64,000 bases of DNA from Streptococcus sp. Marseille-Q5986. Lineage in GTDB: Bacteria > Bacillota > Bacilli > Lactobacillales > Streptococcaceae. The stretch covers positions 1 through 64,000 of the forward strand of contig NZ_CAMPPY010000003.1 in assembly GCF_946902915.1 (NCBI RefSeq), read 5' to 3'. The stretch's first letter is position 1. Each line of letters starts with the position of its first letter. Shown here piece after piece: positions 1 to 64,000 of the stretch. The notes under the pieces are model-generated. The model ran no database searches, was not told the origin of the DNA, and was given only the letters and a program-made list of their open reading frames with translations. A program made the position numbers and the translations under genes.

Positions 1-992
1 GTACTATTACATCTCAAAAAACTGGAATAATAGATTTTGTAAATCAAAAATTATCTGAGAAAAACTTTGAAGACTTACATGTATCTTGGTTTGGAGGAGA
101 ACCATTACTAGGATATCGAGATATTTTAGATATTTCAAAAGAATTGATTTCAATTTCTCAAAAGTTAGGAATTCGCTATCACGCTGATATGACAACGAAC
201 GGATATTTGTTAAATCGTACAGTATTAGATCGATTAGTGACAGAATGTTACGTGAAAACATACCAAGTTACAGTAGATGGTTCTCGTGAAGGGCATGACA
301 ATCAGCGTATTTTGAAAAATGGCCATGGTTCCTATGATCGCATTATGAAAAACTTAAAAAATGCAATAAATTTAGAATCTCAATTCCACGTTATGATTCG
401 CTTGAATGTTTCTCAGGAAAATTATAAGAATGTTGAGAAATTTTTATTAGAAGATGCACAGGTTTTTAAAAATGATAAGCGATTTCATCTGTTGTTTCGA
501 AATGTAGGAGATTGGGGATGCGGTGATAGAAAAGAGGGATACGAGGTAAAACGATTTGAGTCAGATGTTTCTTTTGAATTATCAAAAAGTGCAATTAAAT
601 TAGGGTACAGATTATTTGATGATTTTGTATTCAGAAGTAATTATTCATCATGTTATGCTCAAAAATCAAACTCTTATACGATTGACACAAAAGGGAATCT
701 ATTAAAATGTACGGTTAGTCTTTATGACGAAGAAAATAAAATAGGTGAACTAGGAAATAGTGTCATTAACGAGAACAATCAAAAAAGATGGGTACATTCT
801 TATCAATTTGACTCCAAATGTCAAAAATGTCAATTGTTGCTAGTTTGTAAGGGTGGAGCTTGCCCTAAGAGAGATATTTTCAATGAGACTAGTTTTGAGG
901 AAAAATGCTTCAAAATGAGAAGAAATATTATGAATAATTTTGAGTTATCAATTTGTTCAAATAATATAAATTATGAATTGAAAGCTGACTAA
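1..992 (+). CDS. Radical SAM/SPASM peptide maturase (5' end outside window)
   Basis: The reading frame is open from the first bases, so the start lies upstream of the window. The GGEP motif that follows the cluster-binding loop of radical SAM enzymes is at 93-104. The N-terminal CxxxCxxC motif is not in view. The C-terminal part is a SPASM domain with clustered cysteines (about 648-930), including a CxxC and the CKGGAC stretch that bind auxiliary Fe-S clusters. Proteins of this build usually modify ribosomally made peptides, and the ABC exporter one base downstream fits a RiPP locus. The substrate peptide is not in the window, so the modification is unknown. Family certain; role inferred. Confidence 0.85.
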   Translation, partial: TITSQKTGIIDFVNQKLSEKNFEDLHVSWFGGEPLLGYRDILDISKELISISQKLGIRYHADMTTNGYLLNRTVLDRLVTECYVKTYQVTVDGSREGHDNQRILKNGHGSYDRIMKNLKNAINLESQFHVMIRLNVSQENYKNVEKFLLEDAQVFKNDKRFHLLFRNVGDWGCGDRKEGYEVKRFESDVSFELSKSAIKLGYRLFDDFVFRSNYSSCYAQKSNSYTIDTKGNLLKCTVSLYDEENKIGELGNSVINENNQKRWVHSYQFDSKCQKCQLLLVCKGGACPKRDIFNETSFEEKCFKMRRNIMNNFELSICSNNINYELKAD

Positions 993-993
993 G

Positions 994-2565
994 ATGAAAA
1001 TAATCGTAAAAATCATTTCAAAATGGAAACTACTTGGTTTCGTTATCTTTGCTTTACTGTACTCTTGTCAGGGCTTGTTGATATCACTGATTATCCAAAT
1101 GGCCGGATCTGTGGACATTGAGAATAGAGGGATGATTGCAAACTTTGGACTGTTGAGTCTTACTTTCTTTATCTTTATTTATATTTGCATGTACCTCAAT
1201 AACATTCTTCTACGTTCCATCATCAAAGATATCAATTTGTTTATTTCTAAGAAAGCCTTGCGTTTATTTGCAGACAAAAGATTGGAGTATTCAGCATCTG
1301 AATTTAATTCTTTTTTGACCCAAGATATTCCAATGTTTTGGAAGGAATATTTATCTCCACTTTTTTTATATCCTATATTTGGCACCTCTATCCTAGTGTC
1401 TGTCATGTATTTAGTATCACAGGATGTTGTGGTTGGTCTACTCTTTACCATAGGTGGCTTTCTCATGATCATTCCTCAATTTGTTTTTCATAAACTATTG
1501 AAAAGACGTGGTGAAGAACTGAGTAAAGTTAGAGAAATCAGTTTAGCCAATATCACAGATTTTTCAGCAGGGATTGATACTATTGTTTCAAATAGAGCTG
1601 ACCAAGAATATTGTCAACATGTTTATGATACCATTGATCAGATGGAGTCTGGTCAATATCGTTACTATACAAGTCATAATTTGGTTATGTTTTGGACAGG
1701 TCCTTTGAAAGGCCTAGGGCTAGTGGGGCCTTTTGTGATTGGAATGGTGATGATATCTACCACCCATCTTTCCTTGACTGTTTTGATTGCCATGATGACA
1801 GCATCTATGAATCTGATTTCTCCATTGCAACAACTCTTGGAAGCAACCTCTACGCTTCAATCAGCGACAGTAGTAAAAGAAAAAGTGCTGAATATTCTTT
1901 TACAAGAGGATATTAAACGGGAAGAGGTATCTGAAACATTCCCAACCACTCTCGGAATATCTATAAAAAATGTTAGCAAGAAATATGCAGATAAGATTAT
2001 TTTTGATGACATAAGTGTAAGTATGGAAGCTGGGAATCGAGTCTTGCTTACAGGAGCCAGCGGTAGTGGCAAATCAACCTTGTTTCACATCTTGACTGGG
2101 GATGATAGAGACTATGACGGAGAGATTTGCTTTTTAGATGGGCATGGCAAGAAGTATGCACCAAGTCATGACTTGGTATCTGCCATTCATCAAAAACCTT
2201 ATATTTTTAAAGGGACGCTACGGGCAAATGTATCTCTTTACCAAAATTATAACGATAATGATATCAGAAAGGTACTGCAAAAGGTTCAACTATGGGATGA
2301 ACTGGGTCAGGATTTTGATTATTATCTCGATGGAAATAATCTTTCAGGGGGACAGATGATGAAAATCGATATTGCTAGAGCGCTGTTGAGACCAAGACCA
2401 ATTTTACTAGCAGATGAAGTCAACGCCGCACTGGACAAGCAAAATGCAGACGAAATCCATAAATTGCTATTTTCTCAGCCAGCTACCATTTTAGAGATCG
2501 CCCATAAGTTTCATCAGGATGAATATGAGAAAGTTTATACATTAAAGAATGGTAAAGTTTCGTAA
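994..2565 (+). CDS. ABC exporter, fused membrane and ATPase domains
   Basis: The 523-aa half-transporter has about six membrane segments in residues 10-290 and an ATP-binding domain after about 325. Walker A is GASGSGKST (near residue 354), the signature is LSGGQMMK, Walker B is ILLADEV, and the switch histidine lies in EIAHKFH near the end. There is no N-terminal peptidase domain, so it would not cleave a double-glycine leader itself. It starts one base after the radical SAM gene and is almost certainly co-transcribed and coupled. The likely job is export of the modified peptide or self-immunity. The substrate cannot be told from sequence. Confidence 0.85.
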   Translation: MKIIVKIISKWKLLGFVIFALLYSCQGLLISLIIQMAGSVDIENRGMIANFGLLSLTFFIFIYICMYLNNILLRSIIKDINLFISKKALRLFADKRLEYSASEFNSFLTQDIPMFWKEYLSPLFLYPIFGTSILVSVMYLVSQDVVVGLLFTIGGFLMIIPQFVFHKLLKRRGEELSKVREISLANITDFSAGIDTIVSNRADQEYCQHVYDTIDQMESGQYRYYTSHNLVMFWTGPLKGLGLVGPFVIGMVMISTTHLSLTVLIAMMTASMNLISPLQQLLEATSTLQSATVVKEKVLNILLQEDIKREEVSETFPTTLGISIKNVSKKYADKIIFDDISVSMEAGNRVLLTGASGSGKSTLFHILTGDDRDYDGEICFLDGHGKKYAPSHDLVSAIHQKPYIFKGTLRANVSLYQNYNDNDIRKVLQKVQLWDELGQDFDYYLDGNNLSGGQMMKIDIARALLRPRPILLADEVNAALDKQNADEIHKLLFSQPATILEIAHKFHQDEYEKVYTLKNGKVS

Positions 2566-2647
2566 AGTAACTAAGAAGAAAATTCTAAATAATTTAGGAA
2601 ATAGGGTAAAAAAGTAACTGAGCAAGAAATTGTACAGCTGTTTTTTA

Positions 2648-3341
2648 GTACGATGGGCATGTCGTATATCTGAGGTGTAAGTCCTCCGTGGGCACCTGCT
2701 ACTGGTGAACCCAATAGCGATTCCCAAGCCTGACTATCGTGAGGTAGCGGATTAAAACGGTCTGGGGATAGACCGTTTTAAGTCTGACGCTGGAAATAAG
2801 AATCGTCAGAGGAAGGGATAGCGAAATCGTGGTCTACAAACAGGAATGTGATAGTAAGGTGTATATAGCGGATAAGGGGGTACGAAACTCTAAAGTCCCA
2901 AAAGTTAGTCGTAACCTATATGCGTAAATCACGAGAGTAATTGAATTCACACAAACCTTTTAACGTCCTCATATCTTGTATAAACGAGGAGAGATGCACG
3001 ACTTATCCCATGAGGTCTCATGAGCGCTTGCGTACTCGCCTACGAGTGATTATTTAGAAGCAATGGAAGAAGAAATCTAGACGATTGTGGGGATTGCTTA
3101 AGTTAGGAGTTCCTAAATGGATAGCAGATAAGGTATCTGGCTGGGGCGACCACTATCAATTAGTAGCTCAGAAGTCGGTACTTAAGCGTGCTATATCAAA
3201 ACCAGTCCTTGAAAAACGTGGACTGGTTTCGTGTTTGGATTATTACCTTGAACGACATGCGTTAAAAGTTAGTTGAACCGCCGTATGCCGAACGGCACGT
3301 ACGGTGGTGTGAGAGGGGCTAGAGATTATCCCCTACTTGAT
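2648..3341 (+). mobile_element. Degenerate group II intron remnant
   Basis: The 5' part (about 2648-2960) has the G-rich, highly structured look of group II intron domain I. The 3' end has a recognisable domain V hairpin at 3275-3309 (CCGCCGTATG paired with CGTACGGTGG) followed by a domain VI-like hairpin at 3311-3341. Almost all of the maturase ORF is gone; only its C-terminus remains at 3025-3276. The element lies between the exporter gene and the broken end of ald. Exact borders are estimates: the 5' edge was set by a GTACG-like start and the 3' edge by the end of domain VI. Confidence 0.8.
3025..3276 (+). pseudogene. Group II intron maturase, C-terminal fragment with stop codon
   Basis: The translation reads RLRTRLRVII, a TAG stop at 3055-3057, then KQWKKKSRRLWG and onward to YYLERHALKVS. 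This matches the usual end of group II intron reverse transcriptases, where the stop position is normally the tryptophan of a WKQWK motif (TGG changed to TAG). The reverse transcriptase domain that should precede it is deleted. The fragment cannot give an active maturase, so the intron could splice only if helped in trans. Confidence 0.75.
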
Positions 3342-3354
3342 TGAGTGTCTAGCT

Positions 3355-4441
3355 TTAAACAAGTTCGTCGATTGACGTGTGATCTTTATCGAGACCTTGA
3401 GCAACTGGGAGGCTGGTCAAGTAACCACAAGCCCTCATCTTCAGCAATTGCTTGTGCGAATCCTTTGCCAGCTAGAGCCTCGATATAAGGAAGAGTGACA
3501 TTGGTTAGGGCGATAGTAGAAGTACGGGCAACCGCACCAGGGATATTGGCAACGGCATAGTGGAGAACACCGTGTTTTTCATAGACAGGTTCATCGTGCG
3601 TAGTCACACGGTCAGCTGTCTCGATAACGCCACCTTGGTCAACGGCAACGGCAACGATGACAGAGCCTGGGCGCATTTGTTTGACCATCTCATCTGTCAC
3701 CAATTTCGGTGCTTTGGCACCAGGGATGAGAACTGCACCAATCACCACATCAGCATCTCTCACACTTGCTTCGATGTTGAATGAATTAGACATAAGAGTT
3801 TGGATTTGGTTTCCAAAGACTTCTTCTAGAACTGAGAGACGCTTCGCACTGATATCTAAAATAGTCACTTGAGCACCAAGACCAAGGGCGATGTGGGCAA
3901 CATGTGTACCGACGACACCACCGATGATGGTTACTTTTCCTTTTGGAACACCTGGGACACCACCAAGTAGAACACCAGAGCCACCAGCTTGCTTAGTAAG
4001 GAAGTGAGCTCCGATTTGAACAGCCATACGACCTGCAACCTCACTCATCGGAACGAGGAGCGGTAGTTGTCCTTGATTGTCACGAACAGTTTCATAGGCA
4101 ATTCCTGTTGTTTTAGCTGCTAACATAGCATCTGCTAATTCTGGAGCAGTGGCCATGTGCAAGTAGGTGAAGAGGAGAAGAACGTCGCACAAGTAACCAT
4201 ATTCAGAACTTAAAGGTTCTTTTACTTTTACGACTAACTCAGCTGCCCAAGCTTCAGTAGCAGTAGCGACAATCTCAGCTCCTTGCTTTTGATAGTCCGC
4301 ATCAGTAAATCCTGAACCGAGACTAGCATTTGTTTCGATGAGGACACGATGTCCACGACTGACTAAACTATGGATGCCAGCAGGAGTGAGGGCAACACGG
4401 TTTTCGTTATTTTTAATTTCTTTTGGGATTCCGATTAACAT
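3355..4441 (-). pseudogene. ald: Alanine dehydrogenase, 3'-frameshifted
   Basis: The open frame (4441 down to 3386, 351 aa) starts [20 protein letters not shown] and contains the NAD-binding GGVVGTHVA region and the Ald core up to [19 protein letters not shown]. It then runs into a non-homologous tail. A second frame continues with [22 protein letters not shown] and stops at 3355-3357, which is the expected family C-terminus. About ten codons near 3410-3420 appear deleted with loss of frame. Ald converts L-alanine and NAD to pyruvate, ammonia and NADH. The product here is probably inactive or impaired. Its end lies within about 15 bp of the intron remnant. Confidence 0.85.
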
Positions 4442-4556
4442 AGAGATAACCTATCTTTCAATTGACGGGATTGTTTTAGTTGTCACATTCCATTTCATAA
4501 ATCGAAAATGTGATGACTTTATTGTGTATGAAACCGTTTTAAATTGCAAGGGAGAC

Positions 4557-4585
4557 TTGTTATCCAAATTTATTTATGCTATACT
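4557..4585 (+). promoter_or_regulatory. Sigma-A promoter of the GNAT gene
   Basis: A TTGTTA -35 box (4557-4562) and a TATACT -10 box (4580-4585) are separated by 17 bp. A strong ribosome binding site (GGAGG) follows before the ATG at 4618. Confidence 0.75.
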
Positions 4586-4617
4586 AATGGGAATCAAGCT
4601 TTAATGGAGGAAAAAGT

Positions 4618-5187
4618 ATGGAATCAATATTTGTGAAATTTGCCCAGTATCCATCTATAGAAACGGAGCGTTTATTGCTCCGACCTGTAACCTTGGATGA
4701 TGCAGAAGCTATGTTTGAGTATGCCTCAGACAGAGAAAATACACGCTACACTTTTCCAACAAATCAAAGCTTAGAAGAAACAAAGAACAACATCGCTCAG
4801 CTCTACTTGGCTAATCCTTTGAGACGGTGGGGAATCGAACTAAAAAGCAATGGTCAGTTTGTCGGAACTATTGATTTGCACAAGATTGACCCTGTTCTTA
4901 AGAAGGCAGCTATTGGTTACATTATCAATAAAAAATATTGGAATCAAGGTTTGACGACAGAAGCTAATCGTGCCGTGATTGAGCTGGCTTTTGAAAAGAT
5001 TGGAATGAACAAGTTGACCGCTCTTTACGATAAAGACAACCCCGCATCAGGAAAAGTCATGGAGAAATCAGGTATGCACTTTTCCCACGAAGAACCATAT
5101 GCTAGAATGGACAAAAAAGAACCAGGACGAGTCGTCACAAGAGTTCATTATGTCTTGACCAAGGCAGACCATTTTATAAATAAGTGA
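4618..5187 (+). CDS. GNAT-family N-acetyltransferase (RimJ/RimL type)
   Basis: The 189-aa protein begins with the typical RimJ-like entry IETERLLLRPVTLDDAEAMF. It has the acetyl-CoA-binding region around GYIINKKYWNQGLTTEA (residues about 101-117) and the family end motif NPASGKVMEKSGM. It likely transfers an acetyl group from acetyl-CoA to a protein N-terminus or small amine; the acceptor is unknown. It has its own promoter and a terminator directly after it, so it is a single-gene unit divergent from ald. Confidence 0.85.
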   Translation: MESIFVKFAQYPSIETERLLLRPVTLDDAEAMFEYASDRENTRYTFPTNQSLEETKNNIAQLYLANPLRRWGIELKSNGQFVGTIDLHKIDPVLKKAAIGYIINKKYWNQGLTTEANRAVIELAFEKIGMNKLTALYDKDNPASGKVMEKSGMHFSHEEPYARMDKKEPGRVVTRVHYVLTKADHFINK

Positions 5188-5218
5188 GCAGTTGAAAAGA
5201 TTTTTCAGCTGTTTTTTT
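5188..5218 (+). terminator. Rho-independent terminator after the GNAT gene
   Basis: CAGTTGAAAA and TTTTTCAGCTG form a stem, followed by a run of seven T residues. Confidence 0.7.
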
Positions 5219-5226
5219 CTTCCTCT

Positions 5227-5234
5227 TGCGAATA
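5227..5234 (+). promoter_or_regulatory. Cin-box (ComX-dependent competence promoter)
   Basis: TGCGAATA matches the streptococcal competence box TACGAATA at seven of eight positions. It lies 20 bp upstream of the comEA start, where ComX-directed RNA polymerase would begin the comEA-comEC transcript. Confidence 0.7.
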
Positions 5235-5253
5235 ATTTAAGAGAGGAGAAAAA

Positions 5254-5895
5254 ATGGAAGCAATTATCGAGAAAGTTAAAGAGTATAAAATTATTGTCAT
5301 CTGCGCAGGTTTAGGTTTGGTCTTAGGCGGATTTTTCCTACTAAAACCAACTTCACAAACACCTGTAAAAGAAACGAATTTACAGGCAGAAGTTGCAGCT
5401 GTTTCCAAGGATTCATCGACCGAAAAGGATGTGAAGAAGGAAGAACCGGTTGAACAAGATCTAGTCACAGTAGATGTCAAAGGTGCTGTCAAATCGCCAG
5501 GGATTTATGACTTGCCAGTAGGTAGTCGGGTCAATGATGCGGTTCAAAAGGCTGGTGGCTTGACAGATGAGGCAGACAGCAAGTCGCTCAATCTAGCTCA
5601 GAAAGTCAGTGACGAGGCGCTTGTCTATGTTCCAACTAAGGGAGAAGAAGTAGCTAGTCAGCAGGCTGCCTCTGGAACGACTCCTTCTACAAGTAAAGAA
5701 AAGAAGGTCAACCTTAATAAAGCTAGTCTGGAAGAACTAAAGCAGGTCAAAGGCTTGGGAGGAAAACGAGCACAGGATATTATCGACCATCGTGAGGCAA
5801 ATGGCAAATTCAAGTCGGTAGATGGGCTCAAGAAGGTTTCTGGAATTGGTGCAAAGACCATAGAAAAGTTAAAAGACTATGTTACAGTGGACTAA
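5254..5895 (+). CDS. comEA: DNA receptor for competence, ComEA
   Basis: The 213-aa membrane-anchored DNA-binding protein of the transformation machinery has one membrane segment at about residues 13-29. A SLBB-like domain (VDVKGAVKSPGIYDLPVGS, about 75-130) and a C-terminal pair of helix-hairpin-helix motifs (VNLNKASLEELKQVKGLGG and KKVSGIGAKTIEKL, about 150-210) follow. The HhH part binds double-stranded DNA outside the cell and feeds it to ComEC. The gene overlaps comEC by 17 bp, which indicates coupled translation. Expression should be limited to competence through the cin-box upstream. Confidence 0.95.
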   Translation: MEAIIEKVKEYKIIVICAGLGLVLGGFFLLKPTSQTPVKETNLQAEVAAVSKDSSTEKDVKKEEPVEQDLVTVDVKGAVKSPGIYDLPVGSRVNDAVQKAGGLTDEADSKSLNLAQKVSDEALVYVPTKGEEVASQQAASGTTPSTSKEKKVNLNKASLEELKQVKGLGGKRAQDIIDHREANGKFKSVDGLKKVSGIGAKTIEKLKDYVTVD

Positions 5896-8119
5896 GAGTT
5901 TCCCTATTCCCCTAATCTATCTGAGCTTTTTGTTGCTTTGGTTTTACTACGCCATTTTCTCAGCATCCTATCTTGCTTTGTTGGGCTTCGTTTTTCTGCT
6001 AATCTGTCTCTTTATCCAATTTCCGTGGAAGTCTGCTAGCAAAGTTCTAGTGCTTTGCGGAATCTTTGCCTTCTGGTTTCTGTTTCAAACTTGGCAACAG
6101 AGTCAAGCTAGTCAAAACCTAGCGGACTCTGTTGAAAGGGTGCGGATTTTGCCTGACACTATTAAGGTTAATGGTGATAGCCTATCCTTTCGTGGTAAGT
6201 CTGATGGACGAATTTTTCAAGTCTATTATAAACTCCAGTCCGAGAATGAAAAAGAGCAATTTCAAACCTTAACAAACGTTCATGAGATAGAACTTGAAGG
6301 AAAACTTTCAGAACTAGAAGGGCAGAGAAATTTTGGTGGCTTTGACTACCAATCCTATCTGAAGACTCAGGGAATTTACCAGACTCTCAATATCAAAAAA
6401 ATCCAGTCACTTCAAAAGATTGGCAGTTGGGATATAGGAGAAAACTTGTCCAGTTTACGTCGAAAGGCTGTGGTTTGGATTAAGACGCACTTTCCAGACC
6501 CTATGCGCAATTACATGACAGGACTCTTGCTGGGACATCTGGACACCGACTTTGAGGAGATGAATGAGCTTTATTCCAGTCTAGGAATTATCCACCTCTT
6601 TGCCCTATCTGGCATGCAGGTAGGTTTTTTCATGAATGGATTTAAGAAACTTCTCTTGCGATTGGGCTTGATCCAAGAACAGTTGAAGTGGCTAACCTAT
6701 CCCTTTTCCCTTATCTATGCAGGTCTGACAGGATTTTCAGCTTCGGTCATTCGCAGTCTCTTGCAAAAGTTACTGGCTCAACATGGGATTAAGGGCTTAG
6801 ATAATTTTGCCCTGACTGTGCTTGTCCTCTTTATTGTCATGCCAAACTTTTTCTTGACAGCAGGAGGAGTCTTGTCATGTGCTTATGCTTTTATCTTGAC
6901 CATGACCAGCAAAGAAGGGGAGGGTCTCAAGGCTATTGCCAGAGAAAGTCTAGTCATTTCCTTGGGAATATTGCCCATTCTGTCCTTCTATTTTGCGGAA
7001 TTTCAACCTTGGTCCATCCTCTTGACCTTTGTCTTTTCCTTTCTTTTTGACTTGGTCTTCTTACCGCTCTTGTCTATCTTATTTGCCCTTTCCTTTCTAT
7101 ATCCAGTCATTCAGCTGAACTTTATCTTTGAATGGTTGGAGGGAATGATTCGCTTGGTATCACAGGTGGCAAGTAGGCCTCTAGTTTTTGGTCAACCCAA
7201 TACATGGCTGTTGCTGATACTGTTGTTTTCTTTGGCTTTGGTCTATGATTTGAGGAAAAATATCAAAAGAGCAGCTGGATTCAGCTTACTTATTGTGGTT
7301 CTCTTTTTCTTGAGCAAGCATCCACTGGAAAATGAAATTACCATGCTGGATGTAGGGCAAGGCGAGAGTCTTTTCCTACGGGATGTAACTGGGAAAACCA
7401 TTCTCATAGATGTAGGTGGCAAGGCAGAGTCAAATAAGAAAATTGAAAAATGGCAAGAAAAGGCGACGACCAGCAATGCACAGAGAAACTTGATACCCTA
7501 TCTAAAAAGTCGAGGAGTAGCCAAGATTGACCAGCTGGTTTTGACTAATACAGACAAGGAGCATGTTGGAGATTTGTTGGAGGTGACCAAGGCTTTCCAT
7601 GTGGGTGAAATTATAGTATCAAAAAGCAGTTTGAAACAGAAGGAATTTGTGGCAGAACTACAGGCGACTCAAACTAAAGTTCGTAGTGTGACAGTAGGAG
7701 AGAACTTGCCAATTTTCGGAAGTCAGTTAGAAGTCCTATCCCCAAGGAAAATGGGAGATGGAGGGCATGAAGACTCCCTAGTTCTGTATGGAAAATTCTT
7801 GGATAAGCACTTTCTTTTCACAGGCAATTTGGAGGAAAAAGGAGAGAAGGACTTGCTGAAGCATTATCCAGACTTGAAAGTAGATGTTTTGAAAGCTGGT
7901 CAACATGGTTCGAAACACTCATCAAGTTCAGCCTTTCTAGAACAGCTCAAACCAGAGATGACTCTCATCTCAGTTGGAAAGAACAATCGAACGAAACTCC
8001 CCCATCAGGAAACCTTGACACGATTGGAAGGTATCAAGAGTAAGATTTACCGAACTGACCAGCATGGAGCTATACGCTTTAAAGGATGGAATAGTTGGAA
8101 GATTGAAAGCGTTCGATAG
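5879..8119 (+). CDS. comEC: Competence DNA-import channel ComEC
   Basis: The 746-aa polytopic protein carries single-stranded DNA across the membrane. It has N-terminal membrane segments, an extracytoplasmic OB-like region (about 70-150), the conserved Competence core (LFALSGMQVGFF near residue 240) and a C-terminal metallo-beta-lactamase-like domain (from ITMLDVGQGESLFLRD). In that domain the usual HxHxDH metal motif reads TNTDKEHVGDL, so most metal ligands are absent, while GQHGSKHSSS is kept. The length is normal for streptococci. It is co-transcribed with comEA. Confidence 0.95.
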   Translation: MLQWTKSFPIPLIYLSFLLLWFYYAIFSASYLALLGFVFLLICLFIQFPWKSASKVLVLCGIFAFWFLFQTWQQSQASQNLADSVERVRILPDTIKVNGDSLSFRGKSDGRIFQVYYKLQSENEKEQFQTLTNVHEIELEGKLSELEGQRNFGGFDYQSYLKTQGIYQTLNIKKIQSLQKIGSWDIGENLSSLRRKAVVWIKTHFPDPMRNYMTGLLLGHLDTDFEEMNELYSSLGIIHLFALSGMQVGFFMNGFKKLLLRLGLIQEQLKWLTYPFSLIYAGLTGFSASVIRSLLQKLLAQHGIKGLDNFALTVLVLFIVMPNFFLTAGGVLSCAYAFILTMTSKEGEGLKAIARESLVISLGILPILSFYFAEFQPWSILLTFVFSFLFDLVFLPLLSILFALSFLYPVIQLNFIFEWLEGMIRLVSQVASRPLVFGQPNTWLLLILLFSLALVYDLRKNIKRAAGFSLLIVVLFFLSKHPLENEITMLDVGQGESLFLRDVTGKTILIDVGGKAESNKKIEKWQEKATTSNAQRNLIPYLKSRGVAKIDQLVLTNTDKEHVGDLLEVTKAFHVGEIIVSKSSLKQKEFVAELQATQTKVRSVTVGENLPIFGSQLEVLSPRKMGDGGHEDSLVLYGKFLDKHFLFTGNLEEKGEKDLLKHYPDLKVDVLKAGQHGSKHSSSSAFLEQLKPEMTLISVGKNNRTKLPHQETLTRLEGIKSKIYRTDQHGAIRFKGWNSWKIESVR

Positions 8120-8163
8120 GAAGGACAAATATTATATATTAGTAAAATAAATCAAAAAAACTA

Positions 8164-8205
8164 TTGCATAACAAATAAAAAAATGATATAATTAAAGCGC
8201 TTTCG
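8164..8205 (+). promoter_or_regulatory. Promoter with cre-like site before the peptide gene
   Basis: TTGCAT (8164-8169) and TATAAT (8187-8192) are 17 bp apart. The palindrome TTAAAGCGCTTTCG (8192-8205) starts at the last -10 base and differs from an ideal CcpA cre site (TGAAAGCGCTTTCA) at two positions. A protein bound there would cover the transcription start, so CcpA repression is possible. Confidence 0.6.
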
Positions 8206-8234
8206 AAAGTAAATATATTAGTGAGGTGAAAAAC

Positions 8235-8498
8235 ATGAAAAAATCAGCAAAAGTCGTTTTATTAGCTAGTTTGTTATCACTTGGTCTTTTTCAGTCTAGT
8301 GTATCTGCTAAAAGCGTTCTTAAAAGTTATCGGTATGATTGGAATATCTTCTATAGGTCTAGTATGAATTTCCATGGATATAGATATAGGGACATTCCGG
8401 AATGGTCTCATTATTACAGCTATTCTGAGTATAAAGTTGGCGGAGGCTGGAACTATGGTCGTTATGAGGTACTAAACCTCTACAGCGGAGGCTATTAA
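8235..8498 (+). CDS. Small exported Tyr/Gly-rich peptide, bacteriocin-like
   Basis: The 87-aa precursor has a clear signal peptide (MKKSAKVVLLASLLSLGLFQ up to about VSA-KS, residue 26). The mature part of about 61 residues has some fifteen tyrosines and no cysteine. The C-terminal VGGGWNYGRYEV resembles the GGGxWxYG motif of lactococcin 972-family bacteriocins, but the rest of that family's sequence is missing. The ATG at 8235 was preferred over the GTG at 8226 because the ribosome binding site AGGTG overlaps the latter. An ABC ATPase and permease follow, as for peptides with dedicated export or immunity. The function is not proven. Confidence 0.65.
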   Translation: MKKSAKVVLLASLLSLGLFQSSVSAKSVLKSYRYDWNIFYRSSMNFHGYRYRDIPEWSHYYSYSEYKVGGGWNYGRYEVLNLYSGGY

Positions 8499-8530
8499 TC
8501 CTTAAAGAGTGATAAAAAGGAGGGCTAGAT

Positions 8531-9118
8531 ATGTTGCATCTTACTCATGTGACCTTAAAGACGCGACAAGTCATCTTGCAAGATGCGGATTTCACCTTTA
8601 AAAAGGGTAGGATTTATGGTCTTCTTGCTATCAATGGCTCTGGAAAGACGACACTATTCCGCGCCATTAGCAATTTAATTCCTATAAGTAGCGGAAATAT
8701 CGCAGCCCCTCCTTCTTTATTTTATTATGAGAGTGTTGAATGGCTGGATGGAAACTTAAGTGGGATGGACTACCTTCGCCTTATAAAAAACATCTGGAAG
8801 TCAGGTCTGAACTTGAGGGATGAAATCGCCTACTGGGAAATGTCTGATTATATCAGCCTTCCCATTCGCAAGTATTCCTTAGGCATGAAGCAACGCTTGG
8901 TGATTGCCATGTATTTCCTCAGTCAGGCCAAATGCTGGCTTATGGATGAAATTACAAATGGCTTAGATGAGTATTATCGACAGAAGTTTTTTGATAGACT
9001 AGCACAAATCGATAGACAAGAGCAGCTGGTTCTTTTGAGTTCCCACTATAAGGAAGAGTTGATTGATATCTGCGATAGAATCCTAACCATTCATCAGGGG
9101 CAGATAGAAGAGGTTTAG
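8531..9118 (+). CDS. ABC transporter ATP-binding protein
   Basis: The 195-aa ATPase has Walker A INGSGKTT (residues about 35-42), signature YSLGMKQRL (about 117-125) and Walker B CWLMDEITNGLD. It is short for a stand-alone ATPase and lacks C-terminal extensions. The residue before Walker A (LLAINGSGKTT) departs from the usual LLGxNGxGKTT. It lies 32 bp after the peptide gene and 3 bp before the permease, so the three likely form one operon for export of, or immunity to, the peptide. Confidence 0.85.
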   Translation: MLHLTHVTLKTRQVILQDADFTFKKGRIYGLLAINGSGKTTLFRAISNLIPISSGNIAAPPSLFYYESVEWLDGNLSGMDYLRLIKNIWKSGLNLRDEIAYWEMSDYISLPIRKYSLGMKQRLVIAMYFLSQAKCWLMDEITNGLDEYYRQKFFDRLAQIDRQEQLVLLSSHYKEELIDICDRILTIHQGQIEEV

Positions 9119-9121
9119 TTT

Positions 9122-10303
9122 ATGAAAGATGTTGGTCTATTTTTATTGAAAAAAGTTTTCAAAAGTCGCTTAAACTGGATTATCTTAGCTTTATTTGCAT
9201 CTGTACTCGGTGTCACCTTTTATTTAAATAGTCAGACTGCAAACTCACACAGCTTGGAGACTCGGTTGGAAACTCATCTTCCAGCCAACGAGAGAGCTAT
9301 CAATGAAAATGAAGAGAAACTCTCCCAAATGTCTGACACCAGCTCGGAGGAATACCAGATTGCTAAAAGTGATTTAGAATTGCAAAAAAATCTTTTGAAG
9401 CGAAAGACAGAAATTCTGGCTTTGTTAAAAGAAGGGCGCTGGAAAGAAGCCTACTATCTGCAGTGGCAAGATGAAGAGAAGAATTATGAATTTGTATCAA
9501 ATGACCCGACTGCTAGCTCTGGACTAAAAATGGGGGTTGACCGCGAACGAAAGACTTACCAAGCACTATATCCCTTGAACATAAAAGCACACCATTTAGA
9601 TTATCCGACCCACGGGATTGACCAGATTGTCTGGATTTTAGAGGTTATTGTCCCAAGCTTGTTTGTAGTTGCTATTATTTTTATGCTAACGCAACTATTT
9701 GCAGAAAGATATCAAAATCATCTGGACACAGCTCAGTTATATCCTTTTTCAAAAGTGACATTTGCCATGTCCTCTCTTGGAGTTGGAGTGGGCTATGTAA
9801 GTGTGCTGTTTATCGGAATCTGTGGTTTTTCTTTCCTAGTGGGAAGTCTGATAAGTGGTTTTGGACAGTTAGATTATCCCTACCCAATTTATAGCTTAGT
9901 GAACCAAGAGGTAACTATTGGAAAGATGCAGGATGTGTTATTTCCTAGCTTGCTCTTAGCTTTCTTAGCCTTTATCGTCATTGTGGAAGTCGTCTACTTG
10001 ATTGCTTACTTTTTCAAGCAAAAAATGCCTATCCTCTTTCTTTCACTCATTGGGATTGTTGGCTTATTGTTTGGCATCCAAACCATTCAGCCTCTTCAAA
10101 AGATTGCACATCTGATTCCCTTTACTTACTTGCGTTCAGTGGAGATTTTATCTGGAAGATTACCTAAGCAAATTGATAATGTCAATCTGAATTGGGGTAT
10201 GGGGCTAGTCTTACTTCCTTGCCTGATTATCTTTTTGCTATTGGGGATTCTATTTATAGAAAGCTGGGGAAGTTCACGTAAAAAAGAAGTTTTTAAGGCT
10301 TAG
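9122..10303 (+). CDS. ABC transporter permease of the peptide cassette
   Basis: The 393-aa protein has an N-terminal membrane helix (about 15-33), an extracytoplasmic charged region (about 40-170) and five to six membrane helices from about residue 178 to 383, the layout of ABC-2-type permeases. It pairs with the preceding ATPase. Its stop codon coincides with the edge of an IS fragment on the other strand, so the natural C-terminus may have been altered by the insertion. No sequence feature tells what it moves. Confidence 0.75.
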   Translation: MKDVGLFLLKKVFKSRLNWIILALFASVLGVTFYLNSQTANSHSLETRLETHLPANERAINENEEKLSQMSDTSSEEYQIAKSDLELQKNLLKRKTEILALLKEGRWKEAYYLQWQDEEKNYEFVSNDPTASSGLKMGVDRERKTYQALYPLNIKAHHLDYPTHGIDQIVWILEVIVPSLFVVAIIFMLTQLFAERYQNHLDTAQLYPFSKVTFAMSSLGVGVGYVSVLFIGICGFSFLVGSLISGFGQLDYPYPIYSLVNQEVTIGKMQDVLFPSLLLAFLAFIVIVEVVYLIAYFFKQKMPILFLSLIGIVGLLFGIQTIQPLQKIAHLIPFTYLRSVEILSGRLPKQIDNVNLNWGMGLVLLPCLIIFLLLGILFIESWGSSRKKEVFKA

Positions 10304-10664
10304 AACCTGTATTCACAAAATGATAGAGCCTTTAAAAGCCGATTAATGTGTGAAAGTTTGACAAAAGCAAGCTCTGACGATAGGGATTTTTCAACATCCT
10401 TAGCTAATCTTCGAGAGTGATTCAACCAAGAAAAAGTTCGCTCAACAACCCAAGGTTTGGGGATGATTTGCCAGCTGCCCTTGATTTTTTCAGAAATACC
10501 TACTGGGCAACCAAACTCCTTCACCATCATCTCCTCAGAGCTTTTGCCATAACCAGCATCGGCTGAAAAAGCCTTGATGGTTGGGAATTGTAGCATCACT
10601 TTGCGAGCCACTAAAAAGCCTGATTTTGCGTCATGCAAATGAGCTGCATGAACCACCACATCAA
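10300..10664 (-). mobile_element. IS5-family transposase fragment (3' part)
   Basis: The reverse frame (10659 to 10300, 119 aa) contains FSADAGYGKSSEEMMV and the end-region motif WVVERTFSWLNHSRRLAKD, typical of the last DDE glutamate region of IS5-type transposases. The first two-thirds of the transposase, with the first two aspartates, are missing, and no left end is seen. The fragment is wedged between the ABC permease and a truncated gene, so it probably marks an old insertion followed by deletion. Confidence 0.8.
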
Positions 10665-10817
10665 AAGGACGGAAAACTCATCCCAGAACAAGGAGGAGCC
10701 CGTTCAACCTCACCAGCTCCAGTAGTTATCCGTAAAGGGCTTGACATTGATAAAATCATGATGCACCTGGCAGATACCTTTAACTCATGGGACTACCGTC
10801 AGGGTGAGTATTATTAG
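10665..10817 (+). pseudogene. C-terminal fragment of an unidentified gene
   Basis: Directly after the IS fragment a frame reads KDGKLIPEQGGARSTSPAPV and ends SWDYRQGEYY with a TAG stop. It has host-like codon use but no start of its own. It looks like the last 50 codons of a gene whose front was removed together with part of the IS element. I do not recognise the family. A GGGGAGA/TCTCTCC hairpin with a T-rich tail at about 10831-10862 may be its terminator. Confidence 0.5.
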
Positions 10818-10912
10818 GACAGAGAAGGAGTGGGGAGAAAATAATCTCTCCTCTTTCTTTTGTTTTTAATATAAGTAAAATCCGAACGATATATTTTTGT
10901 TTATAAAATTAT

Positions 10913-11019
10913 TTGACAAAAACTGTACTTTGGTTTATAATAAATCAAGGAAACGTCGGTAAAAGATGTAGGGATGCGCAAGCATAGGTAGGTCATTATA
11001 AAAGAAACGAGACATCGAT
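10913..11019 (+). promoter_or_regulatory. guaC promoter and structured 5' leader
   Basis: A consensus TTGACA (10913-10918) and TATAAT (10936-10941) lie 17 bp apart. The leader of about 72 nt can form ATGC-GCAA-GCAT, a stem with a GNRA tetraloop (10974-10985), enclosed by a GATGT/ACATC pairing (10965-10969 with 11012-11016). The 3' strand of the outer stem ends 3 nt before the start codon. The only purine-rich stretch before the ATG is GAAACGAG. This could be a regulatory RNA; it does not match the purine riboswitch core I know. Confidence 0.5.
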
Positions 11020-12006
11020 ATGTTAAATGAATTTCCAATTTTTGATTACGAAGATATTCAATTGATCCCAAATAAATGTGTCATTAAAAGCCGTGCAGAA
11101 GCGGACACAAGCGTCACCCTAGGAAATCACACCTTTAAACTACCTGTTGTGCCAGCAAATATGCAGACGATTTTGGATGAGAACGTAGCAGAGCAGCTTG
11201 CTAAAGGCGGTTACTTTTACATTATGCACCGTTTTGATGAAGCAGGGCGCATTCCTTTTATCAAACGTATGCACGATCAAGGGCTCATTGCTTCCATTTC
11301 TGTTGGTGTCAAGGACTATGAGTATGATTTCGTTAGCCAGCTCAAGGATGATGCTCCTGAGTACATCACGATTGATATTGCTCATGGACATGCTGACAGT
11401 GTGATCTCAATGATTCAGCACATCAAGAAAGAATTACCTGACACTTTTGTAATCGCTGGTAACGTTGGAACTCCAGAAGCTGTGCGTGAATTGGAAAATG
11501 CTGGATCGGATGCCACTAAGGTTGGAATCGGTCCTGGTAAGGTTTGTATCACCAAGGTAAAGACTGGTTTTGGTACAGGTGGCTGGCAATTGGCTGCCCT
11601 ACGCTGGTGTGCCAAGGCTGCGCGTAAACCGATCATTGCTGATGGAGGAATTCGTACTCACGGTGATATTGCCAAGTCTATCCGCTTCGGTGCCAGCATG
11701 GTCATGATTGGTTCCCTCTTTGCAGGACACATCGAAAGTCCAGGGAAAACGATTGAAGTTGATGGTGAACAGTTCAAAGAATACTATGGTTCAGCTTCAC
11801 AATATCAAAAAGGTGCTTACAAAAATGTGGAAGGCAAACGTATCTTGCTTCCTGCCAAAGGTCATCTGCAAGACACTTTAACTGAGATGGAACAAGACCT
11901 TCAAAGTGCTATTTCTTATGCAGGTGGACGTCAGGTTGCTGACCTTAAACACGTTGATTATGTAATCGTGAAAAACTCTATCTGGAATGGGGATGCTTCC
12001 CACTAA
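11020..12006 (+). CDS. guaC: GMP reductase
   Basis: The 328-aa IMPDH/GMPR-family enzyme converts GMP and NADPH to IMP, ammonia and NADP, returning guanine nucleotides to the branch point. The catalytic cysteine lies in [13 protein letters not shown] (about residue 176), and the phosphate-binding region is [14 protein letters not shown]. There is no CBS domain, as expected for GMP reductase and unlike IMP dehydrogenase. It is a single-gene unit with a strong promoter and an unusual leader. Confidence 0.95.
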
Positions 12007-12032
12007 GACGGGCTATCTCACTAGAAAAAAAC

Positions 12033-12061
12033 TTGTTATTAGAGCAAATTTCTGTTATAAT
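12033..12061 (+). promoter_or_regulatory. tRNA promoter
   Basis: TTGTTA (12033-12038) and TATAAT (12056-12061) have 17-bp spacing and end 11 bp before the tRNA. Confidence 0.8.
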
Positions 12062-12072
12062 AAAACAAGTTT

Positions 12073-12144
12073 CCACCCTTAGTGTAATGGATATCACGTA
12101 AGATTCCGGTTCTTGAGATGGGGGTTCGATTCCCTCAGGGTGGA
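12073..12144 (+). tRNA. tRNA-Arg(CCG)
   Basis: A full cloverleaf can be drawn. The acceptor CCACCCT pairs with AGGGTGG (7 bp), the D-arm is at 12082-12097, and the anticodon stem TAAGA/TCTTG encloses the loop TTCCGGT. The variable region has 4 nt and the T-arm contains TTCGATT. The anticodon 12106-12108 is CCG, reading CGG arginine codons. The discriminator is A and the 3' CCA is not encoded. Confidence 0.92.
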
Positions 12145-12156
12145 TGTAAATAGCCT

Positions 12157-12183
12157 AAAAAAGCCTTTAAATAGGGCTTTTTT
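12157..12183 (+). terminator. Terminator after tRNA-Arg
   Basis: AAAAAAGCC and GGGCTTTTTT form a stem around an AT-rich loop, ending in a T run. Confidence 0.75.
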
Positions 12184-12325
12184 ACACCGTCTCAAATTTG
12201 CCCCTAAAACTGAAGATCTTTGTCTAAAGAATGCCCCAATCCCCCTCCAGTTCCGTTTTAAAGTGACTCAGGAGGCTTTTTTTGATATAATAAAAAGGAC
12301 TGTTATCAGTTAGAAAGAGGTTGGT

Positions 12326-13024
12326 ATGAAAGAATTACAAACTGTACTAAAGAACCATTTTGCAATCGAATTTGCAGACAAAAAGTTACTGGAAACTGCC
12401 TTTACTCATACGAGTTATGCCAATGAGCACCGCCTCTTAAAAATTTCACATAATGAACGCTTGGAATTTTTAGGAGACGCTGTTCTACAGTTATTGATTT
12501 CAGAATATCTGTATAAAAAATATCCTAAAAAACCTGAGGGTGACTTGTCTAAACTCCGTGCCATGATTGTCCGCGAGGAGAGTTTGGCTGGTTTTGCGCG
12601 TGATTGCCAGTTTGATCAGTTTATCAAGCTGGGTAAAGGGGAAGAAAAATCTGGCGGTCGTAATCGAGACACCATTCTTGGTGATGCCTTTGAAGCCTTT
12701 CTAGGTGCCCTCCTTTTGGATAAGGATGTGTCCAAGGTCAAGGAATTTATCTATCAAGTCATGATTCCTAAGGTTGAAGCAGGCGAGTTTGAGATGATTA
12801 CAGACTACAAAACCCATCTCCAAGAGTTACTTCAGGTCAATGGGGATGTGGCTATTCGTTATCAGGTGATTTCTGAAACGGGTCCTGCCCATGATAAGGT
12901 CTTTGATGTAGAAGTTCTAGTTGAAGGCAAGAGTATTGGTCAAGGCCAAGGTCGTTCTAAGAAATTAGCAGAGCAGGAGGCTGCCAAAAATGCCGTTGAG
13001 AAAGGGCTGGATTCATGTATTTAA
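12326..13024 (+). CDS. rnc: Ribonuclease III
   Basis: The 232-aa double-strand-specific endoribonuclease takes part in rRNA and mRNA processing. The signature [12 protein letters not shown] (residues about 43-54) carries the metal-binding acidic residues, with the second acidic cluster in [14 protein letters not shown]. The double-stranded RNA-binding domain covers about residues 157-228. It has an AGAGG ribosome binding site and a TATAAT box at 12286-12291. The stop overlaps the smc start by 10 bp, so the two are translated together. Confidence 0.96.
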
Positions 13025-16000
13025 AGGAAATCGAAATTCAGGGATTCAAGTCTTTTGCTGACAAGACCAAGATCGTTTTTGACCAAGGTGTGACGGCAGT
13101 TGTTGGACCCAATGGATCTGGAAAGTCAAATATTACAGAAAGTCTGCGTTGGACCTTGGGGGAGTCCAGTGTCAAGAGTCTCCGTGGGGGCAAGATGCCA
13201 GATGTCATCTTTGCTGGAACTGAAAGTCGCAAACCGCTCAATTATGCTTCTGTAATTGTGACTCTGGATAATCATGATGGATTTATCAAGGATGCAGGTC
13301 AAGAAATTAGGGTGGAACGGCATATCTATCGTAGTGGAGATAGCGAATACAAGATTGCTGGTAAGAAAGTCCGTCTGCGTGATATTCATGATCTTTTCTT
13401 GGATACTGGTTTGGGACGAGATTCCTTCTCTATCATTTCCCAAGGGAAGGTTGAGGAGATTTTTAATTCTAAGCCTGAGGAACGCAGAGCTATTTTTGAA
13501 GAAGCTGCTGGAGTTTTAAAATACAAGACTCGCAGAAAAGAAACTGAGAGTAAACTACAACAAACCCAGAATAATCTAGACCGCTTAGAGGACATTATCT
13601 ACGAGTTGGATAATCAAATCAAGCCTCTTGAGAAACAAGCTGAAAATGCTCGTAAGTTTCTAGACTTGGAAGGCCAACGTAAAGCTATTTACTTGGATGT
13701 TTTGGTTGCTCAAATCAAGGAAAATAAGGCTGAACTAGACTCGACAGAAGAAGAGTTGGCACAGGTTCAGGAACTCTTGACGAGCTACTACCAAAAGCGG
13801 GAAAAATTAGAAGAAGAAAATCAAACTCTTAAAAAGCAACGCCAGGATTTACAGGCTGAAATGGCCAAAGATCAGGGCAGTTTAATGGACTTGACTAGTC
13901 TGATTAGTGATTTAGAGAGAAAATTAGCCCTGTCGAAACTAGAATCTGAGCAAGTAGCCCTGAATCAACAAGAAGCACAAGCTCGTTTGTCTGCTTTGGA
14001 GGATAAGAGAAAGTCTCTAAGTAAGGAAAAAGCTGAAAAAGAAGCGAATTTGGCACAGTTAGATGAAAATCTAGTCCAAAATAATCAAAAACTGAATCGA
14101 TTAGAGGCTGAATTACTAGCTTTTTCAGATGATCCTGATCAGATGATTGAGCTCTTACGTGAACGCTTTGTAGCCCTTTTACAAGAAGAAGCAGATGTCT
14201 CAAACCAGTTGACCCGTATCGAAAACGAGTTGGAAAATAGTCGTCAGCTTTCTCAAAAACAAGCAAATCAATTAGAAAAGCTGAAAGAACAGTTGGCTAC
14301 AGCTAAAGAGAAGGCTAGTCAGCAAAAAGAAGAGCTTGAAACTGCCAAGGAGCAGGTTCAGAAATTATTGGCTGACTACCAAATCTGTGCCAAAGAGAAC
14401 GAGGAGCAGAAATCTCTTTATCAAGCTCAACAAAGTCAACTCTTTGACCGTCTAGATAGTCTCAAAAATAAGCAGGCTAGAGCCCAAAGTTTGGAAAATA
14501 TCCTGAGAAATCATAGTAACTTTTACGCAGGTGTCAAGAGTATCCTCCAAGAAAAAGACCGTCTTGGTGGGATTATTGGGGCAGTCAGTGAGCATCTGAC
14601 CTTTGATGTGCATTATCAAACTGCCTTAGAGGTTGCACTTGGAGCTAGTAGTCAACATATCATCGTAGAAGATGAAAACGCGGCAACCAAGGCGATTGAT
14701 TTCCTAAAACGTAACAGAGCCGGTCGTGCAACCTTCCTTCCGTTGACGACTATCAAGGCTCGTACGATTTCTAGTCAGAATCAAGATACTATCGCATCAA
14801 GTCCAGGATTTCTGGGCATGGCAGATGAGTTGGTGTCGTTTGACAAGAGATTAGAAGCCATTTTCAAGAACTTGCTATCTACGACAGCAATTTTTGATAC
14901 TGTAGAACATGCGCGTGCCGCAGCTCGTCAAGTTCGCTATCAAGTCCGTATGGTGACACTGGATGGTACCGAATTGCGTACAGGTGGTTCCTATGCAGGT
15001 GGAGCCAATCGCCAGAATAACAGTATTTTCATCAAGCCAGAGCTGGAGCAATTGAAAAAAGAAATTGGTGAAGAAGAAGCAAGCTTGCGTAAAGATGAAG
15101 AGAGTTTGAAGACCTTGCAAGATGAGATGCTTAGATTGACAGAAAGATTAGAAGCAATCAAATCTCAAGGAGAGCAGGCTCGTATTCAGGAGCAAGGCTT
15201 GTCCCTTGCTTATCAACAAACCAATCAGCAAGTGGAAGAGTTAGAAACGCTTTGGAAACTTCAAGAAGAGGAATTAAATCGCCTTACTGAAGGAGATTGG
15301 CAAGCGGACAAGGAAAAATGCCAAGAGCGCCTTGCTACCATTGCCAGTGAAAAGCAAAATCTGGAAACTGAGATTGAAGAAATTAAGTCTAACAAAAACG
15401 CCATCCAAGAACGCTATCAAAACTTGCAGGAAGAGGTGGCGCAAGCTCGATTGCTTAAGACAGAACTGCAAGGACAAAAGCGGTACGAAGTTACTGATAT
15501 TGAACGCTTAGGTAAGGAACTGGATAATCTGGATATCGAGCAAGAGGAAATCCAGCGTCTCCTCCAAGAAAAAGTTGATAATCTTGAGAAAGTGGATACG
15601 GATTTACTAAGCCAGCAGGTGGAAGAGGCCAAAACTCAGAAAACCAATCTTCAACAAGGTCTGATTCGCCAGCAGTTTGAGTTGGATGATATCGAGGGTC
15701 AGCTGGATGATATTGCCAGCCATTTGGATCAGGCTCGCCAGCAGAATGAGGAGTGGATTCGCAAGCAAACACGTGCCGAAGCTAAGAAGGAAAAGGTCAG
15801 CGAACGCTTGCGCTATCTACAAGCTCAATTAACTGACCAATACCAGTTCAGCTACACTGAGGCTCTAGAAAAGGCTCATGAACTGGAAGATCTCAATCTG
15901 GCAGAGCAAGGGGTTAAGGATTTAGAGAAGGCTATTCGCTCACTGGGTCCTGTCAACTTGGACGCTATTGATCAGTACGAAGAAGTTCACAACCGTCTGG

Positions 16001-16554
16001 ATTTCCTCAATAGTCAGCGAGATGATATTTTGTCTGCGAAAAACTTGCTTCTTGAGACCATCACAGAGATGAATGATGAGGTTAAGGAACGCTTCAAATC
16101 AACCTTTGAGGCTATTCGTGAGTCCTTTAAAGTGACCTTCAGACAGATGTTTGGCGGAGGTCAGGCAGACTTGATATTGACTGAGGGCGATCTTTTAACA
16201 GCTGGTGTGGAGATTTCTGTCCAACCACCAGGTAAGAAAATCCAGTCTCTCAACCTCATGAGTGGTGGTGAAAAAGCCCTTTCGGCTCTTGCCTTGTTGT
16301 TCTCTATCATTCGAGTCAAGACTATTCCTTTCGTTATCTTGGACGAGGTAGAGGCGGCGCTAGACGAAGCCAATGTTAAACGTTTTGGGGATTACCTCAA
16401 TCGCTTTGATAAGGATAGTCAGTTTATCGTCGTGACCCACCGTAAGGGAACGATGGCGGCAGCGGATTCTATCTATGGAGTTACCATGCAAGAGTCAGGT
16501 GTTTCTAAGATTGTTTCGGTTAAGTTAAAAGATTTGGAAGAAACAGTAGGCTAG
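13015..16554 (+). CDS. smc: Chromosome condensation ATPase SMC
   Basis: The 1179-aa protein has Walker [10 protein letters not shown] (31-39), a long coiled coil (about 170-500), a hinge (about 505-660 with GGSYAGG near its end), a returning coiled coil, the signature [14 protein letters not shown] (about 1081-1094) and Walker [17 protein letters not shown] (about 1104). With ScpA and ScpB it forms condensin, which organises and separates sister chromosomes. Its length is normal. Co-transcribed with rnc. In pneumococcus, from memory, two HAD genes and ftsY come next; here a terminator and ribF follow. Confidence 0.97.
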
Positions 16555-16564
16555 TTACCAAATG

Positions 16565-16593
16565 ATAGCATCTCTTACGAGGTGCTATTTTTT
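16565..16593 (+). terminator. Terminator after smc
   Basis: ATAGCATCTC and GAGGTGCTAT form a stem with a 4-nt loop and a T-run tail. Confidence 0.8.
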
Positions 16594-16660
16594 AAAACTA
16601 AAGTGCTAAATTTTCTCTTAAGGTCAGTTCAGGCGCAAAAAATGACATTTGGGATTTCCT

Positions 16661-16697
16661 CATAGAGAAAAGACTTTCTCTATGATATAATAGTTTC
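16661..16697 (+). promoter_or_regulatory. ribF promoter: perfect inverted repeat and leaderless start
   Basis: An extended -10 (TGATATAAT, core 16686-16691) ends exactly 6 nt before the ribF ATG, so transcription should start at or next to the A of the start codon. There is no Shine-Dalgarno sequence. A perfect 10-bp inverted repeat, CATAGAGAAA/TTTCTCTATG with a 4-nt gap (16661-16684), fills the -35 to -10 spacer and could be an operator. Confidence 0.65.
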
Positions 16698-17660
16698 ATG
16701 ATTACAACAGTACCTATTAAGAACGAAAAAGATATTGCAGTACCAGGGAAAACAGTCCTTGTACTAGGTTATTTTGATGGCATCCACAAGGGGCATCAGA
16801 AACTTTTTGAGGTGGCCAGCAAGGCTTCGATGAAGGATTATCTGCCAGTTGTCGTGATGACTTTTACAGAGTCGCCAAAACTTGCCTTACAACCTTATCA
16901 ACCTGAGCTAATGCTTCACATCGTCAATCACGAAGAACGGGAGCACAAGATGAAGTGGCATGGGGTAGAAGCTCTTTTCTTGCTTGACTTTAGTAGCAAA
17001 TTTGCTAGTTTAACGGGTCAAGAATTCTTTGATACCTATGTTAGAGCTTTAAAACCAGCGATTATCGTAGCAGGATTTGACTATACCTTTGGCTCTGATA
17101 AGAAAACTGCGGATGACCTGAAGGACTATTTTGATGGAGAGGTCATCATTGTTCCTCCAGTCGAGGACGAAAAGGGCAAGATTAGTTCTACACGGATTCG
17201 CCAAGCTATTCTTGATGGAGATGTCAAGGAAGTCAATCATTTGCTCGGCACATCACTCCCATCTCGTGGGATGGTCGTTCATGGAAATGCTCGTGGGCGT
17301 ACTATCGGTTATCCGACAGCCAATCTGGTCCTAAGAGATCGAACCTATATGCCAGCAGACGGTGTTTATGTAGTTGATGTAGAAGTACAACGTCAGAGAT
17401 ATCGTGGCATGGCGAGTGTTGGAAAAAATGTCACCTTTGATGGCGAAGAACCACGTTTTGAAGTCAATATTTTCGAATTTTCAGATGATATTTACGGAGA
17501 GACCGTCATTGTCTACTGGCTGGATCGTGTCCGCGATATGGTCAAATTTGACTCCGTTGAAGAATTGGTAGACCAACTCCAGAAAGACGAAGAGATTGCT
17601 CGAAACTGGAAGGATGGAGAGTGCGAGTTTTTTATCAATTCGAAAGAGAAGGTAGAATGA
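16698..17660 (+). CDS. ribF: Bifunctional riboflavin kinase / FAD synthetase
   Basis: The 320-aa enzyme makes FMN from riboflavin and then FAD. The N-terminal adenylyltransferase domain carries LGYFDGIHKGHQ (about 23-34) and the ISSTRIR nucleotide motif (about 161-167). The C-terminal riboflavin kinase domain carries GNARGRTIGYPTANL (about 196-210). The N-terminus aligns fully with known RibF, which supports the first ATG despite the missing ribosome binding site. No FMN riboswitch precedes it. It is monocistronic between two terminators. Confidence 0.95.
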   Translation: MITTVPIKNEKDIAVPGKTVLVLGYFDGIHKGHQKLFEVASKASMKDYLPVVVMTFTESPKLALQPYQPELMLHIVNHEEREHKMKWHGVEALFLLDFSSKFASLTGQEFFDTYVRALKPAIIVAGFDYTFGSDKKTADDLKDYFDGEVIIVPPVEDEKGKISSTRIRQAILDGDVKEVNHLLGTSLPSRGMVVHGNARGRTIGYPTANLVLRDRTYMPADGVYVVDVEVQRQRYRGMASVGKNVTFDGEEPRFEVNIFEFSDDIYGETVIVYWLDRVRDMVKFDSVEELVDQLQKDEEIARNWKDGECEFFINSKEKVE

Positions 17661-17677
17661 AATTCATATAATGGACA

Positions 17678-17706
17678 AAAAAAGTAGCCTGAAAAGGCTA
17701 CTTTTT
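17678..17706. terminator. Bidirectional terminator between ribF and the DUF1980 gene
   Basis: AAAAAGTAGCC and GGCTACTTTTT form a symmetric hairpin with A and T tracts on either side, so it can serve both converging genes. Confidence 0.85.
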
Positions 17707-17707
17707 A

Positions 17708-18523
17708 TTAAAACACACGATAGACATAAGGATTTTCTGGTTTGTCTACTTTTGTGAAACTCTCAACTTCCAGTGTTGGGAGTTTTTGTTTGAGCTCTTT
17801 ATGGTAGTGGAGGGTCAGGGTTCCCATAGCGGTGATCCAAGTATTGTCAGGATACTGGCGTGAGTTCCCCTTGGTCAAGAGTCCATATACACCAGAGTCT
17901 GCGATACAGTGGATAATCCCAAAGCGAAAGAGGAACTGGCTATCTGGATGGCTAGGATCATTATAGACAAAACCTGTAAACTCGATTTTCTTTCCTTCAA
18001 ACTCTTGAGGATAGTCATAGAGAACTTCCATGACCTCCATATAGTTTTCGTCAGTGACCTGAATGGGTGTTTGGGAAAGGTATTTATCAGCTGTAGCCCT
18101 CATTTCCTCTTCATAAGCAGATTTGGAAAAATAGGAACTGGTATCGGGTTTGAGGTATTGACTGGATGTGCCTTCGCTTGCCTGAATAGCAGTATTGATT
18201 CCCTCAGCAAGTGGGAAATGATATCCCTTAGCAGACACGGTTCTCGAGTCCAGACTTACTGTCGGAAAGGCAACTCCAATCAATAGGGGTAGTGACAGTA
18301 AAAGGATGCTGATTCGTCTAGCTCGACGACTTTCTAAATGGCTGTGAGAGTTGATTTTTTTGATCCAGATATAGAATTGAACCAGAGCCAACGAAAGAGA
18401 AAGGACCATGGAGATATAGACTAGATAGGAATAGTGGAGGTTGATGTAGTGGCTGAGTTTGCCAGATAGCTGCAGATACAGAGTCAGGGCAAAATAACCC
18501 AGTAAAATGATAAATCGAATCAT
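17708..18523 (-). CDS. TIGR03943/DUF1980 family membrane protein
   Basis: The 271-aa protein has three to four membrane helices in the first third (about 5-20, 32-52, 72-90) and a soluble C-terminal part (about 150-271) ending NPYVYRVF. Members of this family (YcgQ of Bacillus subtilis) are always found next to a DUF318/ArsP_1 permease, as here. It overlaps the permease stop by 4 bp and is translated together with it. The transported substance is not known; metal-linked roles have been proposed for relatives. Function here is open. Confidence 0.75.
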   Translation of the reverse strand: MIRFIILLGYFALTLYLQLSGKLSHYINLHYSYLVYISMVLSLSLALVQFYIWIKKINSHSHLESRRARRISILLLSLPLLIGVAFPTVSLDSRTVSAKGYHFPLAEGINTAIQASEGTSSQYLKPDTSSYFSKSAYEEEMRATADKYLSQTPIQVTDENYMEVMEVLYDYPQEFEGKKIEFTGFVYNDPSHPDSQFLFRFGIIHCIADSGVYGLLTKGNSRQYPDNTWITAMGTLTLHYHKELKQKLPTLEVESFTKVDKPENPYVYRVF

Positions 18524-19425
18524 AGTATCACCTCCATAATGTAAGAATAAAGCAAGACAAGCACTGTCACGATGCCCATGAATTGCCAGATGAAACGCAC
18601 TTTGAGATAGTGCTTCATCATGAGGAGGTTTTTGATATCAAGCATGGGGCCAATGACCAGAAAAGCAAGGACTGGCGCTAGGCTGAAGCTCGAGAGGAGA
18701 GAAGCGCCGATAAAGGCGTCCGCCTCGCTACAAAGAGAGAGGAGAAAGGCTAGAAACATGAGCAAAAGAATCGCAAGGACTGGACTAGCACTGATAGAGG
18801 TCAGGATCCGAGTTGGGACATAGACTTGCACGATAGCCGCAAAGAGACAGCCAAAGACCAAGTAACGTCCCATATCGAAAAACTCATCAATAGCCTGTAT
18901 AAAAATCTGAAAGACCTTTCTAGCAGGAGTCAAGTGTGAAAAGTCATGTTCATGACAAGTGATAAAATTCTCTTTTTGAATGGGTTCCTTGCAGAAAAAT
19001 CCTAGGAAAATCCCAAGCACCAAAGCAATCACAATGGCTCCCAGAGCTCGCAAGAAGGCAAGTTTTATTGAATTCCCAAAGGCAGAATATGTGGCGAAAA
19101 GAACGATAGGATTGATGATGGGAGCAGTCACCAGAAAGGGAACTGCTGTATAGCTGGGCACCTTTTTTTCCAAAAAACGATTGATAATCGGGACGATTCC
19201 ACACTCACAAGAAGGAAAGAGAAAACCAATGAAGGTACCAAAAAAGATCCTCCCCCAACGATTGCGAGGAAGAAACTCATAAACTTTATCAGGCGTGATA
19301 TAGACCTCAATCAATCCCGAAATGAGACTCCCAATCAAGACAAAAGGAAGGACTTCAATCATGATGGAGAGAAAAATAGCCCCTGCTTGTAAGATGCTAG
19401 GAGGAAGAGATTGGAAAATCGTCAT
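18520..19425 (-). CDS. DUF318/ArsP_1-type permease
   Basis: The 301-aa protein has eight or more membrane segments. Family landmarks are FLFPSCECGIVPIINRFLEK (about 68-87), with a conserved CEC, and VPFLVTAPIINPIVLFATYS. The second half repeats the fold (SEADAFIGASLLSSF). It forms a two-gene unit with the DUF1980 protein and is preceded directly by the small SPJ_0845-like gene on the same strand. The cysteine pair suggests thiophilic metal or metalloid contact, but this is inference. Confidence 0.8.
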   Translation of the reverse strand: MTIFQSLPPSILQAGAIFLSIMIEVLPFVLIGSLISGLIEVYITPDKVYEFLPRNRWGRIFFGTFIGFLFPSCECGIVPIINRFLEKKVPSYTAVPFLVTAPIINPIVLFATYSAFGNSIKLAFLRALGAIVIALVLGIFLGFFCKEPIQKENFITCHEHDFSHLTPARKVFQIFIQAIDEFFDMGRYLVFGCLFAAIVQVYVPTRILTSISASPVLAILLLMFLAFLLSLCSEADAFIGASLLSSFSLAPVLAFLVIGPMLDIKNLLMMKHYLKVRFIWQFMGIVTVLVLLYSYIMEVIL

Positions 19426-19557
19426 CTATTTTTTCTTCTCAAGTTTTTCTTTTTTGTTTTTGTCATCTGGGAAAGTGACTTGTGTTAAGTCAGGAAGTTT
19501 GGCGAATTCTTCAAACATCTTGTCCAAGTCATCCGTTTTTGTAAATTTAACAGCCAT
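19426..19557 (-). CDS. Small SPJ_0845-like protein, 43 aa
   Basis: A reverse-strand frame encodes 43 residues starting MAVKFTKTDDLDKMFEEFAK and ending in a lysine-rich tail (KNKKEKLEKKK). It matches my memory of the short streptococcal SPJ_0845 family. An AGGTAG ribosome binding site lies just upstream. The stop abuts the start of the permease gene, so it is the first gene of a three-gene unit. There is no membrane segment; it is a highly charged, probably cytoplasmic protein of unknown function. Confidence 0.75.
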   Translation of the reverse strand: MAVKFTKTDDLDKMFEEFAKLPDLTQVTFPDDKNKKEKLEKKK

Positions 19558-19673
19558 GGGCCTACCTCTTTTCTACATTCTACCTCTATTATACTATTAT
19601 TTTGTGGAAATGGGATTATTTTGATATTCAAAGATGCAAAAACAGGTAAGGCAAAACAAGAGCAGTTCCTTAT

Positions 19674-19687
19674 GGTATAATAGGTTT
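19674..19687 (+). promoter_or_regulatory. tex promoter with leaderless start
   Basis: An extended -10 (TGGTATAAT, core 19676-19681) is followed by 6 nt (AGGTTT) and then the ATG. There is no space for a ribosome binding site, so the transcript should begin at the start codon. Confidence 0.65.
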
Positions 19688-21817
19688 ATGGATAAAAAAT
19701 ATGAAAAAATCTCCCAAGATTTGGGTGTAACCTTAAAGCAAATCGATATAGTTCTAAGTTTGACGGCTGAAGGGGCGACAATTCCCTTCATCGCGCGTTA
19801 TCGGAAGGACATGACTGGTAGTTTGGATGAGGTGGCAATTAAGGCTATTATTGACATGGATAAAAGTCTGACTAACCTCAATGACCGTAAGGAAACTGTC
19901 TTGGCTAAGATTCAAGAACAAGGCAAGCTGACAAAGGAATTGGAAGAAGCTATCTTAGCTGCCGAAAAATTAGCAGACGTTGAAGAACTTTACCTACCTT
20001 ACAAGGAAAAGCGTCGAACCAAGGCAACCATTGCTCGTGAAGCTGGACTCTTTCCTCTTGCTCGCTTGATCTTGCAAAACGTAGATGGATTAGAGAAAGA
20101 AGCTGAGAAGTTTGTCTGTGAAGGATTTGTGACTGGTCAAGAAGCCTTGGCTGGTGCGGTTGATATCTTGGTCGAAGCCTTATCCGAAGATGTCAATCTA
20201 CGTGCTATGACCTATCAAGAAGTGTTGAGACACTCTAAAATCACTTCGCAAGTCAAGGGTGAAAATCTCGATGAAAAACAAGTTTTTCAGATTTATTATG
20301 ATTTTTCAGAGACAGTTGGCAACATGCAGGGTTATCGTACCTTGGCCCTCAATCGTGGGGAAAAATTAGGTATTTTGAAGGTTGGCTTTGAACATGCGAC
20401 GGACCGTATTCTAGCTTTTTTTGCTGCTCGTTTCAAGGTGAAAAATGCCTATATAGATGAAGTTGTTCAACAGTCAGTTAAGAAAAAAGTCTTGCCTGCT
20501 ATCGAACGACGCATTCGGACAGAATTAACAGAGAAAGCAGAAGAAGGAGCTATCCAACTCTTTTCTGACAATCTGCGCAATCTCCTCTTAGTTGCTCCGC
20601 TGAAAGGGCGCGTGGTTCTAGGATTCGACCCTGCCTTTCGTACAGGGGCCAAGTTGGCTGTCGTTGATGCGACAGGAAAAATGCTGACGACTCAGGTCAT
20701 TTATCCTGTCAAACCAGCCTCTGCTCGTCAGATTGAAGATGCCAAGCGAGACTTAGTCGACTTGATCGGTCAGTATGGCGTAGAAATCATTGCCATCGGA
20801 AATGGAACGGCCAGTCGGGAAAGTGAAGCCTTTGTGGCGGAAGTTCTGAAAGAGTTTCCTGAGGTCAGCTATGCTATTGTCAATGAAAGTGGTGCTTCTG
20901 TCTATTCTGCCAGCGAACTTGCTCGTCAGGAGTTTCCAGACTTGACTGTTGAAAAACGCTCTGCTATTTCTATTGCCCGTCGTTTGCAAGATCCCCTTGC
21001 AGAATTGGTCAAAATCGATCCCAAGTCAATCGGTGTCGGTCAGTACCAGCACGATGTTAGTCAGAAGAAACTATCTGAAAGTTTGGACTTTGTTGTCGAT
21101 ACCGTGGTCAACCAAGTCGGTGTTAATGTCAATACAGCTAGTCCTGCCTTACTGTCACATGTAGCTGGACTCAATAAAACCATTTCTGAAAATATTGTCA
21201 AATATCGTGAGGAAGAAGGAAAAATTACTTCACGCGCTCAAATCAAGAAAGTTCCTCGCCTAGGTGCCAAAGCCTTTGAGCAAGCTGCAGGTTTCCTCCG
21301 TATCCCAGAAAGTGGCAATATCCTCGATAATACAGGAGTTCACCCAGAAAACTATGCTGCGGTTAAGGAGCTCTTCAAACGCTTGGATATCAAGGATTTG
21401 AATGAAGAAGCACAAAGCAAACTCAAGTCTCTATCAGTCAAAGAAATAGCGCAAGAACTAGATCTTGGTCCAGAAACCCTTAAAGATATCATTGCCGATC
21501 TTCTCAAACCAGGTCGAGATTTTCGTGATTCCTTTGATGCACCTGTGCTTCGCCAAGATGTCCTGGATATCAAAGACTTAAAAGTCGGCCAGAAGCTGGA
21601 AGGCGTGGTGCGTAATGTCGTTGACTTCGGTGCCTTCGTTGATATCGGGATTCACGAGGACGGCTTGATTCATATTTCACATATGAGTCGTAAATTTATC
21701 AAACATCCCAGCCAAGTGGTGTCTGTTGGAGATTTGGTAACGGTTTGGGTTGAGAAAATCGATACCGAACGTGAAAAAGTCAATCTGTCTCTCTTAGCTC
21801 CAGATGAATCTAACTGA
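19688..21817 (+). CDS. tex: Tex-family RNA-binding transcription accessory protein
   Basis: The 709-aa protein has an N-terminal HTH-like Tex domain ([16 protein letters not shown] at about 28-43), a YqgF/RuvC-like fold ([18 protein letters not shown], about 314-331), helix-hairpin-helix repeats ([16 protein letters not shown]) and a C-terminal S1 domain ([26 protein letters not shown]). Tex proteins act in transcription and RNA metabolism, and in pneumococcus Tex affects toxin and stress gene expression. The ATG at 19688 was chosen because homologues begin MDKKYEKI; an upstream ATG in frame (19634) precedes the promoter. It overlaps the sprT start. Confidence 0.95.
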
Positions 21818-22244
21818 GTACGTTCAGTCTGTTTCACTCGAAGACTTTGGGAGACCTTTTAGCCATCATGCCCAGTGGAATTCTCGTCTGCGAACGACAG
21901 GTGGGTGATTTTTCCTCAAGGATGGGCATTTGGATTTTAATCCCAAGGTCTATAATGAACTTGGTTTGGAGGTTTTTCGGAAAATCGTGCGCCATGAACT
22001 CTGTCACTATCACCTTTATTTTCAAAAAAAGGGTCATCGGTATAAGGACCGAGATTTTAAGGAACTTTTGAAAGAAGTGGTCGGACTACGCTTTGTTCCC
22101 CCTTTGAGAGCCCAAACCCAAAGTAGTTACCTAGTCTATCAGTGTCCATCCTGCCACCAACGCAAGAGGAAGATTGACACGAAACGCTATCGCTGTGGCG
22201 TCTGCCGTGGTAAACTTGTTATCTTAAATCGGCCTAAGGACTGA
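21804..22244 (+). pseudogene. SprT-like protein with in-frame stop codon
   Basis: A frame beginning [20 protein letters not shown] overlaps the end of tex. It meets TGA at 21906-21908 after GG and continues in the same frame as [19 protein letters not shown] through the metalloprotease motif RHELCHYHL (about 21990-22016). A C-terminal zinc ribbon (CPSC, CGVC) follows, with a stop at 22242-22244. One C-to-T change (CGA arginine to TGA) explains the break. The downstream part alone could start at TTG 21930. The HExxH enzyme family cleaves proteins; activity here is doubtful. Confidence 0.8.
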
Positions 22245-22303
22245 TGTTTGTGAACCTGTTTCATGCTATACTACCTGTAAGAATACCGAAAGAGGAAATA
22301 ATC

Positions 22304-22576
22304 ATGAATAAAAAATTTTATAAAATGAGACGAAATCGCATGGTATCGGGAGTTTTAGCAGGTCTATCAGACAAGTGGAATTTTGATGTAACCTTAGTTC
22401 GCTTTCTCTTCGCCATTTTTACCATATCAAATTTTGGAGTTGGTGTGATTATTTACATCATCCTCGCCTCCATCCTGCCAACTAAGGAAGAAATCGAAGC
22501 AGAAATGTACGGAACAGGACCACGCAAACGCAAGGAAGCCGAGGCCATTGATGACAATGATGGGTGGTTTTGGTGA
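22304..22576 (+). CDS. PspC-domain membrane protein
   Basis: The 90-aa protein starts with the PspC phage-shock signature KFYKMRRNRMVSGVLAGLSD (residues 4-23). It has one or two membrane helices (about 29-60) and an acidic tail ending DDNDGWFW. PspC-type proteins sense envelope stress. The start at 22304 has an AAAGAGGAAA ribosome binding site; the frame is open 20 codons further upstream, but that part lies over the TATACT promoter element near 22266. A strong terminator follows. Confidence 0.85.
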   Translation: MNKKFYKMRRNRMVSGVLAGLSDKWNFDVTLVRFLFAIFTISNFGVGVIIYIILASILPTKEEIEAEMYGTGPRKRKEAEAIDDNDGWFW

Positions 22577-22602
22577 GGTTCTACAGAAGATTTGGAATAA
22601 GC

Positions 22603-22650
22603 AAAAAGCTTTAAATCAATAGTCTAAACTGCTTGATTTAAAGCTTTTTT
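22603..22650 (+). terminator. Strong terminator after the PspC gene
   Basis: AAAAAGCTTTAAATCAA and TTGATTTAAAGCTTTTTT form a stem of about 17 bp, AT-rich, with a T tail. Confidence 0.8.
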
Positions 22651-22713
22651 ACTTTTAATAAGATTTTCTCAGCTTCATATACAAACTAAAATCATTATTT
22701 TGACCTCAAGTTT

Positions 22714-22911
22714 CTAATCTGTGTCTTGCTGCTGAGAGAAAACTGTTTTTGAAAAATGATAGATGCTGATAACAACTGATAACCAGCAAATAACATAAGC
22801 AGTACCTGTAAATTCTGTACCGATAAAGTGTGTGTGTTCAACTAAGAGCTGACCGATGAATGGAGAGAGCAGATAGAGAAGTCCGATGAGTATATGTTCT
22901 TTGTGTTTCAT
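22714..22911 (-). CDS. Small two-helix membrane protein of unknown function
   Basis: The 65-aa protein has two hydrophobic segments (about 6-26 and 36-57) and a polar tail SKTVFSQQQDTD. Its ATG overlaps the stop codon of the secreted protein gene (TAATG), which implies coupled translation. I do not recognise a family. A small membrane protein coupled to a secreted product could be an immunity protein, but this is a guess from layout only. Confidence 0.65.
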   Translation of the reverse strand: MKHKEHILIGLLYLLSPFIGQLLVEHTHFIGTEFTGTAYVICWLSVVISIYHFSKTVFSQQQDTD

Positions 22912-23471
22912 TAAAAATGAACTCTCCCTTCATGATATACATATTTATAGTGATTAGAAACGTAGGAACCTCCGAAATTTACACTAGCGCTTTCTCCTAT
23001 TCCGATATTTAGTCCACCACTTAAAGTTGAACTACCATTATTAAAGAAATCTCCATTAATTATATAGAATATTCTATCAGCCTGTTCTAAATTTACGTAC
23101 AATGAACCGGAAAACTGTTTGGACATTCCGTTATAATTTCTATTTATTTCTGTTCTTAATACCCTTATTATACCATGATAGGTTCCATATTCGGTTGTTT
23201 CGCAGTAGAAAGAAATAGATGGTTTATAGGAGTTTGTAACAGTTATTTGCGTAGAAATTGTTCTATATGTCTGTGAAGAGCGTTCGTATAAATTTATACC
23301 AAGTAAATCTGATGCTTGCTCCAATGTGATATCGTAATCAGTTGCGTATTGATTCACAAGCTGTTGAGCGGTCATGGTTTCGCTCACTATTGTATTGGTA
23401 TCATCTGCAAAAACAGTTGAGTAGAAAAATAGTGAAAAGATAGCAACAAAAGTAATCAAGATTTTTTTCAT
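22911..23471 (-). CDS. Secreted protein of unknown function
   Basis: The 186-aa precursor has a signal peptide (MKKILITFVAIFSLFFYSTV, cut after about FA-DD at residue 22). Next comes a short helical region with a MTAQQLVNQYATDYDIT-like segment. The rest is a threonine, serine, tyrosine and glycine-rich, beta-prone domain (SGSLYVNLEQADRIF, NIGIGESASVNFGGSY). It has one cysteine. The ATG at 23471 was preferred over GTG 23480. AT-rich composition and a strong promoter 135 nt upstream suggest an acquired, well-expressed gene. No family recognised. Confidence 0.65.
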   Translation of the reverse strand: MKKILITFVAIFSLFFYSTVFADDTNTIVSETMTAQQLVNQYATDYDITLEQASDLLGINLYERSSQTYRTISTQITVTNSYKPSISFYCETTEYGTYHGIIRVLRTEINRNYNGMSKQFSGSLYVNLEQADRIFYIINGDFFNNGSSTLSGGLNIGIGESASVNFGGSYVSNHYKYVYHEGRVHF

Positions 23472-23612
23472 AATATCCACACTTTCTGGAAAAGAGCTAA
23501 AATAAATTTTTAGTAGAAATATTTTGGTAATAAAGTGATAGTTAAAATAAGCTTACTCAAATTATAGTTTCCGATTTTTTCTCCTTTCTAAAGTAATCCC
23601 TTTCACAATTGC

Positions 23613-23641
23613 ATTATATAATTTTTATAGTAAAAAGTCAA
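23613..23641 (-). promoter_or_regulatory. Strong promoter of the secreted-protein operon
   Basis: Read on the minus strand, TTGACT (23641-23636) and TATAAT (23618-23613) are 17 bp apart. The predicted transcript has an untranslated leader of about 135 nt, which contains a good but orphan AGAAAGGAG ribosome-binding-like sequence around 23580-23590 with no start codon at the right distance. Confidence 0.7.
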
Positions 23642-23767
23642 GTGATTTATTGCATAGTGAAATGAAATAAAAACTCAATAATTGATTGGGAAATTCAAAC
23701 CAATTTCTAACAATATTTTAGAAGCTACAGTGTACTTCTCTAGATTAAATCTGCTTACATTTCCCTC

Positions 23768-23789
23768 AATCTTACAAAAATGTAAGATT
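23768..23789. promoter_or_regulatory. Perfect inverted repeat upstream of the BceAB unit
   Basis: AATCTTACA-AAAA-TGTAAGATT is a perfect 9-bp palindrome. A third half-site, TTGTAAGGTT, follows at 23810-23819. The place, about 85 bp before the first ORF of the transporter operon, fits an operator for a response regulator such as those controlling peptide-resistance transporters. The regulator is not in the window. Confidence 0.55.
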
Positions 23790-23873
23790 AAAGTCTCTTT
23801 TGTAAGGTTAGGTTATGGCAAGCGGTCTTTTTTTGATGTAAACTAGACTCATAAAGAATAAAGGAGTAACATC

Positions 23874-23984
23874 ATGAAACAAATCTTACATAAGAAAACA
23901 AGAAAACCAAGCCACAAAGAAATCGAGCGCGTTCAGCTGGGATGCGCTATGATGCAAGCGACATTTCATTTGATGGGATATTAA
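23874..23984 (+). CDS. 36-aa ORF leading the BceAB-type operon
   Basis: A short frame starts MKQILHKKTRKPSHKEIERV and ends FHLMGY. It has a good ribosome binding site (AAAGGAG, 8 nt before the ATG) and stops 14 bp before the ATPase gene. The first half is very basic and the second half is hydrophobic with three methionines. It may be a real small protein or a regulatory leader peptide for the transporter genes. I cannot assign a family. Confidence 0.55.
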   Translation: MKQILHKKTRKPSHKEIERVQLGCAMMQATFHLMGY

Positions 23985-23998
23985 GAAAGGAGATTCTC

Positions 23999-24757
23999 AT
24001 GACACTTTTAGATGTAAAACACGTTCAAAAAATTTACAAAACACGTTTTCAAGGCAACCAAGTAGAAGCCCTCAAGGATATTCACTTTACCGTGGAAAAG
24101 GGTGACTACGTTGCCATCATGGGTGAGTCTGGTTCTGGTAAATCAACTCTTCTCAATATTCTAGCTATGCTGGATAAACCAAGTCGTGGGCAGGTTTACT
24201 TGAATGGAACTGACACCGCAACCATTAAAAATTCACAGGCTTCTAGCTTCCGTCGTGAGAAGTTAGGATTTGTCTTCCAAGACTTTAATTTGCTAGATAC
24301 TCTGTCTGTTAAGGACAATATCTTGCTTCCGCTTGTCTTGTCAAGAAGACCCATTACGGAGATGATGAAGAAATTGGTGGTGACAGCTGAGAATCTAGGC
24401 ATCAACCAATTGCAAGAGAAGTACCCTTACGAGATTTCAGGTGGGCAGAAACAGCGTGTAGCAGTAGCCCGCGCCATCATCACAGAACCTGAAATTCTCC
24501 TTGCGGATGAGCCAACAGGAGCCCTTGATTCCAAGTCCTCTGCAGCCTTACTTGATGTCTTTGATGAAATCAATGAGCGCGGCCAAACTATTCTCATGGT
24601 AACCCACTCAACGGCAGCAGCCAGCAGGGCCAAGCGCGTGATCTTCATTAAAGACGGCATTCTTTACAACCAAATCTACCGTGGAGAGAAGACAGAGCGT
24701 CAGATGTTCCAAGAAATCTCTGATACCTTGACTGTCATGGCAAGCGAGGTGAATTAG
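23999..24757 (+). CDS. Peptide-resistance ABC transporter ATPase (BceA type)
   Basis: The 252-aa ATPase of the LolD/MacB class has Walker [10 protein letters not shown] (about 40-48), Q-loop VFQDFNLLD, signature [14 protein letters not shown], Walker [16 protein letters not shown] and switch histidine VTHST. The ATG at 23999 has an AAAGGAG site; an earlier in-frame ATG (23942) lies inside the 36-aa ORF. It pairs with the next gene. Such pairs sense and remove bacitracin or lantibiotics from lipid II-cycle targets, normally with a two-component system that is not adjacent here. Confidence 0.9.
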
Positions 24758-24758
24758 T

Positions 24759-26747
24759 ATGTTTCGATTAACCAATAAGTTAGCGCTATCGAACTTGATT
24801 AAAAACCGCAAACTCTGCTATCCCTTTGCGCTGGCTGTTCTCTTGGCAGTCACCGTCACCTACCTCTTTTATTCTCTAACCTTTAATCCAAAGATTGCGG
24901 AAATCCGTGGAAGAAACACCATTCAAGCTACTCTTGGATTTGGTATGTTTGTCGTCACCCTTGCGTCAGCCATTATCGTCCTCTATGCCAATAGTTTTGT
25001 CATGAAAAACCGTTCCAAGGAACTAGGAATTTATGGCATGCTGGGCTTAGAGAAACGTCATCTAATCAGTATGACCTTTAAGGAGTTAGTGGTATTTGGG
25101 ATTCTAACTGTTGGAGCAGGAATCGGTATTGGAGTCTTGTTTGACAAGTTAATTTTCGCTTTCTTGCTCAAACTGATGAAATTAAAGGTAGAACTAGTCG
25201 CTACCTTCCAGATGAAAGTTGTTATTACAGTGCTTGTTGTCTTCGGTTTGATTTTCCTAAGTCTCATGTTCCTGAATGCCCTTCGAATCGCCCGTATGAA
25301 TGCCCTCCAGCTCTCTCGTGAGAAAGCAAGCGGAGAGAAAAAAGGTCGTTTCCTACCTCTCCAAACTATTCTTGGTTCCATTAGTTTAGGGATTGGCTAT
25401 TATCTTGCCCTTACGGTAAAAGATCCTCTTACAGCCCTAACAACCTTCTTCTTAGCTGTTTTGCTGGTTATCTTTGGTACTTATCTATTGTTTAATGCAG
25501 GGATTACCGTTTTCCTTCAAATCTTAAAGAAAAACAAGAAATACTATTACCAACCAAATAACCTTATCTCAGTGTCTAACTTGATTTTCCGTATGAAGAA
25601 AAATGCGGTTGGTCTAGCGACGATTGCTATTCTCTCAACCATGGTCTTGGTGACTATGTCTGCTGCAACGAGTATCTTTAAAGGCTCTGAAACTTTCAAG
25701 AAAGTCATGAATCCACATGATTTTGGAATTACAGGACAGAATGTTGAAAAAGAAGACATAAATAAACTCCTAGACCAGTATGCTAGTGATAAGAGGTTGA
25801 CTGTTACAAAGAAAGAAGTCCTTACATACAGTAACTTTGGTGTGGCAAACCAAGAAGGTACGAAATTGACAATCTTTGAGAAAGGTCAAAATCGTGTTCA
25901 ACCGAAAACTGTTTTTATGGTCTTTGACCAAAAAGACTATGAGAATATGACGGGTCAAAAACTCGCACTTTCAGGAAAGGAAGTTGGATTGTTTACTAAA
26001 AACAAAGAACTTCAAGGGCAGAAAGAACTGACTCTGAATGACCAGACCTACACAATCAAGGAAGAAATCAAAAAAGATTTTATTCTTGAACATGTCCCAA
26101 ATCAGTACAATATTCTAACTTCGGACTATAACTATCTGGTTGTTCCTGACTTGAACGCCTTTCTTGACCAGTATCTTAATTCTTCCATCTTTAATCAATA
26201 CTATGGTGGTATGAATGTAACGGCTAGTGAGGAAGAACAACTCAAACTTGCCAACGACTATTCAAAATTCCTTGATGATTTTAATAGAGAATTAAGCAAA
26301 GAAGGAAGCTATGTTTACGGAAGTAATCTGGCTGATAGTAGTGCGCAGATGAGTGCTCTCTTTGGTGGAGTATTCTTCATCGGTATCTTCCTCTCTATCA
26401 TCTTTATGGTGGGAACAGTTCTTGTTATCTGCTACAAACAAATCTCTGAAGGCTATGAAGATCGTGAACGCTTTATCATTTTGCAAAAAGTCGGTCTCGA
26501 TCAAAAGCAAATCAAGCAAACCATCAACAAACAGGTGCTAACTGTTTTCTTCCTCCCATTGCTCTTTGCCTTCCTACACCTCGCCTTTGCCTATCATATG
26601 CTTAGCCTTATCCTAAAAGTCATTGGGGTGCTAGATGCGACTATGATGTTGACTGTCACTCTGTCTATCTGTGCTATCTTCCTCATCGTCTACGTCTTGA
26701 TCTTTATGATTACCTCAAGAAGCTATCGCAAGATTGTGCAAATGTAA
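24759..26747 (+). CDS. Peptide-resistance ABC transporter permease (BceB type)
   Basis: The 662-aa permease has the FtsX-like fold with about ten membrane helices. There is one helix near the N-terminus, three more by residue 150, and three around 200-310. A large extracytoplasmic domain spans about 315-520, and the last helices run from about 530. The extracellular domain between helices 7 and 8 is the usual drug-sensing part of BceB proteins. It begins 1 bp after the ATPase stop. Resistance to bacitracin-like or lantibiotic peptides is the family role; the exact substrate is unknown. Confidence 0.9.
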   Translation: MFRLTNKLALSNLIKNRKLCYPFALAVLLAVTVTYLFYSLTFNPKIAEIRGRNTIQATLGFGMFVVTLASAIIVLYANSFVMKNRSKELGIYGMLGLEKRHLISMTFKELVVFGILTVGAGIGIGVLFDKLIFAFLLKLMKLKVELVATFQMKVVITVLVVFGLIFLSLMFLNALRIARMNALQLSREKASGEKKGRFLPLQTILGSISLGIGYYLALTVKDPLTALTTFFLAVLLVIFGTYLLFNAGITVFLQILKKNKKYYYQPNNLISVSNLIFRMKKNAVGLATIAILSTMVLVTMSAATSIFKGSETFKKVMNPHDFGITGQNVEKEDINKLLDQYASDKRLTVTKKEVLTYSNFGVANQEGTKLTIFEKGQNRVQPKTVFMVFDQKDYENMTGQKLALSGKEVGLFTKNKELQGQKELTLNDQTYTIKEEIKKDFILEHVPNQYNILTSDYNYLVVPDLNAFLDQYLNSSIFNQYYGGMNVTASEEEQLKLANDYSKFLDDFNRELSKEGSYVYGSNLADSSAQMSALFGGVFFIGIFLSIIFMVGTVLVICYKQISEGYEDRERFIILQKVGLDQKQIKQTINKQVLTVFFLPLLFAFLHLAFAYHMLSLILKVIGVLDATMMLTVTLSICAIFLIVYVLIFMITSRSYRKIVQM

Positions 26748-26752
26748 AAAAG

Positions 26753-26782
26753 ATACCTCGATGTTTATCGAGGTATTTCTTT
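26753..26782. terminator. Terminator after the BceAB-type operon
   Basis: ATACCTCGAT and ATCGAGGTAT form a 10-bp stem around GTTT, followed by a T-rich tail. A-rich sequence on the other side may let it serve the converging VIT gene as well. Confidence 0.8.
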
Positions 26783-26786
26783 TATC

Positions 26787-27482
26787 TTAAATGCTGAAGA
26801 GTTGTCCAAACAGGTAAGTCACTGCCATGGTCAGAAGTCCGATACAGAGGTTGCGGATCATAGCTGTTTTCGTAGGAGCCTTGCCTAGTTTAGCACTGGT
26901 ATAGCCAGTGACGAGAAGGGAAAGGGCTACGATAAAAACAGTAGCAGGAATGCGATAGTCACTTGGAAAGACGGTAATCGAAAGCATAGGAGGAAGGCTT
27001 CCCAGTACAAAGGCGATAAAGCTAGAGATAGCAGCATGCCAAGGATTGGTAAACTCTTCGTACTCGATCCCATATTTTTCCTCGACAAGGGTTTTGAGTG
27101 GATTTTTTAAAAAGGCCTTGTTGGTCAAGAGTTTGGCAGACGTTTCACACTCACCATTTTGAAGGTAAGCAGCATAGAGGGATTGTTTTGCAGATTCGAT
27201 GTCTTTATCTAAGAGTAATTGCTCTCTAGCGACAGCAGCCTCCTCCGTGTCTTTTTGAGTGGATACAGAGACATATTCGCCACCAGCCATAGAGAAAGCA
27301 CCAGCGAGGATAGCGGCCAATCCAGATAAAAAGATAATCCAAATATTGCTTGTCGCACTGGCAACCCCGATAACGACTCCAGCGATGGAAATAATCCCAT
27401 CATTGGCACTGAGAACACCCGCGCGCAGGATATTGAGTCGTCCTGCAAAGTTTACATCAATTTCATGTTTTATTTTTGTCAT
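26787..27482 (-). CDS. VIT/CCC1-family transporter
   Basis: The 231-aa membrane protein of the vacuolar iron transporter family contains GRLNILRAGVLSANDGIISI near the start and AGAFSMAGGEYVSVSTQKD (about 68-86), the family's cytoplasmic metal-site region. Helices follow after residue 145. Relatives move Fe2+ or Mn2+ out of the cytoplasm. The start MTKIKHEID was chosen for its spacing from GAAAGGAG; the ATG two codons earlier directly abuts that site. Confidence 0.88.
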   Translation of the reverse strand: MTKIKHEIDVNFAGRLNILRAGVLSANDGIISIAGVVIGVASATSNIWIIFLSGLAAILAGAFSMAGGEYVSVSTQKDTEEAAVAREQLLLDKDIESAKQSLYAAYLQNGECETSAKLLTNKAFLKNPLKTLVEEKYGIEYEEFTNPWHAAISSFIAFVLGSLPPMLSITVFPSDYRIPATVFIVALSLLVTGYTSAKLGKAPTKTAMIRNLCIGLLTMAVTYLFGQLFSI

Positions 27483-27686
27483 AGTCATCTCCTTTCTCTC
27501 CATTATAGAGAAAAGAGTAGGGGAATACAAACTTTTTAAACTATCTGAAAAAAGTTCTACAATTCTAATTTTTAAGCCCTTTGAAGTTTCTCCGAAAAGT
27601 AGTGCTATCCTACTGTGCTAGTCCTTTTTCAGTTTATCTATGGTATAATAGAGGGTAGATTTATCAATTGGAGTACGAAGGATTTT

Positions 27687-28478
27687 ATGATTAAATTGAT
27701 AGCAACAGATATGGATGGAACATTTCTAGATGGAGAGGGTCGGTTTGATATGGAACGCCTCCAAAACGTACTTGTTACCTACAAGGAAAAGGGGATTTAC
27801 TTTGCTGTGGCTTCGGGTCGCGGTATCTTGTCCCTGAAAAAGCTATTTGCGGATGTGCGTGATGATGTGATTTTTATAGCTGAAAATGGGAGCTATGTTG
27901 AGTTTCATGGCGAGGATATGTACGAGGCTACTATGTCTCAGGATTTTTACTTGAGCACTTTTGAAGCTTTAAAGAAATCGCCTTATTTTGATGAAAGAAA
28001 AATGCTTCTGACTGGGAAAAAAGCTTGTTATGTTTTGGATACAGTGGATGAGACCTATCTCATGTTTAGCCGTCACTACAATGAAAACATTCAAAAAGTA
28101 GAGAGCTTGGAAGATATCACGGATGAGATTTTTAAATTCACCACTAACTTTACTGAAGAAACGATAGAAGCTGGTGAGGCCTGGGTCAACAAAAACGTTC
28201 CTGGAGTCAATGCTATGACCACAGGTTTTGAATCCATCGATATTGTCTTAGACTATGTTGATAAGGGTGTGGCTATTGTTGAGCTGGCAAAAAAACTTGG
28301 TCTAACCATGGATCAGGTTATGGCGTTTGGCGATAATCTCAATGACCTTCACATGATGCAGGTTGTGGGACACCCAATCGCTCCTGAAAATGCACGACCA
28401 GAGATTTTAGAATTAGCAGAGACAGTGATTGGCCATCATAAGGACCAGTCAGTGATAGCTTATATGGAGGGTTTGTAA
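27687..28478 (+). CDS. Cof-type HAD phosphatase (first)
   Basis: The 263-aa hydrolase starts with the HAD nucleophile motif ATDMDGTFLDGEG (D at about residues 9 and 11). It has motif II SGRG and motif IV FGDNLNDLHM near the end, plus the Cof-type cap. It likely removes phosphate from small sugar phosphates or cofactors such as FMN or PLP; the substrate is unknown. An extended -10 (TGGTATAAT, 27641-27649) precedes it. It ends at the ATG of the second HAD gene with a 1-bp overlap, in an operon with ftsY. Confidence 0.9.
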   Translation: MIKLIATDMDGTFLDGEGRFDMERLQNVLVTYKEKGIYFAVASGRGILSLKKLFADVRDDVIFIAENGSYVEFHGEDMYEATMSQDFYLSTFEALKKSPYFDERKMLLTGKKACYVLDTVDETYLMFSRHYNENIQKVESLEDITDEIFKFTTNFTEETIEAGEAWVNKNVPGVNAMTTGFESIDIVLDYVDKGVAIVELAKKLGLTMDQVMAFGDNLNDLHMMQVVGHPIAPENARPEILELAETVIGHHKDQSVIAYMEGL

Positions 28479-29296
28479 TGGCAGATATTAAATTGATTGC
28501 ATTGGATTTGGATGGTACTTTACTGACAACGGATAAAAAGCTGACAGATCGTACCAAGGCGGTCCTCAAAGCTGCGCGTGACCGTGGCATCAAGGTCGTG
28601 CTGACAACGGGTCGTCCTCTAAAGGCTATGGATTTCTTTCTCCATGAGCTAGGGACTGACGGTCAAGAGGACGAGTACACCATCACCTTTAATGGTGGTC
28701 TGGTACAGAAAAATACAGGAGAGATTCTCGATAAAACCGTCTTTTCAATCGACGATGTGGCACGCTTGTACGAGGAAACTGAAAAACTCGGACTTCCGTT
28801 AGATGCCATTTCAGAAGGAACAGTCTATCAAATCCAATCGGACCAAGAAAGTCTCTATGCTAAGTTCAACCCAGCCTTGACTTTTGTACCAGTCGCTTTT
28901 GAGGATCTATCTAGTCAGATGACATATAATAAATGTGTGACTGCCTTTGCCCAAGAACCTTTGGATGTAGCGATTCAACAGATTTCTCCAGAATTGTTTG
29001 ACCAATATGAAATCTTCAAATCGCGTGAACTCTTATTGGAATGGTCGCCGAAAAATGTCCACAAGGCAACAGGTTTAGCGAAATTAATTAAACACTTGGG
29101 AATCGACCAAAGTCAAGTCATGGCTTGTGGGGACGAGGCCAATGACCTTTCCATGATTGAGTGGGCAGGTCTGGGAGTTGCCATGCAAAATGCAGTTCCA
29201 GCGGTTAAGGCAGTTGCCAATGTGATTACCCCGATGACCAACGACGAGGAAGCCGTTGCCTGGGCTATCGAAGAATACGTGCTAAAGGAGAATTAG
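28478..29296 (+). CDS. Cof-type HAD phosphatase (second)
   Basis: The 272-aa protein has motif I ALDLDGTLLTTDKK, motif II TTGRPL, motif III lysine in NVHKATGLAKL and motif IV CGDEANDLSMIEW. It is a paralogue of the preceding gene, of different sequence but the same fold. The substrate is unknown. It lies between the first phosphatase and ftsY with only a few bases between genes, an order that I recall as usual for streptococci. Confidence 0.92.
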   Translation: MADIKLIALDLDGTLLTTDKKLTDRTKAVLKAARDRGIKVVLTTGRPLKAMDFFLHELGTDGQEDEYTITFNGGLVQKNTGEILDKTVFSIDDVARLYEETEKLGLPLDAISEGTVYQIQSDQESLYAKFNPALTFVPVAFEDLSSQMTYNKCVTAFAQEPLDVAIQQISPELFDQYEIFKSRELLLEWSPKNVHKATGLAKLIKHLGIDQSQVMACGDEANDLSMIEWAGLGVAMQNAVPAVKAVANVITPMTNDEEAVAWAIEEYVLKEN

Positions 29297-29299
29297 AAT

Positions 29300-30583
29300 A
29301 TGGGATTATTTGACCGTCTATTCGGGAAAAAGGAAGAGCCGAAAATTGAAGATGTTGTAAAAGAAGCTCTAGAAAATCTTGATTTGTCAGAAGAGGTTGA
29401 AGAAACCCAAACGGCAGTCGAAGAAACTTCTCAGGAAGAAACAGTAAGGGACAAAGTGGAAGAAACACTTGCTCAAGAAGAAATTCCTCAGGTCTCGACA
29501 GAAGAAGTTATTGAACCAGAAGCAGTCGAGAAAACAGACCAAGAGGAGCCTGAGCTAGAAGCTGATGAACTGGAGCAAATCCAAGAGACAGAAGAAGCTC
29601 TAGAAGAAGAGAACCAAGAAACTGTAGAAACTGAAGAAGAGCTTCCTCAGGTTGAAGAAACCGTTCAGGAAAAATATGACCGCAGTCTCAAGAAAACGCG
29701 TACGGGATTCGGTGCTCGTTTGAATGCCTTCTTTGCCAACTTCCGTTCTGTTGATGAAGAATTTTTCGAGGAATTGGAAGAACTGCTCATCATGAGCGAC
29801 GTCGGCGTGCAGGTCGCTTCAAACTTAACAGAAGAACTACGCTATGAAGCTAAACTCGAAAATGCTAAGAAACCTGACGCACTTCGTCGTGTCATTATCG
29901 AGAAATTGGTTGAGCTCTACGAAAAGGATGGCAACTACGATGAACAAATCCATTTCCAAGACGGCTTGACCGTCATGCTCTTTGTCGGAGTTAATGGTGT
30001 TGGGAAAACAACTTCTATCGGGAAATTAGCTCATCGCTACAAACAAGCTGGCAAGAAGGTCATGTTGGTTGCGGCAGATACCTTCCGTGCTGGAGCTGTT
30101 GCCCAGCTAGCTGAATGGAGTCGACGTGTGGATGTTCCCGTTGTGACTGGACCTGAAAAAGCTGATCCAGCCAGTGTAGTCTTTGATGGCATGGAACGTG
30201 CCGTGGCTGAAGGTATTGATATTCTTATGATTGACACTGCTGGTCGTCTGCAAAATAAGGATAACCTCATGGCTGAGTTGGAAAAGATTGGACGTATCAT
30301 CAAACGTGTTGTACCAGAAGCGCCCCATGAAACCTTCTTAGCTCTTGATGCATCAACAGGTCAAAACGCTCTTGTACAGGCCAAAGAATTTTCAAAAATC
30401 ACTCCTTTAACAGGAATTGTATTGACTAAGATTGATGGAACTGCCCGTGGTGGTGTCGTTCTGGCAATTCGTGAAGAACTCAATATCCCTGTAAAATTGA
30501 TTGGTTTCGGTGAAAAAATTGATGATATAGGTGAATTTAACTCAGAAAACTTTATGAAGGGTCTCTTAGAAGGCTTGATTTAA
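29300..30583 (+). CDS. ftsY: Signal recognition particle receptor FtsY
   Basis: The 427-aa GTPase docks SRP-bound ribosomes at the membrane. The N-terminal A domain (about 12-125) is extremely acidic with repeated glutamates, as in streptococci. The NG domain follows, with G1 GVNGVGKTT (about 232-240), DTAGRLQNKDNL (G3) and LTKIDGTARGG (G4). It is the last gene of the HAD-HAD-ftsY operon and is closed by a strong terminator. Confidence 0.96.
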   Translation: MGLFDRLFGKKEEPKIEDVVKEALENLDLSEEVEETQTAVEETSQEETVRDKVEETLAQEEIPQVSTEEVIEPEAVEKTDQEEPELEADELEQIQETEEALEEENQETVETEEELPQVEETVQEKYDRSLKKTRTGFGARLNAFFANFRSVDEEFFEELEELLIMSDVGVQVASNLTEELRYEAKLENAKKPDALRRVIIEKLVELYEKDGNYDEQIHFQDGLTVMLFVGVNGVGKTTSIGKLAHRYKQAGKKVMLVAADTFRAGAVAQLAEWSRRVDVPVVTGPEKADPASVVFDGMERAVAEGIDILMIDTAGRLQNKDNLMAELEKIGRIIKRVVPEAPHETFLALDASTGQNALVQAKEFSKITPLTGIVLTKIDGTARGGVVLAIREELNIPVKLIGFGEKIDDIGEFNSENFMKGLLEGLI

Positions 30584-30593
30584 TACAAAATAA

Positions 30594-30626
30594 ATATCCT
30601 GCAAGTCGATCTTGCAGGATATTTTT
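30594..30626. terminator. Bidirectional terminator between ftsY and zwf
   Basis: ATATCCTGCAAG and CTTGCAGGATAT form a perfect 12-bp stem with a 5-nt loop and A/T tracts on both sides. Confidence 0.9.
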
Positions 30627-30627
30627 G

Positions 30628-32115
30628 CTATTCTAAACGGCCGTCTTCACGATAGGCGATATCTGGTTGCCAGGTCCATTTGGCTCCATACTTCTCAAGT
30701 AAGTCAAAGCTAGCTTGTGGTCCCATGCTTCCAGCTTTATAATCGTAGAGTGGAGCACCGTTTTCAGCCCAGAGTTCTTCAATACGGTCAATCAATTTCC
30801 AAGAAGCACTTACCTCATCCCAGTGGTTAAAATTGGTTGAGTTGTTGTTCAAGACATCGTAGATTAATTTCTCGTATGGATCTGGTGAGGCTCCAGTAGC
30901 AGTAGCATCTGTACGGTAATTCAGAGAGCTTGGTGCTAGGTTAAATTCTTCACCGACTTGTTTCCCATTGAGGCTAAGAGAGAAGCCTTCTGTTGGTTGG
31001 ATATAGATGGTCAAGATATTTGGTGCCAATGGTTCTCCAAAGATAGAGTCCATTTGCTTAAAGACGATATTGACATGAGTTCCTTTTTCAGTCAGGCGTT
31101 TCCCTGTACGGAAGAAGAAGGGAACACCACGGAAGCGATCGCTATCTACAAAGAAGGCACCAGATGCAAAGGTTTCTGTTGTAGATTCAGGATCGACATT
31201 TGGTTCGCTACGATAGGAAATGTATTTCATGCCATCGATTTTACCAGAGCGATATTGACCCCGGATAAACTGTCCTTTCAATTCTTCCTCAGTTGGATGA
31301 TAGAGGTTTTTAAAGACCTTTATCTTTTCAGCACGAATCTCATCTTTTGTAAAGCTAGCTGGTTTGTCCATGGCTAGAAGAGAGAGGAGTTGTAGAGTAT
31401 GGTTTTGTACCATATCACGAAGGGCACCAGATTGATCATAGTAGCCACCACGTTCTTCAACACCTAAACGTTCCGCAAAGGTAATCTGAACATTATCGAT
31501 ATATTCGCGATTCCAAACATTCTCAAAGATCATATTGGCAAAACGAACAGCAAAGATACTCTGAATCATCTCTTTGCCTAGGTAATGGTCGATACGGTAG
31601 ATTTGCTCCTCATCAAAGGCCGCAAGGAGATCTTCATTGAGTTTGCTTGCTGTTTCGTAGTCTGTACCAAATGGTTTCTCAACGATCAAGCGCTCAAAAC
31701 CTTTGCCATCGACAATGTTTTCAGATTTGAGGTGCTTGGCAATGGTTCCAAAGAACTGGGGTGCCATAGACAAGAAGAAGAGCTTGTTGTGTTCAGCTTG
31801 GTATTTTTCATTCAGCTCAGCTTGTAATTGGCGCAAAGCAATGTAATGTTCCGTATCATTCACATCATGGCTTTGATAGTAGAAGTGGCTAGCAAATTCT
31901 TGGGCTTGCTCGGTACTATCTGCCAAATCAAGGATGGACTCGACAACTACAGATTCAAAATATTCCTTACTCCAAGGTCTACGAGCCGTTCCGATAACTG
32001 CAAAATGCTCAGAGAGATTGCCTGATTTATAGAGTCTGAAAAGGGAAGGGTAGAGTTTGCGTTTAGCTAAATCTCCACTCGCACCGAAAATTGTAACAAT
32101 AACCTTTGATGACAT
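30628..32115 (-). CDS. zwf: Glucose-6-phosphate 1-dehydrogenase
   Basis: The 495-aa enzyme oxidises glucose 6-phosphate to 6-phosphogluconolactone with NADP. The dinucleotide motif is FGASGDLAKRKLYPSLF (9-25), the active-site region is RIDHYLGKE (about 175-183) and the structural region is FFRTGKRL. Normal length. It is transcribed alone, between the shared terminator and the glutamine-transporter terminator. It supplies NADPH in an organism with no complete citric acid cycle. Confidence 0.96.
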   Translation of the reverse strand: MSSKVIVTIFGASGDLAKRKLYPSLFRLYKSGNLSEHFAVIGTARRPWSKEYFESVVVESILDLADSTEQAQEFASHFYYQSHDVNDTEHYIALRQLQAELNEKYQAEHNKLFFLSMAPQFFGTIAKHLKSENIVDGKGFERLIVEKPFGTDYETASKLNEDLLAAFDEEQIYRIDHYLGKEMIQSIFAVRFANMIFENVWNREYIDNVQITFAERLGVEERGGYYDQSGALRDMVQNHTLQLLSLLAMDKPASFTKDEIRAEKIKVFKNLYHPTEEELKGQFIRGQYRSGKIDGMKYISYRSEPNVDPESTTETFASGAFFVDSDRFRGVPFFFRTGKRLTEKGTHVNIVFKQMDSIFGEPLAPNILTIYIQPTEGFSLSLNGKQVGEEFNLAPSSLNYRTDATATGASPDPYEKLIYDVLNNNSTNFNHWDEVSASWKLIDRIEELWAENGAPLYDYKAGSMGPQASFDLLEKYGAKWTWQPDIAYREDGRLE

Positions 32116-32228
32116 CTAGCTACCTAATTTCTATATTTTTTCCTAGTTGGACTAGGGATGAGATTTTCTCATTGTCATAGCTTTTATTTTATCATAATTT
32201 TCAAAAAAATCAAAAATCCAATACGCAA

Positions 32229-32258
32229 TAAAAAAGTGTAAGGAGAACCTCACACTTT
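32229..32258 (-). terminator. Terminator after the glutamine ABC operon
   Basis: On the minus strand, AAGTGTGAGG and CCTTACACTT form the stem, followed by a T run. Confidence 0.75.
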
Positions 32259-32262
32259 CGTT

Positions 32263-33003
32263 TTATACGTTTAAGACCTTGTCCAAGAACTCTTTTAGAC
32301 GAGGGTGTTGTGGGGTGTCAAAGATTTGATCAGGTGTTCCGTCTTCTAGGAACTCGCCATCTGCAGTAAAGATGACGCGGTCGGCTACCTGACGAGCAAA
32401 TCCCATCTCGTGGGTTACAATAATCATGGTCATGCCTTGCTCCGCTAATTCCTTCATAACATTCAGTACATCTCCGACCATCTCAGGGTCAAGAGCAGAA
32501 GTTGGTTCGTCGAAAAGCATGATGTCTGGATTCATTGCTAGTCCACGAGCGATGGCCACACGTTGTTTTTGACCACCTGATAGGCTATCTGGACAGGCCT
32601 TAGCCTTATCTGCTAGTCCAACCTTTTCAAGCAACTCCATCCCCAATTTCTCAGCTTCTTCTTTGGTCATTCGTTTGTGTTCAATAGGAGCAAAAGTGAT
32701 ATTCTCTAGAACGGACATGTGAGGGAAGAGATTGAAGTGTTGGAACACCATTCCGATATTTTCACGGACGTGGTCAACGTTGGTTGTTTTTTCAGTTAAG
32801 TCATAACCGTTCACAGTGATGTGACCACTCGTTACCTCCTCGAGAAGGTTAAGGCTACGGAGGAAAGTGGATTTACCAGAACCAGAAGGACCGATGATAC
32901 AGACAACATCTCCTTCATAGAATTTAGTCGTAATTCCTTTTAAAACTTCGTTTTGTCCATAATACTTATGCAAATCATTTACATCAATTTTTAGTTTTGC
33001 CAT
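32263..33003 (-). CDS. glnQ: Polar amino acid ABC transporter ATPase
   Basis: The 246-aa ATPase has Walker [10 protein letters not shown] (about 38-46), Q-loop [12 protein letters not shown], signature [17 protein letters not shown], Walker [15 protein letters not shown] and switch VTHEMGF. The motifs are those of the GlnQ/PAAT subfamily for polar amino acids. The start overlaps the stop of the fused permease gene by one base. It powers uptake through the next gene product. Confidence 0.92.
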
Positions 33004-35168
33004 TAACGAATCCTCTTTTCTAAGCGTTTCGCTAGTCTAGTCAAAAGTGTGATAATTACAAGATAGAAGATAGCAAGGATTGCATACATCTTGAAACTTT
33101 GGTAGTTACGGGCGATGATGATCTTACCAGTTTGGAAAAGTTCCACCAGACCGATAGCAGATACGATAGTTGTATCTTTAAGAGCGATAACAAATTGGTT
33201 AACAAAGTTTGGCAACATTAATTTAGTTGCTTGTGGCAGGATAATCTTACGCATGGTTTTTCCATAAGAGATACCCAAGCTTCGGCTGGCTTCCATTTGT
33301 CCAACTGGAACGGCCTGAATACCACCACGAACAATCTCAGCGATATAAGCAGCCGCATTGAGCGATAGGGCAATGGTACCAGCTACAAAGTCGTTAATTG
33401 GACTTTGCTGACCTGTGATGGACTCGATGAAGTTTGGAATTCCCCAGAAGATGAAGGCTGCAAGAATCATCAATGGAATTCCGCGGATAACGTCAACGAA
33501 AATCTCAGAGATAAGACGAAGAGATTTGTATGGGCTAACGCTAAACATACCGAAGATAATACCGATGACAATGGCAATAGCAAATGAGATAAGAGCTAGA
33601 GCAAGAGTGATACCAAGACCGCTAAGGAGTTGTTTGTAGTTGTTTTGGAGCAAGCCCCAGATAGTTGTTTCGTCAACAGTGCTTGTTGAAGCAGTTGAAG
33701 ATTCGCTAGCTAGGTATTTGTCAAGAATATTTTGGAATTCACCGTTTTCTTTAAGGTTTGCAAGTCCGTTGTTGAACATTTCAATCAATTCTGGATTTGC
33801 TCCTTTTTTAACAGCAAAGGCTGTTTCTCCGATTGGACTTCCAGCGATTGGTGTTTTCAATTTTTGTCCTTGGCTGATAGAATATTTGAGAACAGGCTCA
33901 TCATCCATAACGGCATCAATGGCACCAGTGTTTAAACTGTCATACATTGATGAACCATCAGCGAAGGTTTTGATTTTGTAACCGTATTTGCTTTGATTTT
34001 CTGTTAGGAAGGTTTGAGAAGCAGTTCCGTTTTTAACGCCGACTGTCTTCCCTTTCAAATCTTCATAAGAAGCAATGGTGCTTGGTTCTTTGACCCCAAG
34101 GATAGTATTAGAAGTGTAGTATGATTCTGAGAAGTCAAAAGTTGCCTTACGAGCATCTGTGACAGACATACCAGCAATGATACCATCAGCTTGACCAGCT
34201 TGAACAGCACTGATAGCGGCATCAAAACCAGGGTTGGTGATTTCAATTTCAAAACCTTGGTCTTTAGCGATTGCCTTAATCAATTCCATATCTATACCAG
34301 TGTATTGGTTGCTTGAATTTTGGAAAACAAAAGGTGCAAAAGAAGAATCGCTGGCAATGATGTATTTAGCTTTAACAGGAATAGCTTTTAAGCCTGCAAG
34401 AGTAGTTGTAGTTGGCACTGCTGAAGATGATGAAGCAGTCCATTTCTTGATGATTTTATCAAGACTACCATCTTTTTTCATTTCAGCCAAGGCTTGGTTA
34501 AATTCAGTAACCAAGTGCTCGTATTTGCTTCCTTTTTTAACACCGAAAGCAAAGCTACCTACAGCTTCCCCATCCATTTCAATATGGAGGTCTTGCCCTT
34601 GGTTAATGGCATACTCGATAACAGGTTTGTCATCCATCATGGCATCGATGGCACCAGCACTTAAGCTGTTGTTCATCAAATCACCAGTGTCAAATGTTTT
34701 AATGGTAAAGTCGTATTTATCTTTAATCGTTTCTAGGAAACGTTGAGCGGCAGTTCCGTTTTTAACACCAACGGTTTTGCCAGTTAATTGGTCGTACTTG
34801 CTAATTTTGTGTGCCTTTGTAGTTGCAATGACAACTTTTGTATCATAGTAAGTATCAGACATGGTGAAGACTTTTTCACGTTCTTTCGTCTTTGTCATCC
34901 CTGCCATGATAGCGTCAGCTTGACCAGCTTGAACCGCATTGACCGCTGCGTCAAATCCAGGATAGGACATCTGAATGTTCCACCCTTTAATCTCAGCGAC
35001 TTTGTTGATAATGTCAACATCAATTCCTTTATAAGTTTGATCTGAATCTTTAAACTCAAAAGGTGCATAGGCGGTATCAGATACAATCTTAATCGTCTCT
35101 GCTTTCGCAATACCTAATGAGAAAATTGGGAATAAAATTAGCAAAAATGCTAGAAATTTTTTCTTCAT
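33003..35168 (-). CDS. glnPH: Glutamine-type ABC transporter, two binding domains fused to permease
   Basis: The 721-aa fusion has a signal peptide (1-23), a first SBP_bac_3 domain (about 25-245; [19 protein letters not shown]), a second (about 262-490; [19 protein letters not shown]) and a membrane permease part (about 500-721) with the EAA-like loop [20 protein letters not shown]. Two tethered substrate-binding domains per chain give four per dimer. The family takes up glutamine, glutamate or asparagine; which one is bound cannot be read from sequence alone. Operon with the ATPase. Confidence 0.92.
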
Positions 35169-35348
35169 TTTTAGTCTCCTTTTCCGAATATTTTCCCATT
35201 ATATCAGAAAAAGTAAAAAAAGGCAAATTTTATGAATTTCATGTAAGGAAATATAACATAGGATGCTCTTTCTTATCAGTTTGGAGAAGAGTCTGAAAGG
35301 CAAATTTATGGTAAAATAGAAAGATAGAAAAATGCAGATGAGGCAATC

Positions 35349-37337
35349 ATGATTAATCGAATTACAGATAATAAATTTAAACTAGTATCAAAATATGAAC
35401 CTTCAGGAGATCAACCCCAAGCAATTGAGCAGTTGGTTGATAATATCGAAGGTGGAGAAAAAGCTCAGATTCTGATGGGGGCGACGGGTACAGGGAAGAC
35501 CTATACCATGAGTCAGGTCATTTCCAAAGTCAATAAACCCACTCTGGTCATCGCTCACAATAAGACTCTGGCAGGCCAGCTCTACGGGGAGTTTAAGGAA
35601 TTTTTCCCTGAGAATGCTGTTGAGTATTTTGTATCTTACTATGACTATTACCAGCCAGAGGCCTATGTCCCTTCTAGCGATACCTATATTGAAAAGGACA
35701 GCTCTGTCAATGATGAGATTGACAAGCTCCGCCACTCAGCGACTTCAGCCCTTCTTGAGCGCAATGATGTCATCGTCGTAGCCTCAGTCTCTTGTATCTA
35801 TGGTTTGGGTTCACCCAAGGAATACGCTGATAGTGTCGTTAGTCTGCGTCCAGGTCTTGAAATTTCTCGTGATAAACTGCTTAATGACTTGGTCGATATC
35901 CAGTTTGAGCGCAATGATATTGATTTTCAACGTGGAAGATTCCGTGTGCGTGGGGATGTAGTGGAGATTTTCCCAGCTTCCCGTGATGAACACGCCTTTC
36001 GAGTAGAATTTTTCGGAGATGAAATCGACCGTATCCGTGAAGTGGATGCTCTGACAGGTCAGGTGTTGGGAGAAGTGGATCATTTGGCGATTTTCCCAGC
36101 TACTCACTTTGTGACCAATGACGACCATATGGAAGTTGCCATTACCAAAATTCAGGCAGAATTAGAAGAGCAGTTAGCTGTCTTTGAGAAGGAAGGCAAA
36201 CTGCTAGAAGCCCAGCGTTTGAAACAGCGGACAGAGTATGATATTGAGATGCTACGTGAGATGGGCTATACAAATGGTGTCGAAAACTACTCACGTCATA
36301 TGGATGGACGCAGCGAAGGAGAGCCTCCTTATACGCTTCTCGACTTCTTCCCAGATGATTTCTTGATCATGATTGACGAGAGTCACATGACTATGGGGCA
36401 GATCAAGGGCATGTACAATGGAGACCGCTCTCGTAAGGAAATGCTGGTTAATTATGGTTTCCGTTTGCCGTCGGCCTTGGACAATCGTCCTCTCCGTCGT
36501 GAAGAGTTTGAAAGCCATGTGCACCAGATTGTTTACGTTTCAGCGACACCAGGTGACTATGAAAATGAACAGACCGAGACAGTGATTGAGCAAATCATTC
36601 GTCCGACAGGTCTTTTGGATCCTGAGGTGGAAGTCCGTCCGACTATGGGACAGATTGATGATCTCTTAGGTGAAATCAATGTCCGTGTTGAAAAGAATGA
36701 ACGAACCTTTATCACCACCTTGACCAAGAAAATGGCAGAAGATTTGACCGACTACTTCAAGGAAATGGGCATCAAGGTCAAGTATATGCACTCGGATATC
36801 AAGACCTTGGAGCGGACAGAGATTATCCGTGACCTGCGCTTGGGTGTCTTTGATGTCTTGGTCGGAATCAACCTGCTCCGTGAAGGGATTGACGTTCCTG
36901 AGGTAAGCTTGGTTGCTATTCTCGATGCTGACAAGGAAGGTTTCCTCCGTAACGAACGTGGACTCATCCAGACCATTGGACGTGCTGCCCGTAATAGCGA
37001 AGGGCATGTCATCATGTATGCGGACACGATGACTCAGTCTATGCAACGTGCCATCGATGAAACGGCCCGCCGTCGGAAAATCCAGATGGCTTATAATGAA
37101 GAACATAGTATCGTACCACAAACAATCAAGAAAGAAATCCGTGACCTGATTGCCGTGACCAAGGCAGTTGCTAAGGAAGAGGACAAGGAAGTCGACATCA
37201 ATAGCCTCAACAAACAAGAACGCAAAGAACTAGTCAAGAAATTAGAAAAACAAATGCAAGAAGCCGTCGAAGTGCTTGACTTTGAACTCGCAGCTCAGAT
37301 TCGTGATATGATGCTGGAAGTCAAGGCGTTGGATTAA
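35349..37337 (+). CDS. uvrB: Excinuclease ABC subunit B
   Basis: The 662-aa DNA-repair helicase-like protein carries Walker [12 protein letters not shown] (about 43-53), the beta-hairpin that clamps DNA ([20 protein letters not shown], about 97-116), helicase motifs (DESHMT, GRAARN) and the C-terminal UVR motif that binds UvrC (about 625-660). It verifies lesions and hands them to UvrC. It has its own extended -10 (TGGTAAAAT near 35310-35318) and is divergent from the glutamine transporter. Confidence 0.97.
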
Positions 37338-37368
37338 CAAACATTATAGGATAATAGATAAGGAAGAT

Positions 37369-38396
37369 ATGGTAACAAATAAAACAAGATATATAGGGAT
37401 TGAATGCTGTAGAATTATAGCTATGTTGATGATTTGTAATTTGCATGTTTTAGGTATGGGAGGAGTCTTAGATAAAGTCGAGTATCAAAAAGATATATAT
37501 TATTTTCTTGCTAATATCTTAGAAGCTTTTTCTTATCCAGCTGTTAATATTTTTGTTTTAATTAGTGGTTATGTGGGGTTATATTCGCAGTTTAGTTATA
37601 AAAAAATGTCTAAGTTTTGGATACAAATTATTTTTTATACCATATCAATTACATTAACTTTTGCAGTCTTTTCAAAACTATCTGTAACTCCAACTGAATG
37701 GTTTTATGCCTTAACCCCAATCAGTAACGGTCAGTATTGGTATATGAGTTGTTATTTTGGTCTAATGTTAATAGCACCATTATTAAATCAGGCAATTTTA
37801 ACAATGAAGAAAGAATTATTACTTCCGATTATAACAGGAGGATTTATATATTTCTCTATTATTCCTACAATTTTCAAGCAAGATTCATTAGGAATATGGA
37901 GAGGTTATAGTGTTCTATGGATGATATTACTCTATATAGTGGGTGCTATAATCAGAAAATTTAAGTATGAAAGCTATTTTCAATCATGGAAAGTTATTTT
38001 TGGGATATTATTATTAACAAGTCTAACCTTTGTATTGTACTTCTTTAATTATGAACAGTGGAGGAGTTATAGTTCACCGACAGTAACTCTTCAAGGAATA
38101 TTGATATTTTTATTATGCTTAAATATAAAAAACATTCCACTTTCACTTGAAAAAATAGTTCTATTTTTATCTCCGCTCACATTGGGGTTTATCTATTTCA
38201 TGTTCATCCTCTTATTTTCAGGAGAGTTCTACCTAGCATAAATTTCTTAATTGATGGGAAAGAATTATTTATGTTTGCTATTATTATTTTGATAGTAACA
38301 TTTTTATTATTTTTTGTAGGAGCTATTTTTGAGTATATTAGGAAAAGACTAATAGATATAATTTTTAATATGACAAAAGTATTAACCAAATCATAG
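37369..38396 (+). pseudogene. Membrane acyltransferase (acyltransferase 3 family), frameshifted
   Basis: The open frame (290 aa to 38241) starts with the family entry GIECCRIIAMLMICNLHV and has about eight membrane segments, then stops abruptly. A shifted frame from about 38223 continues RVLPSINFLIDGKELFMFAI with a last membrane helix and a basic tail to TAG 38394-38396, as expected for the family C-terminus. One frameshift near 38205-38222 separates them. Relatives O-acetylate surface polysaccharides. Low GC content against uvrB suggests acquisition. Partial function cannot be excluded. Confidence 0.75.
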
Positions 38397-38407
38397 AAGG
38401 AGAAAAT

Positions 38408-38875
38408 ATGTCCCGTGCCCAATCAACCATTTTAACCAACATCTGTCTAATCGAAGATCTAGAAAATAAGCGTGTAGTCATGCAATATCGTTCTCCTGAA
38501 ACTAATCGCTGGTCTGGTTATGCCTTTCCTGGAGGTCATGTAGAAAATGGCGAGTCTTTTGCCGAGTCAGTTATCCGTGAAATCTATGAAGAAACTGGTT
38601 TGACGATTCAGAATCCCCAACTGGTCGGTATTAAAAATTGGTCATTAGATACAGGTGGGCGCTATATTGTCATTTGTTATAAGGCGACGGAGTTCTCTGG
38701 TACCCTTCGCTCTTCAGATGAAGGAGAAGTTTCTTGGGTGCAAAAAGACCAGATTCCAAACTTGGATCTGGCCTATGATATGCTACCCTTGATGGAAATG
38801 GTGGAAGCTCCGGACAAATCTGAATTTTTCTACCCTCGCCGTACAGAAGACGATTGGGAAAAGAAAATTTTCTAA
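38408..38875 (+). CDS. mutX: MutX/MutT-type NUDIX hydrolase (8-oxo-dGTPase)
   Basis: The 155-aa protein has the full Nudix box, starting GGHVENGESF and ending REIYEETGL (about 39-61). It hydrolyses oxidised nucleotides such as 8-oxo-dGTP and lowers mutation. It starts 11 bp after the acyltransferase remnant with an AGAAGGAG site. Its 3' end is included in the direct repeat found again beyond the ribose operon. Confidence 0.9.
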   Translation: MSRAQSTILTNICLIEDLENKRVVMQYRSPETNRWSGYAFPGGHVENGESFAESVIREIYEETGLTIQNPQLVGIKNWSLDTGGRYIVICYKATEFSGTLRSSDEGEVSWVQKDQIPNLDLAYDMLPLMEMVEAPDKSEFFYPRRTEDDWEKKIF

Positions 38876-38940
38876 TCCTTTACCAAATAACCGAGATGCT
38901 CCAAGGCCTCCTCGATATAGTGGAGGTCTTGCTTAGTTTC
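38781..38940. repeat. Left direct repeat bordering the rbs island
   Basis: The segment matches 45081-45240 in the same orientation with 12 mismatches in 160 positions by hand alignment, and is identical over 38821-38880. It holds the last 31 codons of mutX and, on the minus strand (38872-38938), a copy of the last 21 or so codons of niaR (KQDLHYIEEALEHLGYLVKD). The niaR piece here is a fragment; the intact gene is at the other repeat. Confidence 0.92.
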
Positions 38941-39015
38941 CTGTCTAATAGTAATAATAGATTAGTAGAAAATATATATACTCTGAAATAAATTTAAAAT
39001 ATTTTTAGAAAAGTA

Positions 39016-39068
39016 TTGACAAATCAAAAGAAAACGCTTACTATAGAATAAGGGAACGGTTCCACAAT
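39016..39068 (+). promoter_or_regulatory. rbs operon promoter with cre-like site and RbsR operator
   Basis: TTGACA (39016-39021) and TACTAT (39039-39044) are 17 bp apart. AGAAAACGCTTACT (39029-39042) in the spacer resembles a CcpA cre site. GGAACGGTTCC (39053-39063) downstream of the -10 is a perfect LacI-family type palindrome and the probable site of RbsR autoregulation. Both would switch the operon off when glucose is present or ribose absent. Confidence 0.7.
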
Positions 39069-39081
39069 GTAAGAAGGAGGA

Positions 39082-40059
39082 ATGATGACTACAATAAAAC
39101 AGGTTGCTGAAGAAGCTGGAGTATCGAAATCAACAGTTTCAAGATATATTTCGAAAAAAGGCTATGTCGGAGATGATGCGAGAGAAAAGATAAAAAATGC
39201 TATCAAAAAATTAAATTACACACCAAATGTATTAGCACAATCTTTGAAAACTAAAAAAAATCAAATGGTCGGACTCTTACTACCAGACATTTCTAATCCC
39301 TTTTTCCCAAGATTGGTTCGAGGAGCTGAATCCTATTTAAAAGATAAGGGCTATAGAATTATGGTTGGTACGATTTCAGACCAGGACTCTTTAAGTGAAT
39401 ATGTTAATTTGCTGCTAAAAACAAATGCTGCCGGAATTATTACTACACATGATTTCACAAAAGAATATCCAGATTTATCATTACCTGTTGTTGTGGTTGA
39501 CCGAATTAGTAAAGATACAGGTTACGGTGTCTTTTCTGATAATCAGTTGGGTGGACGTTTGGCTGCTAAAGCAATTTGGAATGCTGGCGCTAAGCAAGTT
39601 ATGATTATTAAAGTTTTAGATGATAAAGCTGAGAACATTGCGGAACGATTTGAAGCAAGTTTAAACTATTTGAGGAATAAATCTTTAGAGATTTGTATTG
39701 AAAAAAGTGAAACGTTTGACTTTGAAAAAATTCAAAAAGAAGCTAAAGAGAATCTAAAAAGAAATCCAAATATTGATAGTATTATAGCACCTTCTGATAT
39801 TCATGCGATAGCTTATATTCATGAAATTTTAGCAATTGGGAAAAAAATTCCAGATGATATTCAAATCATTGGTTACGATGATATTATACTTAGTCAATTT
39901 ATTTATCCTTCTTTATCAACTATCCATCAATCTTCATATAAAATGGGAGAACAGGCTGCAAAACTAATCTATAATATGGCAAATAAGTTCTCTATAGATG
40001 AAGCTAAAATTAAACTACCTGTTAGATACGTAGAAAGAAATACATTAAGGAGAAAGTAA
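39082..40059 (+). CDS. rbsR: Ribose operon repressor, LacI family
   Basis: The 325-aa regulator has an N-terminal HTH (TIKQVAEEAGVSKSTVSRYI, about 3-22) and a hinge ending NVLAQSLKTKK. The periplasmic-binding-like sensor domain carries LLLPDISNPFFPRLVRGAES. It should bind the palindrome just upstream and release it on binding a ribose-derived ligand. The stop overlaps the rbsK start by one base. The gene is AT-rich compared with the flanking core genes. Confidence 0.92.
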   Translation: MMTTIKQVAEEAGVSKSTVSRYISKKGYVGDDAREKIKNAIKKLNYTPNVLAQSLKTKKNQMVGLLLPDISNPFFPRLVRGAESYLKDKGYRIMVGTISDQDSLSEYVNLLLKTNAAGIITTHDFTKEYPDLSLPVVVVDRISKDTGYGVFSDNQLGGRLAAKAIWNAGAKQVMIIKVLDDKAENIAERFEASLNYLRNKSLEICIEKSETFDFEKIQKEAKENLKRNPNIDSIIAPSDIHAIAYIHEILAIGKKIPDDIQIIGYDDIILSQFIYPSLSTIHQSSYKMGEQAAKLIYNMANKFSIDEAKIKLPVRYVERNTLRRK

Positions 40060-40970
40060 TGAGTAAAATTGTTGTTGTTGGAAGTATTTCAATGGACTTA
40101 GTTATGAGAACAAAAAGGATTCCAGAAGGAGGTGAAACGATTTTTGGGGATTCGTTTAATATAGCTCCAGGTGGAAAAGGTGCAAATCAAGCTGTAGCTA
40201 TTGGTCGATTATCCAGTGTAGAAGATAATGTTTACATATTTGGAAACGTCGGAGAAGATATTTTTTCAGCAGATTTACTAAGCAATCTGCAAAATAATAA
40301 TATTTCTACAGAACATGTGGGAACGGTACCACAATCTACAGGGGTTGCACAAATTACTTTATATGGAGGTGATAATAGGATTATTTATTATCCCGGAGCG
40401 AATAATGTAGTTAAAACAAATGATTGGAAAAATGAGTGGGAATTGATTAGTGATGCAAGTGTTGTTGTATTACAGAATGAAATACCACATGAAGCCAACT
40501 TATCTATAGCTAAATTTTGTCAAGAAAATAGAGTTAAGGTGCTTTACAATCCTGCACCAGCTAGAGAAACAGACCTAGAGATGATTCCTTTTTGTGATTT
40601 TATTACTCCTAATGAGCATGAATGTTCAGAGCTTTTTCCAGATAAGAAATTAGAAGAAATTATTAAAATGTATCCTAATAAAATGATTGTGACATTAGGA
40701 GTTGAAGGTTCTATTTATTATGATGGGACAGCAGTTCATAAGATTCCTGCTATAAAAGCAGAAGTAGTTGATACTACAGGAGCAGGAGATACGTTTAATG
40801 GTGCTTTTGCTTATGCTATCTCAAAAGGAAAAGAGATGAATGTTGCATTGTCCTTTGCAACGATTGCTTCACATCTTTCTGTTCAAAGATTTGGAGCGCA
40901 AGGAGGCATGCTGAGTTTGAAAGAAATAAAGGAGCATTCAGGATATGAAGAAATATGGGATTTTAAATAG
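40059..40970 (+). CDS. rbsK: Ribokinase
   Basis: The 303-aa PfkB-family kinase phosphorylates ribose to ribose 5-phosphate. The sugar-binding motif is GGKGANQAVAIGRL (about 39-52) and the catalytic motif DTTGAGDTFNGAFAYAI (about 244-260) includes the base aspartate. A stretch at 40319-40335 nearly repeats the operator at the operon front (16 of 17 bases). The 3' end overlaps rbsD by 26 bp. Confidence 0.93.
   Translation: MSKIVVVGSISMDLVMRTKRIPEGGETIFGDSFNIAPGGKGANQAVAIGRLSSVEDNVYIFGNVGEDIFSADLLSNLQNNNISTEHVGTVPQSTGVAQITLYGGDNRIIYYPGANNVVKTNDWKNEWELISDASVVVLQNEIPHEANLSIAKFCQENRVKVLYNPAPARETDLEMIPFCDFITPNEHECSELFPDKKLEEIIKMYPNKMIVTLGVEGSIYYDGTAVHKIPAIKAEVVDTTGAGDTFNGAFAYAISKGKEMNVALSFATIASHLSVQRFGAQGGMLSLKEIKEHSGYEEIWDFK
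40319..40335 (+). promoter_or_regulatory. Possible second RbsR operator inside rbsK
   Basis: GGGAACGGTACCACAAT matches the promoter-proximal sequence at 39052-39068 (GGGAACGGTTCCACAAT) at 16 of 17 positions. It lies 1267 bp downstream. It could act as an auxiliary operator through DNA looping, or be chance coding sequence (GTVPQS). Confidence 0.4.
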
Positions 40971-41343
40971 TAATATAGCAAAACTAGCTGATGATTTAGG
41001 TCATATGGATTTGGTTTGTATCGGAGATTTAGGATTGCCAGTTCCAAAAGGTGTTGATAAAATTGATTTAGCATTAAGAAAAGGTAGTCCAAGTTTTTTA
41101 GAAGTTTTAAAAGAATATTCAGATCATGTACTTATTGAAAAAATTTTCTTAGCAGAAGAAATTAAGGAAAAAAACAAAGAACAGTGGCAAGCAGTTCTAG
41201 ATCTTTTAGGATCGAATATAATTATTGAATATATTAGTCATGAAGAATTGAAAGCTATGAATACTAAAGTTAAGGCAGTTATTCGCACTGGGGAAGATAC
41301 ACCATATTCGAATATAATCTTGCAATCAGGAGTTATTATTTAG
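40945..41343 (+). CDS. rbsD: D-ribose pyranase
   Basis: The 132-aa protein interconverts the pyranose and furanose forms of ribose so that ribokinase gets its substrate. The family start MKKYGILNSNIAKLADDLGH includes the catalytic histidine (about residue 20). Further landmarks are CIGDLGLPVPKGV and the end motif RTGEDTPYSNIILQSGV. It overlaps rbsK and is followed by rbsA after a few bases. Confidence 0.95.
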   Translation: MKKYGILNSNIAKLADDLGHMDLVCIGDLGLPVPKGVDKIDLALRKGSPSFLEVLKEYSDHVLIEKIFLAEEIKEKNKEQWQAVLDLLGSNIIIEYISHEELKAMNTKVKAVIRTGEDTPYSNIILQSGVII

Positions 41344-41356
41344 AAGGGGGTTGCCT

Positions 41357-42835
41357 ATGAAAATTGAAATGAAGAACATTTCAAAATCTTTTGGGAATAA
41401 TCGTGTTTTAGAAAGTATTGATTTGGTTCTTAATTCAGGAGAAGTTCATGCTTTAATGGGAGAGAATGGTGCAGGCAAATCAACCTTAATGAATATTTTA
41501 ACTGGACTTTTTCCAGCTACTTCAGGAACTATTTTTATTGATGGAAAAGAAAAAACATTTTCTAATCCTCAAGAGGCAGAACGGTTTGGACTGAGTTTTA
41601 TTCATCAAGAAATGAATACTTGGCCAGATATGACTGTACTTGATAATCTTTTTTTAGGAAGAGAAATTAAAAATTCGATTGGGTTTCTAGATAAAGCTAG
41701 TATGGAAAGGAAAGCTAAAGAAGCATTTAAACGTCTTAATATCTCTATTCCTCTCGATGCAATCATTGGTCAATTATCAGTCGGACAACAACAAATGATA
41801 GAAATAGCAAAATGTTTATTATCAGAAGTTTCCTTGTTAATTATGGATGAACCCACAGCAGCTTTAACTGATCGTGAGACTGAAACGCTTTTTAAAGTGA
41901 TAGAAGGATTAAAATCTGATGGTGTAGGTGTTGTGTATATTTCACATCGGATGGAAGAAATCTTTAAGATTACAGATCTTATAACTGTTATGAGGGATGG
42001 GTTTGTAATTGATACCAAGAAAACGAAGTTAAGTAATGCGGATGAATTAGTTCAAAAGATGGTGGGGCGTGAATTAGAAGATTACTATCCAGAAAAAAAG
42101 GCTGAGATTGGAAATATTGTTTTTCAAGCTAAGAATCTTTTTGGTGATGCTTTTACGGATATTTCTTTCTATGTACGTCAAGGGGAAATTCTTGGTTTTT
42201 CTGGTTTGATGGGTGCTGGTCGTACTGAAATAATGCGAGCAATTTTTGGAATTGATTTTTTAAAATCTGGTCAAATTATAATAAACGAAGAACAACTGAT
42301 AATTAAAAATCCTTTTGAAGCAATTAAGCATGGAATTGGTTTCTTAACAGAAGATCGTAAAGATGAGGGATTGATTTTAGATTTTTCTATTAAAGATAAT
42401 ATGACTTTACCTAGTACTCGTGATTTTGTTAAAAATGGCATTTTTGATAATAAAACAAGTGATATATTTGTACAACGTTTAATTGATAGGCTACGAATTA
42501 AATCAGGTTATCCAGATAAGGAAGTTGGAACACTTTCCGGTGGTAATCAACAGAAAGTAGTTTTAGCAAAATGGATAGGCATTGCACCAAAAGTACTGAT
42601 TCTAGATGAACCAACTCGTGGGGTAGATGTTGGGGCTAAGCGTGAAATTTACCAATTAATGAATGAATTGGCTGAACGAGGTGTGCCGATTATTATGGTA
42701 TCTTCAGATTTACCAGAAGTAATTGGAGTCAGCGATCGCATTATGGTCATGCATGAAGGTAGAATTAGTGGGGAATTAACACGCCGAGAAGCTACACAAG
42801 AAAAAGTTATGCAACTAGCTACAGGAGGACAATAG
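41357..42835 (+). CDS. rbsA: Ribose ABC importer, double ATPase
   Basis: The 492-aa protein has two ATP-binding domains. The first has GENGAGKST (about 35-43) and LSVGQQQMIEIAKCL; the second has the degenerate P-loop GLMGAGRTE typical of sugar importers and LSGGNQQKVVLAKW, LDEPTRGVDVG. The ATG at 41357 sits 6 nt after AGGGGG; a TTG at 41351 in the same frame is less likely. It works with RbsC and RbsB. Confidence 0.94.
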   Translation: MKIEMKNISKSFGNNRVLESIDLVLNSGEVHALMGENGAGKSTLMNILTGLFPATSGTIFIDGKEKTFSNPQEAERFGLSFIHQEMNTWPDMTVLDNLFLGREIKNSIGFLDKASMERKAKEAFKRLNISIPLDAIIGQLSVGQQQMIEIAKCLLSEVSLLIMDEPTAALTDRETETLFKVIEGLKSDGVGVVYISHRMEEIFKITDLITVMRDGFVIDTKKTKLSNADELVQKMVGRELEDYYPEKKAEIGNIVFQAKNLFGDAFTDISFYVRQGEILGFSGLMGAGRTEIMRAIFGIDFLKSGQIIINEEQLIIKNPFEAIKHGIGFLTEDRKDEGLILDFSIKDNMTLPSTRDFVKNGIFDNKTSDIFVQRLIDRLRIKSGYPDKEVGTLSGGNQQKVVLAKWIGIAPKVLILDEPTRGVDVGAKREIYQLMNELAERGVPIIMVSSDLPEVIGVSDRIMVMHEGRISGELTRREATQEKVMQLATGGQ

Positions 42836-42836
42836 T

Positions 42837-43781
42837 GTGAAAAATACTATGAAGTACATGTCAGAATTGACGACAGTAATAGCATTGATAATTTTAATGG
42901 CTGTCATCACTATTATCAATTCAAATTTTTTAACAGCAAATAATCTGTTAAACTTACTATTGCAAGTAACATCAAATGCACTGATTGCTTTTGGAATGAC
43001 TTTTGTTATTCTAACAGGTGGAATCGATTTATCAGTAGGATCAATTTTAGCCTTATCCAGTGCGCTAACAGCTGGTTTATTAGGATCTGGAATGCCTGTT
43101 ACGTTAGCAATTCTCATCTCTTTAATTTTGGGTTGCATTCTAGGTATGATGAATGGGTTATTGATTTCCTACGGGAAATTAGCTCCATTTATCGTCACTT
43201 TAGCGACTATGACTATTTTTAGGGGAGCAACACTTGTTTATACAAATGGGAATCCTATTACAAAAGGATTAAGTGATACATTCTTATTTCAATTTTTGGG
43301 GCAAGGTTACATAGTCGGAATTCCATTTCCTGTAATTATTATGTTTATTGTATTTATTGTTTTATATGTTTTACTTCATAAAACAGCATTTGGTAAATCT
43401 GTATATGCTATAGGGGGGAATGAAAAAGCAGCATATATATCAGGTGTGAAATTAAATAAAGTGAAAATTATCATTTATTCAATATCAGGTATGATGGCTT
43501 CAATTTCTGGATTGATTATCACATCACGATTAAGTTCTGCTCAACCAACAGCAGGTGCTAGTTATGAAATGGATGCTATTGCAGCTGTTGTTCTTGGAGG
43601 AACCTCTTTATCTGGAGGTAAAGGTCGTATACTGGGTACTCTAATAGGTGCTTTAATTATTGGAGTTTTGAATAATGGACTTAATATTATTGGTGTTTCA
43701 GCATTTTGGCAACAAGTAGTAAAAGGAGTTGTAATCTTAATTGCTGTTCTGATTGATCGTTTTAAAGTTGTAAAACAGTAG
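42837..43781 (+). CDS. rbsC: Ribose ABC importer permease
   Basis: The 314-aa permease has about eight to ten membrane helices and carries the family motifs FVILTGGIDLSVGSILALSS (about 59-78) and AVVLGGTSLSGGKGRI (about 249-264). The start codon is GTG at 42837, well placed after AGGAGG; the ATG four codons later is the alternative. It is followed by a 103-bp gap before rbsB with no clear terminator. Confidence 0.94.
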   Translation: MKNTMKYMSELTTVIALIILMAVITIINSNFLTANNLLNLLLQVTSNALIAFGMTFVILTGGIDLSVGSILALSSALTAGLLGSGMPVTLAILISLILGCILGMMNGLLISYGKLAPFIVTLATMTIFRGATLVYTNGNPITKGLSDTFLFQFLGQGYIVGIPFPVIIMFIVFIVLYVLLHKTAFGKSVYAIGGNEKAAYISGVKLNKVKIIIYSISGMMASISGLIITSRLSSAQPTAGASYEMDAIAAVVLGGTSLSGGKGRILGTLIGALIIGVLNNGLNIIGVSAFWQQVVKGVVILIAVLIDRFKVVKQ

Positions 43782-43884
43782 AATCATTTTCAATTTTTTT
43801 GGAAATAGTAACAATTTATTAGATGACGTACAATAATCGGGATTGAAACTATCCCTATAGATATATATTACGAGGAGTAATAAC

Positions 43885-44850
43885 ATGAAAATTATTAAAA
43901 AAATTAGCATTTTTGCTTTGTTTGTAACATTTATTTTTGCTTTAGTAGCTTGTGGAAAAACTGGTTTAGGAAATTCATCAAATGATAATAAATCTACGAT
44001 TCAAAAGTCGGCAAAAGACTTAAAATTAGGAGTTTCTATTTCGACTACTAACAATCCCTATTTTGTAGCTATGAAAGATGGTCTTGAAAAAGCCACAAGA
44101 GAAAAAGAAGTAACTTTGAAGATAGCAGATGCACAAGATGATGCTGCTAGACAAGCAGATGATATTCAAAATTTTATTAGTCAAAATGTAGATGCTTTAC
44201 TAATTAATCCAGTTGATTCTGATGCAATTGTTACATCTATTAAAGCTGCTAATAATGCAAACATTCCAGTAATCTTAATTGACCGCGGTAGTAATGGTGG
44301 TGAAGTCTTGACAACTGTTGCTTCTGATAACGTAGAAGCAGGTAAAATGGCTGCCGAATTTATTACCAAGCAATTGGGAGAAAAAGCAAAAACTTTTGAA
44401 TTATCAGGAGTCCCTGGCGCTTCTGCAACAGTAGATAGAGGTAAAGGATTTGAACAAATTTCAAAGACACATTTAGATGTTCTTTCTAGTCAATCCGCTA
44501 ATTTTGATCGCGCAAAAGCTTTGAATACAGCGCAAAATATGATTCAAGGAAACAAAGAAGTACAAGCAATCTTTGCACAGAATGATGAGATGGCGTTAGG
44601 AGCTGCACAAGCAGTAAAAGCAGCTGGTCTTAGCAGTGTATTAATTGTTGGTATTGATGGCCAACCAGATGCACATGACGCTATTGCAAAAGGTGATATT
44701 ACTGCCACTATTGCTCAGCAACCAGCTAAGATGGGTGAGATCGCTATTCAATCAGCAATCGATCATTATCAAGGGAAAAAACTGGAAAAAGAAACAGTTT
44801 CTCCAATTTATCTTGTGACCAAGGATAATGTTGATCAACATAACTGGTGA
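43885..44850 (+). CDS. rbsB: Ribose-binding lipoprotein
   Basis: The 321-aa precursor has a lipoprotein signal ending in the lipobox LVAC (cysteine near residue 23), so the mature protein is anchored on the outer face of the membrane. The body is a periplasmic-binding-protein type 1 fold (LGVSISTTNNPYFVAMKDGL, NPVDSDAIV, FAQNDEMALGAAQAV). It delivers ribose to RbsAC. It is the last gene of the operon. Confidence 0.94.
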   Translation: MKIIKKISIFALFVTFIFALVACGKTGLGNSSNDNKSTIQKSAKDLKLGVSISTTNNPYFVAMKDGLEKATREKEVTLKIADAQDDAARQADDIQNFISQNVDALLINPVDSDAIVTSIKAANNANIPVILIDRGSNGGEVLTTVASDNVEAGKMAAEFITKQLGEKAKTFELSGVPGASATVDRGKGFEQISKTHLDVLSSQSANFDRAKALNTAQNMIQGNKEVQAIFAQNDEMALGAAQAVKAAGLSSVLIVGIDGQPDAHDAIAKGDITATIAQQPAKMGEIAIQSAIDHYQGKKLEKETVSPIYLVTKDNVDQHNW

Positions 44851-44993
44851 TATATTTTTAGTAAGTAGGTAGTTGTTAATTTTCATTCAATGTAGTTTTT
44901 AAATATTATTGTTAGTATTTGAGCTTTTGAGTGTAAAAAGCGGCTGGAGAAAAACTCAGTTTCAGGAGAAAATGAAGTAAATATCCCCATAAT

Positions 44994-45044
44994 AAAACGC
45001 ATAGTATCGAGGTTTGTCAACACTTGATATTATGCGTTTTGTAA
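44994..45044 (+). terminator. Terminator after the ribose operon
   Basis: AAAACGCATAGTATC and GATATTATGCGTTTT form a stem of about 14 bp with a T-rich tail. The rest of 44851-45079 shows no coding frame or other clear element. Confidence 0.8.
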
Positions 45045-45080
45045 TTTTAAAGGCTTCTTCCCCATCCTCTATGATAGATA

Positions 45081-45240
45081 TGCTACCCTTGATGGAGATG
45101 ATGGAAGCTCCTGACAAGTCTGAATTTTTCTACCCTCGCCGTACAGAAGACGATTGGGAAAAGAAAATTTTCTAATCCTTTACTAAATAACCTAGCTGTT
45201 CCAAGGCCTCCTCGATATAGCGGAGGTCTTGTTGTGTTTC
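45081..45240. repeat. Right direct repeat bordering the rbs island
   Basis: This second copy of the 160-bp border sequence lies 6300 bp from the first. It carries a mutX fragment from ATG 45080 (MLPLMEMMEAPDKSEFFYPR onward to the mutX stop at 45173-45175) and, on the minus strand, the true 3' end of niaR. Bases 45121-45180 are identical to the left copy. Confidence 0.92.
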
Positions 45241-45687
45241 GGCTTCGACTAGGTGGTAATGGGTGCCATCTGTTAATTCAGACAGAGGTCTAAAGTCTGA
45301 ATGCTCGACTTGTTCTAGAAAATGTTGCACATCTCTGCGACAAGACAGTTTCAGCAAGGTTTCAATTTCTCCATAAACAGGATGGTCAATCAAGGTATTT
45401 TGAACACGTCCACCATTATCAACGATAGCAAGGAGTTCCTGACCGATTTCTTCAACTTCATGTTTGACTTTGAAAAGTTTGTGGACATATGGAGTGACAT
45501 AAACTTGCTTATAGATGTAGCCACGATTAGTGGATAGGATAGGAGCGCCATCGGCTCTCAAAATTGCAATATCCTGCACAATGACCTGACGTGTGACATG
45601 AAAATGTTCCGCCAAACTTTGGCCGTTGAGAGCTTTAGGAGCTTCTTTCAAGAGTTGGAGCAGGGCTTGTTTGCGATCTTTTGTCAT
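45172..45687 (-). CDS. niaR: NAD biosynthesis repressor NiaR
   Basis: The 171-aa regulator has an N-terminal HTH_11 domain (NGQSLAEHFHVTRQVIVQDI, about 22-41) and a C-terminal 3H domain with conserved histidines (HKLF, DHPVYGE, THYHLV). It represses niacin uptake when nicotinate is plentiful. It is the second gene after niaX on the minus strand. A matching operator lies upstream of niaX. Its stop overlaps the mutX-like fragment in the right repeat. Confidence 0.88.
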   Translation of the reverse strand: MTKDRKQALLQLLKEAPKALNGQSLAEHFHVTRQVIVQDIAILRADGAPILSTNRGYIYKQVYVTPYVHKLFKVKHEVEEIGQELLAIVDNGGRVQNTLIDHPVYGEIETLLKLSCRRDVQHFLEQVEHSDFRPLSELTDGTHYHLVEAETQQDLRYIEEALEQLGYLVKD

Positions 45688-45698
45688 AGTTCTTCCTT

Positions 45699-46226
45699 TT
45701 AACGGCGTTTTCGAAGCACTTTATAGACAGCTAGTGCTAATGTATACTCTACCATACTATGGATAATTGTGCCAAATCCAACTAGCACAAATAGAACATA
45801 AAACATATTTTCTACATTGGTACCAGAAGTTGCGTAAAAAACGACACAGGCCAATACTTCAGCAAGGGCATGAACGACAGCCAAAACAAAGTTGAAAATC
45901 CAGGAAGATTTTGGTTTATCCAAGGTTTCAGGAAATTTTTTTAAGTAAAATGCTCCCAAAATACCAAAAAAGATATGTGAAAAGGCCCGAAAAACGATAA
46001 CCATGGGATAGCCAGCCATCAAAAATCCAAAACTAGAGGCTAGGATGACAAAAACTGCCATCAAGGGCGACAAGAACATGGCGATAAAGATGGCGATATG
46101 GCTCCCCAAAGTATAGGAAGCAGGTGGGATAACAATCTTAAAAGGCATAACAATTGGAATCAAAATTGCAATAGCCGTTAAAAGGGCTGTCATTGTCATA
46201 AATTGTGTCTTTTTCCGTGTATTCAT
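45699..46226 (-). CDS. niaX: Niacin ECF transporter S component
   Basis: The 175-aa protein has about five to six membrane helices. The N-terminal region TMTALLTAIAILIPIVMPFK is the interaction helix typical of S components. It would bind niacin and use the shared EcfAAT module encoded elsewhere. The niaR neighbour and the NiaR-type operator 16 bp upstream of its start support niacin as substrate. It has an AAAAAGGAG ribosome binding site. Confidence 0.85.
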   Translation of the reverse strand: MNTRKKTQFMTMTALLTAIAILIPIVMPFKIVIPPASYTLGSHIAIFIAMFLSPLMAVFVILASSFGFLMAGYPMVIVFRAFSHIFFGILGAFYLKKFPETLDKPKSSWIFNFVLAVVHALAEVLACVVFYATSGTNVENMFYVLFVLVGFGTIIHSMVEYTLALAVYKVLRKRR

Positions 46227-46241
46227 AAGAATCTCCTTTTT

Positions 46242-46259
46242 ACTGTATATACACTAGTA
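46242..46259 (-). promoter_or_regulatory. NiaR operator upstream of niaX
   Basis: On the minus strand TACTAGTGTATATACAGT agrees well with the streptococcal NiaR motif as I remember it (TAC..GTGT.T..ACA). It overlaps the likely niaX promoter, so NiaR would block transcription of niaX-niaR. Confidence 0.65.
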
Positions 46260-46363
46260 TAGTACAATAAAGAAAACAATAAAGCAAGGATTTACTTAGG
46301 TTTATAAGTCATTTTTTAATTAAAGTCTCGTAAACATTTCACTAAAAATCCAAACTATACAGA

Positions 46364-46401
46364 GCAAAATCCCCACCTTCAAGCTTGAAAGCGGAGATTA
46401 T
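46364..46401 (-). terminator. Terminator after panT
   Basis: On the minus strand ATCTCCGCTTTCAAG and its imperfect complement CTTGAAGGTGGGGAT form a hairpin ending in TTTTG. It separates the panT operon from niaX. Confidence 0.6.
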
Positions 46402-46403
46402 TT

Positions 46404-46967
46404 TTATTTCTTCAAGGTTTCGAGACGTGGGACAATTGCTACAGTCAGGATAGCTGAGATAATCAATTCAGCAATGGAGTTTGCTGAGATAACAGTTGCT
46501 AGGAGTTTTTGGATATTTCCATTATAAACATTTCCAAATAGGAAGAAGATTCCTCCAAGTACAAAGACAGTATTGGTCAGGGAACCAAGGGCACCAGCTA
46601 GAATCAGACCAGTCTTGTTTTTCATTAGTTTATAGATTAGATAAGGAGTTAAACCAATCAAAATACGTGGGACAATGGAAATGATAGCTGAGTAGATATT
46701 TCCGTTTGGTACAAATGGAGAGAAGAGGTAGCTTGTCGGTAGAATTGTAATAGTGTTCATGGTCAATCTAAGTAGTCCCATCAAAAATCCAAGTGTAATC
46801 CCAACGCGTGGACCGTAAATAATGCTGGCAATAATGACAGGAATATGAACGATGGTCGGTTTGATTGGCAATGGAACAAGGTTAAAGATAAGCGAGCTCA
46901 GAAATTCTATCACGAGCATGGTTGCAAAAAAGATAGCAATAGGTGCAATGTTAGAGCGTTTGTTCAT
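46404..46967 (-). CDS. panT: Pantothenate ECF transporter S component
   Basis: The 187-aa protein has about six membrane helices (IAPIAIFFATMLVIEFLSSL near the start, then IPVIIASIIYGPRVGITLGF). It is the third gene of a coaB-coaC-panT operon and overlaps coaC by 17 bp. The genes for making coenzyme A from pantothenate beside it support pantothenate (or a precursor of it) as the vitamin carried. The name rests on context and fold more than on substrate-specific residues. Confidence 0.78.
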   Translation of the reverse strand: MNKRSNIAPIAIFFATMLVIEFLSSLIFNLVPLPIKPTIVHIPVIIASIIYGPRVGITLGFLMGLLRLTMNTITILPTSYLFSPFVPNGNIYSAIISIVPRILIGLTPYLIYKLMKNKTGLILAGALGSLTNTVFVLGGIFFLFGNVYNGNIQKLLATVISANSIAELIISAILTVAIVPRLETLKK

Positions 46968-47502
46968 CGAGGGTTTCCTTTATTCTTTCTAAAATAGTAT
47001 TCAGGTCAGCTAGGGCGCCTTTTCCGTAATCGCCACAGGCTAGTGGGGATTCCTTAGGAGCAATCAGCTGATACCCGTAGGTTTCTAATGTTTTCAGATT
47101 AGCCTGAGTTGCCTGATGGTCATACATCTTTGTATTCATAGCAGGTGCGACTAACTTTTTGACGTGGTTTGGCAGGGCAAGCGCTGTGCTTGTCACCATA
47201 TTGTCAGCGAATCCGTGGGCTAGTTTTGAGATAGTGTTAGCAGTTGCAGGTACCACGATAAATAAATCTGCCTTTTTTCCAAGTTCGATATGATTGACTT
47301 GATTGGGATAAGGTTCCTTCATGACATCAAGATGGACAGGATTTTGAGAGAGGACCTGTAGTGTCAACGGTTGGATAAACTCTGTAGCAGCCTCAGTCAT
47401 TAAGACAGTGACATGATGGCCTTGTTTTTTCAAGGAACTGACTAGGTCAGCTGATTTATAGGAGGCAATGGAACCTGTCACTGCGATGAGAATATTTGCC
47501 AT
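46951..47502 (-). CDS. coaC: Phosphopantothenoylcysteine decarboxylase
   Basis: The 183-aa flavoprotein begins MANILIAVTGSIASYKSADL (FMN-binding). It has the conserved PATANTISKLAHGFADNM (about 81-98) and the active-site PAMNTKMYDH (about 118-127). It makes 4'-phosphopantetheine by decarboxylation. In many bacteria it is fused to CoaB; here, as in other streptococci, the two are separate genes, with coaB upstream by 11 bp. Confidence 0.93.
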   Translation of the reverse strand: MANILIAVTGSIASYKSADLVSSLKKQGHHVTVLMTEAATEFIQPLTLQVLSQNPVHLDVMKEPYPNQVNHIELGKKADLFIVVPATANTISKLAHGFADNMVTSTALALPNHVKKLVAPAMNTKMYDHQATQANLKTLETYGYQLIAPKESPLACGDYGKGALADLNTILERIKETLDEQTL

Positions 47503-47513
47503 GGCATTCCTTT

Positions 47514-48203
47514 CTATGAATCGTATGCTTGAATTTTTTCAAGGAGGAGTTCTGCAATTTCTTTTTTGGTGTAAACCGTTTGAAGATGATCCTTCTCAAC
47601 AAAGATTGCACGGTGCTGATCTGCTGAAATTTGAGTCAGGTCATTTGCGATAATTAAGTCTGCTTGGTTCTTGATAAGATTTTTTCTAGCAATTTCAACT
47701 AGATGATCTTCGGTAACATCAACCAGCAGTTTAAAGCCAATCAGATGAATAGTAGGATTCCATTCCTTAACTAGAGAGATGATTTTGGGTGATTTTTTCA
47801 GGAATAAAACCTGAACCTTGTCAGTTGAAGAAATCTTAGCTTGATGATTTTGCTTGCTTAAAAATTCTTCCAAATTGGAGCTAGCCTGAACTTCCTCAAG
47901 CCCCGTCATATAAACAGGAGTGTAGTCGGATACAGCCATTGAGTGGATTAAGACCTGGTAATTCGGAATTTGCTCTTTCATCTCTAAAAGGAGATCATTG
48001 GTATTATTAATTTCTCGAATGCTTAGGTTGGGATGAGCTTCTGGCTTCACAGCTCGTTTTGTCGTAATCAAACAAATTTCATGCCCTGCAGCAAGCAAGG
48101 TTTCAGTGATGATTTTCCCCAAGCGACCAGTTGAATGGTTAGTAATAGAGCGGACACTATCGATAGCTTCACTGGTACCGCCCGATGTGACTAAAATTTT
48201 CAT
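47514..48203 (-). CDS. coaB: Phosphopantothenate-cysteine ligase
   Basis: The 229-aa enzyme joins phosphopantothenate and cysteine using a nucleotide triphosphate. It starts MKILVTSGGTSEAIDSVRSI (nucleotide-binding), has the ITNHSTGRLG motif (about 21-30) and the family stretch HSMAVSDYTPVY (about 87-98). The ATG at 48203 was chosen by homology. It has no ribosome binding site and follows a -10 box by 6 nt, so the mRNA is probably leaderless. First gene of the coaB-coaC-panT operon. Confidence 0.92.
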   Translation of the reverse strand: MKILVTSGGTSEAIDSVRSITNHSTGRLGKIITETLLAAGHEICLITTKRAVKPEAHPNLSIREINNTNDLLLEMKEQIPNYQVLIHSMAVSDYTPVYMTGLEEVQASSNLEEFLSKQNHQAKISSTDKVQVLFLKKSPKIISLVKEWNPTIHLIGFKLLVDVTEDHLVEIARKNLIKNQADLIIANDLTQISADQHRAIFVEKDHLQTVYTKKEIAELLLEKIQAYDS

Positions 48204-48237
48204 AGGACTATTGTACACAAAAATAAACAGTAAGTAA
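48204..48237 (-). promoter_or_regulatory. coaB promoter with leaderless start
   Basis: On the minus strand TTACTT (48237-48232) and TACAAT (48215-48210) are 16 bp apart. Six nt (AGTCCT) then lead to the ATG. Confidence 0.6.
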
Positions 48238-48275
48238 AATAAAAGTGATAAATTTTGGGTAAAAACGAAGCTCTA

Positions 48276-48399
48276 CTATAGTTTCAAACTATAAAGCCAT
48301 ATAAAATTTAAGAAAGGACTCTAAAAACCTTAAAAACAGGGATATTTACGAACGTTTAGAGGGTTTAAGGATGTTAAAAATCTTGTTTTGTGTTATAAT
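48276..48399 (+). promoter_or_regulatory. fhs upstream region: palindrome, PurBox-like site, promoter
   Basis: An extended -10 (TGTTATAAT, core 48394-48399) precedes fhs. TTTACGAACGTTT (48345-48357) resembles a PurR box (WWWCCGAACWWT) with two mismatches; fhs belongs to the PurR regulon in lactococci. TATAGTTTCAAACTATA (about 48277-48293) is a perfect palindrome of unknown use. The PurR reading is weak because the box-to-promoter distance is shorter than usual. Confidence 0.4.
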
Positions 48400-48432
48400 G
48401 AATTATCACATTGGAGGCTAGAGGAGTTTTGA

Positions 48433-50103
48433 ATGAAAACAGATATTGAAATCGCACAGAGTATTGAGTTGAAGCCAATTGTTGATGTTGTAGAGAAATT
48501 GGGTATTTCTTACGACGATTTGGAGTTGTATGGAAAGTACAAGGCTAAGCTTAGTTTTGATAAAATTCGTGCAGTTGAGAGCAATCCAGTTGGGAAATTG
48601 ATCTTGGTTACTGCCATCAATCCAACGCCTGCAGGGGAAGGAAAATCAACTATTACCATTGGTCTTGCGGATGCCTTGAATAAAATTGGCAAGAAAACGA
48701 TGATTACTATCCGCGAACCGTCACTTGGTCCAGTCATGGGGATTAAGGGTGGCGCAGCTGGTGGTGGTTACGCTCAAGTTCTTCCAATGGAAGACATCAA
48801 CCTCCACTTTACTGGAGACATGCATGCCATTACTACTGCCAACAATGCTCTTTCTGCCTTGATTGATAATCACTTGCACCAAGGAAATGAGCTGGGAATT
48901 GACCAACGTCGCATTCTCTGGAAACGTGTTGTGGACTTGAACGACCGCGCCCTTCGTCACGTGACTGTTGGACTCGGTGGTCCTCTTAACGGTATTCCAC
49001 GTGAGGATGGTTTCGATATTACCGTAGCTTCAGAAATCATGGCCATTCTTTGCTTGGCAACGGACATCGAGGACTTGAAACACCGTTTGGCCAATATCAT
49101 TATCGGTTATCGCTATGACCGTACGCCTGTTTCTGTTGGTGATTTGCAGGTTGAGGGTGCTTTAGCATTGATTTTGAAGGACGCTATTAAGCCAAACTTG
49201 GTTCAGACAATTTACGGTACACCTGCCTTTGTACACGGTGGCCCATTTGCCAATATTGCTCATGGTTGTAACTCTGTCTTGGCAACGACCACAGCCCTTC
49301 ACTTGGCTGATTACACAGTTACTGAAGCTGGTTTTGGTGCGGACCTTGGTGCTGAGAAATTCCTTGATATCAAGACGCCAAACTTACCAACGTCTCCAGA
49401 TGCAGTAGTCATCGTCGCAACACTTCGTGCCCTTAAGATGAATGGTGGTGAGGTTAAAGACGCTCTGACTGAAGAAAATGTAGAAGCAGTTCGTGCAGGT
49501 TTTGCCAACTTGAAACGCCATGTTGAAAATATCCGTAAGTTTGGTATTCCAGCAGTAGTAGCTATCAACGAATTTGTTTCTGATACAGAAGCTGAAATCG
49601 CAGCCTTGAAAGAACTCTGTGCTTCTATTGATGTTCCAGTTGAACTGGCTAGTGTTTGGGCTGATGGCGCAGAAGGTGGTGTAGCACTTGCTGAAACGCT
49701 TGTTAAGACTATCTCTGAAAATCCAGCCAACTATACACGTCTTTATGACAATGACCTTTCTGTCCAAGAAAAGATTGAAAAGATTGTCACTGAAATCTAC
49801 CGTGGTAGCGAAGTGAACTTTGAGAAGAAAGCTCAAACGCAAATCGCTCAAATCGTTCAAAACGGATGGGATAAATTGCCAATCTGTATGGCTAAAACTC
49901 AGTACAGTTTTTCTGACAATCCGAATGCACTTGGAGCGCCAGAAAACTTTGAAATTACCATTCGTGAATTGGTACCAAAATTGGGTGCAGGCTTCATCGT
50001 TGCCTTAACAGGTGATGTTATGACCATGCCAGGCCTTCCAAAACGACCTGCCGCTCTCAACATGGATGTTGAAAGCGATGGAACCGTTTTAGGATTGTTC
50101 TAG
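48433..50103 (+). CDS. fhs: Formate-tetrahydrofolate ligase
   Basis: The 556-aa enzyme makes 10-formyl-tetrahydrofolate from formate, ATP and tetrahydrofolate, feeding purine synthesis and initiator-tRNA formylation. It has the P-loop [19 protein letters not shown] (about 64-82), [20 protein letters not shown] and the C-terminal [15 protein letters not shown]. Normal length. It has a good ribosome binding site (AGAGGAG). A RelA/SpoT-domain gene starts 21 bp after its stop with no terminator between, so read-through is likely. Confidence 0.97.
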
Positions 50104-50124
50104 TATATTGAGAGATATAAAATT

Positions 50125-51099
50125 ATGGAAAAAAATTTGAAAGAAATATTGTCACAATTTGATTCAACTAAAAATAATTACGAGAGACTTTTAGAATATA
50201 TCGAAGCGACAATTAAAAGTCTTATGGAAAATGAAAAAATACAAATTCATGAAATTAAAGGAAGGATTAAAGATAGAGAAAGTTTAAGCAAAAAAATTGA
50301 AACTAAAGATTATAAGTATTCCAGTTTGTCAGAAATAACTGATATTTGTGGAATTAGAATTATTACATATTTTTCGGACGATGTAGATAAAATTGCTTCT
50401 TTGCTTGAAGAGGAATTTGATTTAGATCAGGACAATTCTATTGATAAACGAAAAACTCAAGATCCTACTAAATTTGGCTATGTATCTTTACACTATATTT
50501 TAAAATTAGGAGGAAGTAGAGCAGAATTAACTGAAAATATTAATTATAAAGAATTAAAATTTGAAGTTCAGATCAGGACTATTTTGCAGCATGCTTGGGC
50601 GGAGATAGAACATGACTTTGGATATAAATCTGATAATGATGTTCCTGAAAAAATTAGAAGAAGATTTTCAAGATTAGCTGGTTTAATTGAGTTAGCTGAC
50701 GATGAATTCATGGAAATTAAACGATATGAAAAGGAATATACTAATAGAGTTGAAGAAGGATTCAAAGAGAATTCTAAAAGTATAAAAATTGATTCTATAA
50801 GTATTTCAGCCTTATTAGAAAGTGAATCTTATATCAATTTTATTGAAGAAAATTATGATCAACATAATATAGAAATTAGGTATCCTGGTGGAAAATTTAA
50901 AGATGATAGAATTTCTAAAATTGTCAATTATTGTGAACAATTAGGTATTAAAACGATTGATGAATTGGAAAGTAAGTTCAAAAGTGAATTTCCAAATTAC
51001 TTTAGTAGATGGATTGAAGAAAAAAATAACTATTTTTATACTTGGAATATTACACCTTTACTAGAGATTCTTTATGATTTAAATAATTCAACTAGATAA
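50125..51099 (+). CDS. RelA/SpoT-domain protein, accessory alarmone synthetase-like
   Basis: The 324-aa protein carries the synthetase motifs RIKDRESLSKKI (47-58), ITDICGIRIITYF (71-83), KFGYVSLHYIL (116-126) and FEVQIRTILQHAWAEIEHDF (146-165). It lacks the hydrolase, TGS and ACT domains of long Rel proteins. After residue 200 it has a unique tail of about 120 residues. Family relatives make (p)ppGpp or, as toxic small alarmone synthetases, (p)ppApp or pyrophosphorylate tRNA. It is strongly AT-rich compared with fhs and pcrA, which suggests transfer. No separate antitoxin gene is beside it. Confidence 0.75.
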   Translation: MEKNLKEILSQFDSTKNNYERLLEYIEATIKSLMENEKIQIHEIKGRIKDRESLSKKIETKDYKYSSLSEITDICGIRIITYFSDDVDKIASLLEEEFDLDQDNSIDKRKTQDPTKFGYVSLHYILKLGGSRAELTENINYKELKFEVQIRTILQHAWAEIEHDFGYKSDNDVPEKIRRRFSRLAGLIELADDEFMEIKRYEKEYTNRVEEGFKENSKSIKIDSISISALLESESYINFIEENYDQHNIEIRYPGGKFKDDRISKIVNYCEQLGIKTIDELESKFKSEFPNYFSRWIEEKNNYFYTWNITPLLEILYDLNNSTR

Positions 51100-51122
51100 T
51101 CACGTTAAGTATTGTAAGAAGT

Positions 51123-51148
51123 CCCATCTATATCTGGATGGGGTTTTG
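51123..51148 (+). terminator. Terminator after the RelA/SpoT-domain gene
   Basis: CCCATC and GATGGG form a hairpin with a TTTT tail. A second inverted repeat, AAAATCC/GGGATTTT, lies near 51203-51221 before the pcrA promoter (TGATATAAT, core 51269-51274). Confidence 0.6.
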
Positions 51149-51307
51149 CGGTAAATTCCTAAACTAAGTTTCACCGCTAATCCAAGTGGAAGTTAGTCTG
51201 ATAAAAATCCTATGGGATTTTACTATCTGTCTAGTCTCTGTAAAGTTTCTATTTTCCCTGAATTCTGATATAATAGAAACATTGACTTCAAGAGTAAGGA
51301 AGAGAAA

Positions 51308-53599
51308 ATGAACGCATTATTGAATGGAATGAATGACCGTCAAGCTGAGGCGGTGCAAACGACAGAAGGTCCATTATTGATCATGGCCGGGGCTGGTTCT
51401 GGAAAGACTCGAGTTTTGACTCATCGTATTGCCTACTTGATTGATGAAAAGATGGTCAATCCTTGGAATATCTTGGCCATAACCTTTACCAATAAGGCTG
51501 CGCGTGAGATGAAGGAGCGTGCCTATGGGCTCAACCCAGCCACCCAGGACTGTCTGATTGGGACCTTTCACTCCATGTGTGTTCGTATATTACGTCGCGA
51601 TGCGAATCATATTGGCTACAATCGGAACTTCACCATTATAGATCCTGGTGAACAGCGAACCCTCATGAAACGCATTCTCAAGCAGTTAAACTTGGATCCG
51701 AAAAAGTGGAATGAACGGACCATTTTGGGAACCATTTCCAATGCTAAGAATGATTTGATTGATGATGTGGCCTATGCTGCCCAAGCTGGAGATATGTACA
51801 CGCAAATCGTGTCCCAGTGCTACACTGCTTACCAAAAAGAGCTTCGTCAGTCTGAGTCTGTTGATTTTGATGATTTGATTATGTTGACCTTGCGTCTCTT
51901 TGATCAGAATCCTGATGTTTTGACCTATTACCAGCAAAAATTCCAATATATCCACGTTGATGAGTATCAAGATACTAACCATGCCCAGTACCAACTGGTC
52001 AAACTCTTAGCTTCACGCTTTAAAAACATCTGCGTGGTCGGTGATGCGGACCAGTCTATCTATGGTTGGCGTGGGGCTGATATGCAGAATATCTTGGATT
52101 TTGAGAAAGATTACCCTCAAGCCAAGGTCGTTTTGTTGGAAGAAAATTATCGTTCAACTAAAACCATTCTTCAAGCAGCAAACGACGTTATCAAAAACAA
52201 TAAAAACCGTCGTCCTAAGAATCTCTGGACCCAGAATGCCGATGGGGAGCAAATCGTTTATTATCGCGCAAATGATGAACAAGACGAGGCTATTTTTGTA
52301 GCAAAAACCATCGATGAACTTGGTCGTAGTCAAAACTTCCTCCACAAGGATTTTGCGGTTCTTTATCGGACTAATGCACAATCCCGTACCATTGAGGAAG
52401 CCCTGCTCAAGTCCAATATTCCTTATACTATGGTTGGAGGGACCAAGTTCTACAGCCGTAAGGAAATTCGCGATATTATTGCCTACCTTAATCTTGTTGC
52501 TAATTTGAGTGACAATATCAGTTTTGAGCGTATTATCAACGAGCCTAAACGTGGAATTGGGCCAGGTACTGTTGAGAAAATACGTGACTTTGCTAGTTTG
52601 CAAGATATGTCTATGCTGGATGCTTCAGCAAATATCATGTTATCAGGAATCAAGGGTAAGGCAGCTCAGTCTATCTGGGAGTTCGCCAATATGATTTTGG
52701 ATTTGCGGGAGCAACTGGACCAATTAACCATCACCGAGCTGGTTGAGGCTGTTCTAGAAAAAACAGGTTATGTCGATATTCTCAATGCTCAAGCGACCTT
52801 AGAGAGCAAGGCTCGGGTTGAAAATATCGAAGAGTTCCTATCTGTTACCAAGAACTTTGATGACAATCCTGATAGTCAAGAAGAAGAAACAGGTTTGGAT
52901 AAACTCAGTCGTTTCTTGAATGACTTGGCTTTGATTGCAGACACAGATTCGGGCAGTCAGGAGATATCAGAAGTGACCTTGATGACCTTGCACGCTGCTA
53001 AGGGACTCGAGTTCCCAGTTGTCTTTATCATTGGGATGGAGGAAAATGTCTTTCCACTTAGCCGTGCAGCTGAGGATCCTGATGAGCTAGAAGAGGAACG
53101 CCGTCTGGCTTATGTAGGGATTACGCGCGCAGAAAAGTTCCTCTATTTGACCAATGCCAACTCACGCTTGCTTTTTGGTCGTACTAGCTACAATCGTCCA
53201 ACTCGTTTTATTAATGAAATCAGTTCGGACTTGCTTGAGTATCAAGGTCTGGCTCGTCCGGCGAATACTAGCTTTAAGGTATCTTATAGCAGTGGTGGGA
53301 TTGCTTTCGGTCAAGGTATGAGCTTAGCTCAGGCCCTTCAAGAACGAAAACGCAATGCTGCACCAAGCTCTATCCAGTCAAGTGGTCTCCCATTTGGACA
53401 GTTTGCGGCAGGAAATAAAAAAGATTCAAGCGATACCAACTGGTCTATTGGGGATATTGCCCTTCACAAAAAGTGGGGGCAAGGGACAGTCCTTGAAGTT
53501 TCAGGCAGCGGCGCTACTCAGGAACTGAAAATCAATTTCCCAGAAGTAGGTCTGAAAAAACTCTTAGCCAGTGTTGCCCCAATTGAGAAAAAAATCTAA
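51308..53599 (+). CDS. pcrA: ATP-dependent DNA helicase PcrA
   Basis: The 763-aa UvrD-type 3'-5' helicase has the motif I AGAGSGKTRVLTHR (about 28-41), motif II VDEYQDTNHAQYQL, GDADQSIYGWRGA (III), VMTLHAAKGLEF-like motif V (LMTLHAAKGLEFPVVF) and motif VI YVGITRAEKFLYL. It removes proteins from DNA and acts in repair and plasmid rolling-circle replication. The C-terminal tail has a Tudor-like RNA polymerase contact (IGDIALHKKWGQGTVLEVSG). Normal length. Confidence 0.96.
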   Translation: MNALLNGMNDRQAEAVQTTEGPLLIMAGAGSGKTRVLTHRIAYLIDEKMVNPWNILAITFTNKAAREMKERAYGLNPATQDCLIGTFHSMCVRILRRDANHIGYNRNFTIIDPGEQRTLMKRILKQLNLDPKKWNERTILGTISNAKNDLIDDVAYAAQAGDMYTQIVSQCYTAYQKELRQSESVDFDDLIMLTLRLFDQNPDVLTYYQQKFQYIHVDEYQDTNHAQYQLVKLLASRFKNICVVGDADQSIYGWRGADMQNILDFEKDYPQAKVVLLEENYRSTKTILQAANDVIKNNKNRRPKNLWTQNADGEQIVYYRANDEQDEAIFVAKTIDELGRSQNFLHKDFAVLYRTNAQSRTIEEALLKSNIPYTMVGGTKFYSRKEIRDIIAYLNLVANLSDNISFERIINEPKRGIGPGTVEKIRDFASLQDMSMLDASANIMLSGIKGKAAQSIWEFANMILDLREQLDQLTITELVEAVLEKTGYVDILNAQATLESKARVENIEEFLSVTKNFDDNPDSQEEETGLDKLSRFLNDLALIADTDSGSQEISEVTLMTLHAAKGLEFPVVFIIGMEENVFPLSRAAEDPDELEEERRLAYVGITRAEKFLYLTNANSRLLFGRTSYNRPTRFINEISSDLLEYQGLARPANTSFKVSYSSGGIAFGQGMSLAQALQERKRNAAPSSIQSSGLPFGQFAAGNKKDSSDTNWSIGDIALHKKWGQGTVLEVSGSGATQELKINFPEVGLKKLLASVAPIEKKI

Positions 53600-53613
53600 T
53601 TTTTCATCCTTCT

Positions 53614-53621
53614 CACGAATA
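53614..53621 (+). promoter_or_regulatory. Cin-box before radC
   Basis: CACGAATA matches the competence box TACGAATA at seven of eight positions and lies 21 bp before the radC start. radC is, by established knowledge, a late competence gene in pneumococcus. Confidence 0.6.
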
Positions 53622-53641
53622 ATAAAGTAAGGAGGATTTTT

Positions 53642-54322
53642 ATGTACAGTATTTCATTCCAAGAAGATTCACTCTTACCTAGAGAAAGACTAGTTAAAGA
53701 AGGAGTAGAGGCTCTGAGCAATCAAGAATTGCTAGCTATACTACTCAGAACAGGAACACGTCAGACCAACGTTTTTGAAATTTCCCAAAAAGTCTTGAAT
53801 AGTCTTAACAGTCTAACTGATTTAAAGAAAATGACCCTGCAGGAATTGCAAAGTCTGTCTGGTATCGGACGGATTAAGGCCATTGAACTACAAGCAGTGA
53901 TTGAACTGGGACATCGCATTCACAAACATGAAACCCTTGAGATGGAAAGTATTCTCAGCAGTCAAAAGCTAGCTAAGAAAATGCAACAGGAACTTGGCGA
54001 CAAAAAACAAGAGCACCTAGTGGCGCTCTATCTCAATACTCAAAATCAAATCATTCATCAGCAAACTATTTTTATAGGATCTGCGACACGTAGCATTGCT
54101 GAACCGAGGGAAATCCTTCATTATGCTTTGAAGCATATGGCTACCTCAGTGATTCTCGTTCACAATCATCCATCCGGTGCTGTATCCCCTAGTCGAAATG
54201 ATGACCATGTCACTAAGCTAGTAAAGGAAGCTTGCGAACTGATGGGAATCGTTTTCTTGGACCATCTGATTGTCTCACACTCGGATTACTTTAGTTACCG
54301 TGAAAAGACGGACTTGATTTAG
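53642..54322 (+). CDS. radC: RadC-family JAB-domain protein
   Basis: The 226-aa protein has an N-terminal helix-hairpin-helix region ([15 protein letters not shown], about 62-76) and a C-terminal JAB/MPN domain with the metal motif [14 protein letters not shown] (about 175-188). Despite the name its repair role is not supported in pneumococcus, although it is induced in competence. The AAGGAGG site precedes the ATG. It ends converging with the amidotransferase gene (4-bp overlap). Confidence 0.93.
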
Positions 54323-55008
54323 AGTTCATTAACGACATAGTCAAACAATGTTTTATCTTTAGGGCGATTTTCAAATAGAAATTCTGGATGCCATTGGACA
54401 CCAAGGTAAGGAAAGCCGTCCGTAGTTGTCACAGCCTCAATGATTCCATCTTTAGGATCATGTGCTACAACCTTAAGATTAGGAGCTAGATCTTTAATAC
54501 TCTGGTGGTGGAAGGAGTTGATATGAGAGATTTCTCCATAAATTTCTCGGAGAATCGTATCAGGTTCCGTTACGAGGCGTTGGGTCGTGTATTCGGCTGA
54601 ACAGTCCTGCCAATGATCCTCGATATCTTGGTGAAGCGTACCTCCCATAGCGATATTGAAAAGCTGAGTACCACGGCAAACAGAGAAAATTGGTTTCTTC
54701 TGTTTAATCGCTTCTCTGATAAGGGATAATTCAAACTGGTCTCTTTGAAGATGGTAGTCATCGCTATCAATGGTTTTAGGCTCACCATAGAACTTTGGAT
54801 CAACATTTTGCCCCCCCGTTAGGATGAGCTTATCAATGATACTGATATAGTGGGCAGCCATTTCTTGATCACCAATCGGTAGGATAATCGGAATTCCGCC
54901 AGCGTCCTTGACTCCTTCAACAAAGCTTTTCGCTGCATAGCTCATCATGATGTCATCATCTGGATGAGCTTTTTCATTTCCTGTAATCCCAATAACTGGT
55001 TTTTTCAT
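54319..55008 (-). CDS. Class I glutamine amidotransferase, PuuD-like
   Basis: The 229-aa protein of the peptidase C26 group has the nucleophile in [18 protein letters not shown] (cysteine about residue 110) and a C-terminal catalytic histidine in [11 protein letters not shown]. Relatives hydrolyse gamma-glutamyl-GABA. No polyamine genes are near, so the true substrate is uncertain. It lies directly after rex on the same strand (15 bp), probably in one transcript. Confidence 0.85.
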
Positions 55009-55023
55009 AAATGCTTTCGCTTT

Positions 55024-55665
55024 CTAATCCTCTTTACGCATAAAATAGAGGAGGGTTTGGAGTTCGCTTGTCAAATCGACATACTGAACGACCACATCTT
55101 TTGGAAGGTGGAGATGAACAGGGGAAAAACTGAGAATACCTTTTATACCCGCATCGACCAAAAGATTGGCAACTTCTTGTGATTTAACACTTGGAACAGT
55201 TAAGATAGCAGTTTTAACATCTGCTTCTTTGATTTTTTCTTTAATCTGTGAGATACCATAGATTGGAATTCCATCAGGTGTCTGGGTCCCGACTTCTGGA
55301 TGGTCATCTAGATCAAAGCCCATGATGATTTTCATCTTGTTACGCTCATGGAAGCGATAGTGGAGAAGGGCATGCCCCATATTCCCAATCCCAACCAACA
55401 TAACATTGGTAATGGAGTTGTCATTTAGGAGGTCAGCAAAAAAAGTCATTAATTTTTTGACATCGTAACCAAAACCACGACGACCTAGTTCACCAAAATA
55501 GGAAAAATCACGACGTACGGTCGCTGAATCAATCCCAATGGCCTCTGCAATTTGTTTAGAGTTGGCACGTTCAATCTTTTCTGCATGAAATCTCTTAAAA
55601 ATTCGATAATAGAGAGAGAGTCTTTTCGCTGTAGCTTTTGGAATAGCAGACTGTTTATCTTTCAC
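55024..55665 (-). CDS. rex: Redox-sensing repressor Rex
   Basis: The 213-aa regulator has an N-terminal winged helix ([20 protein letters not shown], about 36-55) and a Rossmann NAD(H)-binding domain ([18 protein letters not shown], about 89-106). It represses fermentation genes and lets go when NADH rises. A probable operator lies 40 bp upstream of its own start, which suggests self-control. Confidence 0.95.
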
Positions 55666-55704
55666 AAAATCACAACCTTTCTATTCTTCTATTTTATAGA
55701 AACA

Positions 55705-55722
55705 TTGTGAAAAAATCAACAA
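55705..55722. promoter_or_regulatory. Rex operator-like sequence upstream of rex
   Basis: TTGTGAA-AAAA-TCAACAA keeps one perfect half-site and five of seven bases of the other half of the Rex box (TTGTGAA-N4-TTCACAA). Confidence 0.5.
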
Positions 55723-55727
55723 AAACA

Positions 55728-55754
55728 AGAAAAAACTAAGAAAAATCTTAGTTT
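55728..55754 (-). terminator. Terminator of the nifS-DUF1831-DUF4649 operon
   Basis: On the minus strand AACTAAGA and TCTTAGTT pair around TTTT, followed by a T run; the stem overlaps the last codons of the DUF4649 gene. Confidence 0.7.
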
Positions 55755-55963
55755 TGATGTAAAAAATTTGCATGTGATAGAAAACGGTAGAGGTCTCCGA
55801 CCAGACCCTGATAAACTTTCTGGCCATTAAAAGTCAGAGAAGTCACATAAAGTGTATCTGGTAGGGGCACACATCCTGACAGAGCCAGCATGAGAGCTTC
55901 ATAATCCTCATACTTGAGAGTGCGCTCTATATGATAGCTGTCCTTATAGGTCAGTTCAAACAT
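55748..55963 (-). CDS. DUF4649 family protein
   Basis: The 71-aa protein starts MFELTYKDSYHIERTLKYED and resembles the streptococcal DUF4649 family. The frame is open 12 codons further up, but that part overlaps the preceding gene and lacks a good start. No membrane or signal segment. It overlaps the end of the DUF1831 frame slightly or lies a few bases behind it, and forms an operon with nifS and DUF1831. Function unknown. Confidence 0.75.
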   Translation of the reverse strand: MFELTYKDSYHIERTLKYEDYEALMLALSGCVPLPDTLYVTSLTFNGQKVYQGLVGDLYRFLSHANFLHQN

Positions 55964-55970
55964 TTTGGCT

Positions 55971-56318
55971 CTATCTTTCCGATTTTGTAAAGATACCACG
56001 TTCTACCAAGCTATCCATGAGGAAGTAGAATTTCTCTTGGTGGATATGATGGTCTTCTGATTTAAAGATATTCACCAAACGAAGGCCAGATTTGTCAGTG
56101 ATGTTGAGTTTAGCACCTGTAAGGTCTTTATTAATGACGATTTTTAGCTTGAAACCTTCACCGCTGTTAGGTACTTTCTCAAGCAGACGAGTCAGTTCGA
56201 AGTTTCCAACTTTTGTTTCAAAGAAAGTATTGTCTTTGAGCGTGAATTTTTTGACAGATGGGCTAAGTGTATAGTCGTAGCGGCAGTTTTGTAGTTTAAT
56301 GGTTTTTTCGAATGCCAT
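55971..56318 (-). CDS. DUF1831 family protein
   Basis: The 115-aa protein starts MAFEKTIKLQNCRYDYTLSP and has no signal or membrane segment. It matches the Lactobacillales DUF1831 family, which is usually linked to a cysteine desulfurase gene, as here. The start at 56318 overlaps the nifS stop region, and its GGAG site lies inside the nifS end, so translation is coupled. A role with sulfur transfer is suggested only by this context. Confidence 0.8.
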   Translation of the reverse strand: MAFEKTIKLQNCRYDYTLSPSVKKFTLKDNTFFETKVGNFELTRLLEKVPNSGEGFKLKIVINKDLTGAKLNITDKSGLRLVNIFKSEDHHIHQEKFYFLMDSLVERGIFTKSER

Positions 56319-56322
56319 TAGA

Positions 56323-57438
56323 TTAATCTCCAATAATATTTTTTAAGGTTTGTGCGAGTTGTTTCAGTTCTTCCTCAGTGTTAAGAGGAGAAAGACTGAT
56401 ACGGACAGATTCTGTTAAACGATGCGAATCTGGTCCATAAAATGCTTCAAGCACATGACTGGTTTGCACGACACCAGCGGTACAAGCTGAACCGGTAGAA
56501 ATTGAAATTCCTTCAAGGTCTAACCGTAGCAAGAGCAAATCATTTTTTTGACCAGGAAAGCCAATGTTGACAACATAAGGAAGCTGGTGTTGGCTTTCGT
56601 TGAGATAATATTCTAGATTTGCAATCTCATCTAGAAAAGCAGATTTTAATCCCTCTAGTTTTTGGTAATGCTCAACTTGGTAATTTAAATCCTCTTTGAG
56701 AGCAGCGACCATACCTACAATGGCAGCGAGGTTTTCTGTTCCAGCCCGTTTCTTTTGTTCTTGGTCTCCACCGTGAAGGTAGGAATCAAAGACCGCGGAA
56801 GAAGCGTAAAGAAAGCCAACTCCTTTTGGTCCATGGAATTTGTGGGCAGAAGCGCTGAGGAAATCAATTCCTAATTCCTCGGGATGGATAGAAACTTTTC
56901 CGATAGCTTGAACAGCGTCTACATGATAAGCCACAGGATGCTCTTTTAAAACACGTCCAATCTCAGCGATAGGTAAGAGACTGCCCGTTTCATTATTAGC
57001 ATACATAGTGGAAACGAGAATGGTATCGTCACGTAAGGCTTCTTGAATTTGCTGGGCAGTTATTTCTTGATTTACTGGTTGGATGATAGTCGCTTCAAAA
57101 CCAAAATGTTGCACCAGATAATTGATAGTCTCAAGCACAGAATGATGCTCAATAGCTGTCGTAATGATATGTTTTCCACGATTTTGATGACGGAGACAAT
57201 AGCCAATGATGGCTGTATTGTTACTTTCTGTACCACCAGATGTGAAAAAGATATGTCGAGGCTTGGTTCCTAGTAAGTGGGCTAGTTCCTGACGAGCTTC
57301 TCGCAAGAGTTTGCCAGCCTGTCGACCATGACCATGAATACTAGAAGGATTACCATGAGTTTCTTGCATGACCTTGGTCATGCAAGAAATAGCTACTGCT
57401 GACATAGGAGTTGTAGCAGCATTGTCCAAATAAATCAA
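56323..57438 (-). CDS. Cysteine desulfurase, NifS/IscS type
   Basis: The 371-aa PLP enzyme removes sulfur from cysteine. PLP-lysine lies in SASAHKFHGPKGVGF (about residue 199) and the mobile cysteine in STGSACTAGVVQTSHV (about 320). The N-terminus MIYLDNAATTPMSAVA is typical. Without iscU beside it, it probably supplies sulfur for tRNA thiolation or thiamine rather than the SUF clusters. It follows prs by 9 bp on the same strand. Confidence 0.92.
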   Translation of the reverse strand: MIYLDNAATTPMSAVAISCMTKVMQETHGNPSSIHGHGRQAGKLLREARQELAHLLGTKPRHIFFTSGGTESNNTAIIGYCLRHQNRGKHIITTAIEHHSVLETINYLVQHFGFEATIIQPVNQEITAQQIQEALRDDTILVSTMYANNETGSLLPIAEIGRVLKEHPVAYHVDAVQAIGKVSIHPEELGIDFLSASAHKFHGPKGVGFLYASSAVFDSYLHGGDQEQKKRAGTENLAAIVGMVAALKEDLNYQVEHYQKLEGLKSAFLDEIANLEYYLNESQHQLPYVVNIGFPGQKNDLLLLRLDLEGISISTGSACTAGVVQTSHVLEAFYGPDSHRLTESVRISLSPLNTEEELKQLAQTLKNIIGD

Positions 57439-57447
57439 AGAATCACC

Positions 57448-58407
57448 TTATTTCTTTTTGTTGTAAGCAAAGAGTGGGCTGACTGGTTTTCTTTCATGGA
57501 TACGGACGATAGCATCTCCGATTAATTCGCTAGCAGTAATGTAGCATACATTTTCTGGAGTTCTTTCTTTGGTTGCTACGGAGTCTGTCACAAGGATTTC
57601 CTTGATGTTTGTAGCATCAAGGAGGTCTGCTGCACCTTCAACAAATAAACCGTGACTGGATACTGCATAAATCTCAGTTGCGCCTTCACGTTCAACGATT
57701 TTGGCTGCTTCAGAGAAAGTACGACCAGTATTTAGAATATCGTCAATTAAGATAGCCTTCTTGCCTTCAACATCCCCAATGATATAGCCTTCGTTACGAT
57801 TAGAATCGTCTTGGGCGTAGTCAATGATAGCGATAGGAGCATCAAGGTATTCAGCCAAACTACGTGCACGTTTAACACCAGAGTTCTTTGGACTAACAAC
57901 AACAACATCAGAGCCAAGAAATCCTTTATCACAGTAGTGCTTAGCAAATAGAGGAACAGTATAAAGATTGTCTACAGGAATGTCAAAGAAACCTTGGACC
58001 TGAACAGCATGGAGATCAAGCGTTAGAACACGGCTTACACCAGCTTTGACAAGCATATTGGCAACTAGTTTCGCAGTGAGGGGTTCGCGAGAAGAAGCGA
58101 TACGATCCTGACGAGCATAACCAAAGTAAGGAAGGACAACGTTGATACTATGAGCACTTGCACGTACACAAGCATCAACCATGATTAATAATTCCATCAA
58201 GTGGTTGCTAACGGGATAGCTAGTTGACTGGATGATGTAAACATCGTAACCACGGACACTTTCTTCGATGTTGACCTGGATTTCACCATCAGAAAATTGA
58301 CGAGAGGATAATTTCCCGAGAGGTACACCTACTGTATCCGCAATCTTTTGAGCGATTTCTGGGTTAGAGTTTAAGGTGAAAAGTTTCATGTTGTTTCTAT
58401 CTGACAT
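57448..58407 (-). CDS. prs: Ribose-phosphate pyrophosphokinase
   Basis: The 319-aa enzyme makes PRPP from ribose 5-phosphate and ATP. It has the flexible-loop [20 protein letters not shown] (about 103-122) and the PRPP motif [19 protein letters not shown] (about 218-236). The ATG at 58407 ([10 protein letters not shown]) was preferred over the frame's first ATG 19 codons up, because it gives the family length and has an AGAGGACGG site. Streptococci usually have two prs genes; this is the one near nifS. Confidence 0.95.
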
Positions 58408-58518
58408 TATAGACCGTCCTCTGTAAACTTTGTGAATCTCCTTTGAGAAAATTCTGTTTTTCAAAGCAAGATTCTTTTATTTTTATCTTTTCTATTCTAC
58501 CAAAAAAAGGAGATTATT

Positions 58519-59088
58519 TCAGCTTTTTTTCATGCTTTCAATAAAACGAATTAATTTTGATGGAGCTTTCTGATAAGTTATCTGATTTTCATCTAAAAAT
58601 CTCTGAAAATCGGCTTTCCCTTTTTCATGGTCGGTGACTTCAAGCTCGAGTTCATAGTCTATTTGGTCAAAGTAGTGACTTCCATCTAAGGCCATTAAGC
58701 CAATTTCTGTTTTCGTTTCATAACGCAGAGTTGAAAGACAGCCTAAAACAAGCCAGTCATGACTTTCAATACCAATTTTAGCAAGCTTTTCTAGAACGAG
58801 CCCTTGAGGTAGTTTTTGTTTTTCTAGGTACGATTCAGCTTCTGGAAGAGTTAGTTTCTGGTTGTATTCCATATTTCCTACAGTTTGAGGCACTTTCAAG
58901 GTCAATTCCGCCCAATCTGCAAAAGTGCGAATGCGCATGGCAACCTTCTTTTCACGCAATTGGAAATCTGGTGTGTCAATGTAGTAGTTTTTCTGAAGGA
59001 CGGGCTGGATATGGGAAAACTGCTTTTTTAGATGATTATATTCCTCTTTTTTCAGAAGTGTTTTCAATTCTATTTCTAAATGTTTCAT
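58519..59088 (-). CDS. CYTH-domain protein (triphosphate tunnel metalloenzyme)
   Basis: The 189-aa protein starts with the EXEXK signature in MKHLEIELKTLLKKEEY (residues 5-9). It has basic and acidic strand residues along the tunnel (MRIRTFADWAELTLKVP, YELELEVTD). Such enzymes hydrolyse inorganic triphosphate or nucleoside triphosphates. It is divergent from relQ; this pairing of a CYTH gene with relQ is usual in Firmicutes and hints at nucleotide signalling, but the substrate is unknown. Confidence 0.88.
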   Translation of the reverse strand: MKHLEIELKTLLKKEEYNHLKKQFSHIQPVLQKNYYIDTPDFQLREKKVAMRIRTFADWAELTLKVPQTVGNMEYNQKLTLPEAESYLEKQKLPQGLVLEKLAKIGIESHDWLVLGCLSTLRYETKTEIGLMALDGSHYFDQIDYELELEVTDHEKGKADFQRFLDENQITYQKAPSKLIRFIESMKKS

Positions 59089-59216
59089 TTTTTCAACCTT
59101 TTCTATATCTTTGAAAGCGATTTATGGTATAATGTACAATGTATTTATTGTATACGAATGTACTAAAAAAATCAAAGATTTTCGACAGAGCAATCAAACA
59201 TTACAAGGGAGAAAGT

Positions 59217-59888
59217 ATGACCATAGAATGGGAAGAATTTTTAGATCCTTACATTCAGACTGTGGGTGAGTTAAAGATTAAACTTCGGGGGATTCGCAAA
59301 CAGTATCGTAAGCAAAACAAGCATTCTCCGATTGAGTTTGTAACGGGTCGTGTCAAACCGATTGAAAGTATCAAAGAAAAGATGGCTCGTAGAGGAATCA
59401 CTTATGCCAGTCTGGAACATGATCTACAAGATATTGCGGGGTTACGTGTCATGGTTCAGTTTGTTGATGATGTTAAAGAAGTAGTTGAGATTCTACGTAG
59501 GCGCCAAGATATGAGAATCGTTCAGGAACGAGATTATATCACTCATCGTAAGGCTTCAGGTTATCGTTCTTATCACGTGGTTGTCGAGTACACGGTTGAT
59601 ACGATTAGCGGAGCTAAGACGATTTTGGCGGAAATTCAAATACGTACTTTAGCCATGAATTTCTGGGCTACGATTGAGCACTCGCTCAATTATAAATACC
59701 AGGGCGATTTCCCAGAAGAAATCAGGAAAAGACTGGAAATTACGGCCAAAATAGCCTATCAACTGGATGAAGAAATGGGTAAGATTCGTGACGATATACA
59801 GGAAGCGCAGGCTCTCTTTGATCCATTGAGCAGAAAACTAAACGATGGTATAGGAAATAGTGACGATACAGATGAAGAATACAGGTAA
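59217..59888 (+). CDS. relQ: Small alarmone synthetase RelQ
   Basis: The 223-aa (p)ppGpp synthetase has the motifs [12 protein letters not shown] (44-55), [11 protein letters not shown] (72-82), [14 protein letters not shown] (112-125) and [20 protein letters not shown] (138-157). No hydrolase domain. The ATG at 59217 has AAGGGAG before it; the frame is open further up but lacks a ribosome site. A TGGTATAAT promoter lies at about 59122-59132, with an imperfect palindrome (TACAATGTATTTATTGTA) after it. It overlaps nadK by 17 bp. Confidence 0.94.
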
Positions 59889-60690
59889 ACGAGTTGACCT
59901 CATAGCAAATAGAAAGCCGCAGAGTCAGAAGGTTTTACATGAGCTGAGGGAAAAACTAAAGAAACAACATTTTATACTGAACGATACCAATCCCGACATC
60001 GTCATTTCGATTGGTGGTGATGGGATGCTTTTGTCTGCCTTTCACAAGTATGAGAATCAGTTAGACAAGGTTCGATTTGTAGGTGTTCATACAGGGCATT
60101 TGGGATTTTACACAGATTATCGTGATTTTGAGCTGGATCAGTTGGTGACCAATCTTCTGCTAGACACTGGTGCCAAAGTTTCCTATCCTGTTTTGAATGT
60201 CAAGGTAACGCTTGAAAATGGAGAAGTGAAAATCTTCCGAGCCTTAAATGAGGCGAGTATCCGTCGATCAGACCGCACCATGGTTGCGGATATCATCATT
60301 AACCACGTTCCGTTTGAGAGATTTCGTGGAGATGGAGTGACTGTTTCAACGCCGACGGGAAGTACTGCCTATAACAAGTCCTTGGGGGGAGCTGTCTTGC
60401 ATCCTACCATTGAAGCCTTGCAGTTGACGGAAATAGCAAGCCTTAACAACCGAGTCTATCGCACTTTGGGTTCATCGATCATTATTCCCAAAAAAGATAA
60501 GATTGAACTTTTGCCGACACGTAATGATTACCACACGATATCAGTCGATAACAGCGTCTATTCATTCCGTAATATCGAACGGATAGAGTATCAAATTGAT
60601 CATCACAAGATTCACTTCGTAGCGACCCCAAGTCATACTAGTTTCTGGAATCGTGTCAAAGATGCCTTCATTGGCGAGGTGGATGAATGA
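59872..60690 (+). CDS. nadK: NAD kinase
   Basis: The 272-aa enzyme phosphorylates NAD to NADP. The ATP-binding motif is [12 protein letters not shown] (about 46-57), followed by the NE motif [11 protein letters not shown] and [20 protein letters not shown] (about 147-166). The start [10 protein letters not shown] at 59872 matches homologues; a GTG four codons up is possible. It is the second gene of relQ-nadK-rluD, with overlaps at both ends. Confidence 0.95.
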
Positions 60691-61583
60691 GGTTCGAATT
60701 TATCGCAGATGAGCATGTCAAAGTCAAGACCTTCCTCAAGAAATACGAGGTTTCTAAGGGACTTCTGGCTAAGATTAAGTTTCGAGGTGGGGCTATTTTG
60801 GTCAATGGCCAACCTCAAAATGCAATCCATCTCTTAGATATTGGAGATAGGGTTACCATCGATATTCCAGCTGAGGAAGGCTTTGAAACCTTGGAAGCAA
60901 TTGAGCGACCACTGGATATTCTCTATGAGGATGACCATTTTCTGGTTTTGAATAAGCCTTATGGAGTAGCTTCCATCCCCAGTGTCAATCATTCCAATAC
61001 CATTGCCAATTTTATCAAGGGCTACTATGTCAAGCGAAACTATGAAAATCAGCAAGTTCACATCGTGACTAGGCTTGATAGAGATACATCTGGTTTGATG
61101 CTTTTTGCCAAGCATGGTTACGCTCATGCACGTTTAGACAAGCAACTGCAACGAAAGTCTATCGAAAAACGGTATTTTGCACTGGTTAAAGGAGATGGGC
61201 ACTTGGATCCGGAAGGAGAAATTATTGCCCCGATTGCGCGTGATGTGGACTCCATTATCACGAGACGGGTTGCCAAAGGTGGGAAATACGCTCATACATC
61301 TTATAAAGTTGTAGCGTCTTATGGAGATATTCACCTGGTCGATATTCGCCTGCATACTGGGCGAACTCATCAGATTCGAGTGCATTTTTCTCATATCGGC
61401 TTTCCTTTGTTGGGAGACGATCTCTATGGAGGAAGCTTAGACGACGGCATTCAGCGTCAGGCCTTGCATTGTCGTTATTTATCTTTTTATCATCCTTTTC
61501 TAGAGCAAGATTTGCAACTAGAAAGCCCCTTACCGGATGATTTCAGCAATCTTATTACTCAGTTATCAACTAATACTCTTTAG
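60687..61583 (+). CDS. RluD-family RNA pseudouridine synthase
   Basis: The 298-aa enzyme has an N-terminal S4-like region ([20 protein letters not shown], about 31-50) and the catalytic motif [20 protein letters not shown] (about 128-147) with the essential aspartate. [20 protein letters not shown] follows (about 224-243). It converts uridines in 23S or other RNA; which position is not clear, as streptococci have several paralogues. It overlaps nadK by 4 bp. Confidence 0.93.
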
Positions 61584-61626
61584 TATCTATTTGGAGTATA
61601 ATTTATTTTCTTAAAGGAGAAAACTC

Positions 61627-62601
61627 ATGGAAGTTTTTGAAAGTCTCAAAGCCAACCTGGTTGGCAAAAATGCTCGTATCGTTCTCCCTGAAGGGGAAGA
61701 GCCACGTATTCTTCAAGCTACAAAACGCTTGGTAAAAGAAACAGAAGTAATTCCTGTTTTGCTCGGAAATCCTGAAAAAATTAAAATTTATCTTGAAATC
61801 GAAGGGATTATGGATGGATATGAAGTGATTGATCCCCAACATTATCCTCAATTTGAAGAAATGGTTGCTGCTTTAGTAGAGCGTCGTAAGGGGAAAATGA
61901 CTGAAGAAGAAGTGCGCAAAGTTTTGGCTGAAGATGTCAACTACTTTGGTGTTATGTTGGTATACTTGGGCTTGGTTGACGGTATGGTATCTGGTGCGAT
62001 TCACTCAACTGCCTCAACAGTTCGCCCAGCCCTACAAATCATCAAAACTCGTCCAAACGTAACGCGTACTTCAGGTGCCTTCCTCATGGTTCGTGGTACG
62101 GAACGTTACCTATTTGGAGATTGTGCCATTAACATCAATCCAGATGCAGAAGCCTTGGCTGAAATTGCCATCAATTCAGCAATCACAGCTAAGATGTTTG
62201 GTATTGAACCTAAAATTGCTATGCTAAGCTATTCTACTAAAGGTTCAGGATTTGGTGAAAGTGTTGATAAGGTAGTGGAAGCTACTAAAATTGCTCACGA
62301 CTTGCGTCCTGACCTTGAGATTGATGGTGAGTTGCAATTTGATGCAGCCTTTGTTCCTGAAACTGCAGCTCTAAAAGCTCCAGGAAGTAATGTAGCTGGT
62401 CAAGCAAATGTCTTTATCTTCCCAGGTATCGAAGCCGGAAATATCGGTTACAAGATGGCTGAGCGTCTTGGTGGTTTTGCGGCTGTAGGGCCTGTTTTGC
62501 AAGGTTTGAACAAGCCAGTTAACGACCTTTCTCGTGGATGTAATGCAGATGATGTGTACAAGTTAACCCTTATCACAGCAGCTCAAGCAGTTCATCAATA
62601 A
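61627..62601 (+). CDS. pta: Phosphate acetyltransferase
   Basis: The 324-aa enzyme interconverts acetyl-CoA and acetyl phosphate, feeding acetate kinase for ATP. Signature regions are PEGEEPRILQATKRL (about 21-35), SGAIHSTASTVRPALQIIKT (about 125-144) and the C-terminal FPGIEAGNIGYKMAERLGG. It has a TATAAT box near 61597-61602 and AAAGGAG. It follows the relQ operon but has its own promoter and a terminator. Confidence 0.96.
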   Translation: MEVFESLKANLVGKNARIVLPEGEEPRILQATKRLVKETEVIPVLLGNPEKIKIYLEIEGIMDGYEVIDPQHYPQFEEMVAALVERRKGKMTEEEVRKVLAEDVNYFGVMLVYLGLVDGMVSGAIHSTASTVRPALQIIKTRPNVTRTSGAFLMVRGTERYLFGDCAININPDAEALAEIAINSAITAKMFGIEPKIAMLSYSTKGSGFGESVDKVVEATKIAHDLRPDLEIDGELQFDAAFVPETAALKAPGSNVAGQANVFIFPGIEAGNIGYKMAERLGGFAAVGPVLQGLNKPVNDLSRGCNADDVYKLTLITAAQAVHQ

Positions 62602-62608
62602 GATTTAG

Positions 62609-62636
62609 TCCTCTTTCCCATGGGAAGAGGCTTTTT
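62609..62636 (+). terminator. Terminator after pta
   Basis: CCTCTTTCCC and GGGAAGAGG form a tight stem ahead of CTTTTT. Confidence 0.85.
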
Positions 62637-62668
62637 AGTACTGAGAAAAGGACAGTTAGAAGCTTCTA

Positions 62669-62683
62669 TGTTATACTAGATAT
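62669..62683 (+). promoter_or_regulatory. mutY promoter with leaderless start
   Basis: An extended -10 (TGTTATACT, core 62672-62677) is followed by 6 nt (AGATAT) and the ATG at 62684. There is no ribosome binding site. Confidence 0.6.
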
Positions 62684-63862
62684 ATGTTAGATTTGAAAGA
62701 ATACGGTATCGTCATGTGGTCGGAGGAGAAGATCATTTCTTTTCGTGAGAAACTCCTCAACTGGTATGATGAAAACAAAAGAGATTTACCTTGGCGGAGA
62801 AGTAAAAATCCTTATCACATCTGGGTATCTGAAATCATGCTCCAGCAGACCAGGGTGGATACAGTTATTCCCTACTACGAACGATTCTTGGACTGGTTTC
62901 CAACTGTTGAAAGTCTGGCGAATGCCCCTGAAGAGCGTCTGCTGAAGGCTTGGGAGGGATTGGGCTATTATTCTCGAGTGCGCAATATGCAGACTGCGGC
63001 TCAGCAGATTATGGCTGACTTTAGAGCTCAATTTCCAAACACCTATGAAGGCATTTCTAGTTTAAAAGGGATTGGTCCTTACACAGCAGGAGCCATTTCT
63101 AGTATTGCTTTTAACTTGCCTGAGCCAGCGGTCGATGGTAATGTCATGCGGGTTTTGGCACGCTTGTTTGAGGTTAATCATGATATCGGAGTTCCCAGCA
63201 ATCGCAAAATTTTTCAGGCGATTATGGAAATCTTGATTGACCCGAAACGACCAGGAGACTTTAACCAAGCTCTAATGGATTTGGGCTCTGACATAGAGGC
63301 GCCAGTTAATCCTAGGCCAGAAGAAAGCCCTGTTAAGGACTTTAGTGCGGCGTATCAGAATGGTACTATGGATGTATATCCGATTAAAGAACCCAAGAAA
63401 AAGCCCCTCCCAATCTATCTCAAGGCTTTAGTTGTGCGCAATGACCGAGGGCAATATTTACTAGAGAAAAATGAAAGTGAGAAACTGCTAGCCGGTTTTT
63501 GGCATTTCCCACTGATTGAAGTTGAGGATTTCTACAGCGATGATAATCAACTAGATCTCTTTTCACAAGTCAAAGAGGAAAGCAGAGCTTTTGGACCAAG
63601 TCCTCAAGAAAACTTTGAGCAGGATTATGATTTAGAAGTGAATTGGTCCCAGCAAGTATTTGACCAGGTAAAGCATGTATTTAGTCATCGGAAATGGCAT
63701 ATTCAAATCCTAGCAGGTCAAGTGACAGATTCGAAACAGTTTTCTGACAGAGAAATTCGCTGGGTTTCTCCTCAGGAGTTTTCTGATTATCCACTTGCTA
63801 AACCTCAACAAAAGATTTGGGGGGCTTATAAAACAGCTCTTGAAGATGAAGGCTTACAGTAG
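62684..63862 (+). CDS. mutY: Adenine DNA glycosylase MutY without iron-sulfur cysteines
   Basis: The 392-aa enzyme removes adenine opposite 8-oxoguanine. It has EIMLQQTRVDTVIPYY, the helix-hairpin-helix LKGIGPYTAGAISSIAF (about 127-143), the catalytic aspartate in VDGNVMRVLARL and a C-terminal Nudix-like 8-oxoG sensor domain (from about 240). Where most MutY have four cysteines binding a 4Fe-4S cluster, it reads DIEAPVNPRPEESPVKDFSA, so all four are replaced. It partners with MutX upstream in defence against oxidised guanine. An internal ATG (MWSEEKI) is the alternative start. Confidence 0.94.
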   Translation: MLDLKEYGIVMWSEEKIISFREKLLNWYDENKRDLPWRRSKNPYHIWVSEIMLQQTRVDTVIPYYERFLDWFPTVESLANAPEERLLKAWEGLGYYSRVRNMQTAAQQIMADFRAQFPNTYEGISSLKGIGPYTAGAISSIAFNLPEPAVDGNVMRVLARLFEVNHDIGVPSNRKIFQAIMEILIDPKRPGDFNQALMDLGSDIEAPVNPRPEESPVKDFSAAYQNGTMDVYPIKEPKKKPLPIYLKALVVRNDRGQYLLEKNESEKLLAGFWHFPLIEVEDFYSDDNQLDLFSQVKEESRAFGPSPQENFEQDYDLEVNWSQQVFDQVKHVFSHRKWHIQILAGQVTDSKQFSDREIRWVSPQEFSDYPLAKPQQKIWGAYKTALEDEGLQ

Positions 63863-63918
63863 CCATTTGTGCCTTCCTTGTATTTTTTTGTTATAATAGA
63901 GAGAGAAAAGGTGAACAA

Positions 63919-64000
63919 ATGAAAAAAATATTAATTGTAGATGATGAGAAACCAATCTCGGATATTATTAAGTTCAATATGGCCAAGGAGGGTTATGAAG
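63919..64000 (+). CDS. vicR: Response regulator VicR/WalR (5' part only)
   Basis: The first 27 codons read MKKILIVDDEKPISDIIKFN and onward, the start of the essential VicR (WalR) response regulator with the acidic pocket DDE at residues 9-11. A TATAAT box (about 63893) and an AAAGG site precede it. The position after mutY agrees with streptococcal gene order as I remember it. The remainder lies beyond the window. Confidence 0.88.
   Translation, partial: MKKILIVDDEKPISDIIKFNMAKEGYE

Follow-up and report, generated by a model that had tools for sequence, protein, structure and literature searches.

Gene content and domain structure

The window analysed here (64,000 nucleotides, positions 1 to 64,000 of contig NZ_CAMPPY010000003.1 of Streptococcus sp. 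Marseille-Q5986) encodes on its forward strand a small alarmone synthetase-like protein of 324 aa (50125..51099, +, ATG start), recognised as an open reading frame (ORF) with Pfam and PHROG matches and assigned to the phrog_9640 family. The gene lies between fhs (48433..50103, +; an ORF named in the initial annotation), which ends 21 bases upstream, and an ORF whose product we take, from its sequence, to be a pcrA/uvrD-type helicase (51308..53599, +; hereafter pcrA), which starts 208 bases downstream; no other same-strand ORF of ≥60 aa is present between fhs and pcrA. The RelA/SpoT-domain gene that had been reported beside fhs is confirmed as an ORF with a single RelA_SpoT synthetase domain, at residues 46–171 (50260..50637, +; Pfam and alignment; E 2.9e-24, 85.9 bits against a cut-off of 27). 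This is the sole Pfam domain above cut-off: no HD hydrolase domain was found by Pfam, as first noted, and a glycoside-hydrolase entry (E 0.09) falls under its own cut-off. RelA_SpoT above cut-off and the absence of HD place the protein among the small alarmone synthetases; against the NCBIfam YjbM cut-off of 320 bits it scores 81.9.

The contrast in composition with both neighbours that had been pointed out is borne out (26% vs. 44% GC): GC and GC3 are 25.8 and 15.4% for the target gene, 44.3 and 37.4% for fhs, and 44.0 and 43.8% for pcrA. Just 3' of the gene is a terminator-like hairpin followed by TTTT (51110..51153, +), identified by folding energy (−18.9 kcal/mol, z −3.8, for the stretch 51110–51160); a scan for consensus promoters and terminators, with a stricter T-run rule, did not output this hairpin and returned nothing usable.

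The source genome holds five RelA_SpoT loci, namely long Rel, relQ (59139..59888, +; a profile match, used here as a comparison gene outside the element), a RelP-like synthetase on contig 4, the target gene, and one marginal match. The target gene is therefore extra, as had been stated from the presence of a normal relQ. The RelP-like synthetase (181 aa; L003 1384–1929, −) has a long branch in the tree described below, and the same 3.4 kb includes a gene that presumably encodes a type I restriction methylase. The marginal ORF (186 aa; L005 1486–2046, −; contig 3 near 272 kb; 29.1 bits against a cut-off of 27) adjoins a streptomycin adenylyltransferase-family gene (L005 2115–2903, −).

Recent acquisition between fhs and pcrA

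The target protein is present in three of 147 sampled genomes of the genus (E <1e-20): the source genome, G093, and G128. In two of the 147 (source and G093) the gene lies between fhs and pcrA; the G128 copy is elsewhere, after a gene that we take, from its sequence, to be leuS. Of 59 genomes searched, 46 gave the end of fhs; 30 loci were examined, and the pcrA start was within reach in seven of them. Six of these seven fhs–pcrA sites are empty, and the seventh is the source genome. A survey across strains, which the initial annotation had proposed, thus gives a gene that is not conserved at this site in all relatives. At the empty sites, a spacer of 182–330 bases follows the fhs stop codon and includes an inverted-repeat sequence after fhs; the source locus is without that sequence, and a segment of approximately 50117..51230 (+; edges by eye from the alignment) replaces the spacer.

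Between the source genome and G093, 15 of 960 bases of the target gene differ (98.4% identity; 9 silent and 6 replacement differences), whereas the flanks are 90.6% (fhs, 1400 bases) and 88.3% (pcrA, 1350 bases) identical; in 100-base bins, divergence falls at the edges of the gene and climbs again past it. Because two species share the gene at 98.4% DNA identity against 88–91% for the flanks, its transfer was recent, and the target gene is a recently, horizontally acquired single-gene element. An A run right after the start codon (50129–50135) has seven A in the source and six in G093 (L007); in G093 the ATG frame stops after four codons, and a full-length frame is open from a TTG. The one-A difference may reflect slippage, decay, or assembly error.

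In Streptococcus sinensis (L071), a relative at 72% identity is likewise located after fhs. Downstream of this inserted gene, the 3' end of fhs is repeated without interruption over 148 bases (L071 8974–9121; 92% identical), which looks as if the gene arrived by insertion-duplication at fhs. The empty spacers of L045 (G031) and L048 (G029) carry an extra repeat-like insertion of 85–150 bases, presumably similar to the pneumococcal small repeats. The fhs–pcrA spacer accepts insertions.

Family membership, distribution, and phylogeny

The best family of the target protein is phrog_9640 (annotated as unknown function; E 1.9e-89, residues 3–289 of 324), which is also matched by 72 of 72 aligned relatives. 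A genome scan gave at least 592 pattern matches, which included at least 533 relatives, and 80 relatives were retained; a scan of viral contigs (IMG/VR) with the family alignment gave 46 loci, the single target sequence having given no match there. In all, 126 relatives were fetched and seven were dropped (two cut by contig ends, and five with an ORF of <280 aa by start choice), so that 119 relatives plus the target protein were used. The hosts include Bacillota, Pseudomonadota, Bacteroidota, Actinomycetota, Campylobacterota, cyanobacteria (Nostoc), Acidobacteria, a Saccharibacterium, an archaeon (Methanoregula), and phages, where the phyla are those we take the organism names to denote. Since 103 of the 120 family proteins are 345–372 aa long, we regard the streptococcal form (320–324 aa) as short at the C-terminus.

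Distribution is uneven. The gene is fixed in Exiguobacterium (38/38 genomes), a class-wide survey gave 47 positives among 398 genomes, with 37 of the 47 within one family, presumably that of Exiguobacterium, and a close version occurs in 14 of 5426 E. coli genomes. The phrog_9640 gene is very widespread, and its annotations say no more than 'GTP pyrophosphokinase' or 'hypothetical protein'. In open-access titles and abstract openings (a body of literature that most subscription papers lie outside), no paper among the matches listed treats the family as a toxin or in defence, and the terms alarmone and ppGpp do not occur in the available text of a survey of Streptococcus thermophilus defence systems (PMC11514479).

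In a tree of 63 rows, including 30 from the family, 22 RelP/RelQ-like, and nine long Rel, all 30 family rows are split off together by a branch whose support is 100/92 when gp42 of a Mycobacterium abscessus prophage is included and 95/89 when it is left out. The RelP/RelQ-like rows form one group (22/22; 96/84) from which the family rows are excluded. The place of CapRel in this tree is unsure, because its branch length is 3.99. By this phylogeny, phrog_9640 appears as a family separate from RelP/RelQ and from long Rel. Judged from sequence, it is a large, little-studied family of known enzyme class, the subfamily being distinct from the characterised ones examined.

Catalytic domain and acceptor side

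The AlphaFold2 (AF2) model of the full target protein has a pLDDT of 92.4 and a pTM of 0.84. Its first ~205–208 residues match RelP/RelQ structures with Z of 16.9–19.0, followed by Bacillus subtilis Rel (15.4), CapRel (13.8), SaEAS (8vx3; 12.7), Tas1 (12.2), and FaRel2 (8.2). The family profile likewise matches RelQ at E 1.2e-20 and CapRel at E 3.8e-8, the latter alignment ending at about residue 210.

Residues invariant in 72 aligned rows include R47, K49, D73, R78, K108, G118–Y119, E147, Q149, W158–H163, and Y167–K168. The initial annotation held that all synthetase motifs are present; this is right for the catalytic residues, which are intact, but not for two motifs near the acceptor site, which are replaced. 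The first concerns the G-loop (F117–G118–Y119; 50473..50481, +; motif count), in which the position two before the Tyr is Phe in 110, Val in 5, Ile in 2, and Leu in 1 of the 118 family rows (of 120) with a readable motif. The same position is Ser or Asn in 22/22 RelP/RelQ-like sequences and Asn in 23/26 of the long-Rel set, the other three of which, including the marginal L005, have no readable motif. The second is [KR]DY, which occurs in 0/120 family rows vs. 20/22 RelP/RelQ-like and 24/26 long-Rel sequences. CapRel-SJ46 has Ser at the G-loop position and Y-D-Y in place of [KR]DY. In the RelSeq structure, that Asn reportedly contacts the acceptor base. In the available text of a paper on exported synthetases (PMC12691689), the residues said to bind ATP include an Asn that may be the same one. 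With the motifs near the acceptor site replaced, the acceptor is not predictable by homology, and this is a concrete reason to try substrates other than guanine nucleotides.

The C-terminal tail as a module

Residues 200–324 (50722..51096, +) form a tail that is predicted to be mainly helical and, by rate comparison, is fast-evolving in the family. Modelled alone, it is mainly helical (pLDDT 84.4), and in the whole model it has at most two isolated three-residue strands. A Foldseek search gave no match to a known fold at E <0.001, an outcome that is uninformative by itself. Among the weak matches listed for the tail (50722–51096), most are AAA+ proteins, with a repeated resemblance apparently to the lid part (HslU, ClpX; best E 0.84), and the best Z is 5.8 (TRIP13), too weak to use. 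The tail of ~120 aa had been called novel. It is indeed present, and the structural match to RelP, RelQ, and long Rel extends no further than about residue 208; it is not unique to this protein, however, since its features recur in relatives. Conserved tail features of the family are I-D-x-x-S-L, G-I-x-T-I-x-x-L, and G-I-S-x-F-Y-L, with no invariant columns.

Pairs of loci at the same site separate change in the tail from change around it. In these comparisons flank identities are for DNA and gene identities for protein, for which reason only large contrasts between flank and gene count. In two P2-like phages with the gene at the same site (L157/L189), the flanks are 97 and 96% identical (2861 and 2718 bases), the catalytic part 69%, and the tail 30%; for L160/L162, also at one site, the values are 87 and 92%, 82%, and 37%. 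The same-site pair L156/L157 is ordinary (flanks 93 and 96%, catalytic part 94%, tail 84%). In Psychrobacter L114/L132, with the upstream flank alone testable, the catalytic part is 91% and the tail 37% identical. DNA homology ends near codon 193 (L160/L162), 199 (L088/L162), or 201 (L114/L132), at codon 229 instead in L157/L186 and L085/L114, and runs through the whole gene in L085/L132.

The Psychrobacter L132 gene is a mosaic, with a catalytic half like that of L114 and a tail like that of L085. In 25-residue windows, the identity of L132 to L114 is 84–100% up to about residue 200 and 20–56% after, whereas against L085 it is 48–88% identical before about residue 200 and 60–84% after; the tails of L114 and L085 are 24–56% alike. 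As this mosaic joins near residue 200, at least one tail exchange took place at the domain border. The rate of tail change is 1.5–2.4 times that of the catalytic part in Exiguobacterium (25 of 38 sequences) and 1.9–2.6 times elsewhere. A fast tail was considered as proof of an arms race and rejected: the Exiguobacterium control gave about the same ratio, so tail speed alone shows no arms race. Among nine Exiguobacterium pairs with both flanks, the flanks are 69–93%, the catalytic part 88–99%, and the tail 79–100% identical. A gene that is fixed in this genus, is accompanied by a conserved downstream gene (see below), and is about as conserved as its flanks points to a settled chromosomal role there. 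On the evidence of these alignments, the family tail is a separately changing, faster-evolving module that in one case was clearly exchanged. For mapping what the tail may recognise, the pairs of alleles at one site and the mosaic from Psychrobacter offer ready material.

Neighbouring genes and mobile carriers

The claim that no antitoxin gene lies beside the target gene holds in the window and, as regards a recurrent gene, at the 119 relatives. Neighbour clustering at the 119 loci (1089 ORFs of ≥40 aa, up to five per side, from simple greedy ORF calling) gave no recurrent partner or antitoxin gene apart from host-element genes. The commonest same-strand neighbour at one position occurs at 7/119 loci, all of them Exiguobacterium, and the next at four and three; the commonest opposite-strand neighbours, at eight and seven loci, are P2-like phage genes. 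A same-strand ORF lies ≤60 bases upstream at 34 of 118 loci, and is <150 aa in 22 of these; a hidden antitoxin was rejected after clustering at the 119 loci gave chiefly opposite-strand P2-like tail genes at fixed positions.

The commonest same-strand neighbour, a conserved gene of ~147 aa, is directly downstream in Exiguobacterium L128, L133, L138, L139, L145, L148, and L149 and one ORF further in L126, for a total of eight Exiguobacterium loci examined. A 298-aa ORF, perhaps spurious, has a fixed position at four phage loci, and a ~68-aa protein, which we take to resemble a phage XtrA-type protein, is encoded directly upstream at three loci.

P2-like phages, filamentous phages, and plasmids carry members of the family as cargo. 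In E. coli S88, the gene is antisense within a P2-like prophage, flanked by baseplate assembly gene V and a gene for virion morphogenesis; in a Bacteroides phage-like plasmid, the relative is again antisense, with the terminase side on one flank and an HNH gene on the other. A 3.5-kb plasmid of Klebsiella has four annotated genes, one of which is a relative, a more distant relative is carried by a Vibrio filamentous phage, and a plasmid gene of Cetobacterium, a genus of Fusobacteria, matches over the first 210 residues. In Vibrio L078, the relative is bracketed by direct repeats of ~120 bases (about 7094–7214 and 8304–8423), with a third copy further upstream; these repeats resemble integron attC (VCR-type) sites. 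At the phage loci L168, L180, and L191, near-identical terminator-like hairpins of 32–36 bases occur on both sides of the gene.

Comparison with characterised systems

The nearest solved catalytic domains are those of RelQ and RelP (YjbM, YwaC); these proteins are without such a tail, retain the [KR]DY and Ser/Asn motifs in the proportions given above, and are separate in the tree. CapRel-SJ46 (identity checked by a full-length match to PDB 7ZTB) is similar in architecture, being a single phage-borne polypeptide with an N-terminal synthetase and a C-terminal module, and the QHAWA stretch is common to CapRel and the family. CapRel-SJ46 belongs, however, to phrog_4773 (E 1e-144) and gives no phrog_9640 match at E 1e-5, while the target protein matches phrog_4773 only at E 1e-13 over residues 18–160, and the structural match to CapRel is weaker than that to RelP/RelQ. 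According to the available text of PMC9712102, the CapRel-SJ46 tail is a three-stranded pseudo-zinc-finger sheet with YXXY, whereas the prediction for the target tail gives mainly helices and no zinc-finger-like sheet. No YXXY neutralising motif occurs after residue 200 of the target protein, and some YxxY occurs after residue 215 in 50/120 family rows. The kinship with CapRel that the initial annotation had considered, with structure prediction as a proposed check, is therefore rejected as family membership, and CapRel is retained as an analogy only. No CapRel turned up in a search of 299 genomes from the phylum, an outcome made uninformative by the lack of a positive control.

The toxSAS enzymes (FaRel, FaRel2, PhRel) are likewise accessory RelA_SpoT-fold enzymes outside the stringent-response core, but have a cognate antitoxin or immunity gene (in the available texts of PMC12691689 and PMC11782079), and none recurs for phrog_9640. 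SaEAS genes are isolated, with no immunity gene, and the SaEAS catalytic part is toxic in the cytoplasm; unlike the target protein, which has a tail after the catalytic domain, SaEAS is exported, sparing its maker (as far as described in the available text of PMC12691689). The fpRel subgroup comprises synthetase-only RSH proteins of Firmicutes, alpha- and beta-proteobacteria, and Fusobacteria (available text of PMC3153485; Atkinson et al., 2011), the main text of which does not use the word prophage. It is set beside phrog_9640 by taxonomic overlap (Bacillota, Pseudomonadota, and the Cetobacterium plasmid gene), phrog_9640 being found also in Bacteroidota, Nostoc, Methanoregula, and phages; that the two are the same family is a guess. 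The PADLOC model PDLC04999 for PDC-S33 matches the target protein (E 4e-19, residues 4–159 only). It was rejected as evidence of a role in defence: the model also matches housekeeping Rel and RelQ in 21/21 genomes, which makes the match uninformative.

Proposed function and alternative explanations

We envisage phrog_9640 proteins as mobile single-protein effectors of alarmone type, each with a regulatory tail that can be exchanged, and see their probable use in conflict with phages; we give this reading close to an even chance. The protein would be a stand-alone RelA/SpoT-fold pyrophosphokinase with a C-terminal module of mainly helical predicted fold. The enzyme would move pyrophosphate from ATP onto the 3'-OH of an acceptor, such as a purine nucleotide or tRNA, and the tail may keep it in check until a ligand made by a phage or under stress binds the tail and frees the enzyme, whereupon growth and phage production would stop. 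Transcription may be by read-through from fhs, given a start 21 bases past the end of fhs and the missing inverted-repeat sequence, and would end at the gene's own terminator. The positions as cargo and the turnover of alleles are both accounted for by use in phage conflict; counted against it are the fixed copy in Exiguobacterium, where the tail also changes faster, the ordinary L156/L157 pair, the break at codon 229 in L157/L186, and the (p)ppGpp contributed by fpRel, possibly an enzyme of this kind. The self-contained synthetase with its tail as control element that was first proposed thus survives in part: the gene is extra, acquired, and antitoxin-less, and the tail in its family behaves as a separate module that in one case was clearly exchanged, but the kinship with CapRel does not stand. 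With a tail that changes fast and is at times swapped, the protein is a promising candidate for a single-protein switch that would stop growth in the fights between bacteria and phages. If this is true, it would be a second solution, unrelated to that of CapRel, to combining a toxin of alarmone type with its own control in a single polypeptide.

A more specific form of this proposal, which we consider unlikely, is that phrog_9640 proteins are independently evolved, phage-triggered one-protein growth switches with a remodelled acceptor pocket and a helical off-module unrelated to that of CapRel; as their specificity of recognition shifts, alleles would be exchanged at the boundary between the domains. 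As growth switches with a remodelled pocket, they might use a new acceptor.

The strongest competitor, a tenable though somewhat improbable one, is an accessory (p)ppGpp synthetase like RelP and RelQ that adds stringent-response capacity, with a tail that senses an ordinary metabolite or a host protein or serves in oligomerisation, and with mobility as hitch-hiking. A plain stress synthetase explains the fixation in Exiguobacterium and the nearness to RelP/RelQ, to which both the family profile and the structural scores are closer than to CapRel; if fpRel is the same family, the contribution of fpRel to (p)ppGpp in vivo in Pseudomonas syringae DC3000 (available text of PMC7146990) points the same way. 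Such a synthetase accords less well with the position of the family apart from RelP/RelQ and long Rel in the tree, with or without gp42, with the absence of [KR]DY from all rows and the replacement of Ser/Asn in 118 of 120, with the sporadic occurrence in Streptococcus and E. coli, or with antisense carriage in phages accompanied by allele turnover.

That the protein is a fused toxin–antitoxin of CapRel type, with the tail as antitoxin and sensor of capsids in the manner of CapRel and with tRNA as the target of pyrophosphorylation, seems very doubtful: the joining of an N-terminal synthetase to a variable tail in a single ORF, the rank of CapRel as the top-scoring toxSAS structure, and the common QHAWA stretch speak for it, but the two belong to different protein families, the target tail is predicted to be mainly helical and has no YXXY, and the profile alignment with CapRel stops at about residue 210. 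Least probable of all is that the gene is a passenger, neutral or in decay, with no function in its host, as might be suggested by the shortened A run of G093 with its early stop in the ATG frame and by the very low GC, since the full-length frame is intact in the source and, from TTG, in G093, silent differences outnumber replacements between these copies, and the active-site residues are intact.
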